A stretch of DNA of 64,000 nt from Liolophura sinensis (taxonomy: Eukaryota > Mollusca > Polyplacophora > Chitonida > Chitonidae): the NCBI RefSeq assembly GCF_032854445.1, contig NC_088307.1, positions 2,666,001 to 2,730,000 on the forward strand, read 5' to 3'. Position 1 is the stretch's first letter, and each line of letters begins with the position of its first letter. Below are positions 1 through 64,000 of the stretch, in pieces. A model generated the notes under the pieces. The model worked only from the letters and a program-made list of their open reading frames with translations. It was not told the DNA's origin and did no database searches. A program made the position numbers and the translations under genes.

Positions 1-432
1 ATATTTATTAACATATTATACATTTTATGCATCAGCAAATAGATATAAAGTGACACTTTGACTGACACCTCAATTCCCATAAATACTCCACCAGAGTAAT
101 GATAAACCCTCAAAGTTAACACATAAGATACAGCAATAGCAATTATGACTTAACTGTTGCGTATGTAAAGACAGCTGGTATTTTTAGTTTAATACAGGGA
201 TTTGTTGGAGAAGACAAACGTATATTGTTCAGCATAAATTAACGGTGTTAACCAGCCGCCTCAGTCTCCCTGATCACCCTCAACCGATCGACCTGTATCC
301 CTGCCTCTGCTCTCTGTGGATGGCTGGCACGGACTGACCGGGCCTATCTGCTACTCGAAATGACAGCGTCTGAAGAAATAAAAATAAAATGCTAGAATTG
401 ACTAAATAATTGAACCTTCGTAAACTCATTAT
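1..432. other. Unassigned A/T-rich sequence
   Basis: I see no convincing coding exon, RNA gene or repeat in this stretch. Any exon here would have to belong to a gene extending off the left edge. Confidence 0.4.
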
Positions 433-605
433 TGTGTGTGTCCACTGTGTGTGTCAATGATGGGTGTGTCCACTATGGGTGTGTGCACTATGTGTGTGTC
501 CACTATGGGTGTGTCCACTATGGGTGTGTACACTATGGTTGTGTACACTATGGTTGTGTACATTATGTGTGTGTACACTATGTATGTGTACAATATGTCC
601 CTGAA
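433..605. repeat. 15-bp tandem repeat
   Basis: About eleven imperfect copies of a 15-bp unit of the form ACTATGGGTGTGTCC. Because 15 is a multiple of three and the unit lacks stop codons in several frames, short stop-free frames run through it on both strands. They are repeat artefacts. Confidence 0.9.
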
Positions 606-2276
606 GTCCACGAAGCAATTTTCACTTAAGTCAAAACATTAAAAGTTCACTATGACTCGTAGCTTATATGGCCTCAAAAAGTTTGAGCTAGAATAACAGT
701 GTCTTAATTCCACATTTGTTATTAGTGCAAAAAAAAAAAATTAAATTCGACAAGGTTCACAAATAAATGTTATTAAAATTAGATTTTAAATTTGGACTTA
801 ATTCTAAGCCAGCTTTAAGGATGTTATAATCACCGTACGTAGAGCCTAAACTTTTTAAAAAGTAGGCGATATTCCGTATGAATAATTTACGGCTAATAAT
901 TTTCAATATGTTCCACGTGATCATGTACAAACAGTTTATCAATAACACTGACACATCTGATATGCAACAAGTTTTAATCGGGATGTAATCAGTCGAGTCT
1001 ATGTGAAAACTGAATGCTAAGTAGCCTAAATATGCAATTTAACAACGCACTAGATTAATTGTTAATTAAACAGATTAAAGGTATGCAAAACGCCTTCATG
1101 ATGTTCATCTGACCTATGCGTTTCGTTACATCAACATATTTATCCTATTAAGTCCTTATTCCTTCACATTTTTGCAATCGTAATATTGAAATAAAAACAC
1201 AAAGTCTTAGCATACACTTAAACGTGATTACCTTCCAATCACTAGGTCATCTGAACCACGCGTTCAATTAAATTCGATGTGCGGGTTCAAATAGCCCGAG
1301 ATTGATATGACGTTGACTTTGGCAAATCTTTTGTTCGGCCAAAGATGGCCTCAAACCAACGTCAGAGTCACTGAAACATACACACGTATGTTCCTTGTCT
1401 TTTCGTTTGTCGATTTATCGTAAGCACAACGTCGATTTATTTCCTAAACCGATTCTTTGGTGATGCTCAAAGCGAACGGCTGTACTGACAGCCTTGACGT
1501 ATTTGAGAAGGGCCAGTAACTGCATCAGGTTTTTGATTGGGGCGCGCTCTGGTGTTGGTTTGGAACCTTTCTTGTCCGTACGAAAATTTTGCCAAACAAA
1601 ACGTCAGAGCAATCTCGGACTAGAATTCAAAGACAGCTTTGATTAAGGAATGTCTATATGTCTGGCCTTGATGACAATCAGCAGTCGACGACTCTGTTTG
1701 TGCTGAGTTCTCTAAAAACTTGCCTTCCATCGCTATGTTGTGCATATTTGTCAGTAACTTGGCCAAAAAAATTAACCGGCTTTGTAGTTAGCCTCCTACA
1801 ACGACCTCAGCCATATTTAGCGTAAGAGGCACGTTTCATACCCCTTACAGCGCATGCGTCGCTCTCCACATTTCGCTTTACATCACTACCACCAACAGAA
1901 AAACTTGACCTTTGGAGCCTCAGAGAGGCATGTAGGCTTGTTTAGGTTTAGCCTCAATATTTATGACCTCCCGCGGATTTTTTTTACTCAGCATTCATCA
2001 ATAAAATTCTCTAGATAAAAAGAATGCATAGGTATTACTAGAGACAACGTTGACACTAATTTTTTGTGTTTTTTGACATGACTTCCTGCCTCATCACCGT
2101 GACCCTAGTGACCTCGACGCTATCCAAGAGTGACAAATTTGCTATTTTGAACGGTAGAAAGCGACGCATGCGCTGTACGGAGTATGGGCGCATTTAACTA
2201 TGCATCTGATACCTGATCTGGTTACTCTCAGGCACAGTCATCCCTAGACTCAGACACACCCACATCTACACCTACC
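606..2276. other. Intergenic, no recognised gene
   Basis: Mixed A/T-rich sequence without a credible exon. Around 1255-1300 there is a GCGGGTTCAAATAG motif resembling a degenerate tRNA B box, so a worn SINE head is possible. Nothing else is assignable. Confidence 0.4.
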
Positions 2277-2654
2277 TCACACTGCAATTCCTCGAGCATT
2301 GTCAACTGATGGTGGGCAATATCGCTCCGTGCAGACGACAAATCCCCATCCGGGTCGGCACACGCATGTGTTGCAACCGTCGTATATCGTTTCGCCTTGC
2401 ACGCAATCACGATTAGGCGGAATCATCCAGTCTTCATTCTGGGTTGACCTCTTGGCATGTCGGGGATGGACGTCACAGTTTTTATCTAGACACAGCAGTA
2501 TCCGCCGGCTCGTACAGTAACACCTTAAACAAGGGTAGTCAGTTACTTGACCGGGGGTTTTGCACGACACTGCGGCATTAACGGTTGCTACGAATGTAAA
2601 GGTGGAGAAAACGATCTGCAAAACAACCGTCAGCGCGAGTAACTTTCCCATCAT
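2277..2654 (-). CDS. Secreted pacifastin-like two-domain peptide precursor
   Basis: A 125-residue frame starting with two adjacent ATGs (2654 and 2651). Residues 1-27 form a hydrophobic signal peptide (about 5-25) ending near VNA. Two six-cysteine modules follow. Module 2 is C84-x9-C94-N-T-C97-V-C99-x8-C108-T-x3-C113, which matches the pacifastin inhibitor pattern including the CNTC and CT positions. Module 1 is a looser version (C31, C42, C45, C47, C55, C60). Between them lies a dibasic KR (68-69), the kind of site used to release pacifastin domains from precursors. Pacifastins are small serine-protease inhibitors. In the family the reactive bond follows the residue after the fifth-cysteine T, which here would be E110 (CTERYC) and D57 in module 1 (CLDKNC), so classic trypsin or chymotrypsin inhibition is doubtful. 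The frame could be a single coding exon. A TATA box lies 37 bp upstream. Confidence 0.75.
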   Translation of the reverse strand: MMGKLLALTVVLQIVFSTFTFVATVNAAVSCKTPGQVTDYPCLRCYCTSRRILLCLDKNCDVHPRHAKRSTQNEDWMIPPNRDCVQGETIYDGCNTCVCRPGWGFVVCTERYCPPSVDNARGIAV

Positions 2655-2690
2655 GATCAGATAATCTAACAGTTTGTACCACAGGTTTCA

Positions 2691-2696
2691 TTTATA
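2691..2696 (-). promoter_or_regulatory. TATA box of the pacifastin-like gene
   Basis: Read on the minus strand the sequence is CCTATAAATG, about 37 bp before the first ATG at 2654. This implies a very short 5' UTR if transcription starts about 25-30 bp downstream. Confidence 0.5.
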
Positions 2697-2984
2697 GGCC
2701 CTCGGGCCAACAAGCTGTAAACAACAGCTACAGTGAACTATATACGTAACAGGATGCTGTTGTTATCACTCCAATAGGGAGTTCCTTTCACCAATCACAA
2801 CACAGCTAAATATCTCAGCCAATCTTAGGATGAGAGTGTCTCCAAGAGAGAACAATAAACACAAAATTCGTCATACAGGATGTTTGTCATGCAAAAGTGT
2901 ATACTCACATGTAAACATGTAATAAAACTTATTTACACGTGACTCATAAAGATTAGGCATATCTCCTCGAGACAGTTTACCTTA

Positions 2985-3905
2985 ATACACCAGTCGTGAA
3001 ACGAGGCAATGTCTAATCTTACACCAGCTGTGGAACGAAACAATGTCCCATTACACACCAGTCATAGAACCAGACAATTTGCAATCATACACCAGCCATG
3101 GAATGAGGCAATGTCCCATCTTACACCAGTCGTGGAATGAGACAATGTCCCATTACACACCAGTCGTGGAACCAGACAATGTCCATCATACACCAGTCGT
3201 GAAACGAGACAATGTCCCATTACACACCAGTCATAGAACCAGACAATTTGCAATCATACACCAGCCGTGGAACAAGGCAATGTTCCATCACACACCAGTC
3301 GTGGAATGAAGCAATGTCCCATCACACATCAGTCATAGAACCAGACAATTTGCCATCACACACCAGCCGTGGAACGAGGCAATGTCCCATCACACACCAG
3401 TCATGGAACGAGGCAGTGTGGCATCACACACCATTCGTGGAACGAGGCAATGCCCCATCACACACCAGTCGTGGAACCAGACAATTTGCAATCATACACC
3501 AGTCGTGGAACGACGCAATGTCCAATTTTACACCAGTCGTGGAATGAGGCAATGTCCCATCACACACCAGGCCTGGAACGAGGCAATGTCCCATCACACA
3601 TCAGTCATGGAACGAAACAATGTCCCATCACACACCAGTCCTGGAACGAGGCAATGCCCCATCACACACCAGTCGTGGAACCAGACAATTTACCATCACA
3701 CACCAGTCATGGTACCAGACAATATCCCATCATACAAAACTCGTGGCACCAGACAATTTCCCATCATGCACCAGTCATGGAAACATGGAATTTGCCATCG
3801 CACACATGTCGTGGCGCCAGACAATTTCCCATCATGCACCAGTCATGGAAACATGGGTTTTACCATCGTACACATGTCGTGGAAGCAGATAATTTCCCAC
3901 AATGA
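2985..3905. repeat. 34-bp tandem repeat
   Basis: About 27 copies of a 34-bp unit containing CACACCAGTCGTGGAACG and GGCAATGTCCCAT. Copies diverge mildly toward the right end (after about 3720). Because 34 is not a multiple of three, stop-free frames cycle through all phases. These are not genes. Confidence 0.93.
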
Positions 3906-3934
3906 TTACACCAATTATGTCCCGTGTTTGAGCG

Positions 3935-4700
3935 CAGTATTAGGTAGGTGTCATGTCTGGTATCTGCATAATGCAACTGGATAGGTGTTATGTCTGGTGT
4001 CTTTATAATGTTACTGGATAGATGCCATGTCTAGTGTCTGCATAATGCGACTGGATAGGTGTCGTATCTGGTGTCTACATAATGCAACTGGATAGGCGTC
4101 ATGTCTGGTGTCTTTATAATGTTACTGGATAGATGCCATGTCTGGTGTCTGCATAATGCGACTGGATAGGTGTCGTATCTGGAGTCTACGTAATGCAACT
4201 GGATAGGTGTCATGTCTGATGTCTGCATAATGCAACGGGATACTGTGACTGAATATGTGTGATGTCTGGTGTCTGTACACTGTGGACTCGATAGGTGTCA
4301 TGTCTGGCGTAGCCATAATGCAACTGGATAGGCGTCATGTCTGATGTCTGCATAATGCAAGTGGATAGATGTCAAGTCTGTTGCCTGTATACTGTGAATA
4401 GGTGCATGCCGTGTCTGCTACCAATATTCTGTGAATGGATGGGTGTCATTTCTGGTGTTAATATACTGTGATTGGGTGGGTGTCATTTCTGGTGTTAATA
4501 TTCTGTGATTGGATATATATATAGGTGTCATGCCTGGTGTCTGCATATTATGACTGGACAGGCGGCATGTCTGATCTCTGTATAGCGACTGGGTTGGTGC
4601 CTTGTCTGATGTGTTTATACTGTGGTTGTGTGAGTGTCATGTTTTCTGACAATATAGTGTAACTGGGTAGGTGTCATATCTGATGTCTGTGCGCTGTGAC
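3935..4700. repeat. 37-bp tandem repeat
   Basis: About 20 copies of a 37-bp unit containing AATGCAACTGGATAGG and GTCATGTCTGGTGTCT. The spacing of the ACTGGATA core is 37 bp (3976, 4013, 4050). Copies beyond about 4400 are increasingly degenerate. It begins only about 30 bp after the 34-bp array ends, with an unrelated unit. Confidence 0.9.
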
Positions 4701-5216
4701 CGGTATTTTATATATATTTACTCAGCCTAAATTTTTTATTTCAAAAAAATTAAAATAAGTTGATTTCATACATTGTACGTAAATGTACGGCAGAGCGCAT
4801 TAACTTTTGCTGTCTATTAAAGAACAATAAAGATAATTAGCATCACAGGCCTAATTATTAACAAACTTTATTCCATCTTACTATAGATGGGACATTGGTT
4901 AAATTGGTATTGTCTGAGAGGTGGGAATTTGGGCAATATGAGAAAAATAAACATGTACATGTTTATTTCGTGTAAATAAGACATAAATTAAACAAAAAAA
5001 AATATCACAGTGATACGACTTTATATTTGCAAAAGCAGATGAACAATAAATTATTTCTCAGCATGTTTCTACCGAGGGCTGATGTAGAAAGTGTCCGGGT
5101 TGCGTTCTTACTGTCGGCCAATAACTCCAAGTTACCTATAGTAACTCCAAGAAACCATATAAACTGATGACTAAGTCTTACCCCCTGACGTACTGTATCA
5201 GTAGCGAATAATTATT
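4701..5216. other. Unassigned A/T-rich sequence
   Basis: No exon or repeat recognised in this stretch. It separates the 37-bp array from the broken cysteine-rich locus. Confidence 0.4.
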
Positions 5217-5515
5217 TTATCTATTTGACGACCCGAGTGGGAAATATGCATGGGGAGGGTGGGATTGGAGGAGGGTGGCATAATATATCTCAAGGGCAGA
5301 CAGAGATCCACACAAACGGGGAGACGGGGGTGGGGGGTTTTGGTGGCGTCGTGCATGTACATCTGTTACAGTGCGTTTTCCCATCACAGTTATTTCTGGT
5401 AACGAGTTTCCATGGCAACCAGAGCATAGAAGGCAACATCGAAGAGGTATCACATTGCAGTTTGTATAGCCTCCATCGCAGGAGCAAACCCCGCCGGCGT
5501 TACTCTCCATGCTAA
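5217..5515 (-). pseudogene. Possible broken pacifastin-like exon
   Basis: On the minus strand a good acceptor (TTTACTTTCTCTTAG) ends at about 5512, followed by a cysteine-rich stretch, GVCSCDGGYTNCN and then PLRC, whose CxC...C spacing recalls the second half of a pacifastin module. Further along, in a frame shifted by one, comes NNCDGKTHCNRCTC, which recalls the first half of another module. The two halves cannot be read together without a frameshift. Either this is a decayed relative of the intact gene at 2277-2654, or two exons lie close together. I cannot find a start or a clean donor. Confidence 0.3.
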
Positions 5516-5534
5516 GAGAAAGTAAATACTTCAC

Positions 5535-6489
5535 ATAAAGTAGCTCCAGATGTTAAAAACGTACAAATCGTCATACACCAGATGACACTATAATATTGCA
5601 TTTGCTAAGAAACGTTACTGCTTTGCAGAAACTTACATTGTCTTCCCGCAAAGTGCCTTCATATATAGTCACCCTAATACGAAACGCTGAAGTTGATATA
5701 GGGCGTAGTGTTACACAAAATGTTCCAATGCCGTATGCACTATTTTCAAGCAGAGTGTGCAATCCAGGAAGTAGGTTTACTAGAAGAAACACGTGCGTAT
5801 CCAAAATAGACCAAACCCTGAATGAGATTGCTCAGATGTGTACACTGAACGACGTATTATTTGGATTACTGGTGTATTTTAACTGAAGTTTATCCCGATG
5901 AAATGTCATCATGGTCAGGTGAGTGACTTAAGCTCAAATTTATTTCGTAGAACTGGTTAAATAATCATGATAATTTGGAATATTGTTAGCAATAGGTAAC
6001 AATGTGTAGTGAACACCAGCCTGGGGAAACGACTGCACTGATTAATAACGGAACGTCACTTTACATTGGGAAATTGTTTCTTGGCGGAATTATGCTTTTA
6101 TGTACTCCTGAGGATAACAGTAATCATAAAATTATACAACACAAAACCATTAGCTTGGACCAAAGTGGATTTTTGGTTGCGTTATTTTCAAGGATTCGAT
6201 CTGTTTGTACATTGCCTGGAGTTTCTCCATCATGTTATGTACATTGGCCTATACTCGAAATTTCTTTTCCGTCCGTCAACCGCCATTTTGTTTGTTTTTA
6301 TGCACTCTAAGGTATACTCCAATGACGCACTTACTTAAATTACACTCCGCCATAGATATAGCTATTTTGGTTCATCCTTTATTTATATATACACACCCAT
6401 GCAGGGGTAAACCAAGGGGCTGCTGTTAATACAAAAAAGCATATACGGTAAACACAAAACAGCATGCACCTGGTTTGAGCTGAAGCTCT
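5535..6489. other. Unassigned sequence
   Basis: Small frames occur on both strands but none has recognisable domains, splice context or composition beyond background. Confidence 0.4.
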
Positions 6490-6985
6490 GTATGTTACGA
6501 CAGTGGCTTTTAGTCAGGAAGTTTGTCCGGTACGTTCCTGACATTGTGCAGTGGTTTTTGCGTTCGCCAGCTCTGTCCGGTACGTTCCTGACATTGTGCA
6601 GTGGTTTTTGCGTTCGCCAGCTCTGTCCGGTACGTTCCTGACATTGCGCAGTGTTTTTTACGCTCGCCACCTCTGTCCGGTGCGTTCCTGACATTGCGCA
6701 GTGGCTTTTGCGCTCGCCACCTCTGCCCGGTACGTCCCTGACATTGTACGGTGGTTTTTGCGCTCGCCATCTCTGTCCGGTACGTCGCTGACATTGTGCA
6801 GTGGTTTTTGCGCTCGCCACCTCTGCCCGGTACGTCCCTGACATTGTACGGTGGTTTTTGCGCTCGCCATCTCTGTCCGGTACGTCCCTGACATTGTACA
6901 GTGGTTTTTGCGCTCGCCAGCTCTGTCCGGTACGTTCCTGACATTGTGTGGTGTTTTTTGCGCTCGTTAGCTCTGTCCGGTTTAC
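6490..6985. repeat. 50-bp tandem repeat
   Basis: About ten copies of a 50-bp unit containing CTCTGTCCGGTACGTTCC and GTGGTTTTTGCG. The ACATTGTGCA core recurs at 6541, 6591 and 6641. The minus strand is stop-free across the array in more than one frame, which gives misleading ORFs. Confidence 0.93.
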
Positions 6986-7063
6986 ACCATCCATTAACCT
7001 TACCGACGTTTATATACATGAAATAGTCCAGGATATAAAGGTGCGATGTTAATTCCAATCATA

Positions 7064-7110
7064 TAAATAAATAAATAAATATATAAATAAATAAATAAAT
7101 AAATAAATAA
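7064..7110. repeat. AAAT microsatellite
   Basis: Run of AAAT/ATAA units. Confidence 0.95.
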
Positions 7111-7194
7111 ACCCCAGTCAAATATGTATATATAGAATGTCAAATGTAAACAGACGATAATGGCATGAGCTCTGTGTATATAGATGTGAACAGA

Positions 7195-7285
7195 TCCCCT
7201 TAGAATAAATAGTTCTATGCGGTGGGGTTGCCACGATATGGCTGAAATATTGCCGATCTGGCGTTAAGCCATAATCATTCATTCT
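7195..7285 (+). mobile_element. SINE-like 3' end fragment
   Basis: The motifs GGCTGAAATATTGCCGA and TGGCGTTAAGCC followed by CATTCATTC look like the 3' domain and tail of a lophotrochozoan SINE. The fragment ends exactly where the 25-bp array begins, so the tail may have seeded or flanked the array. Confidence 0.5.
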
Positions 7286-8805
7286 ATGCGGTGGGGACAT
7301 AAGCAGCTGTATGCGGTGGGGACATAAACAGTTGTCCGTGGTGGGAACATAAACAGTTGTATCAGGTGAAGATATAAACAGTTGTATGCGGTGGGAACAT
7401 AAACAGTTGTATGAGGTGGGGACATAAACAGTTGTGTGCGGTGGGCATATAAACAGGTGTATGCGGTGGGGACATAAACAGGTGTATGAGGTGGGGACAT
7501 AAACAGTTGTATGAGGTGGGAACATCAACAGTTGTATGCAGTGGGAACATAAACAGGTGTATACGATGGGAACATCAACAGTTGTATGCGGTGGGAACAT
7601 CAACAGGTGTATGCGGTGGGAACAGAAACAGGTGTATGCGGTGGGAACATAAACAGTTGTATGGGGTGGGGACATTAACAGGTGTATGCGGTGGGAACAG
7701 AAACAGGTGTTTGCGATGGGAATATAAACAGGTGTATGCTGTGGGCACATAAACAGTTGTATGAGGTGGGAACATCAACAGTTGTATGCGGTGTGAACAT
7801 AAACAGTTGTATGCGGTGGGGTGATAAACAGGTGTATGCAGTGGGGACATTTACAGTTGTATGCGGTGTGAACATAAACAGTTGTATGCGGTGGGGAGAT
7901 AAACAGGTGTATGCAGTGGGGACATTTACAGTTGTATGCGGTGTGAACATAAACAGTTGTGTGCGGTGGGAATATAAACAGGTGTATGCGGTGGGGACGT
8001 TTACAGTTGTATGCGGTGTGTATGCTGTGGGAACATAAAAGGTTGTGTGAGGTGGGGACATAAACAGGTGTATGCGGTGGGGAAATAAACAGTTGTATGT
8101 GGTGGGAACATCGACAGTTGTATGCGGTGGGAACATAAACAGGTGTATGCTGCGTGAACATAAACAGGTGTATGCGGTGGGGATATAAACAGGTGTTTGC
8201 AGTGGGAACATAAACAGGTGTATGCTGTGGGAACTTAAACAGGTGTATGCGGTGGGGACATTTACAGTTGCATGCGGTGTGAACATAAACATTTGTATGC
8301 GGTGGGGATATGAACAGGTGTATGCAGTGTGAACATAAACAGGTGTATGCGGTGGGGACATTTACAGTTGTATGCGGTGTGACCATAAACAGTTGTATGA
8401 GGTGGGGATATAAACACGTGTATGCAGTGGGAGCATAAACAGGCTATGCTGTCGGAACATAAAAAGTTGTATGCGGTGGGGACACCAACAGGTGTATACG
8501 GTGGGGACATAAACATTTGTATGCGGTGTGAACATCAACAGTTGTATGCGGTTCGGACATACACAGATGTATGCGGTGGGGACATCAATAGTTGTATGCG
8601 GTGGGAACATCAACAGTTGTATGCGATCGGGATATAAACAGGTGTATGTGGTGGGGACATAAACAGGTTTATGCTGTGGGGACATAAACAGGTGTATGCG
8701 GTGGGAACATGAACAGTTGTATGCGGTGGGAACATCAACAGTTGTACGTGATGGGGATATAAACAGTTGTTTGCGGTAGGGACAGAAACAGTTGTATGCG
8801 GTCAC
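7285..8805. repeat. 25-bp tandem repeat, about 60 copies
   Basis: Unit GTATGCGGTGGGAACATAAA plus CAGTT or CAGGT, 25 bp, with variants at the GGAACAT/GGGACAT, AACAG/TTACAG and GTT/GGT positions. Long stop-free frames cross it on the minus strand because the unit carries few stops in any phase. There is no sign of a gene. Confidence 0.95.
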
Positions 8806-8917
8806 GAACGTCACGAATCTATTTAGCTTAAATTTAGGGGAAAAAACCTATGGTAACTTTGTCTTTGTGAGTTACAAATGAAGAAATTTGCGTAGATTTA
8901 ATCCAATACAAAACAAA

Positions 8918-9050
8918 GGAAATTAACGCAACACAACGCAACTCAACACATCGCACAGCAAAGAAACGCAACGCAAATCAACGCAGATGAAAACAAAGCC
9001 ACGCAAAGCAAGCCAATGCAGTGCAGCGCAACACAACGCAACACAATGCT
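8918..9050. repeat. ACGCA-rich low-complexity tract
   Basis: Degenerate five-base periodicity (AACGCA, AACACA, CAGCGCA). It ends just before the acceptor of the SnoaL-like exon at 9079. Confidence 0.8.
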
Positions 9051-9078
9051 GACCTGATATGTTTGACTTACTTTGTAG

Positions 9079-9219
9079 ATATTGAAAACCTGATCATTTT
9101 GCGGCTGAAGCAATGGGAGAAGTTATGGAACGAGAAGAACTTTGCAGAGCTAGAGACGATGTACACGCACGACTGCGAACTGGTGCCGGCCGGCAAGAGG
9201 TCTCGTAAAGGCAGGGAAG
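9079..9219 (+). CDS. SnoaL/DUF4440-like protein, internal exon A
   Basis: The exon is bounded by an acceptor TTTGTAG (9072-9078) and a donor G|GTATAC (9219/9220). It encodes a charged amphipathic helix (LKQWEKLWNEKNFAELE) followed by MYTHDCELVPAG and KGREG. This is the typical opening of the NTF2-like fold in DUF4440/SnoaL-like proteins: a helix, then 'Y..D..L.P.G', then G-R-E-G. The exon begins in phase 2 (two bases complete a codon) and ends one base into a Gly codon, which exon B at 9845 completes as GGA. An upstream exon with the start codon must exist but I could not find it; the 25-bp array lies in that direction. The molecular function of animal members is not established. Confidence 0.65.
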
Positions 9220-9341
9220 GTATACCAGATACATATCCATTTGACTATATACGGGATTTGTATTCTGTATTCTAAAGATATACTTGGTTTAAGGTAAATG
9301 TATGAAGAATGTGCTTTGCTTACCCTGACATGTGAACAATG

Positions 9342-9600
9342 CATACTGTTCATTACGGTATCATGTGAACAATGTGCAATGGGCTTTGGCTACAGTAAAT
9401 ATACCGTGCACAATGTTTTGGTTACAGTAACTATAGATAAATACTGTTCATTACGGTATCATGTGAACAATGTGCAGTGGTTAAGGTCACCACATCAGCA
9501 ATGGGCTTTGGCTACAGTAAATATACCGTGCACAATGTTTTGGTTACAGTAACTATAGATAAATACTGTTCATTACGGTACCATGTGAACAATATGTTTG
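9342..9600. repeat. 122-bp direct duplication in the intron
   Basis: A segment with GGGCTTTGGCTACAGTAA and ATACTGTTCATTACGGTA occurs twice at an offset of 122 bp, with a partial third start. It lies between exons A and B of the SnoaL-like gene. Confidence 0.8.
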
Positions 9601-9734
9601 GTTTGGTCAACCTTATGAAAAATGCGCAATCATTATGATAACCTTGCGAACAATATGCTTTGGTTACGGTATCTATTCGAAATATGTGCTTTGATTATAC
9701 ACTACAGTAACCATAATGTTTATTTATTTAATTT

Positions 9735-9815
9735 ATTTAGTTGATTGCAATTATACGCAGTAATGAAGAATATTTCACTTATACGACGGCGGCCAGCATT
9801 ATAGTGGGGGGAACC
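9735..9815 (+). mobile_element. SINE/MITE fragment (AATATTTCAC family)
   Basis: Contains GAATATTTCACTTATACG and GGCCAGCATTATAGTGGG. The same family is seen more fully at 14035-14265 and, in other states of decay, at about 24364, 53996, 54585 (minus) and 55216. Confidence 0.7.
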
Positions 9816-9844
9816 GCAATCATGATGTACTTTCCTGTACTTAG

Positions 9845-10001
9845 GATTGGCGGATTTTTTCCGCGCGCTGGTGTCAAGACTGAACTGGGATCGGGTCGTC
9901 ATGGAGACTGAAGCGGTGTCGCAGGCGTCAGAAGACACTGTTGTCAGTAAGGGAGGTTTCCGGATCTTTAAACCGGATGGTTCTCCTGCTGCCGTTGTCG
10001 A
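9845..10001 (+). CDS. SnoaL/DUF4440-like protein, internal exon B
   Basis: Acceptor CCTGTACTTAG (to 9844), donor GA|GTAAGT (10001/10002). Joined to exon A the reading is KGREG-LADFFRALVSRL, then VVMETEAVSQASEDTVV, then SKGGFRIFKPDGSPAAVV. The second half has the expected beta strands of this fold ('V.E....S.D.V...G.F..F..DG..A'). The exon ends two bases into a codon. In the family the next segment is usually GKY..VWK; no such exon was found nearby. Confidence 0.7.
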
Positions 10002-10086
10002 GTAAGTCAGCCTCTGTCTAACCCGAAGCTAAGCAACCGTAACACCCAGCTGGGCCCTAAGGACTTCCACAAGAACCATTTCAACG

Positions 10087-10121
<35 letters not shown>

Positions 10122-12230
10122 CTCGAACCCTACCTTATTTTTGCTATCCACCGATTCCCTAAAACGTCCGAAATGCAATATGTCAAAGCCAGCAATGGTA
10201 AACCATCTTTCAACAGTAATCAAGCCGTTTAAACTTTGGATTCGGACGATTCAAATCAATGACTGCCATGTTTGGAATTTTTTTTTTCATCTTCGGGCAG
10301 GGTGATGGGCAGCGAAAATTTTATCCCACCCAACATTCTGTTTACCGAACATGTAATTCTTAAAGAGAATGTTGGGTAGGATAAAACTTTCGTTGCCTAT
10401 CGCGAACTTCTCCGCAATGTTCAAAGATGCTGGTTCAATCCCGGTCTTGGACAGGGTATTTGTAGATTCTATCTCTTTCTGCACTGATTATAAGGACCTT
10501 ACATGGTGGCAACAAACGGTCGACTGTACTCCTGCGGCAGTCTTTGCACAATCTTACGTTCGTTGAAGGTCGCCTTTACATTTGTTTTTTCTCCAACCAT
10601 AACATCGATCTCGATCGTAACTATTTAAGTGATAAAGTCTTGAGTATAGCCTTAAGCAACAATTAATCATTCAGTCATTCAGTTAGTCAACCAATATTTG
10701 ACTCTGTACGATACACTTTATACGTTCTATACACAGTGTGTCAGTCGCACCGTTCCACAACATTCTATCCGCGTTTACGTGATATGTTCACAGTCACATG
10801 GTGATATGGAAAAAACGAGATGACGGCTACATCATGCTGTTCCACATGTTCAACTTTGACCCCTAACCCCGGCCTAGATGACGTGGTAAGTTGTTGTTGT
10901 TGTAGGCCAAAGGAAAGACAATAAGCAGATTCAGCTCAAGAATTAAATTACATCGCCAAACATTCAGGTAATGTACGTGATGTACGTCTTCTCTACAATA
11001 CATTAAACATTCCAGCTTGTACACCTTCTTTAACCACTACTGCTGAAAATGAGTCATATATAATATTGTGTCACCATGGCAACCTCCGGTTCTGTGAGGT
11101 GGGGGCGGAGTTGTGGATGTTACTCCAAGCAGAAATTCTTCATTTCTTTCAAAAACTGACAAAACACTAACATATTGGTAACTGCCTTAAAACATTAACG
11201 GTAAACAGTATTAGTAATGATAACATTTTGTGTTGGGCACTGTTGCCAACTCTACGATAGGGAAGATCTGAGTTTTAACATTACGACGTCATGTTGAGGT
11301 TACTTTGTCCTGTAACATCGTCACTTTATGGTACAAGACAGTGCAAATTACCATGGGCGGGTATATAAAATAGTGGCATCCACGAAAGATGATTTTTCCC
11401 CCCTGACTTACCTTGTCACCCTTCTAAAATATGTATTTCAGGAAATATAAGTCATCTTTCGTGGATAAGTTTCATTATTGTATATCTGGCCGTGTTAAAA
11501 TGCACTAATTTGTCGCTCACAGGGCCGAAATGGATGTCACTCAGACATTATAGCATGAAAACTCGAAGCACTCGTATACTGTGAAGTGAATCTATTGCAT
11601 TCATCTACAAGTTTCATTGCGCACATATACAGTTTATAACGTCCCTAGAAATAGCCGTAATACTTTATACGAGACTAATTTGACGTAACCGCTTATAATA
11701 ACCACATTGAATGAGGGGAGGGCGTGCCTGAAGTCTATAGACAGGGGACTCGTGTTGAAAGCTGCCTGCTGAAACCGAAAAACATGCTCCATAATGAGTA
11801 TGGCTACCTCAAAAATTAACAAACATTTGTTACAAAAATGTACAAGCCCCGTGTGAGAATGATTTTCAGGACGAAAGAATTTAACAGTTATGACGTGTTA
11901 AATATAGCCTACTGAGTGATTAACTGTGATTCATTTTAATCACGTAGGAGAGTTTCTCAGTTTTTTTTTTCAGTTTTTGCGTAAGGATGTATTGAGATGG
12001 TTTGGTTAAAAAAAACTTTGATTTGTGTCATGTATCTTCTTTACAATGTAATGGTAAGACGGAAAAACGCTAAGAAGGGATTCCATGTTGAATGGTAACT
12101 TCAATTAAGACTACCTTATTTAAAATGTCATAAAATATAATTCGTCAACATTGTATAGCGATATATCCATATTTAATTGCGTTTGTGACTTTGGAAGGTT
12201 TTGATCGATGTTCATTTGCATTATTTTCAG
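10002..12230. other. Intron or intergenic, with a hairpin at 10308-10397
   Basis: No further recognisable coding exon. A GGTTCAATCCCGG motif near 10433 resembles a tRNA B box, so part of this may be a SINE. Confidence 0.4.
10308..10397. repeat. Inverted repeat, 32-bp arms
   Basis: Arms at 10308-10339 and 10366-10397 (TTTTATCC and ACCCAACATTCT shared) match at 29 of 32 positions around a 26-bp spacer. It could be the terminal inverted repeats of a deleted element or a fold-back. Confidence 0.75.
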
Positions 12231-12366
12231 ACATCTGGACCAGGCCATGCGCTCAGCGCTCAAATTCCAAAAACCGGTTACGACCATCGCATGTAATGCG
12301 CAAGCGCTTCTGGATTCTGCTTCCGATATCAACAAAACTCGTACGGGTCTGGCCACTGATGCCTGA
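12231..12366 (+). CDS. Possible terminal exon of the SnoaL-like gene
   Basis: A good acceptor (GCATTATTTTCAG) precedes 12231. One base completes the codon left by exon B (GA|A, Glu), after which 44 codons stay open to TGA at 12364. The translation (HLDQAMRSALKF, then QALLDSASDINKTRTG) looks helical and protein-like but does not resemble the usual C-terminal strands of DUF4440 proteins. The frame continues open for about 36 codons past the TGA. It may be an exon of another gene, an alternative end, or chance. The phase match is the main support. Confidence 0.3.
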
Positions 12367-12589
12367 GCTATTCATGCTAAAGCTTACTGCTCTGTACAGG
12401 AAGATGATGATACAGCTTTCCATTCCCGCTTTCAACTTTCAAACATTTATCAAAAGACTGAATCAAGACAAAACTAGTTTTGATCTTAAAAAAAAAACAA
12501 CAAAATCAACCAAAGGTTACCAAGGATTATATTAGTAGGTTGAACGATTCTGTAAAAATCCATGCGTCTCGGCTGAATGGTTTGAGTAA

Positions 12590-12790
12590 GACGGCGAAGG
12601 TTGTCTGGGAGGAACGATGTCAGTTGTCTGGGAGGAATGGTGAAAGTTGTCTGAGTGAAAGAAGAGGTACGTGAAGGTTGCCTCTGACTAAAGATGAAGG
12701 TTGTCTGGGCGAAAGGTGAAGACTGTCTGTGTGAAAGGTGAAGGTTTGGGGGGAAGTGAAAGTTGTCTGGGTGACACATGAAGTTTGTCT
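12590..12790. repeat. Degenerate purine-rich repeat
   Basis: Repeated GTGAAAGTTGTCTGGG-type units of about 20-27 bp, strongly G/A-biased on the plus strand. Confidence 0.7.
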
Positions 12791-12837
12791 ATGTACAACG
12801 TCATCAGTTTGTCCACCAAACGTCATCGCAAGGACCG

Positions 12838-12905
12838 GATTGAACAGAAGGCCTAAGCTACTGTAGGCGGGGTTCGAACTGTGCATCCTATAATCGTAAA
12901 CCACG
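12838..12905 (-). mobile_element. tRNA-like SINE head, degenerate
   Basis: On the minus strand GCGTGGTTTACGATTATAGG (A-box-like) is followed by CAGTTCGAACCCCGCC (B-box-like). It does not fold as a full tRNA. Confidence 0.4.
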
Positions 12906-13174
12906 CTATTATAGGAAATCCTTGGTCAAGAAACTGACACCGCCATACTCCGACAAAATGAGGTCATTATTGCACAACATAGCGTTAGTAGAAATAAGAA
13001 AACACTTGTTACATTTATTTTTGATTTAAACGGTGTTTAACGGCGAAATCTTGAAGTTTTTACTCATACACCAGCTGTCAAGGTTATGAACAGAGGAAAC
13101 CGGAGTGTCCTGGATGAAACATAACACCCTTTCACCAAGTAGCTGACAAACATGCTAAAGTCGCAGACAAATCA

Positions 13175-13232
13175 TTAAGGTCTGGATTCGAACCTGTACC
13201 CTACTGGTCAGAGATCGATCCACTTTGGATGA
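13175..13232 (-). mobile_element. tRNA-like SINE head
   Basis: The minus strand carries a perfect B box, GGTTCGAATCC, preceded by GACCAGTAGGGTACA. There is no intact acceptor stem, so I call it a SINE remnant rather than a tRNA gene. A similar degenerate plus-strand motif lies at about 13355. Confidence 0.4.
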
Positions 13233-14034
13233 ATTAATTACTTGGACAAAATACCTGTAATTTGTATGTACCTATAATAACGAATGGCCGCATAACGACA
13301 TTTACGAAACGAAAGCAGGTCGTGCTTTAATTAAGGTGCTTGTCTTCCAATTGCTAAGTGACCAGGCGCTCGGTTCCAATCCAATAACTCGGACAGGCAA
13401 CTTTTTACTTCCAATGGTCTCGCTACAATACAATATAATATATATATAATACAATATTACAGACTATATTACAGGATTAATCATTTATGTATTGCATCAT
13501 GGAAAACGTTTTGGATTTGAAAAACTACTAGTATATACTCGAACCCAAGTGAAGTTTCAAATGTCACAGACACCAAAGACATGTGTGCATGACGGGGGAT
13601 ACGATGCTTTGGCAAAGCCACACAGATTTCTTTATCACGCGATGGATAAATCCCGGATAAACTTGGCAAAGCTGCATGTTGTAGATAAAAGCCGATGAAG
13701 GTTTTTGTTTGGTCTTACATGACGTTAGCCGCATACACGAATATGATTTATGTCACAGTAACCTTAACTTACCAAAGATAAGTGGTTTTAATCCGGTATC
13801 CACCACTCATGAAAATGGTACAAAAAATAAAAACATTCAAATGAGTAAATTAGTCATTTACGAAGGAAAATCTTCACGTAGCCTACACTTGAGACACAGC
13901 CTCCTGCCCGGTTACTGCAATGACTGACGTGACCACCAGACAGATGAGAGTTATAAAATGAGCCGTTCCCCGATACTATGGTTGTGTGCACGACCTTAAA
14001 TATACTTTCCATTGGTCTTTATTAATAATCAGAT
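13233..14034. other. Unassigned sequence
   Basis: Short frames only; a TATATA tract near 13440. No exon with convincing splice sites or domain was seen. Confidence 0.4.
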
Positions 14035-14265
14035 ATGATTTGATTGATTGGTGTTTTACCCCGTACTCAAGAATATTTCACTGATACGATGGCTACCAGC
14101 ATTATGGTGGGAGGAAGCCGGGGAGAGCCCTGGGAAACCCGCGACAATCCGCAGGTGGCTGCAGACCTTCTTACGTATGGCCGGAGAGGAAGTCAGCAAG
14201 AGCTCGACTTTTCCCGGTCAGGATGTGGCCAATACTATCCCTAGGGCTCAACGTATGACACCCTA
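14035..14265 (+). mobile_element. SINE (AATATTTCAC family), best copy
   Basis: Starts GATTGATTGGTGTTTTAC and contains ACTCAAGAATATTTCAC, CCAGCATTATGGTGGGAGG, CGACAATCCGCAGGTGGC and GGCCGGAGAGGAAGTCAG. I recognise this as a widespread repeat of molluscan and related genomes. Other copies in this window are shorter or inverted. Confidence 0.65.
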
Positions 14266-14965
14266 ATATCGCGTTATTCTGAGTTGTGTTCGAACTTTCC
14301 TTCTACATGTCGATAAAGCCGTATTATTGTATGTACAAAATATTATTTTCTAATTAACGTAATGCACTGCTGGTCCCACATCACAAAGCAGTCTCAGATT
14401 TGAGTCAAAATTTCAAATCAGTTTAAAATTGTTATTTCTTACTAGATAATATCAAAATATTGCTTAACAACGTAAATTCTGGGCAAGTTATTGTAAAAAA
14501 AAATTTCAGTTAAAATAATAGAAAGGAACATACAAAGTTTAACGACTGAAATTTTGTATTAAATCTAAGATCGCTTCGTGAATCCGGGGCCATAACAGTA
14601 ATTTCTTTTTTCGGGATTTAAAGAACAACATTTAAGACATTCTGCCTGTATCCATGGTTGCTGAACATCATTTATAACATTACTCCGTGTTATGCTGAAA
14701 TGTCTCATGTATATCATTTATATTTCGGTAATAAAATCGAAGAAAAAAACATTGAGACATATTAAGTTTGTTTTCGTCTTCGTGGAAGATGCCTGAGTGT
14801 GGTGGGGGGGGGGGGGGGGAGGTGACACATGCAATGAACAGGGCCCACTTTCACAAAATTTCGTACATCAGTTTTTTTCACAACTTGTTCCATAAACCAC
14901 ATCACCTTATGGTGCTACAACCCAGACAACGTCATCTATGAAAGAAGTTACGAGAAATTTGATTT
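14266..14965. other. Unassigned A/T-rich sequence
   Basis: No exon recognised; contains the G16 run at 14804-14819. Confidence 0.4.
14804..14819 (+). repeat. G16 homopolymer
   Basis: Sixteen consecutive G residues preceded by GTGTGGT; a potential quadruplex and a likely assembly or length-polymorphism site. Confidence 0.9.
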
Positions 14966-15215
14966 ACGAATGAATGAATGAATGCATGCTTGGGGTTTAG
15001 CGTCCCACTTACCAATTTTTCAGTCATATAACGACGAGGAGTCATTAGGTGTGTGTACATATACTGTGTCTTCTTGTGGCAGGGCAAGTTCATGAGGCGA
15101 GCAACAAGTACTATTTTTAAAGCCTTTGGTACGACCCGACCTGGGCTTGATATCGGGTCTCCCGATTTCGAGTCGGGCGCTCTAACCTTTAGTCAACCGA
15201 AGCGGTCTTGATTTA
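14966..15215 (-). mobile_element. tRNA-derived SINE, near full length
   Basis: On the minus strand the head at about 15215-15130 has a tRNA-like core: TTGACTAAAGGTTAGAGCG, then an anticodon-type stem CCCGA/TCGGG around loop CTCGAAA, then a degraded B box (GATATCAAGCC). The element ends with GACGCTAAACCCCAAGC and a CATTCATTCATTCATT tail (forward 14968-14990). The tail type matches the plus-strand SINE at 61675-61900. Confidence 0.7.
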
Positions 15216-15489
15216 CAAAATTTTGTGACAGTGGCATCAGGATGATGGGTAAGTGGCTGACGTCATGCTACTCTATCCTGATAGTACCCCTAAGCTATGA
15301 CTTCATAGCAAGAATCATTAGGGTCGAGAGCGTTTGGACTAATAGCTAGATACGGGCCTCTGAATAGAATATCCCTAAATCTGAATGAAGCTTACGGTTA
15401 GGTTTAAATTGTCTCTGTATTAGCAGTGGATTTGTTTACCGAACAAAAAAAATTCAAAGTGTGTTGCTAGTGGATAAATCAGACAGACT

Positions 15490-17001
15490 AGTTATCTGTA
15501 TTGGAGTGAACACATCACTAGGCAACCTGCGCCACTGTTGTACCAACATGGCGCCCAGCTCTTGACCATTCTGCGGTTGACGTCCAATAGCATCCGGATA
15601 GGTTGACGTCCAATAGCATCCGGATACGTGCCCTGTGCGATTGAGGTCAGTTGATCACGACTCCCTCTCCATGACGCCAATAACCACACTTTGCATGAAA
15701 GTTCGTGTCAAAACACCTGTGTGTGTTGTTGCATTGTCATGTTGGCATTGGAGGCCTGGACCATAATTAAGGGTCCATGACATCAGCTCTGGGTCAAGGA
15801 CCTGGTGACAATACCCAGCTGCATTCAGGTTCCCACGAAAAACATGTGAGCGCACGTTCCAGCAGAAAGCTTCCCAAATCATTAAGCTACCAAAGAACGG
15901 AGCACTGGCCGTGACGTTCACCACTTCGACGCCAAGCTCGAACTCTTCCATCGGCAAATCGCAGTGTAAATAAAACATGATTCGTCGTTAAACAAAACCC
16001 TATTCCATTGACTCCGGTTCCAGCACAGGTGAAACTGTGCCCAGTGTTGACGTTCATTATGGTTTACCTGTGTCAGAATCGGACAAAAGGACGTCGGGCA
16101 CAAAGATTGTCGTAAATAAAACATGATTCGTCGTTAAACACAACCCTATTCCATTGACTCCGGTTCCAGCACAGGTGAAACTGTGCCCAGTCTTGACGTT
16201 CATTATGGTTTACCTGTGTCAGAATCGGACAAAAGGACGTCCGGCACAAAGATTGTCGTAAATAAAACATGATTCGTCGTTAAACACAACCCTATTCCAT
16301 TGACTCCGGTTCCAGCACAAGTGAAACTGTGCCCAGTGTATACGTTCAATATGGTTTACCTGTGTCAGAATCGGGCATAAGGACGTCGGGCGCGAAGATT
16401 GTCAGCGCGCAAGCACTTTCGAATGTTTTGGACTGTTACGCGACCCAAAACAGTGTGTTATTACCGCTTGACGTTGCAGTCGTAAAACGATTATGCAACG
16501 GAGGTAACCGAATTTGAGTGTCATCGACATCTGTCGTCACATGTGGCCGTCCACTGGCCACAGACCCCCATTAATTTTCCATAAGGGACAATGTTAACGT
16601 TTAGCGCTGTAGGTCAGTCCCAAACTTTCCGTGGCCAATAACGACGGGGGCTGGGATGGGTATCTCGCATCGCCAAGGGGACGTCACCGGTAGCCTCATC
16701 ATCTCCTTGTGTCGCCCAAAATTTCAAAGTTTCATCATTAAAACTGAGAAAACTGAGAGAGAGTCCCAAAGCTGAGACAATTTCCATCATTTTTATACCA
16801 AGCATGCACCTGTACACCAAAAATGGCAAGCTGGCAACGAAAAAAGACTTTACACCCTAAAGCACACAGAATTACAATTGTCCTCCCGAAAAACGGAAGT
16901 TGTAATTGGTTACAGCATGCCCCTGACCTGGAGCGGTCAGATGTTCCCGTTTGATGAACACGTGTCCTCAGGTTGTGAATTGTCCATCTACTGCATCCCA
17001 T
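15490..17001 (-). mobile_element. Degenerate Tc1/mariner transposon
   Basis: Fragments of a Tc1-type transposase occur in order on the minus strand. First an HTH segment (GCSRWTIHNLRTRVHQTG, then DRSRSG) near 17000-16900. Then CPILTQVNHNERQHWAQFHL and WNRVLFNDESCF, the first catalytic Asp region (D in NDES), near 16100. Then FGSLMIWEAF and QHDNATTHTGVL, the second Asp region, near 15880-15720. Finally a C-terminal LVQQWRRLPSD near 15530. Frameshifts and stops interrupt all parts, and a 146-bp internal triplication destroys the frame. I could not define terminal inverted repeats or a TA duplication. Confidence 0.8.
15971..16408. repeat. 146-bp tandem triplication inside the Tc1 element
   Basis: The block starting TAAAACATGATTCGTCG recurs at 15971, 16117 and 16263, exactly 146 bp apart. 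It covers the transposase segment with the WNRV.FNDES motif. Copies one and two are nearly identical; copy three diverges after about 16330. Confidence 0.9.
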
Positions 17002-18337
17002 GGCAAGTATAAGTCACAGCAGACTGATGCAAGGCAACTGCGCTTTCAACATTTGTAAGGCGTGGCAGGAGAATCTCTTACGGATTGTTATCGTGTAGTC
17101 TGGTTCGTACAGGTATATAAAAATAAAATTCAAGGAGAATTGAATTCAAGGCTAGTTTAAACATACCATGGTGCAAATTATAGACTATATTTTAAGTCTG
17201 AATTATAGATTTAATCTGCATGCATGTATATTGACATATATATATATATATATTGTATATACTGCCCTTCACCTTTGTAATGCGACACATTCTTTGACCC
17301 AGCCTTGGCTCAGTAACAAAAAAAAAAACAAAAAAGAAAAAAAAAAACGCAGGGCTTCTTCTGGGTCAGTATTTTTTTTAGCCACTCATCAGATTTTGTA
17401 GTAAATACTATTTTTCTTTAGCCATACTTCCTTAACGGCCATGGCTCTTGTAGGTCTCCTTCTGTAATTTGTTTATCTGCCATGGTGTAGCTGCTAGAAT
17501 CGGTTTGGTCTCTTCCAGCTATATCTCTAGTTACGTTTATAACAATTGCCCGCAAAATAATGGACCAATGCTTGGCAGCATGTTTTTGTGTTTTGAAAAA
17601 AAAAATCAATCTTTTTTTCAACCTATCTGTAGGATCCTAGTAAAATGTAATTTTCTCTATCAGAAAAATTTATGAAATTAATTTGTGACAATTGAGTTTA
17701 TTTAAATGGGACATTATGATTTGTACATTGGAGTAACACAGTCTGACACGAGAAAAAGAGATGGCGTACACATTTATTTATCGGCACATACTCTAAAACG
17801 TTTAATTAACTTCGGATAAAAAAAATAGTTTATTAAGTGGAAAAGTTTAAAATTTTTCATGGGAGGTAACTTCCTTTACAGGTGTAACTCTACCTTGATT
17901 TACTTCTCTTGAAATTTCTCTTTTTTTACATTTGGCAATGAAATGCATCCCCCAAAATGCCATGATTCCCATTCGTTATTTAACAAAAATGATTTCAAGC
18001 GTTATTTACAGTAAGTCAACATGCAACAATGCTGAACTCCATTTGTAGATTTCTGTCAAGTAATCGCCATACAACTGTGTTGTTGTTGTTTCGCCGAGAT
18101 GAGGTCGTTTGAAATGAAAGTAAGTGAATTATTTTCATAAGAAAAACTGCGAAAAACTGCTAAAACCCCAGAAACTCTTATGGCAAATTTTGTATAACCT
18201 TTGTATTTTTTCTTAAGTAAATAAATTTGTCGCCAAAAACATTCGCATTTTTTCAAATTTTATCACCATTCCAAAAAATTGTTCTAAATTTGCGACAATG
18301 GCCAGTGCTAGCGGAAGCCCCGATTATGGGAGAATTA
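17002..18337. other. Unassigned sequence
   Basis: Contains a TA microsatellite (17239-17254) and A-rich tracts (17320-17347). No convincing exon. Confidence 0.4.
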
Positions 18338-18987
18338 AGCTGAGATTCCATATACGCGGTATGCGGTTTGCGGTATACGCCACGCGGTACGCGGATACGG
18401 CATGCGGTATGCGCTTTCTCTGATTCCATTTATGCGGTAACCTATGCGTTTTCTTTCATTCATGGTGCGTTTTTATCAGAGCAAACATGTCGCATTCCTC
18501 CATTTCACGACGTGTGGCTTTAAAGCAAGATTCAGACCTTGCCATAATAGCAATGTCATATAAGTTGTTGCAACTAAAGAAGCGTAAAAAGAGAAAACAC
18601 CGATGGTGGGTCCACAGTATTTTGCGGCAAAGAGCTCAGCAGGGAGCTTTCCGAAAACTTGGTCTCGGAATTGCAGCTGGATGGAGAAAAATTCCAACAG
18701 TACTTTCCTCTAACCAGAGAACAATTCAAACAAGTTCCGACCACGTGTAGGGGAAACACCCCACCAGTGACGTCATTTCTTGGGATACCCTGTCCGGTTT
18801 TGAAAACGCATACCGCACCGATCGCTACATGATGCGATTGATTTTGCCGTATACGTTTCCGCATGAAAAAACGGATCCGCGACCGTACCTATGGAATCAT
18901 TGCAACTTATTTTAACTATTTCAATTTTTTGCCGCGTACCGCATACCGCGTACCGTATACCGCTACCGCATGTAAGGAATCTCAGCT
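18338..18987 (+). mobile_element. PIF/Harbinger-type element, 650 bp
   Basis: Perfect 12-bp terminal inverted repeats (AGCTGAGATTCC at 18338, GGAATCTCAGCT ending 18987) are flanked on both sides by TTA (18335-18337 and 18988-18990), the target duplication of PIF/Harbinger elements. Subterminal regions on both ends are built of GCGGTATGCGG/ACGCGGTA short repeats in inverted orientation. The interior carries a remnant of a HARBI1-like protein. Confidence 0.85.
18487..18900 (+). pseudogene. HARBI1-like transposase N-terminal remnant
   Basis: Starts MSHSSISRR and contains KRKHRWWVHSILRQR and QQGAFRKL, the conserved 'R.WWVHP....R...G.F..L' opening of HARBI1-type nucleases. About 55 residues later the homology moves to the next frame: LDGEKFQQYFPLTREQFKQV, corresponding to the family's 'D...F..YFR.....F..LL'. 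So there is a one-base frameshift near 18665. The catalytic DDE domain is absent, so the element is non-autonomous. Confidence 0.75.
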
Positions 18988-19029
18988 TTATCAGCGAGCT
19001 CCCGATGTATAGACTCAGCGGTCAGCGGA

Positions 19030-19175
19030 CGATATTTAAGTTCGGGATAAACTAAGATTTTCAAGGAGTTTCCAGGAGTATTTGTCTTTTTTAAAGACTT
19101 TCAAATACTGGAAATTGAAATTGTATTTTCAAGCACTTTCAAAAGAGTTTCAAGGACTTTGCGCACCCTGGTAGT
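19030..19175 (-). mobile_element. hAT-like terminal fragment
   Basis: On the minus strand it begins CCAGGGTGCGCAAAGTCC and continues with TTGAAA-rich motifs (AGTGCTTGAAAAT). This end type, CAGGG then TTGAAAG repeats, is common in hAT-derived MITEs. A related fragment lies at 22975-23110. Confidence 0.5.
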
Positions 19176-19733
19176 ATATCTTCACACGTCTTGGTGGTCA
19201 GCCATATGAAATTGTGCTCACGTGACCTCGCACAAATGCAGGATCGCGATTTCAGAAAAGCTCGTGTTGTAATGGTTGGATGCGTCAGGTTAGACCCGGC
19301 CATTATGGTATTCGTCCATAGTAAGTCCGGACTGAATGCTAAAGAATCATCAGTTAACCAGTGAAAAAGTAACAATGGATTTCCCGTGCAAGTCCGACAA
19401 CTCTATCAAGCAATTAATTTCCTGTACGTGATAATACCACATACAAACATTTATAAAAGAAAACAACTCAAACATAAACACATACATCGTCCTTTCAGTG
19501 ATTTTTATTACACAGGGTAATAAAATCAAGGCATTTGAAAAGCAGACACATTAAAACATTTGCGTAGTAAAACAACTACATGTACAGTTTTCATACATGC
19601 GCAGTGATAACACGTACTTACAATAGCATTTAACACAATGTATAGGCAGTATTGTCGAATATCAGCAAGGGAGACAGTGTGACCTTCCGAGCTGCCAATC
19701 AAGAACATGTCTTGACCTAGTATTCCGTCTATC

Positions 19734-19907
19734 TTAATCCCAGATTTGACCAATCACAATACTGTTGCTAATAGGGTCAACCGGATGTCCCATATAACGG
19801 TTAAAAATGTTGACCTTGATGTCGCAACGGCTGTCACCATGAAAGGCACGAACAAGCAATGTTGTCATGAGACGGGGCGGAGGGACATTGGATCTATCCA
19901 CTGGTAT
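19734..19907 (-). CDS. Possible terminal exon, unknown protein
   Basis: After an acceptor-like TTTGTGTGACCAG, 57 codons stay open to TAA at 19734. The translation has the look of a real protein (PPPRLMTTLLVRAFHGDSRC, then DIKVNIFNRYMGHPVDP). Just beyond, in another frame, GIKIDGILGQDMFLIGSSEG is also protein-like, so a frameshift is possible. I do not recognise the family and found no partner exons upstream (20-23.7 kb). Confidence 0.25.
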   Translation of the reverse strand: MPVDRSNVPPPRLMTTLLVRAFHGDSRCDIKVNIFNRYMGHPVDPISNSIVIGQIWD

Positions 19908-19940
19908 CTGGTCACACAAATTCGACCAAAATACATACAT

Positions 19941-21729
19941 AAACTTGAAACATGTCAGTACAAGTCGTAAACAATACAGGCTTATATATGTACCTCAAGT
20001 TCTAGCTCTGTGAACGGTTGGCCATATGCCCAGCTTAGCTTCCACATTAATTATTTCTGAAGGTTAAGCTGGGATAAATGGAGCAAATCTCAGATCCACT
20101 CCAGCTCAAGAAGACGTCCGCATATAAGAGGTAATGACTGATACATGTAGTTTTGGATTGCTACAAAAACTGCTTGTCTCATAAAAACTAAAGTTTTACA
20201 AGCCGTGGTCATTTGATGCACATCTCAAATGTACTGTCATTCTTCCACCTTTCCGCATGTTTGCAAGGTGTTTATTCAAACATAAATCCAAAATCAAATT
20301 AACAATGTGCATAAATTGCGATGAAAGTTGCTCTTTTACATGCGAAAAGGTTGAGGAATTACAGAATATAAGATTTAGAAAACATTAAAAGTGGCATCTT
20401 TACACATATGTCCCATCAAGTCCACCATCACAAAATAAACACCACTTCTGAAACACACATAAACAGTGCTTCAGATCAATCGTATGTGGATAGTTTAACA
20501 GCATTTTCTACCAGCACCATCTGAAATATTTTGTAAAATCTTGATTTTGGAAAAATATGTATTTGCCTTACACTGCATTAAATGCGCACTGCGCATTTGC
20601 ATTAAGAAGGCATTTTAATACCTGGGAGTAGTTTTACATGTAAGTGTACGGAGACTGTTCCTGGTTACACTTTAGAAAGTGTTTACTTAATGCTGAGATA
20701 ATACATATTCACACCTTAATTTTCGTAAAAAAAAAATCAAAACAACAAAAAAAAAACAAAAAATTTCTTCACAAATTACAAACATAATCCAATTAATCAA
20801 AAATATACATTGTATCTTTTATCAACTATTGAACTATTATGTTAAAATATTTATATCTTTCATTGTGTCAAAAATGTAAACAAATTTTATCACACTTTGT
20901 ATTTTTGGTACATTATTAAAGCTGAATTAGGGCTTACTCTGGAATACACACAGCATTTTCAGTTTTCGCATACCATTAACATACACAGAGGAGATATGGC
21001 TTTGTTTTGAACTTGCAGACAGATAAAGGTGTCACACATACTAGTAACCATAGAAACCAACATCCATTTTGCCACAAATGTCTGTGTACCAGTACTTTTT
21101 CAATCTCTTTCTGAACATGCATCATTAACTACCACAAAACTGCCATTTCATCACTCTCCTTCACAACTTTAGTCAACTGATAAAAGTATGCATTTTATAA
21201 ACAACAGAAAATAATAAAATAGAAATAAAACACACACATCGTTTTATAAAAAATCAAAGGAATCAACATTCTTCATTCAAAACCTCTTGTTTTAAAATGT
21301 CAACATAAATACCTTAAAGATCCAATGTATCAAAAATATTGAACAATTCAGTCTTGTTTTTTGGTTCAACTAAACACTTGCCTAAAACACACAAAAATGT
21401 ACAGTTTAACTTGCAACATCACAGGTAACATGGGTACATACAGGTATGTAAAATAGTTGAGCTTAAAAGGTATTAAAGGGTAATTTCCTGGTCCTTAGTA
21501 ATGTTCACAACACACATAACTATCTCCTACAGAGGGGACATTATAAATACACACATCAAAAGTATTACAAAACATCCGTGGTTTGCCTGGCCCATCTGAT
21601 AGTAGGAGAAGTACTGATTGATTAATTGTTTACCCCGTTGTAGTCGTGTAAGTGCAAATTGCACTTGCCGTGAACTGTTTACCTAAAGTACATGTATACA
21701 CTAATGTCAAGCCACTTTAGCGTGTAATC
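19941..21729. other. Unassigned A/T-rich sequence
   Basis: A-rich low complexity near 20726-20765. No exon recognised. Part of it could be 3' UTR of the PPT2-like gene: minus-strand AATAAA signals (forward TTTATT) occur at about 20266 and 19504. That would be a very long UTR and I cannot confirm it. Confidence 0.35.
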
Positions 21730-22680
21730 CAAACCGTGGCTGCAAGAATCTAATCTGTGACTGCTAAAATCCAAACGCGACTGCAACAATCCATAACTTG
21801 ATAGTTACAATCTAAACCATGACTGTTACAGTCCAAACCGCGACTGCAACAATCCATAACGTGATAGTTACAGTCTAAACCATGACTGTTACAGTCCAAA
21901 CCGCGACTGTAACAATCCATAACATGATAGTTACAGTCTAAACCATGACTGCTACAGGCCAAACCGCGACTGCAACAATCCATAACGTGATAGTTACATT
22001 CTAAACCATGACTGCTACAGGCCAAACCGGCACTGCAACAATCCATAACGTGATAGTTACAGTCTAAACCATGACTGCTACAGGCCAAACCGCGACTGCA
22101 ACAATCCATAACGTGATAGTTACAATCTAAACCATGACTGTTACAGTCCAAACCGCGACTGCAACAATCCATAACGTGATAGTTACAATCTAAACCATGA
22201 CTGTTACAGTCCAAACCGCGACTGCAACAATCCATAATGTGATAGTTACAGTCTAAACCATGACTGTTACAGGCCAAACCGGGACTGCAACAATCCATAA
22301 CGTGATAGTTACAGTCTAAACCATGACTGCTACAGGCCAAACCGTGACTGCAACAATCCATAACGTGATAGTTACAATCTAAACCATGACTGTTACAGTC
22401 CAAACCGCGACTGCAACAATCCATAATGTGATAGTTACAGTCTAAACCATGACTGTTACAGGCCAAACCGGGACTGCAACAATCCATAACGTGATAGTTA
22501 CAGTCTAAACCATGACTGCTACAGGCCAAACCGTGACTGCAACAATCCATAACGTGATAGTTACAGTCTAAACCATGACTGTTACAGGCCAAACCGTGAC
22601 TGCAACAATCCATAACGTGATAGTTACAATCTAAACCATGGCTGTTACAGTCCAAGCCGTGACTGCAACAATCCTACTGG
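21730..22680. repeat. 63-bp tandem repeat (three 21-bp subunits)
   Basis: About 15 copies of a 63-bp unit with CTGCAACAATCCATAACG and CTAAACCATGACTG. On the minus strand it is open for 301 codons as a repeated 21-residue block made of three heptads (MDCCSRG, LACNSHG, LDCNYHV). There is no signal peptide, a TAG lies immediately upstream in frame, and copy differences are mostly amino-acid changing (CGC/CAC/CCC, GCC/GAC, AGC/AAC), so I read it as a minisatellite rather than a gene. Confidence 0.85.
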
Positions 22681-23767
22681 TACCATCACTAACAGTACAG
22701 CAGTGTCAAGTGCTAGACAAATCCACAGGGCGTAATAAAGCCGTGGTGTAAAATAGCCTTGTGGATTTGGAATGTAGATTGTATCTCAAGACCAGATTCA
22801 TCTCTTTGACTTCAGTGTTAAAACTGTTACGAAAAAATGTTTTTTACAAACTGTGAAGTACCTAATATCAACCATTCTGCAGCACTTTTATGACTATTCA
22901 TCATCTTAATTACAAATTGTCATGGGGAGAGTAATGGATTCTATTTGGGTAGCTTAAGTATTGATCGATTTAAAACAAGATATTTAAAATTGAAAAAGTA
23001 CTGTAAAAAATCTCATTTTCAAGAACTTTCAAAGTCTTGAAACCTTTCTGCAAAATTCAAGTACTTTCAAGGATTTCAAAGACCTGTGGGAATAACAAGC
23101 CCTGTGGCAGGGGTTTTCATAATAAAATAGGGTCAATTATTCCTTCCCCCTGAGGTGGCAATCATAGCATTTTACATGACCATTTGGTGAAGTGTGTTCC
23201 TCCCTCTATAAAAGTTCAGGTAAAGAATAAACATATTTCAATCATGAATTTAAATATTATAGACAGCATTTTGATAGAAATGGTAGCATATTTTTACATG
23301 ATTTGTTATCCCAATTTGTGTTAACTTGTGTGACTTATGAATCCGATGAAATGCATAGATTTATGGGCCTTCAAGTTCTTATATAGAAAATTATATTAAA
23401 AACATACAAAGATGGATGCCAAAACAGGGCAAGTTGCGCTTCCATACAAATGTCACAATGGTCACCCCACATGCATTATTATAATAAAACTCTTGTGTAC
23501 TGCATTACAAGTAACAGTAAATATCCATTACAAAATAAGGTCAAGGTACCCTTACTCACGAGCATTCAGGAGATAAACCCTTATCAAGACCTTCATGTAT
23601 TTCTGTTACAATGTCAAAACAAACAAACAGACAGACTCAGTGAGCCGTTGGATCATTTCAGGGGGAAAATAAACAATTAAAATAACAGATGCTGCACAAC
23701 ATGATCTATGCGGAAAAACACAGATGGTTGTCTCCACCGATGAACGTGTATTGGCACTGTTTCACCT
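22681..23767. other. Region downstream of the PPT2-like stop codon
   Basis: Probably includes 3' UTR of the PPT2-like gene. No close minus-strand AATAAA was found. The hAT-like fragment lies within it. Confidence 0.4.
22975..23110 (-). mobile_element. hAT-like terminal fragment
   Basis: On the minus strand CAGGGCTTGTTATTCCC, then AGGTCTTTGAAATCCTTGA and further TTGAAA motifs. Same class as 19030-19175. Confidence 0.5.
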
Positions 23768-23911
23768 CTAGGAGAGCCATGGGAGTATGCAGCATTCAAA
23801 GACTGTCTTGTTAGAGTGCCAGTGAACATGTTCGACTCCCGGTATTTCATACTTGTGAATCGCTCCTCTCTGGTCCAGAGTTTTCAAGCCAAACCAGTCA
23901 TGGATGTACCA
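23768..23911 (-). CDS. PPT2: PPT2-like exon 9 (last coding)
   Basis: Acceptor GTTCCTTCCAG, 47 codons and TAG. Encodes [18 protein letters not shown] and the catalytic His region [11 protein letters not shown], ending CILPWLS, close to the vertebrate C-terminus. Confidence 0.93.
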   Translation of the reverse strand, partial: WYIHDWFGLKTLDQRGAIHKYEIPGVEHVHWHSNKTVFECCILPWLS

Positions 23912-26900
23912 CTGGAAGGAACAAACACAGAGGACAGGCTAGTAATGGCATATTACTAAAATTCACACAGGCACTGAGAAATATTACCGTATTTCACCTA
24001 AAGTTTGGCATATAAATATGCTTCTTCAGCAGCACATGAAGGCACTGAAATGATAGGCCCTACCCTAGATGCCAACACTCAAGTTTTTCTGATAAACTAA
24101 TCAAACTTTACAAAAATATTTTTAAATGACCTATTTACTCCTTGTTAAAAGGACTTGATTCCAGTAACAGTTAAATGACAGTTAATGTACGGACCTCAGA
24201 TGTCTGTGTTCATTCAGTAACAAGTGGAGCCATGCCCTGGATTCATAGAGTCTGGTTATAAGTTGTAATTATATTCAATCTCAGTATTTATTTATTATCA
24301 TGCATGTTTGTACTCTGAGTTGAGTCTGCAATAAAACTAAATAATAATATTTATTTATTTATCCTTTTGATTGGTGTTTTATGCCATACTCAAGAAAATT
24401 TCACTTACAGGCCGGTGGGCCAGCATGATGGTGGGAGGAGACTCGATAATAATAATAACAACAAAGTGAACAAATCAATTAGAATCACTCGACAAGTAAA
24501 ATGTGTGACTTGAGAAACGTAACAGTACAGTACTTAGGAGAAATACAGTACTGCACTCTACCCGGTTTTCTCCCACCATAATTCTGGTTGCCTTCATGCA
24601 AGTGAAACAGTCTTGCCCAGTGAGTGTGTTCAAATCCAGCCCTGGCTGATGCAACTTTGATCATAAATATGCATATACTGTAAAGGTATATCAGGTAACC
24701 ATTGAAGCACACGCTTTCCCAAGGTCTAAGCTCAGTTTCCTCCAACCATAAAACCAAACCAAACCCCAGAAATACATTGGTTTTATTGCGGTCTTTTTTG
24801 TGTTATTTTTTTCCCAAAAATTTATTTTCTGGTTTATGGGTGGAGAAATTTTGGCAATGGTTGTGACCCAGTGTGAAAAAAAACTGTTACACCATCCTGA
24901 GAAAAAGCTAGGCAAAGCTGTAAGGGATACACTGAGGATAGAAGTGTGAAGCAGGTATACTAACACACATTGTTTGGTATTTTGTATGCACTCAAAATAA
25001 TAACATAAATAACCTAAAAATTAGACCCCAAAAGAGCATTTTTTTGGAGGGAAATAAATGTCAAGAGATATTACTTCTGGAGCGAAAATGTACATGTTCC
25101 CAGTAGAATTTCATCCTATCTTATAAATCACCTTCCGAAATCAACAGAACTCCCAGAATCTGGAAAAATTAGCGACTTAAGTCATGGATGAAATTTTCGG
25201 CCATTGAAGGTACTTGCATTCAAAAACTACCATACCACAAACAAAAATACGGCTCTATTAAATCATGAAGAATTAGTAAAACATTTCACAAAACAAACAA
25301 ACAAACATGGATATATTTTAGTTCAAAAGAACCTGTAACACTTGACAATACAAACAAAACTAACACTTACTGGTTGGTTCTTCATTTCTACCACTGTCTC
25401 ATTTTCATTATAAAAGGCAAAATGACTGAAATGAAACAATAATATCTTAGATGATGTCAGAAAAGACACCTTCAACAAAAACCTGAGAAAAACCCATTTC
25501 TTTAAAAATGAATTTAATCTATTTAGTTATTTATTCCATCTGACTTGTTTGACACCATCCTCAACAATTTTTCACTTATTAGTGATGCCGGTCAGTTTAA
25601 TAGGTTGGAGAAATCAGGGTTTTCTGAGCAAACCACCAAGCTTTGGAAAATTACAGTAACCATGGTAACAGGCCTAGTCTCCCGAATAACAAATTTTTAG
25701 AAGGGAATTTGTCTGCAACAGTTACCCTAATTCTTCAACCTTTTCACCTGCCTCTGTAACCAATATTTTGAAACATTCTGCGAGAACTATAGGGCATAGT
25801 GAATTAATCTGCACACTGTTATGAAGCTTGTATTATCTTTAATGACACAAATTATTTTTAGCCTCAGTTTCATAATAGTTGTATGCATAAATACCACGGA
25901 AAAAAGTGCATCAGTGGTTGAAAAGGTTGAAGATTTACAGTTAGCTACAAATTCACTTTTATATACCAACTAAAGCTGAATTCAACCCGTAAAATATAAA
26001 TAACGACAATATTATACATGTAGGTAACTTTAAAGTGGATCATTACTTTACAAACCAATTACGACAAACTTGGAAGTTAGTGATAAAGACACTGATATCA
26101 ACGTTTCACAAGTAACATATACCTGGATTGCCAAGGGGTGATAACTCCGTCATTGGGTCCACCAATCAGCACCAAGTTTTTCAAACTGCTGAAATTCTCC
26201 TTGAATTCTGTGCAAACACAGAAAAATCCATAAAAAGATGAATCACAAATTTTACATGAAAACCATCGAACCTTAATTTTTTGCAGATAGATCAAAATAA
26301 TCCTCAAAACCTGTCCATACAGGTTTTACATGAATTACAAAGCATCAACAAGGTACTTTACCTTGGCTTCGGGGATTAAACGTCTGATTATTCAAGATCG
26401 CCAGAAATTGAGACTCCTTCAGATAAAGTGGCTGGTGATGAGGATCTGAAATGAGAACACAATGCGTACAGAAATAACAGTTACTGAATTAAGAACATAA
26501 TGCATACAGAAATAACAATTACTCATACTGAACTGAGAACATACTGCACAAAGAAATAAAGTTTTTGAATTGAGAGCATAATGCATTAGAAATAACAGTT
26601 ACTAAATTGAAATAAGCCAACAATAAACAAAATCCGCACTTGAATTTAAGAAATAATAATGCCTCTAACCCCTGCCATTCACAAGCCATCCAGCAAACCT
26701 CTTGACAAACTGCCAATTGCAAGGGTTGAACCTCCAACCTCCAAAGTGAGGGGTTGAGGGATTTTGGCGGAAGCCATTACTCTGCTTGATCTTCATTTTG
26801 TCATTATCCAGGTATCATCAAATAGATATTTTATATTTTATGCACTATTTACACATTTGTCTTATGCATATATAAGAAAAAGACAATGTAACCGCTTAAC

Positions 26901-29900
26901 AAAATATGCATAAACAGGCATAGTAAATATACACCACAAACCTTTTTTTCACCAATTCTGTTGCCAATTATTAGCTTAAAACAAAGCACATTTATGGTTT
27001 CACGAATGCTTCAAAACATACTGTAAATCGTCAATCGTTTCAATTACTAAAGCACTTTTTTCAGTAAAGGTCATTTGTTTGTGTCATTAAAGGTGTAAGC
27101 TTCATGAATCTGTGCAAATTATTTCTCTACATTCCATAGTTCTCTCAGAAAATTTCCAAATATTGGTTGCATAGGCAGCTGAAAAAGTTGAAGTATTGAG
27201 ATAATACCAACCATTCCAGTAGTTAGCAATGGACAATTCTTGACCTGTTTGTGTGTAAAACAATCTGCAAAGAAACAAACACAAAAATACTGTTGAAATA
27301 CCTCCATGGTTTACAGGAAGGTCTTATGCATTATTTTTATATGTGAAGATTAAAAAAGCACTCAGTGCCTTAAATGCTCAGGGTAATGCCATCATTTATA
27401 TTACTCACCATGAAGGAATTCATGGAAAAACTATCTATCATAAAGAAACATTTTAAAATAACTACTTTGTGCAATATTAAATTCTGCTTTGAGAAGATAT
27501 CACAAACTCATGCCTAAATCAAAACAGAAATTACATGTTTATGTATTACTTTTCAGGTGTTACCATACGCAATTCATCTCATAGAAAACTTCAAAAAAGA
27601 AATTTAAAAACTTTTCCAACAAGAGTAAGGCAAAACGTAAAGCATGATGTCACATTTGAAAAATAACTTGAACATCTCATTGTTACCTGTATATATTCTT
27701 TTTCAGATACTGCGGGAAGAGATACTTCAAATAGTTACTGTCTGAAATTATTTAAAAAAACAGACATTACAAATTTACAATGAACACCAATTACTTTTGC
27801 TGCAAAAGAGAGTGTGGGTTCCATCCCATACCTGGGAACTTTGCTGCAAAAGAAAGTGTGGGTTCCATCCCATTCCTGGGAACTTTGCTGCAAAAGAAAG
27901 TGTGGGTTCCATCCCATTCCTCGGAACTTTGGCAAAAGAAAGTGTGGGTTCCATCCCATACCTGGGAACTTTGCTGCAAAAGAAAGTGTGGGTTCCATCC
28001 CATTCCTGGGCAGTTTGCTGCAAAAGAAAGTGTGGGTTCCATCCCATTCCTGGGAACTTTGGCAAAAGAAAGTGTGGGTTCCATCCCATTCCTGGGCAGT
28101 TTGCTGCAAAAGAGAGTGTGGGTTCCATCCCATTCCTGGGCAGTTTGCTGCAAAATGAAGTGTGGGTTCCATCCCATTCCTGGGCAGTTTGCTGCAAAAG
28201 AGAGTGTGGGTTCCATCCCATACCTGGGAACTTTGCTGCAAAAGAAAGTGTGGGTTCCATCCCATTCCTGGGAACTTTGGCAAAAGAAAGTGTGGGTTCC
28301 ATCCCATTCCTGGGCAGTTTGCTGCAAAATGAAGTGTGGGTTCCATCCCATTCCTGGGCAGTTTGCTGCAAAAGAGAGTGTGGGTTCCATCCCATTCCTG
28401 GGCAGTTTGCTGCAAAAGAGAGTGTGGGTTCCATCCCATTCCTGGGCAGTTTGCTGCAAAAGAGAGTGTGGGTTCCATCCCATTCCTGGGCAGTTTGCTG
28501 CAAAATGAAGTGTGGGTTCCATCCCATTCCTGGGCAGTTTGCTGCAAAAGAGAGTGTGGGTTCCATCCCATTCCTGGGCAGTTTGCTGCAAAAGAGAGTG
28601 TGGGTTCCATCCCATTCCTGGGCAGTTTGCTGCAAAAGAGAGTGTGGGTTCCATCCCATTCCTGGGCAGTTTGTTGCAAAAGAAAGTGTGGGTTCCATCC
28701 CATTCCTGGGCAGTTTGCTGCAAAAGAGAGTGTGGGATCCATCCCATTCCTGGGCAGTTTGTTGCAAAAGAAAGTGTGGGTTCCATCCCATTCCTGTGCA
28801 GGCTCCTTTGTGACAGTATGTGGTCACTGGTGCTCAATGGGCCACTGGTGCTGTCTTGTTTTTCCTGAAGGCCACTTGTCATCGAACAATGTGGCAATGT
28901 GGCATACATGTCACGCAGTAAAGCAGAGCATACATGTCACTCAGTCAAGTAGAGCATACATGTCACTCCGTAAAGTAGAGCATACATGTCACTCAGTAAA
29001 GTAGAGCATACATGTCACTCAGTAATATAGAGCATACATGTCACTCAGTAAAGTAGAGCATACATGTCACTCAGTAAAGTAAAGCATACATGTCACTCAG
29101 TAAAGTAGAATGTACATCACACAGTAAAGTAGAGCATACATGTCACTCGGTAAAGTAGAGCATACATGTCACTCAGTAAAGTAGAGCATACATATCACTC
29201 AGTAAAGTAGAACATACATGTAACTCAGTAAAGTAGAGCATACATATCACTCAGTAAAGTAAAGCATACATGTCACTCAGTAAAGTAGAACATACATGTC
29301 ACTCAGTAAAGTAGAGCACACATGTCACTCAGTAAAGTAGAGCATACATGTCACTCAGTAAAGTAGAGCATACATGTCACTCAGTAAAGTAGAGTGTACA
29401 TGTCACTCAGTAAGGTAGAGCAAACATGTCACTCAGTAAAGTAGAGCATACATGTCACTCAGTAAAGTAGAGCATACATGTCACTCAGTAAAGTAGAGCA
29501 TACATGTCACTTAGTAAAGTAGATAGTACATGTCACTCAGTAAGGTAGAGCATACATGTCACTGAGTAAAGTAGAGCATACATGTCACTCAGTAAAGTAG
29601 AACATACGTCACTGAGTAAAGTAGAACATAGGTCACACAGTAAAGTAGAACATACGTCACACAGTAAAGTAGAGCATACATGTCACTCAGTAATGTATAG
29701 CATACATGTCACTGAGTAAAGTAGAACATACGTCACACAGTAAAGTAGAACATACATGTCACTCAGTAAAGTAGAGCATACATGTCACTCAGTAAAGTAG
29801 AGCATACATGTCACGCAGTAAAGTAGAGCATACATGTCACTCAGTAAAGTAGAACATACGTCACTCAGTAAAGTAGAGCATACATGTCACTCATTAAAGT

Positions 29901-32900
29901 AGAGCATACATGTCACTCAGTAAAGTAGAGCATACATGTCACTCAGTAAAGTAGAGCATACATGTCACTCAGTAAAGTAGAGCATACATGTCACTCAGTA
30001 AAGTAGAGTGTACATGTCACTCAGTAAAGTAGAGCACACATGTCACTCAGTAAAGTAGAACATACGTCACTCAGTAAAGTAGAGCATACATGTCACTCAT
30101 TAAAGTAGAGCATACATGTCACTCAGTAAAGTAGAGCATACATGTCACTCAGTAAAGTAGAGCATACATGTCACTCAGTCAAGTAGAGCACACATGTCAC
30201 TCAGTAAAGTAGAGCATACATGTCACTCAGTAAAGTAGAGCATACATGTCACTCAGTAAAGTAGAGTGTACATGTCACTCAGTAAGGTAGAGCAAACATG
30301 TCACTCAGTAAAGTAGAGCATACATGTCACTCAGTAAAGTAGAGCATACATGTCACTCAGTAAAGTAGAGCATACATGTCACTTAGTAAAGTAGATAGTA
30401 CATGTCACTCAGTAAGGTAGAGCATACATGTCACTGAGTAAAGTAGAGCATACATGTCACTCAGTAAAGTAGAACATACGTCACTGAGTAAAGTAGAACA
30501 TAGGTCACACAGTAAAGTAGAACATACGTCACACAGTAAAGTAGAGCATACATGTCACTCAGTAATGTATAGCATACATGTCACTCAGTAAAGTAACACA
30601 TACGTCACACAGTAAAGTAGAACATACATGTCACTCAGTAAAGTAGAGCATACATGTCACTCAGTAAAGTAAAGCATACATGTCACGCAGTAAAGTAGAG
30701 CATACATGTCACTCAGTAAAGTAGAGTGTACATGTCACTCAGTAAGGTAGAGCATACATGTCACTCAGTAAAGTAGAGCATACATGTCACTCAGTAAAGT
30801 AGAACATACATGTAACTCAGTAAAGTAGAACATACATGTAACTCAGTAAAGTAGAGCATACATGTCACTCAGTAAAGTAGAGCATACATGTCACTCAGTA
30901 AAGTAGAGCATACATGTCACTTAGTAAAGTAGATAGTACATGTCACTCAGTAAGGTAGAGCATACATGTCACTGAGTAAAGTAGAGCATACATGTCACTC
31001 AGTAAAGTAGAACATACGTCACTGAGTAAAGTAGAACATAGGTCACACAGTAAAGTAGAACATACGTCACACAGTAAAGTAGAGCATACATGTCACTCAG
31101 TAATGTATAGCATACATGTCACTCAGTAAAGTAGAACATACGTCACACAGTAAAGTAGAACATACATGTAACTCAGTAAAGTAGAGCATACATGTCACTC
31201 AGTAAAGTAGAGCATACATGTCACGCAGTAAAGTAGAGCATACGTCACTCAGTAAAGTAGAACATACGTCACTCAGTAAAGTAGAGCAAACATGTCACTC
31301 ATTAAAGTAGAGCATACGTCACACAGTAATGTAGAACAAACATGTCACTCAGTAAAGTAGAGCATACATGTCACTCAGTAAAGTAGAACATACGTCACAC
31401 AGTAATGTAGAACATACATGTCACTCAGTAAAGTAGAGCATACATGTCACTCAGTAAAGTAGAGCATACATGTCACTGAGTAAAGTAGAACAAACATGTC
31501 ACTCAGTAAAGTAGAGCATACATGTCACTGAGTAAAGTAGAACATACGTCACTCAGTAAAGTAGAGCATACATGTCACACAGTAAAGTAGAGCATACATG
31601 TCACTCATTAAAGTAGAGCATACATGTCACTCAGTAAAGTAGAACATACGTCATACAGTAATGTAGAACATACATGTCACTCAGTAAAGTAGAGCATACA
31701 TGTCACTCAGTAAAGTAGAGCATACATGCCACGCAGTAAAGTAGAGCATACATGTCACTCAGTAAAGTAGAACATACGTCACTCAGTAAAGTAGAGCATA
31801 CATGTCACTCATTAAAGTAGAGCATACATGTCACTCAGTAAAGTAGAGCATACATGTCACTGAGTAAAGTAGAGCATACATATCACTCAGTAAAGTAGAG
31901 CATACATGTCACTCAGTAAAGTAGAGTGTACATGTCACTCAGTAAAGTAGAGCACACATGTCACTCAGTAAAGTAGAACATACGTCACTCAGTAAAGTAG
32001 AGCATACATGTCACTCATTAAAGTAGAGCATACATGTCACTCAGTAAAGTAGAGCATACATGTCACTCAGTAAAGTAGAGCATACATGTCACTCAGTCAA
32101 GTAGAGCACACATGTCACTCAGTAAAGTAGAGCATACATGTCACTCAGTAAAGTAGAGCATACATGTCACTCAGTAAAGTAGAGTGTACATGTCACTCAG
32201 TAAGGTAGAGCAAACATGTCACTCAGAAAAGTAGAGCATACATGTCACTGAGTAAAGTAGAGCATACATGTCACTCAGTAAAGTAGAGCATACATGTCAC
32301 TCAGTAAAGTAGATAGTACATGTCACTCAGTAAGGTAGAGCATACATGTCACTGAGTAAAGTAGAGCATACATGTCACTCAGTAAAGTAGAACATACGTC
32401 ACTGAGTAAAGTAGAACATAGGTCACACAGTAAAGTAGAACATACGTCACACAGTAAAGTAGAGCATACATGTCACTCAGTAATGTATAGCATACATGTC
32501 ACTCAGTAAAGTAACACATACGTCACACAGTAAAGTAGAACATACATGTCACTCAGTAAAGTAGAGCATACATGTCACTCAGTAAAGTAGAGCATACATG
32601 TCACGCAGTAAAGTAGAGCATACATGTCACTCAGTAAAGTAGAGCATACATGTCACTCAGTAAAGTAGAGCATACATGTCACTCAGTAAAGTAGAGTGTA
32701 CATGTCACTCAGTAAGGTAGAGCATACATGTCACTCAGTAAAGTAGAGCATACATGTCACTCAGTAAAGTAGAACATACATGTAACTCAGTAAAGTAGAA
32801 CATACATGTAACTCAGTAAAGTAGAGCATACATGTCACTCAGTAAAGTAGAGCATACATGTCACTCAGTAAAGTAGAGCATACATGTCACTCAGTAATGT

Positions 32901-35900
32901 ATAGCATACATGTCACTCAGTAAAGTAACACATACGTCACACAGTAAAGTAGAACATACATGTCACTCAGTAAAGTAGAGCATACATGTCACGCAGTAAA
33001 GTAGAGCATACATGTCACTCAGTAAAGTAGAGCATACATGTCACTCAGTAAAGTAGAGCATACATGTCACTTAGTAAAGTAGAGTGTACATGTCACTCAG
33101 TAAGGTAGAGCATACATGTCACTCAGTAAAGTAGAGCATACATGTCACTCAGTAAAGTAGAACATACATGTAACTCAGTAAAGTAGAACATACATGTAAC
33201 TCAGTAAAGTAGAGCATACATGTCACTCAGTAAAGTAGAGCATACATGTCACTCAGTAAAGTAGAGCATACATGTCACTTAGTAAAGTAGATAGTACATG
33301 TCACTCAGTAAGGTAGAGCATACATGTCACTGAGTAAAGTAGAGCATACATGTCACTCAGTAAAGTAGAACATACGTCACTGAGTAAAGTAGAACATAGG
33401 TCACACAGTAAAGTAGAACATACGTCACACAGTAAAGTAGAGTATACATGTCACTCAGTAATGTATAGCATACATGTCACTCAGTAAAGTAACACATACG
33501 TCACACAGTAAAGTAGAACATACATGTCACTCAGTAAAGTAGAGCATACATGTCACTCAGTAAAGTAGAGCATACATGTCACGCAGTAAAGTAGAGCATA
33601 CATGTCACTCAGTAAAGTAGAGCATACATGTCACTCAGTAAAGTAGAGCATACATGTCACTCAGTAAAGTAGAGTGTACATGTCACTCAGTAAGGTAGAG
33701 CATACATGTCACTCAGTAAAGTAGAGCATACATGTCACTCAGTAAAGTAGAACATACATGTAACTCAGTAAAGTAGAACATACATGTAACTCAGTAAAGT
33801 AGAGCATACATGTCACTCAGTAAAGTAGAGCATACATGTCACTCAGTAAAGTAGAGCATACATGTCACTCAGTAAAGTAGAACATACATGTAACTCAGTA
33901 AAGTAGAACATACATGTAACTCAGTAAAGTAGAGCATACATGTCACTCAGTAAAGTAGAGCATACATGTCACTCAGTAAAGTAGAGCATACATGTCACTC
34001 AGTAATGTATAGCATACATGTCACTCAGTAAAGTAGAGCATACATGTCACTGAGTAAAGTAGAACATACGTCACTCAGTAAAGTAGAGCATACATGTCAC
34101 ACAGTAAAGTAGAGCATACATGTCACTCATTAAAGTAGAGCATACATGTCACTCAGTAAAGTAGAACATACGTCATACAGTAATGTAGAACATACATGTC
34201 ACTCAGTAAAGTAGAGCATACATGTCACTCAGTAAAGTAGAGCATACATGCCACGCAGTAAAGTAGAGCATACATGTCACTCAGTAAAGTAGAACATACG
34301 TCACTCAGTAAAGTAGAGCATACATGTCACTCAGTAATATAGAGCATACATGTCACTCAGTAAAGTAGAGCATACATGTCACTGAGTAAAGTAGAGCATA
34401 CATGTCACTCAGTAAAGTAGAGCATACATGTCACTCAGTAAAGTAGAGTGTACATGTCACTCAGTAAAGTAGAGCACACATGTCACTCAGTAAAGTAGAA
34501 CATACGTCACTCAGTAAAGTAGAGCATACATGTCACTCATTAAAGTAGAGCATACATGTCACTCAGTAAAGTAGAGCATACATGTCACTCAGTAAAGTAG
34601 AGCATACATGTCACTCAGTCAAGTAGAGCACACATGTCACTCAGTAAAGTAGAGCATACATGTCACTCAGTAAAGTAGAGCATACATGTCACTCAGTAAA
34701 GTAGAGTGTACATGTCACTCAGTAAGGTAGAGCAAACATGTCACTCAGAAAAGTAGAGCATACATGTCACTCAGTAAAGTAGAGCATACATGTCACTCAG
34801 TAAAGTAGAGCATACATGTCACTCAGTAAAGTAGATAGTACATGTCACTCAGTAAGGTAGAGCATACATGTCACTGAGTAAAGTAGAGCATACATGTCAC
34901 TCAGTAAAGTAGAACATACGTCACTGAGTAAAGTAGAACATAGGTCACACAGTAAAGTAGAACATACGTCACACAGTAAAGTAGAGCATACATGTCACTC
35001 AGTAATGTATAGCATACATGTCACTCAGTAAAGTAACACATACGTCACACAGTAAAGTAGAACATACATGTCACTCAGTAAAGTAGAGCATACATGTCAC
35101 TCAGTAAAGTAGAGCATACATGTCACGCAGTAAAGTAGAGCATACATGTCACTCAGTAAAGTAGAGCATACATGTCACTCAGTAAAGTAGAGCATACATG
35201 TCACTCAGTAAAGTAGAGTGTACATGTCACTCAGTAAGGTAGAGCATACATGTCACTCAGTAAAGTAGAGCATACATGTCACTCAGTAAAGTAGAACATA
35301 CATGTAACTCAGTAAAGTAGAACATACATGTAACTCAGTAAAGTAGAGCATACATGTCACTCAGTAAAGTAGAGCATACATGTCACTCAGTAAAGTAGAG
35401 CATACATGTCACTCAGTAATGTATAGCATACATGTCACTCAGTAAAGTAACACATACGTCACACAGTAAAGTAGAACATACATGTCACTCAGTAAAGTAG
35501 AGCATACATGTCACGCAGTAAAGTAGAGCATACATGTCACTCAGTAAAGTAGAGCATACATGTCACTCAGTAAAGTAGAGCATACATGTCACTTAGTAAA
35601 GTAGAGTGTACATGTCACTCAGTAAGGTAGAGCATACATGTCACTCAGTAAAGTAGAGCATACATGTCACTCAGTAAAGTAGAACATACATGTAACTCAG
35701 TAAAGTAGAACATACATGTAACTCAGTAAAGTAGAGCATACATGTCACTCAGTAAAGTAGAGCATACATGTCACTCAGTAAAGTAGAGCATACATGTCAC
35801 TTAGTAAAGTAGATAGTACATGTCACTCAGTAAGGTAGAGCATACATGTCACTGAGTAAAGTAGAGCATACATGTCACTCAGTAAAGTAGAACATACGTC

Positions 35901-38900
35901 ACTGAGTAAAGTAGAACATAGGTCACACAGTAAAGTAGAACATACGTCACACAGTAAAGTAGAGTATACATGTCACTCAGTAATGTATAGCATACATGTC
36001 ACTCAGTAAAGTAACACATACGTCACACAGTAAAGTAGAACATACATGTCACTCAGTAAAGTAGAGCATACATGTCACTCAGTAAAGTAGAGCATACATG
36101 TCACTCAGTAAAGTAGAGCATACATGTCACTCAGTAAAGTAGAGCATACATGTCACTCAGTAAAGTAGAGCATACATGTCACTCAGTAAAGTAGAGTGTA
36201 CATGTCACTCAGTAAGGTAGAGCATACATGTCACTCAGTAAAGTAGAGCATACATGTCACTCAGTAAAGTAGAACATACATGTAACTCAGTAAAGTAGAA
36301 CATACATGTAACTCAGTAAAGTAGAGCATACATGTCACTCAGTAAAGTAGAGCATACATGTCACTCAGTAAAGTAGAGCATACATGTCACTCAGTAATGT
36401 ATAGCATACATGTCACTCAGTAAAGTAACACATACGTCACACAGTAAAGTAGAACATACATGTCACTCAGTAAAGTAGAGCATACATGTCACTCAGTAAA
36501 GTAGAGCATACATGTCACGCAGTAAAGTAGAGCATACATGTCACTCAGTAAAGTAGAGCATACATGTCACTCAGTAAAGTAGAACATACATGTAACTCAG
36601 TAAAGTAGAACATACATGTAACTCAGTAAAGTAGAGCATACATGTCACTCAGTAAAGTAGAGCATACATGTCACTCAGTAAAGTAGAGCATACATGTCAC
36701 TTAGTAAAGTAGATAGTACATGTCACTCAGTAAGGTAGAGCATACATGTCACTGAGTAAAGTAGAGCATACATGTCACTCAGTAAAGTAGAACATACGTC
36801 ACTGAGTAAAGTAGAACATAGGTCACACAGTAAAGTAGAACATACGTCACACAGTAAAGTAGAGCATACATGTCACTCAGTAATGTATAGCATACATGTC
36901 ACTCAGTAAAGTAGAACATACGTCACACAGTAAAGTAGAACATACATGTAACTCAGTAAAGTAGAGCATACATGTCACTCAGTAAAGTAGAGCATACATG
37001 TCACGCAGTAAAGTAGAGCATACGTCACTCAGTAAAGTAGAACATACGTCACTCAGTAAAGTAGAGCAAACATGTCACTCATTAAAGTAGAGCATACATG
37101 TCACTCAGTAAAGTAGAGTGTACATGTCACAGAAATTTTTTCAATTCAACATATATGAGTATAACACTCTAAACAACAATCAAATAAAACAACAAATAAA
37201 TTCATTCCATATATTTATCATCAATTGAACGTGATGAGTTACCCAGTATAATACCCAGTATAATAACTAACATATTAGACCAAAGATAGGTTTTATTCAG
37301 TATTTAACAATGCTTATCCTAAGAGTTATCAAATAACTGCAAATTATCATTTTTAGCTCGCCTGTAAGAAGAAAGGAGAGGTACTGTGAGAGGCAGATCA
37401 GGGGCTCACAGTGACAGTATCGGTGTCCAGTTCAGGGTCCAAAGTTTTGGCCAATCATAAGGTTGTAATGCCCCACAAAATAGAAGTCTTGTCAGTTGTT
37501 AAAGCTACCTCTTCCCAGGTTGTTTCAATACCTGTCCGTTGGCAAAAAACAAGAGCTTATATGACTGTGAACAAAAGCCATCATCTGGTGCTGTAATGCT
37601 ACCAAGTGTTCTATTGACCTTGAACTCAATGCCATCATGCACTGAAACTTATGGATTCACCAGCTTTCGGCTCCGACCAAATTTTGTGGAGGTCCGCGCT
37701 CTATTTATTAATCGTGTCAATGCATTTGCGCTGTCTCCTGTCATGTGTTGCCATGTCCAGTCTACAAACCACCTATTAACTTTGTGACGGCATATTGGTA
37801 ACTCCGGAGAAGGCTTCCGAGTTAAAACAAAATATGAAAGTTTTGGCTAAGAAATTACTGTTCGACTTTGTCACATTTTCCCCAGAGCTGAGCTTGTGCA
37901 TTACATGTCTCCTTTGTTATGTACACAACACGTGCTAGCTGGCGGCATTTATCAGTCATGTATTGTGCTTTTAGTGAGCTAGCCGTAGGCGGAGAAAGGT
38001 GACATTCAATCTGAACAGAATCAATGACTTTCCATGAACAGGTCATCATTGACACTCTCTCGTGCCAATGGTTATATCATTTCACTCTGTGGACAAAACA
38101 ATTTTATCAGACAAGGATGGCGAGGCTCCACAAGCCAGTAATTTTTAATCGTTAAAAGAAAACAAAAATGCTCTGGAATATAACACATACATGGACTGAT
38201 CTGGCCTTGAAAGCTGTGTGATGCTCAGAGTGTATGACAGATATGTTTTACACTGGCTTCCTGATCTATGCTGATCACAGTTCCTGCTGTGGCTCCCCAT
38301 CGGTCACATACCCGAGGATTCTGGTGGACATGTACAGTATGATAGCGAACTGTACTCCAGTACAACCAGCTTCGTACACAAATTAATTACACAAATGCTT
38401 TGCCACAGTTACAGTAAATAAAAGGAAAAATCTGCTAGGAAGTAATGTAGATGACTTTATTAGCCACATGTTCACGTAACCAATTTGCACAAACAATTGG
38501 TCTGTTTTTGTGTCGTAAAAAAACCGAACAATCAGTTATTAAAACCTGTAACTGATTTTTTGGTTACATCAACCACTCAAATTTCATGGCCTGCTGTGGT
38601 TCTTACCTACTTTTCGCTATACAACGTTTACAAATTACATCTGTCTTTCTGTGTTCATATATATAGAGTTTATTTTCACTTTTTAAACATGTTTAAGGTA
38701 CATGCAAAAGGAGGTTTCCCAACCAATTTTTTGTACCATGGTACATGTATGACATTCTTACCTCCATACTGTCCAGCTTGGGGAGAGCTCAGAGACACGA
38801 AGGAAATGACGTTATGTTTGATTGTTGACAAAACCCCGCGGCAAATCAGACCACCTGTGATTTAAAGACAACATAATATTCAGTCTTATAACAGAGTAAA

Positions 38901-41900
38901 CAAATTAGCCTTACAACACAGTAAACAATTCAGTCTTATAACACAGTAAACAATTCAGTCTTACAACACAGTGAACAATTTGCACTCCTCTGTCCAGAGT
39001 TCAAATGAACTGCAACAGACACTGATCCGTTTCAAATTTAAAATCATTATTACCCTAACCGCTTCTGCAGCCAGTATTTTGAGACATTCTGAGAAACCTA
39101 TGGTGTGTAGAGAAATAATTTGCACTTTCATGAAGCTTGCATCTTTAATGACACAAACAAATCCTTTTTAGTGTCATTTTCATTATAACTGTATGCATAA
39201 ATTCCACTGAAAAAAGTGCTTTAGTGGTTGAAAAGGTTGAAGATTTTCAGTAAGTTTGCTGGAGGGTGGCCCATAATATTACTGTAAAATGGAAGTTATG
39301 CATATACTTATTATGAAAATGATCCTAAAAATTATATATTTATCTCATTAAAGATGCAAGCTTCATAAAACTGAGCTAATAATTTCTCCAAGCCCCAAAG
39401 CTCTCACAGAATGTCTCAAACTGCTGGTTGCAGCGGTGGTTGAAAAGGTTGAAAAATTAGGGTACATAGTCAGTGTTGTATATTCGTATTTATCGCAGCT
39501 GTCCAGACTCTTTAACATGCTTAAACATTACATCCAATGTATGCATACATCAGTAAATTAACCCATATAAAGTTTAAAGTATAGATGCTTAGTTACAAAA
39601 CCAAGACATCACAGCTCGAAATAAGCCGAAATGTGCACACAGATTCGATGTGGTTTGATTTGTTTATTCACCAATTATATGTAAATAAGTCTTGTTTTAA
39701 AAAAGGTGAAGTACCAAGACTGCTAAAAAACAACTGGATTATGAAAAGTGTTAAATTTCATTACAGAGTAACTGGCGAGAACAGAAATCCCTGAGGGCTT
39801 GTTTTATCTGTACGACACATAAAATAATAGTATCTGCTGATAGAGATCAGTAGCAGCATATGCAGTGGTGAACAAATCACAGTTGTGAACAAATCATAAC
39901 CACAGCTGTGAGCAAATCATAACCACAGCTGTGAGCAAATCATAACCACAGCTGTGAGCAAATCATAACCACAGCTGTGAGCAAGTCATAATCACAGTTG
40001 TGAGCAAGTCATAATCACAGTTGTGAGCAAATCATAACCACAGCTGTGAGCAAGTCATAATCACAGTTGTGAGCAAGTCATAATCACAGTTGTGAGCAAG
40101 TCATAACCACAGCTGTGAACAAATCGTAACCACAGCTGTGAACAAATCATAACCACAGTTGTGAAGAAATCATAATCACAGTAATAAACAAATAAACAAA
40201 TAACTCTTAGTAATAAAATATCTCATGTGAATAAAGGTTAGGTGGAGTTTTATACATTAGATAGCAAAATAGAATTCATTATACTCTTAAACAAAGATAA
40301 TGTTAAACAAAAAGAAACTTAAACAAAGAGCAATGTTAATTATTTGGACACAATGTTCTCCACCTGTTACATAGCTTTTCAGCTAATCAATAGCTTCCCC
40401 CCGAAAACCTTGGTATTTTAATTTATCCAATAATATATTATGGCCCACAGTGTCAAAGGCTTTAGAGAGGTCCAAAAATAGAGGCATACATGTAAATCAT
40501 TTTTTCACAGAGAGAGATGGCTGCCAGAGAAGTAGAATGAAAACAGACACATCCAAACTGACATAAAACTGAAAACACTGCCATGTTGTCAATCTTAACC
40601 TATCAGGCAGCTCACATTTATTGTTATAACCTGTTCACAGTGTAGGGTTACTGATTGACGCCATGTTCAGGGAATGGAAAAGATTAGATCCTGTTGCCAT
40701 GCTTACGGTCAGACCTACCTTGAGAAAAACAGACAACATGGACGCCATCTGGGTTCTGCTGAAAGATCTTCTTCATGCGTTCCTTGAAATAGTCGATTTG
40801 CTCCCACATGGGGCGAAGACTGAAGGCGCCATTAAACCCGTTCAGGATCGTCACATTGGTGCCTGGGTGAGCCTTCGTACAACAGAAAACCAATCAATGG
40901 TCACAGGACGTTAAAATCTGAGATTCATCAAACAGAAACCCATCATTTACTCTATCAGGGGTCACATGACAAATTTGCACTTTGTCACATTTTGTTACAG
41001 TCTCATTTATTACCCGCCTATAACATGTGCATGTGCGAAAAGGTTGTGGAGTTGTAGGGTAGATGTTGTCAGAACTCACCACTGGTGTTAACTCAGACAT
41101 GGCATTTAATGCATTTTGTTTTTAAGCGTACACAGCTCAGTTCGGTTTGGTGGAGGCAAAATTCAGGGGAAGAATTAATCTCTAAGGATGACAAAAATAA
41201 AATACAACACAAAATTACCACATCAACAGGAACAAAAAAAAAGCAATGACGGAAGAAAGAAGGCAAATATACGTGCTGTCCCAATCAGTACGCAGGCTGG
41301 GCAGTGGGAGACGGTAGAATACCACACCCTTCATTTAAATACCACAAAAAAGACATGTCTCCCAGTCTAAGGGCAGAACATTTCAGTTGGTTTTTTGCCA
41401 GGAAGTTTTGAGATTTAAGAAAACATTTCATTTGGGTATAGGTCGCTTCATTCAAACTACACGTCCCTAAGTTGACACAACCAGTAGCTGTGAACAATTA
41501 GAAACATGATACATCAGGAAGAAACTGTGGATAACAACACCACTACTGTCCTTCATACCTTTTTTTTTTTTATACGTGGTTACAAAAACACCATAAGCGG
41601 TTACAAACACACCATAAATAAATAGTGCAACAGTACCCGAGCCGCAAACCTTGGGGGTTTGTGCATGCTTTAATCTCTCGTTTTGAAAAGCAGCCTTTTT
41701 TGTCCGCCAAACCTCTGCGCTCTCGCATAATCTGCCTAATCACACACTCATTTTAGAAGTACATGTAGGTGCACCATAATTCTCCTCATTTTGGGGACAA
41801 ATATAAGCAGTGTTGAAAGAAAAATATTACATTTCTTTACCAGCCTTTTGGAAACGTAAAGGTATGAATATGTTGTTCATTAGATAGTCTAACCGTGTGA

Positions 41901-44900
41901 GAAAGAAGAAACTCAATATTCCTGCTATAGCTACATATATATTGGCTAAAATGAGCAGAAAAGGTGTCCAAAAAATCAGAAGAAATAGAGCAGGTGAAGA
42001 AAACTGCATGTATATATTTCTAGAGTACCAATTAAAACCACCGCCCTTTGTGAGGTACACTGTAGCAGAAAACTCTCCTAATTCAACACAGTCCAATTCA
42101 GCTGCAAATAGATTTGAGAATATTACATTATTAGTGAGAGGCTGATCTGCTTGTGACAAAAAAAAAAAAAACTTAAAACGGCCAGCAATACTCACATATA
42201 CTAAACAATTAAGCATACCTTTCAGAGAACACAAAAGTTTCTGATCATACCTGTACATAGGTATATACCATTTACCTGCCTACCTCTTGGATGAACTGCT
42301 TGCAAATCTCATAATGTCTGGGTTCATTAAACAGGCCATGCATTAATATAACATGTTTATGACAAATCGCAGGCAAACCCCAACCCAAATACAAAACGGC
42401 ACAAAATCCGAGCTTTAAACAAAGAGCCATATCACTGACTTTTGCCAGGTCAGTCAGATTAGCAGCAACACAGACCATTTACATGTATACACTTAACATA
42501 TGTATACTCAACAGATAAGGCTTAACACACATTAGCCTTGGTTGTGGGCCAACTGTACAATATAAGAGGGTACATAGGGAGAGGGAGGAGCCATGTACAC
42601 TGGACGGTATTAAAACCGGTTATAATTTCGAGCAATTTTTCACCAACTAATTTACATGCCCTGCTGTATGAGCTATAGTATGGAAGGGCGATTACACCAA
42701 CCCTGAAAGTCTTTGTTAATTAAAATATAACAACAGGGTAGATTGATAGGAAACTTCGTTTATTCTAGTTAATTAAAAAGATGGGATTTCAAAGAAATCA
42801 ATATTGAGAGTAAAATATACGTAAAAGATGCTCCATGAAAATCTCAATAAAACCTTTGGAACAGGTCTCTGTTGTTGGAAGGCATTCATGTTACCCCCAA
42901 TGAATTTTAATGTTGTTGGCCTTGGTGAAAAATGATGTGGAAATTTTACATGTCATGTACAATATCAAAGTCACAGCAATTTACTAGATTTTTCACAAAC
43001 TACACCTGGGGAAAGAAATTCCATGGAATTATAGAGGCTTTACAGTACTGATATTAAACTATGCAGGTATAAAGCAAGAAATATAACAATTTATGAAATG
43101 AGATGTTGGTAATAAAACTAAGGCCTTGTATGTTATTAAAGGAAGAGAAAACATAAAAATGATATAAAGTTCAAAAGAAAGAGTGCAAAAAGTTATTAAT
43201 AAATGTGGTCTTCAATATTTTTTCCAATTTTTCCTTAAACAGAAAAAGACACTTGAAAATAATTTTTGTATGGTGGGTATTTGGGACCACCTTTTGGTAT
43301 TTATAGTCTCTGTTTAATAATGTCATGCATGAGGATGTAACACAGGTTTAACAAATATTTTTGCACTAGAATTTGTTCTTTTCAGCTAACAAATGTATAA
43401 AACCTCAATTTGGATCACATTTATATTAGTAATACGTTCATAAATATTATCATAATTTAGGTTAAATGCATAGGTTTCGATATAAACAACAAATTTACAT
43501 TCAAATAAATTTATTAGTCAAGCATTACATCCTTATTTAGAACATTATTATGCAACAACAACACCAAAAGTTGGTCCCAAATACCCACCATACAAAAATA
43601 TTTTCAAATAAGTTTTGATGCTCTTTCATCTGATTTTGTCATCATTTTTATGTTTTTTCCCCCTTTAACAGACCACTCCATCCAGAACTACATTACAGTT
43701 GTCATGGTTACATTTTTTGTCAATGTAACTCTACCTTACCTCTTTTTTCAATAAATGTAGAAGCTCTGCTAGAGAAATGTGAAACCCTGTCACAGGTCAA
43801 AAGAGACCAACAATACTGGCCTGCATTTCAATACCCCCTTTTTACACATACCACAGAGGTACTGTAACAAAGGCTCTCCCTGTACGACTAAAATCCCTGC
43901 CACCAGATCATTTTCTTTGTTGTCGCTGGTTATGTATTACCTTTCAGCCAGGTAAACAATCTAAACCCCTTTCCAAATCATAGATTATTTCTTTCAAAAA
44001 ACATTGCTTTCATGATTCAGAACAGAATTATCTTGTGCAACATGCTGCAATGACGACGTCAGTCTGATCTAAACTTTTTTCATGATTTAATCTGAAACAA
44101 CTCCTATCTTATGACACACATGCCCAATCACGGTAAAATAAATTAATAATTTTCTATACCCTCAGCCAGTTTCTTAGAAAGTTACTTACTTCCATAAAGG
44201 CTGTTTTTATGTATTTAGATCTGACATAGACGTACTCGCGCGTTGTTACTTCAAACCTTTTTTTTAATGCGGCCAAGTCTGACAGCAAGTCCCACGAGGC
44301 TAGGTGCGTGAGTCTCACTTTCCTATTCTCTACTTCCCAACATATGAGGCAAGTGCACAGAAAAAGAGAGTCAACAAAGTTTACCCCAAATTTATGATTA
44401 TAGCACGTACGTCTAAAGTGAAATGAACTGTGAGTTACGTGGTAAGTGCACCATTCTTCATATGCAGACTATTGGTTTTCAATTTTGGCCGGGTTTTCGG
44501 CACACGTTTACAACCTACCTTTCCATGTCAACATTAAAGATTTGATTTAACCCAGGTCACAGATGTCATTGATGGCTATACTGTCTCTAGGGCCTCATGA
44601 AAAGGGGAAAATACACAAACTCGTTGGTCAAGGCCCGGATCACACATGAAACCAGCATGTTCATGTGATTGAAAGACCAGCATCTTAAACCACTCAGCCT
44701 CAACCAGGATATCCCTTTCCCTGAATAAACTGAGATTTGTGTGGACCTGTTTGACTGTGATGAGCCCTTTTGGGAACATCACAGCTGAGGTTGCTATCAG
44801 GTGGTAAAGTGACGACAATTCACTGAAGAACCAGCCTTTCATAATGAGCATGAGAAGAGGCTCAATGACTACCAAAAGTACAAAAATAGTCTTTACATCT

Positions 44901-45727
44901 GCCACCCGTTTTTACAATATGATGTCTTTGGTGTTTTGAACCAAATCTGTCAACTGATGAAGACAACTGACTTTTTGTCAATGTAACACTTTTGGACACC
45001 TCCAGCCTATTCAACTAATATAAAGGCTCTGCAGCAGAAAAGCAAAACCTTGTCCCATGTCAAATGAGACAAACAGTACTTTCTGAGTTTCAATCTCAGA
45101 AACCCTGTCTTTTAAATATTCACCTCAGATAAAGTATCAAGACACACAAAGAGTTCCAAACTCTGGACAGAATCCACAGTAAGGATATAGTGCCCAGCTG
45201 TTTCCTCAATTAACATCATGATTAACCTACACTGTGACGTAATATGATAAATTCATGACATTGATGTACATCACAGTCATAGTTTCATAATCACCCTAAA
45301 TGACCCTAAAATTTTATACATGACTTAAGTTACCGGTATTCATTATTCCAGATTCTAGGAGCTCTACTGATCTTAGAAAGGAGATCGTAGGAGTGTTAGC
45401 AAGATAAGATGATATCCAACTGGGAAAATGTAAATTTTAGCACCACCAATGCTCTCCGGACATTTATTTGCCTCCCTAAATGGTCTTGTGTGGTCGAATA
45501 CTTGTGCGCTTAATTAAAAAATGTACAAACCAGAAAAACAAAACTAGAAAAAGTTACACAAGTAACCTGTGCACACGTACCTGTTGTATGAATCCATTCA
45601 AATGATCTAGCTCCGTAGTTGTCGCAAAAATCCCGTGCATTAAGATGACATGACGGTACGATGGGACCTCCACGAAAGTAACGAAAAGAGCAGCCAGTTT
45701 TAGCCACTGTGCCGCAGATAGTCCCAT
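23768..45727 (-). CDS. PPT2: Lysosomal thioesterase PPT2-like (gene span)
   Basis: Palmitoyl-protein thioesterase 2 family, an alpha/beta hydrolase that cleaves acyl thioesters such as palmitoyl-CoA in the lysosome. The coding exons, minus strand, are 45581-45727 (1a) or 42284-42430 (1b), then 40719-40872, 38762-38854, 27687-27741, 27212-27264, 26362-26445, 26123-26207, 25371-25425 and 23768-23911. All phases agree and give 289 residues; human PPT2 has about 302. Residues 1-22 are a signal peptide. HVILMHG (26-32) is the first strand and oxyanion loop. The nucleophile is S99 in [16 protein letters not shown] follows at 122-131. The acid is D215 in [11 protein letters not shown] and the base H270 in [10 protein letters not shown]-glycosylation sequons occur at N55, N187, N232 and N276, as expected for a lysosomal enzyme. 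Intron 3 is 11 kb and mostly satellite. Confidence 0.95.
24364..24650. mobile_element. Nested SINE fragments
   Basis: Plus-strand AATATTTCAC-family start at 24364-24440 (GATTGGTGTTTTATGCC, CCAGCATGATGGTGGGAGG). Inverted companion motifs lie at 24555-24600 (TTTTCTCCCACCATAATTC). A B-box-like GTGTTCAAATCCAGCCC is at about 24628. It lies in PPT2 intron 8. Confidence 0.55.
25080..25200 (-). repeat. Dispersed repeat, paired with 45300-45480
   Basis: The reverse complement contains CCAGATTCTGGGAG, AAGATAGGATGA and ACTGGGAACATGTACATTTT, matching the plus-strand segment 45300-45480 (CCAGATTCTAGGAG, AAGATAAGATGA, ACTGGGAAAATGTAAATTTT). Confidence 0.65.
25371..25425 (-). CDS. PPT2: PPT2-like exon 8
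   Basis: Acceptor TCATTTCAG, donor CCA|GTAAGT. Encodes [18 protein letters not shown], including the N232 sequon; matches the FFGFYDANETV region of vertebrate PPT2. Confidence 0.92.
25720..25940 (+). mobile_element. Short MITE-like repeat
   Basis: About 220 bp with inverted ends (left CTAATTCTTCAACCTTTTC, right GAAAAGGTTGAAGATTT) and core GTTATGAAGCTTGTATT, then TTTAATGACACAAA. Other copies lie at 27005-27205 (minus), 39048-39253 (plus), 39290-39475 (minus) and 60885-61060 (minus). Confidence 0.7.
26123..26207 (-). CDS. PPT2: PPT2-like exon 7
   Basis: Acceptor TTTGCACAG, donor AG|GTATAT. Encodes [17 protein letters not shown] with the catalytic Asp (D215). Confidence 0.94.
26362..26445 (-). 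CDS. PPT2: PPT2-like exon 6
   Basis: Acceptor CTCATTTCAG, donor CAAG|GTAAAG. Encodes [19 protein letters not shown]; the DPHH...LYL...FLA pattern is that of PPT2. N187 sequon (NQT). Confidence 0.93.
27005..27205 (-). mobile_element. MITE copy abutting a 5' splice site
   Basis: Copy of the 25720-25940 family in reverse orientation. Its end (GAAAAAGTTGAAGTATTGAG) finishes within about 10 bp of the donor of PPT2 exon 5 (exon ends at 27212). Confidence 0.65.
27212..27264 (-). CDS. PPT2: PPT2-like exon 5
   Basis: Acceptor TTCTTTGCAG, donor AATG|GTTGGT. Encodes [17 protein letters not shown], the GQEFSICNYW segment of vertebrate PPT2. The frame runs open beyond the donor into the adjacent MITE, but exon 6 supplies the correct continuation (DPHH). 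Confidence 0.92.
27687..27741 (-). CDS. PPT2: PPT2-like exon 4
   Basis: Acceptor AAATAATTTCAG, donor AG|GTAACA. Encodes [19 protein letters not shown], matching DTDYLKWLFP....NLYR of the family. Its acceptor lies about 50 bp from the 44-bp array. Confidence 0.93.
27790..28800. repeat. 44-bp tandem repeat in PPT2 intron 3
   Basis: About 23 copies of a 44-bp unit (GCTGCAAAAGAGAGTGTG, GGTTCCATCCCATTCC, TGGGCAGTTT); a few are 42 bp. All frames of both strands are stop-free, producing overlapping ORFs of 114-372 codons that are artefacts. On the PPT2 sense strand each unit contains CACACTCTCTTTTGCAG, a strong acceptor-like motif. Confidence 0.95.
28900..37130. repeat. 8.2-kb satellite, 26-bp unit with higher-order structure
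   Basis: About 320 copies of AGAGCATACATGTCACTCAG plus TAAAGT, with frequent 24-bp variants (AGAACATACGTCACTCAG) and diagnostic variants such as GATAGTACATG, TAATGTATAGCATAC and TAACACATACG. The GATAGTACA variant is at 29522, 30394, 30932, 32312, 33290, 34834, 35812 and 36712. A 2522-bp offset links 31728/34250, 32312/34834, 33290/35812, 33441/35963 and 33671/36193, showing a recent large duplication. It occupies most of PPT2 intron 3. Confidence 0.97.
37131..38761. other. Remainder of PPT2 intron 3
   Basis: No exon recognised on either strand. Short frames between 37411 and 38055 have no supporting splice context. Confidence 0.5.
38762..38854 (-). CDS. PPT2: PPT2-like exon 3
   Basis: Acceptor TTTAAATCACAG, donor GGAG|GTAAGA. 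Encodes [15 protein letters not shown] and [13 protein letters not shown], completing the nucleophile elbow begun in exon 2. Confidence 0.95.
38878..38985. repeat. 25-bp tandem repeat, four copies
   Basis: Unit CAGTCTTATAACACAGTAAA plus CAATT. It starts 24 bp outside the acceptor of PPT2 exon 3. Confidence 0.9.
39048..39475. mobile_element. Two inverted copies of the MITE family
   Basis: Plus copy 39048-39253 (CTTTCATGAAGCTTGCATC, TTTAATGACACAAACAAA) followed by a minus copy about 39290-39475 (GATGCAAGCTTCATAAAAC, GGTTGAAAAGGTTGAA). In PPT2 intron 2. Confidence 0.7.
39865..40190. repeat. 23-bp tandem repeat
   Basis: About 14 copies of GTGAGCAAATCATAACCACA plus GCT, with AACCACAGCT/AATCACAGTT variants. 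In PPT2 intron 2. Confidence 0.93.
40340..40492 (-). mobile_element. Non-LTR retrotransposon reverse transcriptase fragment
   Basis: Minus-strand translation [20 protein letters not shown], then [12 protein letters not shown], a stop, and LKSYVTG. '[14 protein letters not shown]...G..G......SYL' is the palm region of CR1/Jockey-type LINE reverse transcriptases. It is short and interrupted by a stop. Confidence 0.85.
40719..40872 (-). CDS. PPT2: PPT2-like exon 2
   Basis: Acceptor TGTTGTACGAAG, donor CAAG|GTAGGT. Encodes [31 protein letters not shown] and [10 protein letters not shown] with catalytic S99. Both alternative first exons can join it in phase 0. Confidence 0.95.
40873..42283. other. 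PPT2: Intron between exon 1b and exon 2
   Basis: No further exon recognised; poly-T and poly-A tracts near 41561 and 42160. Confidence 0.6.
42284..42430 (-). CDS. PPT2: PPT2-like alternative first exon 1b
   Basis: ATG at 42430 gives 49 codons ending at donor GAG|GTAGGC, phase 0. Encodes [18 protein letters not shown] (signal peptide), then HVILMHGLF and CKQFIQE. It has exactly the same length as exon 1a, with HVILMHG at the same residues (26-32). An in-frame ATG at 42478 would add 16 residues and weaken the signal peptide. The length identity with exon 1a argues for 42430. Transcripts using it would need their own promoter or an upstream noncoding exon. Confidence 0.85.
43140..43664. mobile_element. 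TTAA-flanked MITE, 525 bp
   Basis: Long inverted ends: the left one contains AAAACATAAAAATGA and TGTATGGTGGGTATTTGGGA; the right end is its inverse (TCCCAAATACCCACCATACA, TCATTTTTATGTTTT). TTAA flanks both sides (43136-43139 and 43665-43668), the target duplication of piggyBac-type elements. No coding capacity. Confidence 0.75.
44635..44715 (-). mobile_element. tRNA-like SINE head
   Basis: Minus strand GAGGCTGAGTGGTTTAAGAT then GCTGGTCTTTCAATCAC resembles the 5' half of a Ser/Leu-type tRNA, but the rest does not fold. Confidence 0.45.
45300..45480 (+). repeat. Dispersed repeat, partner of 25080-25200
   Basis: Inverse orientation relative to the copy in PPT2 intron 8; shared blocks are described at 25080. 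Confidence 0.6.
45581..45727 (-). CDS. PPT2: PPT2-like first exon 1a
   Basis: ATG at 45727 gives 49 codons to donor CAG|GTACGT, phase 0. Encodes [18 protein letters not shown] (signal peptide), then HVILMHGIF and LNGFIQQ. It starts 186 bp from the divergent PHYHD1 ATG. Confidence 0.92.
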
Positions 45728-45913
45728 CTTCCCCTTGTGGCTGTCAGGATCGACGTCCAGGTCTGCAATGACAGATCCATTGCCTTCACCGCGAAACTCC
45801 CCGCGGAAGGTTATTTAAACACTTGGCGAGGGGAGGGCTTTCTGAAAATGCCGCGCTGCCATTGGCTAACCCTGGTGGTGTAACCTATTGACCTTTGCGC
45901 TTTCAACAACAAC
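45728..45913. promoter_or_regulatory. Shared divergent promoter PPT2/PHYHD1
   Basis: Only 186 bp separate the two start codons. The interval is richer in G/C and CpG than its surroundings (CCGCGAAACTCCCCGCGG). It contains an inverted CCAAT box (GCCATTGGC, ATTGG at 45861-45865) and GGTTATTTAAAC near 45809. NF-Y-type CCAAT boxes are common in bidirectional promoters. Confidence 0.65.
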
Positions 45914-56327
<10,414 letters not shown>

Positions 56328-57060
56328 TCTGTATGTCTGTGTTGCTGACAGGTGCTCTGGATTCAGTGCAATGCTGGTGATCTTCTCATACTGAATTCAA
56401 TCCAAGTGTCAATAATCATTAATTTTTTTATGATCTTGAGAGACTGTATAAATTACAATTCAGATGTATGAATTTGCCGTTTTGCAATTAGCGGCATTTT
56501 GAAGTTAACCATAATTTTGCAGTTTAGCGTAATTTTTCAGTTCAGCGTAATTTTGCGGTTCAGCATACGTGTCTGTAGTGATATTCATGGGGCATAATGG
56601 CATGGGGAATTTGGATGTTATGTAAATGTTTAGGCCTACAAAGGACACTAAACTTCCTTATATCAGGAGGTTATAACTTCCTTATGACCAAACTAAGTTG
56701 TGCTGGTCTGTCATCTAATTTGTTATTTTCCGGACTAAAATTAAAATTCCTGGTATGCTGTTACATCTATTTAAATTGTGTCATATTTCCTTCTTTCCTT
56801 CTTTCCGACAGCTCTAGTAGTTTGGCCCACATTTAAAATCTACTGTGTAGAAACAATGTCAAGTTATGACCCAGCCATATACAGCTTTATAACCGGAAAA
56901 AATGTTTTTTTCTCCAGTATTAGCCAGTATTTGCGTGTTTATGGGCTTTTCCACATCTTTCCTTTTAGCTACTCCAGAAGAGGGAAAATTTCAGCTCTTA
57001 TTTTTTTTCATGTATCAAATCATATATATATATTCATATAGGTACATTTTAAAGTCATCA
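56328..57060 (+). other. Probable PHYHD1 3' UTR and flank
   Basis: No canonical AATAAA before the array; an ATTAAA near 56741 is the best polyadenylation candidate. No other gene recognised. Confidence 0.4.
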
Positions 57061-60000
57061 GATGTACATAATGGTCTGTAACAACATACTCAGCTATAGT
57101 ACACGATATGGCATCATGTTGTATCCCAACTCAGAGGAGCATTGTGTTGTCACAAATTTGGGGCATTACCACACAATGTACACGATGTACATAATGGTCT
57201 GTAACAACATACACTCAGCTGTAGTACACGATATGGCATCATGTTGTATCCCAACTCAGATGAGCATTGTGTTGTCACAGATTTGGGGCATTACCACACA
57301 ATGTACACGATGTACATAATGGTCTGTAACAACATACTCAGCTGTAGTACACGATATGGCATCATGTTGTATCCCAACTCAGAGGAGCATTGTGTTGTCA
57401 CAAATTTGGGGTATTACCACACAATGTACACGATGTACATAATGGTCTGTAACAACATACACTCAGCTGTAGTACACGATATGGCATCATGTTGTATCCC
57501 AACTCAGAGGAGCATTGTGTTGTCACAAATTTGGGGCATTACCACACAATGTACACGATGTACATAATGGTCTGTAACAACATACACTCAGCTGTAGTAC
57601 ACGATATGGCATCATGTTGTATCCCAACTCAGATGAGCATTGTGTTGTCACAAATTTGGGGCATTACCACACAATGTACACGATGTACATAATGGTCTGT
57701 AACAACATACTCAGCTGTAGTACACGATATGGCATCATGTTGTATCCCAACTCAGAGGAGCATTGTGTTGTCACAAATTTGGGGCATTACCACACAATGT
57801 ACACGATGTACATAATGGTCTGTAACAACATACTCAGCTATAGTACACGATATGGCATCATGTTGTATCCCAACTCAGAGGAGCATTGTGTTGTCACAAA
57901 TTTGGGGCATTACCACACAATGTACACGATGTACATAATGGTCTGTAACAACATACACTCAGCTGTAGTACACGATATGGCATCATGTTGTATCCCAACT
58001 CAGATGAGCATTGTGTTGTCACAAATTTGGGGCATTACCACACAATGTACACGATGTACATAATGGTCTGTAACAACATACTCAGCTGTAGTACACGATA
58101 TGGCATCATGTTGTATCCCAACTCAGAGGAGCATTGTGTTGTCACAGATTTGGGGCATTACCACACAATGTACACGATGTACATAATGGTCTGTAACAAC
58201 ATACTCAGCTGTAGTACACGATATGGCATCATGTTGTATCCCAACTCAGATGAGCATTGTGTTATTTGTCACAAATTTGGGGCATTACCACACAATGTAC
58301 ATGATGTACATAATGGTCTATAACAACATACTCAGCTGTAGTACACGGCATCATGTTGTATCCCAACTCAGATGAGCATTGTGTTGTCACAGATTTGGGG
58401 CATTACCACACAATGTACACGATGTACATAATGGTCTGTAACAACATACTCAGCTGTAGTACACGATATGGCATCATGTTGTATCCCAACTCAGAGGAGC
58501 ATTGTGTTGTCACAGATTTGGGGCATTACCACACAATGTACACGATGTACATAATGGTCTGTAACAACATACTCAGCTGTAGTACACGATATGGCATCAT
58601 GTTGTATCCCAACTCAGAGGAGCATTGTGTTGTCACAAATTTGGGGCATTACCACACAATGTACACGATGTACATAATGGTCTGTAACAACATACTCAGC
58701 TGTAGTACACGATATGGCATCATGTTGTATCTCAACTCAGAAGAGCATTGTGTTGTCACAAATTTGGGGCATTACCACACAATGTACACGATGTACATAA
58801 TGGTCTGTAACAACATACTCAGCTATAGTACACGATATGGCATCATGTTGTATCCCAACTCAGATGAGCATTGTGTTGTCACAAATTTGGGGCATTACCA
58901 CACAATGTACACAATGTACATAATGGTCTGTAACAACATACTCAGCTGTAGTACACGATATGGCATCATGTTGTATCTCAACTCAGAGGAGCATTGTGTT
59001 GTCACAGATTTGGGGCATTACCACACAATGTACACGATGTACATAATGGTCTGTAACAACATACTCAGCTGTAGTACACGATATGGCATCATGTTGTATC
59101 CCAACTCAGATGAGCATTGTGTTGTCACAAATTTGGGGCATTACCACACAATGTACACGATGTACATAATGGTCTGTAACAACATACTCAGCTGTAGTAC
59201 ACGATATGGCATCATGTTGTATCCCAACTCAGATGAGCATTGTGTTGTCACAAATTTGGGGCATTACCACACAATGTACACGATGTACATAATGGTCTGT
59301 AACAACATACTCAGCTATAGTACACGATATGGCATCATGTTGTATCCCAACTCAGAGGAGCATTGTGTTGTCACAAATTTGGGGTATTACCACACAATGT
59401 ACACGATGTACATAATGGTCTGTAACAACATACACTCAGCTGTAGTACACGATATGGCATCATGTTGTATCCCAACTCAGAGGAGCATTGTGTTGTCACA
59501 AATTTGGGGCATTACCACACAATGTACACGATGTACATAATGGTCTGTAACAACATACACTCAGCTATAGTACACGATATGGCATCATGTTGTATCTCAA
59601 CTCAGATGAGCATTGTGTTGTCACAAATTTGGGGCATTACCACACAATGTACACGATGTACATAATGGTCTGTAACAACATACTCAGCTGTAGTACACGA
59701 TATGGCATCATGTTGTATCCCAACTCAGATGAGCATTGTGTTGTCACAAATTTGGGGCATTACCACACAATGTACACGATGTACATAATGGTCTGTAACA
59801 ACATACTCAGCTGTAGTACACGATATGGCATCATGTTGTATCCCAACTCAGAGGAGCATTGTGTTGTCACAAATTTGGGGCATTACCACACAATGTACAC
59901 GATGTACATAATGGTCTGTAACAACATACTCAGCTGTAGTACACGATATGGCATCATGTTGTATCCCAACTCAGAGGAGCATTGTGTTGTCACAAATTTG

Positions 60001-60152
60001 GGGCATTACCACACAATGTACACGATGTACATAATGGTCTGTAACAACATACTCAGCTATAGTACACGATATGGCATCATGTTGTATCCCAACTCAGATG
60101 AGCATTGTGTTATTTGTCACAAATTTGGGGCATTACCACACAATGTACACAG
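57061..60152. repeat. 123/125-bp tandem repeat
   Basis: About 25 near-identical copies of a 123-bp unit (GATGTACATAATGGTCTG, CACGATATGGCATCATG, TTGTGTTGTCACAAATTTGG). A 125-bp variant has CATACACTCAGC instead of CATACTCAGC. The 123-bp units keep a plus frame open (395 codons at most) and the 125-bp units shift it, so ORF ends mark the variant positions. Not coding. Confidence 0.96.
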
Positions 60153-61669
60153 TGTAAATGTACATTTTATCGAGTTAAATTTTCTTCAGCCGTTGTTAGA
60201 CAAGCTCGTAACAGATTTATTATACGTGCTTACATAATTATGTGCTAAAGAACATTTTGAAGAAATTGTGAATAAAACTCATATACAATTAATTTTTCTT
60301 AAAAATGGTAAATAAATGTCAATTTTAATCTAATTATTCGCATATTAAAACAACATTTGAACAAGAATAAAATTTGTATTAATTTTTATATTATTGGCAG
60401 TTTATCATATACTTTTTTAAAATTTCTCACCTGCCCAATGTTTTATCGTTCAAAAAATGACATTATAGATAATATCGTTTTGCAATGAACGTTTCACATA
60501 ATTTCATAGTTTGCACAAATACGGCAATCCGAGCGTGCAGTCTAGTCTTTTTTAGGACATAGGTTATGGAATGTGGATTCAAAATGCATGGCCAGATTTA
60601 ATTTGATTGGTTCTCATGGAAACAGGTGCCTGGGTGTTAACCTTTGAGTTTAAAGATAAGTGCCAGAGAAGATGTGTCAGTGTACAAGATAATTAACACC
60701 TGTCCAGAAGCCATAGAAGATGTAATTTGGCATAAATCAGAATTTAAAAAATTCATTACATCGAGAATTATTTTATCTTGAGATATGTTTGTGATTATAT
60801 TCCGATTTTGATGAAATCATGTGACGATTTAAGTATGTCTGGTACATTGCATGTTGTAATGTTAACAGAATCTTTGCTGTACGTAATGGTCACTTTATAT
60901 ATATGATTATTATGAAAATCACAATAAAAATGGTTTGTTTGTGTCATTAAAGATGCAAACTTCATAAAACTATGCAAATTAGTTCTCTGCACTCCACACT
61001 TCTCTCAGAATGTTTCAAAAGAGGCAGTTGAGAAGGCTGAAGAATTAGGGTATACCGCTGTATGCCATACAACTTGCTGACTGTGTGGACTGACTGGAAT
61101 GGAATTTGTGCTAAATTAGAAAGCTAATGTACCTGCACGGAGAGTATACTACATAAGTATGATCAATCATACATAAATGTATGTAAATAAACACAAAGGG
61201 GTGGGGGTGACCAGAAGGCTTATCAGTAACTTGTTATGCTGGTGTAACCTGCAACGTACATTTCCAATAATCATGAAGATTGTGTTCATGTTGGTTTGTT
61301 CTGTGTTATTTAATTAGTTTCCTTGCTTGTTTGATTATGCGATTCTTGTTTAATACACAATAATATTTTACTCGTTGTTTGGCTCAGATGTTTTACAGAG
61401 ACTCTCAGGCAGTTGACATATTTGATTGTCTCTGAAACTCTCTGTGTTTTGGATGTGTCTTTAAGTCAGCACGTTTGTCAGTGAAGGTGAAGGTTGGTGG
61501 GTCACCATAGATCTGATCGCTGTCAGGCATATGTAAACGAAAAAATTCTTCAGCACAGTGCTGAACAGAAATCAGATTAATACATTGGCAGTTAATTTTA
61601 TGGGTGGAGGAATTGAGCGGCCTCACACGAATTAAAAGAGGAAGTTGTAACTTACTCTCTTGCCGTTCA
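60153..61669. other. Unassigned sequence
   Basis: Contains a minus copy of the MITE family at 60885-61060 (GATGCAAACTTCATAAAAC). AATAAA signals at about 60271 and 60314 follow the array. No exon recognised. Confidence 0.4.
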
Positions 61670-61674
61670 GCATG

Positions 61675-61900
61675 AAGGGGATAGTGCAATGACTGGTTCA
61701 CCCGTATCAGTATAAGGGTTCGGGTGGGGCGGCTTACTTGCCCTCAGGAAGGCGTCTCAGTGGAGCAGCACTAGATAAAAGAGCGGTGGAAATCCGTCCT
61801 GCAACAAGGAGGCACATTACATGCATTCTAAGGATTCCTTCGACGTCATGTGACTGAAGAGTTGTAAAGTATGACGTTAAACCCCAAGCACTCACTCCCA
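61675..61900 (+). mobile_element. SINE with TGACGTTAAACCCC tail
   Basis: Contains GGTTCGGGTGGGGCGGC, GGTGGAAATCCGTCCTGC, AACAAGGAGGCACATTAC and ends TGACGTTAAACCCCAAGC with CACTCACTC. Same 3' end type as the minus copy at 14966. Confidence 0.65.
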
Positions 61901-62234
61901 AACACAAATTCTTAACAGACAAGTACAGTATTTTATCTATAGTTTGGTCTGTAAAAGGGCATGTTGAGAAGCTCATGAACGCCTTAAACTGATACTTTTG
62001 ATGCCAACAAATCAATTTTCCTGATAAGATATTAATCAAACTTCAAAGAAGACAAAAAACTATTAGCCCCATGATGAGTGCCAATCCAGGAAGCACCAAG
62101 GCAATGTTGCCAGTTTTGATTTATGATGTTGGGGCATTACAAAAAAAATAGACAACAAATAATATATCCCGAGTTATTTAGGAAAAGATAATTTCTTCTG
62201 ACGTGTTTGGAAACTGTATAGATCAACTTCTAAA

Positions 62235-62835
62235 AGGGAATTCTTATGAAGCCATGGGATGTGCCATTTGATGTGCCATATGATGTGCCATGGGGTGTGC
62301 CATGGGGTATGCCATGTGATGTGCCATGGGGTGTGTCATGTGATGTGCCATGAGGTGTGTCGTGATGTGCCATGAGGTGTGTCATGTGATGTGCCATGGG
62401 GTGTGTCGTGATGTGCCATGTGCTGTGCCATGGGGTGTGCCAGTTGATGTGCCATGGGTTGTGCCAGTTGATGTACCATTGGGTGTGTCATGTGGTATGC
62501 CATGTGATGTGCCATGTGCTGTGCCATGGGGTGTGCCAGTTGATGTGCCATTGGGTGTGTCATGGAGTATGCCATGTGATGTGCCATGGGGTGTGTCATG
62601 TGATGTGCCATGGGGTGTGACGTGCTGTGCCATGGGAGGTGCCATATGGTATGCCATGTGATGTGCCATGGGTTGTGCATATTGATGTGCCATTGGGTGT
62701 GCCATGGGATGTACCATGTGGTGTGCCATGGGGTGTGCCTTGTGATGTGCCATGGGATGTGCCATGTGATTTGTTATCGGATGTGCCATGTGATGTGCCA
62801 TGTTATACCAAGTGGAAACACGAGGCCATGTGATG
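62235..62835. repeat. About 12-bp tandem repeat (GTGCCATG-rich)
   Basis: Units of the form GATGTGCCATGG/GGTGTGCCATGT, about 50 copies with a higher-order mix of GTGTCATG and GTGCCAGTTGAT variants. All frames are stop-poor, so apparent ORFs here are artefacts. Confidence 0.93.
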
Positions 62836-64000
62836 TGCAATCTTACAGCAAACACATCACTCATAGCCCACCCATATATGGTCAAAAGGAAAAACAGATT
62901 TTGGGTAACTTAAGCAGAAACAGATGCGTTGTCAGGTTACAGAAATTACACCTGCCTGACTGGACAAAACCAGAAGTCCATTACCTATTTAACTCCCCTA
63001 TAATTACCCACGGCACATTTCACATGTTACATCATCTGGAGAACCTTGCACCACCTGGTGGAGAAATATGCCAACCTCTTGGCTGGAAATTGTGAAATCA
63101 GTCATGGGAATTCTAATTGTAAAGTTCTGCTACAAGAACTGGCCACACCATGAAACGGACACTCCGTATTTAAAAACTACGGTTTGGCGGATCATTGTTG
63201 CTATACAGTTAAGAACCTGCTGACTATTTGTATATTTAAAAGCAACTTTAAAACAACTACTGTCAAAGAAATTGTCCCTTTATGAAACTGTTGTCAAAAC
63301 TTTTTTTCAAGTCTGTCAACACAAGCGCGTTTGGAACATTTTTTCCCACCATGCATCAGCCATTTCTCAAATGTTTGTTGTGCAATAGAGAGAGAAAAAA
63401 ATATGTCGCTGTGCAGATCCGTCACATAATGTGTTAGAGATCGAAAAAAAGTGTTAAATGCCATGGAGACCAGCTATAGGGAGGTAGAATTCTTCAGGGT
63501 AACTGACTTTTGATGAAACTGTGTGATGAAACAGGGTGGTGATTTCGACTGCCTCAATGTGCACGATTTTGCTTACTTTGAACAGAAATATCTCGGCTCA
63601 CAAAAAACACAAGTTACACCATTCAAATTTCCTTTGTCTAATGTTTCTTTTAAGGTTACGTTTTGCACTGTAACACTAACGTAGTTCATACCATTTAATT
63701 CTTTGTTTAGTGCTTAGAACATACTGGTGAATTAGTTCATATGGAGTCCTGGACCTGACAAGCAGTCTGAAATAAAGCTAAACAGAGTAAGAAGGAAACT
63801 GGATCACCTCATGTTATACCCGAAAATCTTTATGAAGTAAAGACTAGTGAAAAGAACAGCGCATTGGCTAAACATAAACGTTTAATAATACGTATCAAAT
63901 TCCCATTAATTCTACAAGGAACACCAGCTAGTCATGTTTGCGAGAAACAGAGCTCTTCACACTTTATCTGAACGAAACTCTTTACTGACATAATTTTCCA
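62836..64000. other. Unassigned right end
   Basis: A plus frame running out of the array to 63095 contains KLHLPDWTKPEVHYLF and LAPPGGEICQPLGW, which reads somewhat protein-like but has no splice or domain support. Nothing else recognised. Confidence 0.35.

Follow-up and report, generated by a model that had tools for sequence, protein, structure and literature searches.

In the UGT1 (UGT1A) cluster, the N-terminal part of the enzyme varies, as set out in PMC9209448. Homologous initial exons are also described for Drosophila silver in PMC3228551, which lists, as criteria for mutually exclusive exons, a similar length and sequence together with conservation of splice sites and reading frame, and classes cases of this kind as multiple promoters. 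A PPT2 with two first coding exons is not described in the titles and abstract beginnings of the papers found in PubMed Central, a collection that mostly leaves subscription journals outside.

The PPT2 gene of the chiton, which lies in a 64-kb stretch of DNA on contig C13 (the window, to which all positions refer unless stated), carries two such exons, 1a and 1b. Compared with UGT1A, it has a two-member version of the same layout, with homologous first coding exons, the same donor phase and common downstream exons. The two systems differ in that nine or more first exons are found there and two in chiton PPT2, where variation is confined to 49 codons, roughly half of which encode mature protein, and where promoters and transcripts are predicted from the DNA. 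The likeness to Drosophila silver is that 1a and 1b are similar in length and sequence, keep the same frame and have compatible splice sites; the differences are that another gene is concerned and that the chiton pair is known here from the genome sequence alone. Since 1a and 1b each have an ATG and look terminal, they would fall into the multiple-promoter class of PMC3228551, unless an untranslated exon precedes 1b.

Within the same genome, PPT1 (contig C7) belongs to the same enzyme family. Contrary to PPT2, its first exon ends earlier, at WHGMG, and a motif-filtered scan of 15 kb revealed one such exon. Vertebrate PPT2 is not known to have its first coding exon duplicated; the animal is a mollusc, so that absence in vertebrates tells little.

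The reading that we favour, with a probability of roughly 0.6, is that this PPT2 combines eight common exons (2-9) with either of two homologous first coding exons, which serve as alternatives and are probably selected by promoter. The natural substrates of PPT2 and its distinction from PPT1 are poorly understood. If the favoured reading is true, a gene that varies only its signal peptide and its oxyanion-hole loop would be a natural experiment on the role of that loop, and a lysosomal hydrolase would join the enzymes whose N-terminal part varies through first-exon choice.

The PPT2 gene and its predicted products

By its sequence, the chiton gene is PPT2, a member of the palmitoyl-protein thioesterase family with predicted thioesterase activity. 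The features of the locus are collected in Table 1. All introns of the gene model, from exon 1a or 1b through exon 9, are GT-AG. Both first exons start with an ATG, encode HVILMHG as residues 26-32 and end at a GT donor in phase 0; the sequence-only reading had proposed 49-codon exons with these properties at 45581-45727 and 42284-42430, and the gene model bears it out. It had further claimed that each exon would give a complete enzyme, and indeed either of them, joined in phase 0 to exon 2, forms with exons 2-9 an intact frame of 289 residues without internal stop.

Table 1. Features of the PPT2 locus and of the adjacent gap, in positions of the window.
Feature	Position	Strand	Remarks
PPT2 exon 1a, first coding, 49 codons	45727-45581	-	signal-like N-terminus, HVILMHGIF, donor CAG/gtacgt
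PPT2 exon 1b, first coding, 49 codons	42430-42284	-	signal-like N-terminus, HVILMHGLF, donor GAG/gtaggc
PPT2 exon 2, common	40872-40719	-	ends in nucleophile motif SQG (Ser99)
PPT2 exon 3	38854-38762	-	gene model
PPT2 exon 4	27741-27687	-	gene model
PPT2 exon 5	27264-27212	-	gene model
PPT2 exon 6	26445-26362	-	gene model
PPT2 exon 7	26207-26123	-	contains Asp215
PPT2 exon 8	25425-25371	-	gene model
PPT2 exon 9	23911-23768	-	contains His270 and stop codon
186-bp gap, 1a ATG to ATG of divergent phytanoyl-CoA-dioxygenase-like gene	45728-45913		shared promoter probable
AG inside 1b, candidate acceptor	42413-42414	-	exon start 42412, 129 nt, last 43 codons; 11/17 pyrimidines at -20 to -4, A at -3
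Second AG inside 1b, weaker acceptor	42308-42309	-	exon start 42307, 24 nt, last 8 codons; 8/17 pyrimidines, G at -3
In-frame open stretch, ATG 16 codons before 1b ATG	42431-42478	-	possible N-terminal extension

The Pfam family Palm_thioest spans residues 27-270 in both isoforms, with 242.3 bits for 1a and 240.1 bits for 1b (cut-off 26.8). The 1b isoform aligns over residues 5-289 with human PPT2 (PDB 1PJA; E 1.5e-100, 339.4 bits), far above its matches to PPT1 (59.2 and 57.8 bits). When restricted to exons 1-3, the score against human PPT2 is 122 bits with 1b and 123.3 bits with 1a, and 1PJA is the sole match of the 1a isoform in that comparison. Ser99, Asp215 and His270 of the 1b isoform align to human PPT2 residues 111, 228 and 283, which we take to be the catalytic triad, with the SQG, DG and H motifs in register. 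The 49-residue peptides of 1a and 1b by themselves matched no Pfam family, and no NCBIfam match was found for the 1a isoform. Against PDB, the 1a peptide matched three peptide deformylases, which were rejected as chance-level matches (E 1.3-1.4), and the 1b peptide matched none.

Homology, constraint and age of the two first exons

Exons 1a and 1b are homologous beyond chance. They are identical at 13/49 residues (M1, L3, H26-G32, F34, F46, I47 and Q48), distributed as 2/25 over residues 1-25, 8/9 over residues 26-34 and 3/15 over residues 35-49, and at 64/147 bases. When the human PPT2 segment was compared with the 30,825 open 26-residue segments in the six frames of the window, 1a came top with a score of 51 and 1b second with 47, followed by the third-best with 31, against a mean of -25 (sd 11). 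The window holds 413 ATG-started open stretches of 49 codons, only 15 of which, including 1a and 1b, have GT next. Among these 15, the mutual score of 1a and 1b is +42, while the next best partner reaches -12 for 1a and -18 for 1b; shuffling the 1b peptide 20,000 times gave a top score of 17. Scanned with a degenerate DNA pattern for HVILMHG, the whole assembly (609,464,459 bases in 632 contigs) gives two matches, which are 1a and 1b, and 0 for the reversed control.

When the 1a isoform was searched against the window by tblastn, the best 60 matches were the known exons, then 1b (E 0.037), and then noise from E 1.8. Beyond these exons, the assembly yielded for exons 1 and 2 a single weak match, with 28% identity and four stops (E 6.78). 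Queried with the 701 bp around 1b, the assembly returned that locus and no other, giving no second allele, and no retrocopy with a spliced junction was present among the 4 and 2 assembly matches of the queries with exons 1-3 and 1-2. Outside the coding sequence, the best common match between 1a and 1b with 500 bases on either side is 20 bases long and lies inside the core (E 0.16). The flanks thus have no clear similarity, and neither promoters nor introns have been recognisably duplicated.

The two exons differ in a signal-like part and in the loop after HG, where 1a has I33 and ATTTE and 1b has L33 and NEPRH. This agrees with the sequence-only reading, which had also called the remaining sequence strongly diverged; that holds for the sequence itself, although positions 40, 43, 46 and 47, in alignments read by eye, are hydrophobic throughout, with L, L, F, I in 1a, Y, C, F, I in 1b and F, L, Y, I in human PPT2, a pattern that the buried face of the first helix would be expected to show. 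Judged by hydrophobicity only, the N-terminal peak of 1a is reached by 1.5% of background stretches and that of 1b by 7.3%.

The substitutions between the exons are unevenly spread. Within residues 26-34, changes affect about 4.5 of the 5.3 silent sites and only 1.5 of the 21.7 replacement sites, whereas silent and replacement changes are both high in residues 1-25 (0.79 and 0.66) and in residues 35-49 (0.63 and 0.54). Of the 13 residues common to both exons, 6 use different codons. In a simulation of neutral decay starting from 1a, the ATG, the open frame, the GT and the core were all kept in 0.165% of 20,000 runs at a distance of 0.3, and in 0/20,000 runs at each of the distances 0.6, 0.9 and 1.2, the real distance between 1a and 1b being about 1.05. 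The silent-biased changes in the core, together with a simulated neutral loss well before the observed distance, argue that both copies have been under selection for most of their history, in line with the earlier proposal of a maintained duplication; their present use is a separate question. Codon usage, a test of low power here, gives 1b -5.3 bits, which 61% of the 413 background stretches reach, and 1a +6.7 bits, reached by 5.3%. After correction for amino-acid composition, 1b lies at background (54%) and 1a slightly above it (8.5%), with the same low power, as indicated by the first exon of PPT1, a control run in the corrected test only, which scores below 0.

The duplication of the PPT2 first coding exon is old by its sequence, as had been suggested, and probably took place in the lineage leading to this chiton. 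Both statements draw on the identities over residues 24-49, which are 11/26 between 1a and 1b and 9/26 between either of them and human PPT2, and on five residues (H26, L29, M30, F46 and Q48) that 1a and 1b have in common and human PPT2 lacks. Over these 26 residues, the difference between 1a and 1b nearly equals that of either from human PPT2, though fast evolution of signal and loop could yield the same identity figures. Exon 2 is identical to human PPT2 at 27/52 residues.

Start sites, promoters and competing explanations

Under the favoured reading, transcription starting in the stretch that PPT2 shares with the divergent phytanoyl-CoA-dioxygenase-like gene would give mRNAs that skip 1b and join 1a to exon 2, and a second, putative promoter inside intron 1 would give mRNAs that join 1b to exon 2. 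With no in-frame acceptor among the sites tested before it, 1b would be spliced out of the 1a transcripts as part of the 4.7-kb intron, and the N-terminus made would be decided by the choice of promoter. Each mRNA would encode a complete secretory or lysosomal thioesterase with an identical triad, and the two enzymes would have different signal peptides, a different residue and loop following HG, and a different surface on the first helix. From the DNA we infer two promoters, expression of both exons, a role of the N-termini as signal peptides, and whatever differences in substrate or tissue there may be. A changed preference for acyl chain or head group between the isoforms is plausible; a simpler use, with different expression or secretion and the same activity, is as likely. 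A bolder version, in which an ancient pair is stably kept in this lineage or perhaps widely among molluscs, with 1a tied to the promoter of its neighbour and the loops at the oxyanion hole serving different acyl-thioester substrates, appears rather unlikely; if true, it would be a small-scale counterpart of the UGT1A locus, encoding a lysosomal lipid hydrolase.

The 250 bp upstream of 1a have a G+C content of 0.52 and a CpG ratio of 0.64, against 0.40 and 0.29 upstream of 1b. The higher values before 1a, 186 bp from the divergent gene, are as expected of a shared promoter, whereas no promoter sign in terms of G+C and CpG ratio was found in the 250 bp upstream of 1b. Exon 1b lies within the 4.7-kb intron 1, separated from exon 2 by 1,411 bp. 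Upstream of 1b in this intron, 169 AG sites were tested, and not one would give an open, in-frame fusion of 1a and 1b, which fits 1b as a first exon with its own promoter. Of 3 AGs tested inside 1b, all before its last 17 bases, 2 do allow an open in-frame fusion with 1a. For the term mutually exclusive of the sequence-only reading, alternative first exons, probably selected by promoter, is the better wording, since the upstream sites give no such fusion but two inner ones would permit it. The start of 1b is itself uncertain, given the in-frame ATG upstream of it (Table 1).

The weak signals around 1b could mean that a single exon, most likely 1a, is in use, and that 1b is a former alternative exon silenced too recently to have acquired stops. 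The background-like codon usage of 1b, the low G+C and CpG upstream of it, its weaker hydrophobic peak and a donor (gtaggc) that looks further from consensus than that of 1a (gtacgt) are all consistent with such a silencing. However, neutral decay would have removed the ATG, frame, donor and core at the distance observed, yet 1b retains all four, and it matches human PPT2 about as well as 1a does, which makes recent silencing a minor, though real, possibility.

The inner AGs bear instead on an internal role for 1b, either behind an unseen untranslated exon and a genuine acceptor before 1b, in which case 1b would be selected by splicing and not by promoter, or as a cassette made of part of 1b between 1a and exon 2. 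The sites giving exon starts at 42412 and 42307 yield open in-frame fragments of 1a plus 1b, and the first of them, with 11/17 pyrimidines and an A at -3, resembles in its context the accepted acceptor of exon 2. Against this, the 43-codon serial product would duplicate the first strand and the oxyanion loop within one alpha/beta hydrolase and gain a second hydrophobic stretch, so that it should not fold as PPT2, and the ATG and signal-like start of 1b would be left unexplained; an internal 1b is thus improbable. The pair might finally be the remnant of a tandem duplication of the whole gene, after which exons 2-9 of one copy disappeared and the adjacent gene took over the first exon that was left, an outcome that may still act as an alternative pair and would today look identical. 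The lack of clear similarity outside the coding exons makes the size of the original duplication unreadable, as this origin would allow. But no relic of exons 2-9 rises above noise in the window among the best 60 matches of the 1a isoform, and none appears elsewhere in the assembly with exons 1-3 and 1-2 as queries, which renders a whole-gene duplication very improbable.

Upstream of 1a, an out-of-frame ATG at 45780 on the minus strand begins an open frame of 26 codons, which extends beyond the start codon of 1a (45700-45780). This frame is a possible brake on the translation of 1a, if it lies within the mRNA.

Other observations in the window and the assembly

The divergent phytanoyl-CoA-dioxygenase-like gene occupies 45914-55900 on the plus strand, with PF05721 matching three exons near 47515, 53700 and 55800. 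A tandem repeat at 47092-47540 carries copies of the start of its exon 2: TTCAAGGAGGAT is found at 47092, 47144, 47267 and 47443, as well as at 47515 in exon 2 proper. Two of the copies, those at 47144 and 47443, retain CACAG in front, which would make them possible decoy acceptors.

Within PPT2, intron 3 (27742-38761) is about 11 kb long and, judging by eye from its repeated translations, consists mostly of minisatellite arrays, one of which, at about 27800-28820, ends near exon 4. A 199-base stretch of intron 1 recurs at 71% identity elsewhere in PPT2 and is taken as a dispersed repeat. At 2277-2687 on the minus strand, an open frame encodes a cysteine-rich, secreted-looking protein with, by eye, a von Willebrand C-like pattern.

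Elsewhere in the assembly, contig C99 (108,685 bases) carries several head-to-tail copies of the mitochondrial genome, with a period of 15,537 bases in the part read. COX1 is recognised by Pfam, and the long frames are open under translation tables 5 and 9 and closed under table 2. ARAGORN found no tRNA on the mitochondrial stretches of this contig. By eye, the gene order is cox1-cox2-atp6 with nad2, nad3 and cox3 on one strand, and nad5-nad4-nad4L-cob-nad6-nad1 on the opposite one, which we take to be the order of chitons. The same contig contains a long repeat of about 400 bases whose translation alternates between Y and M.
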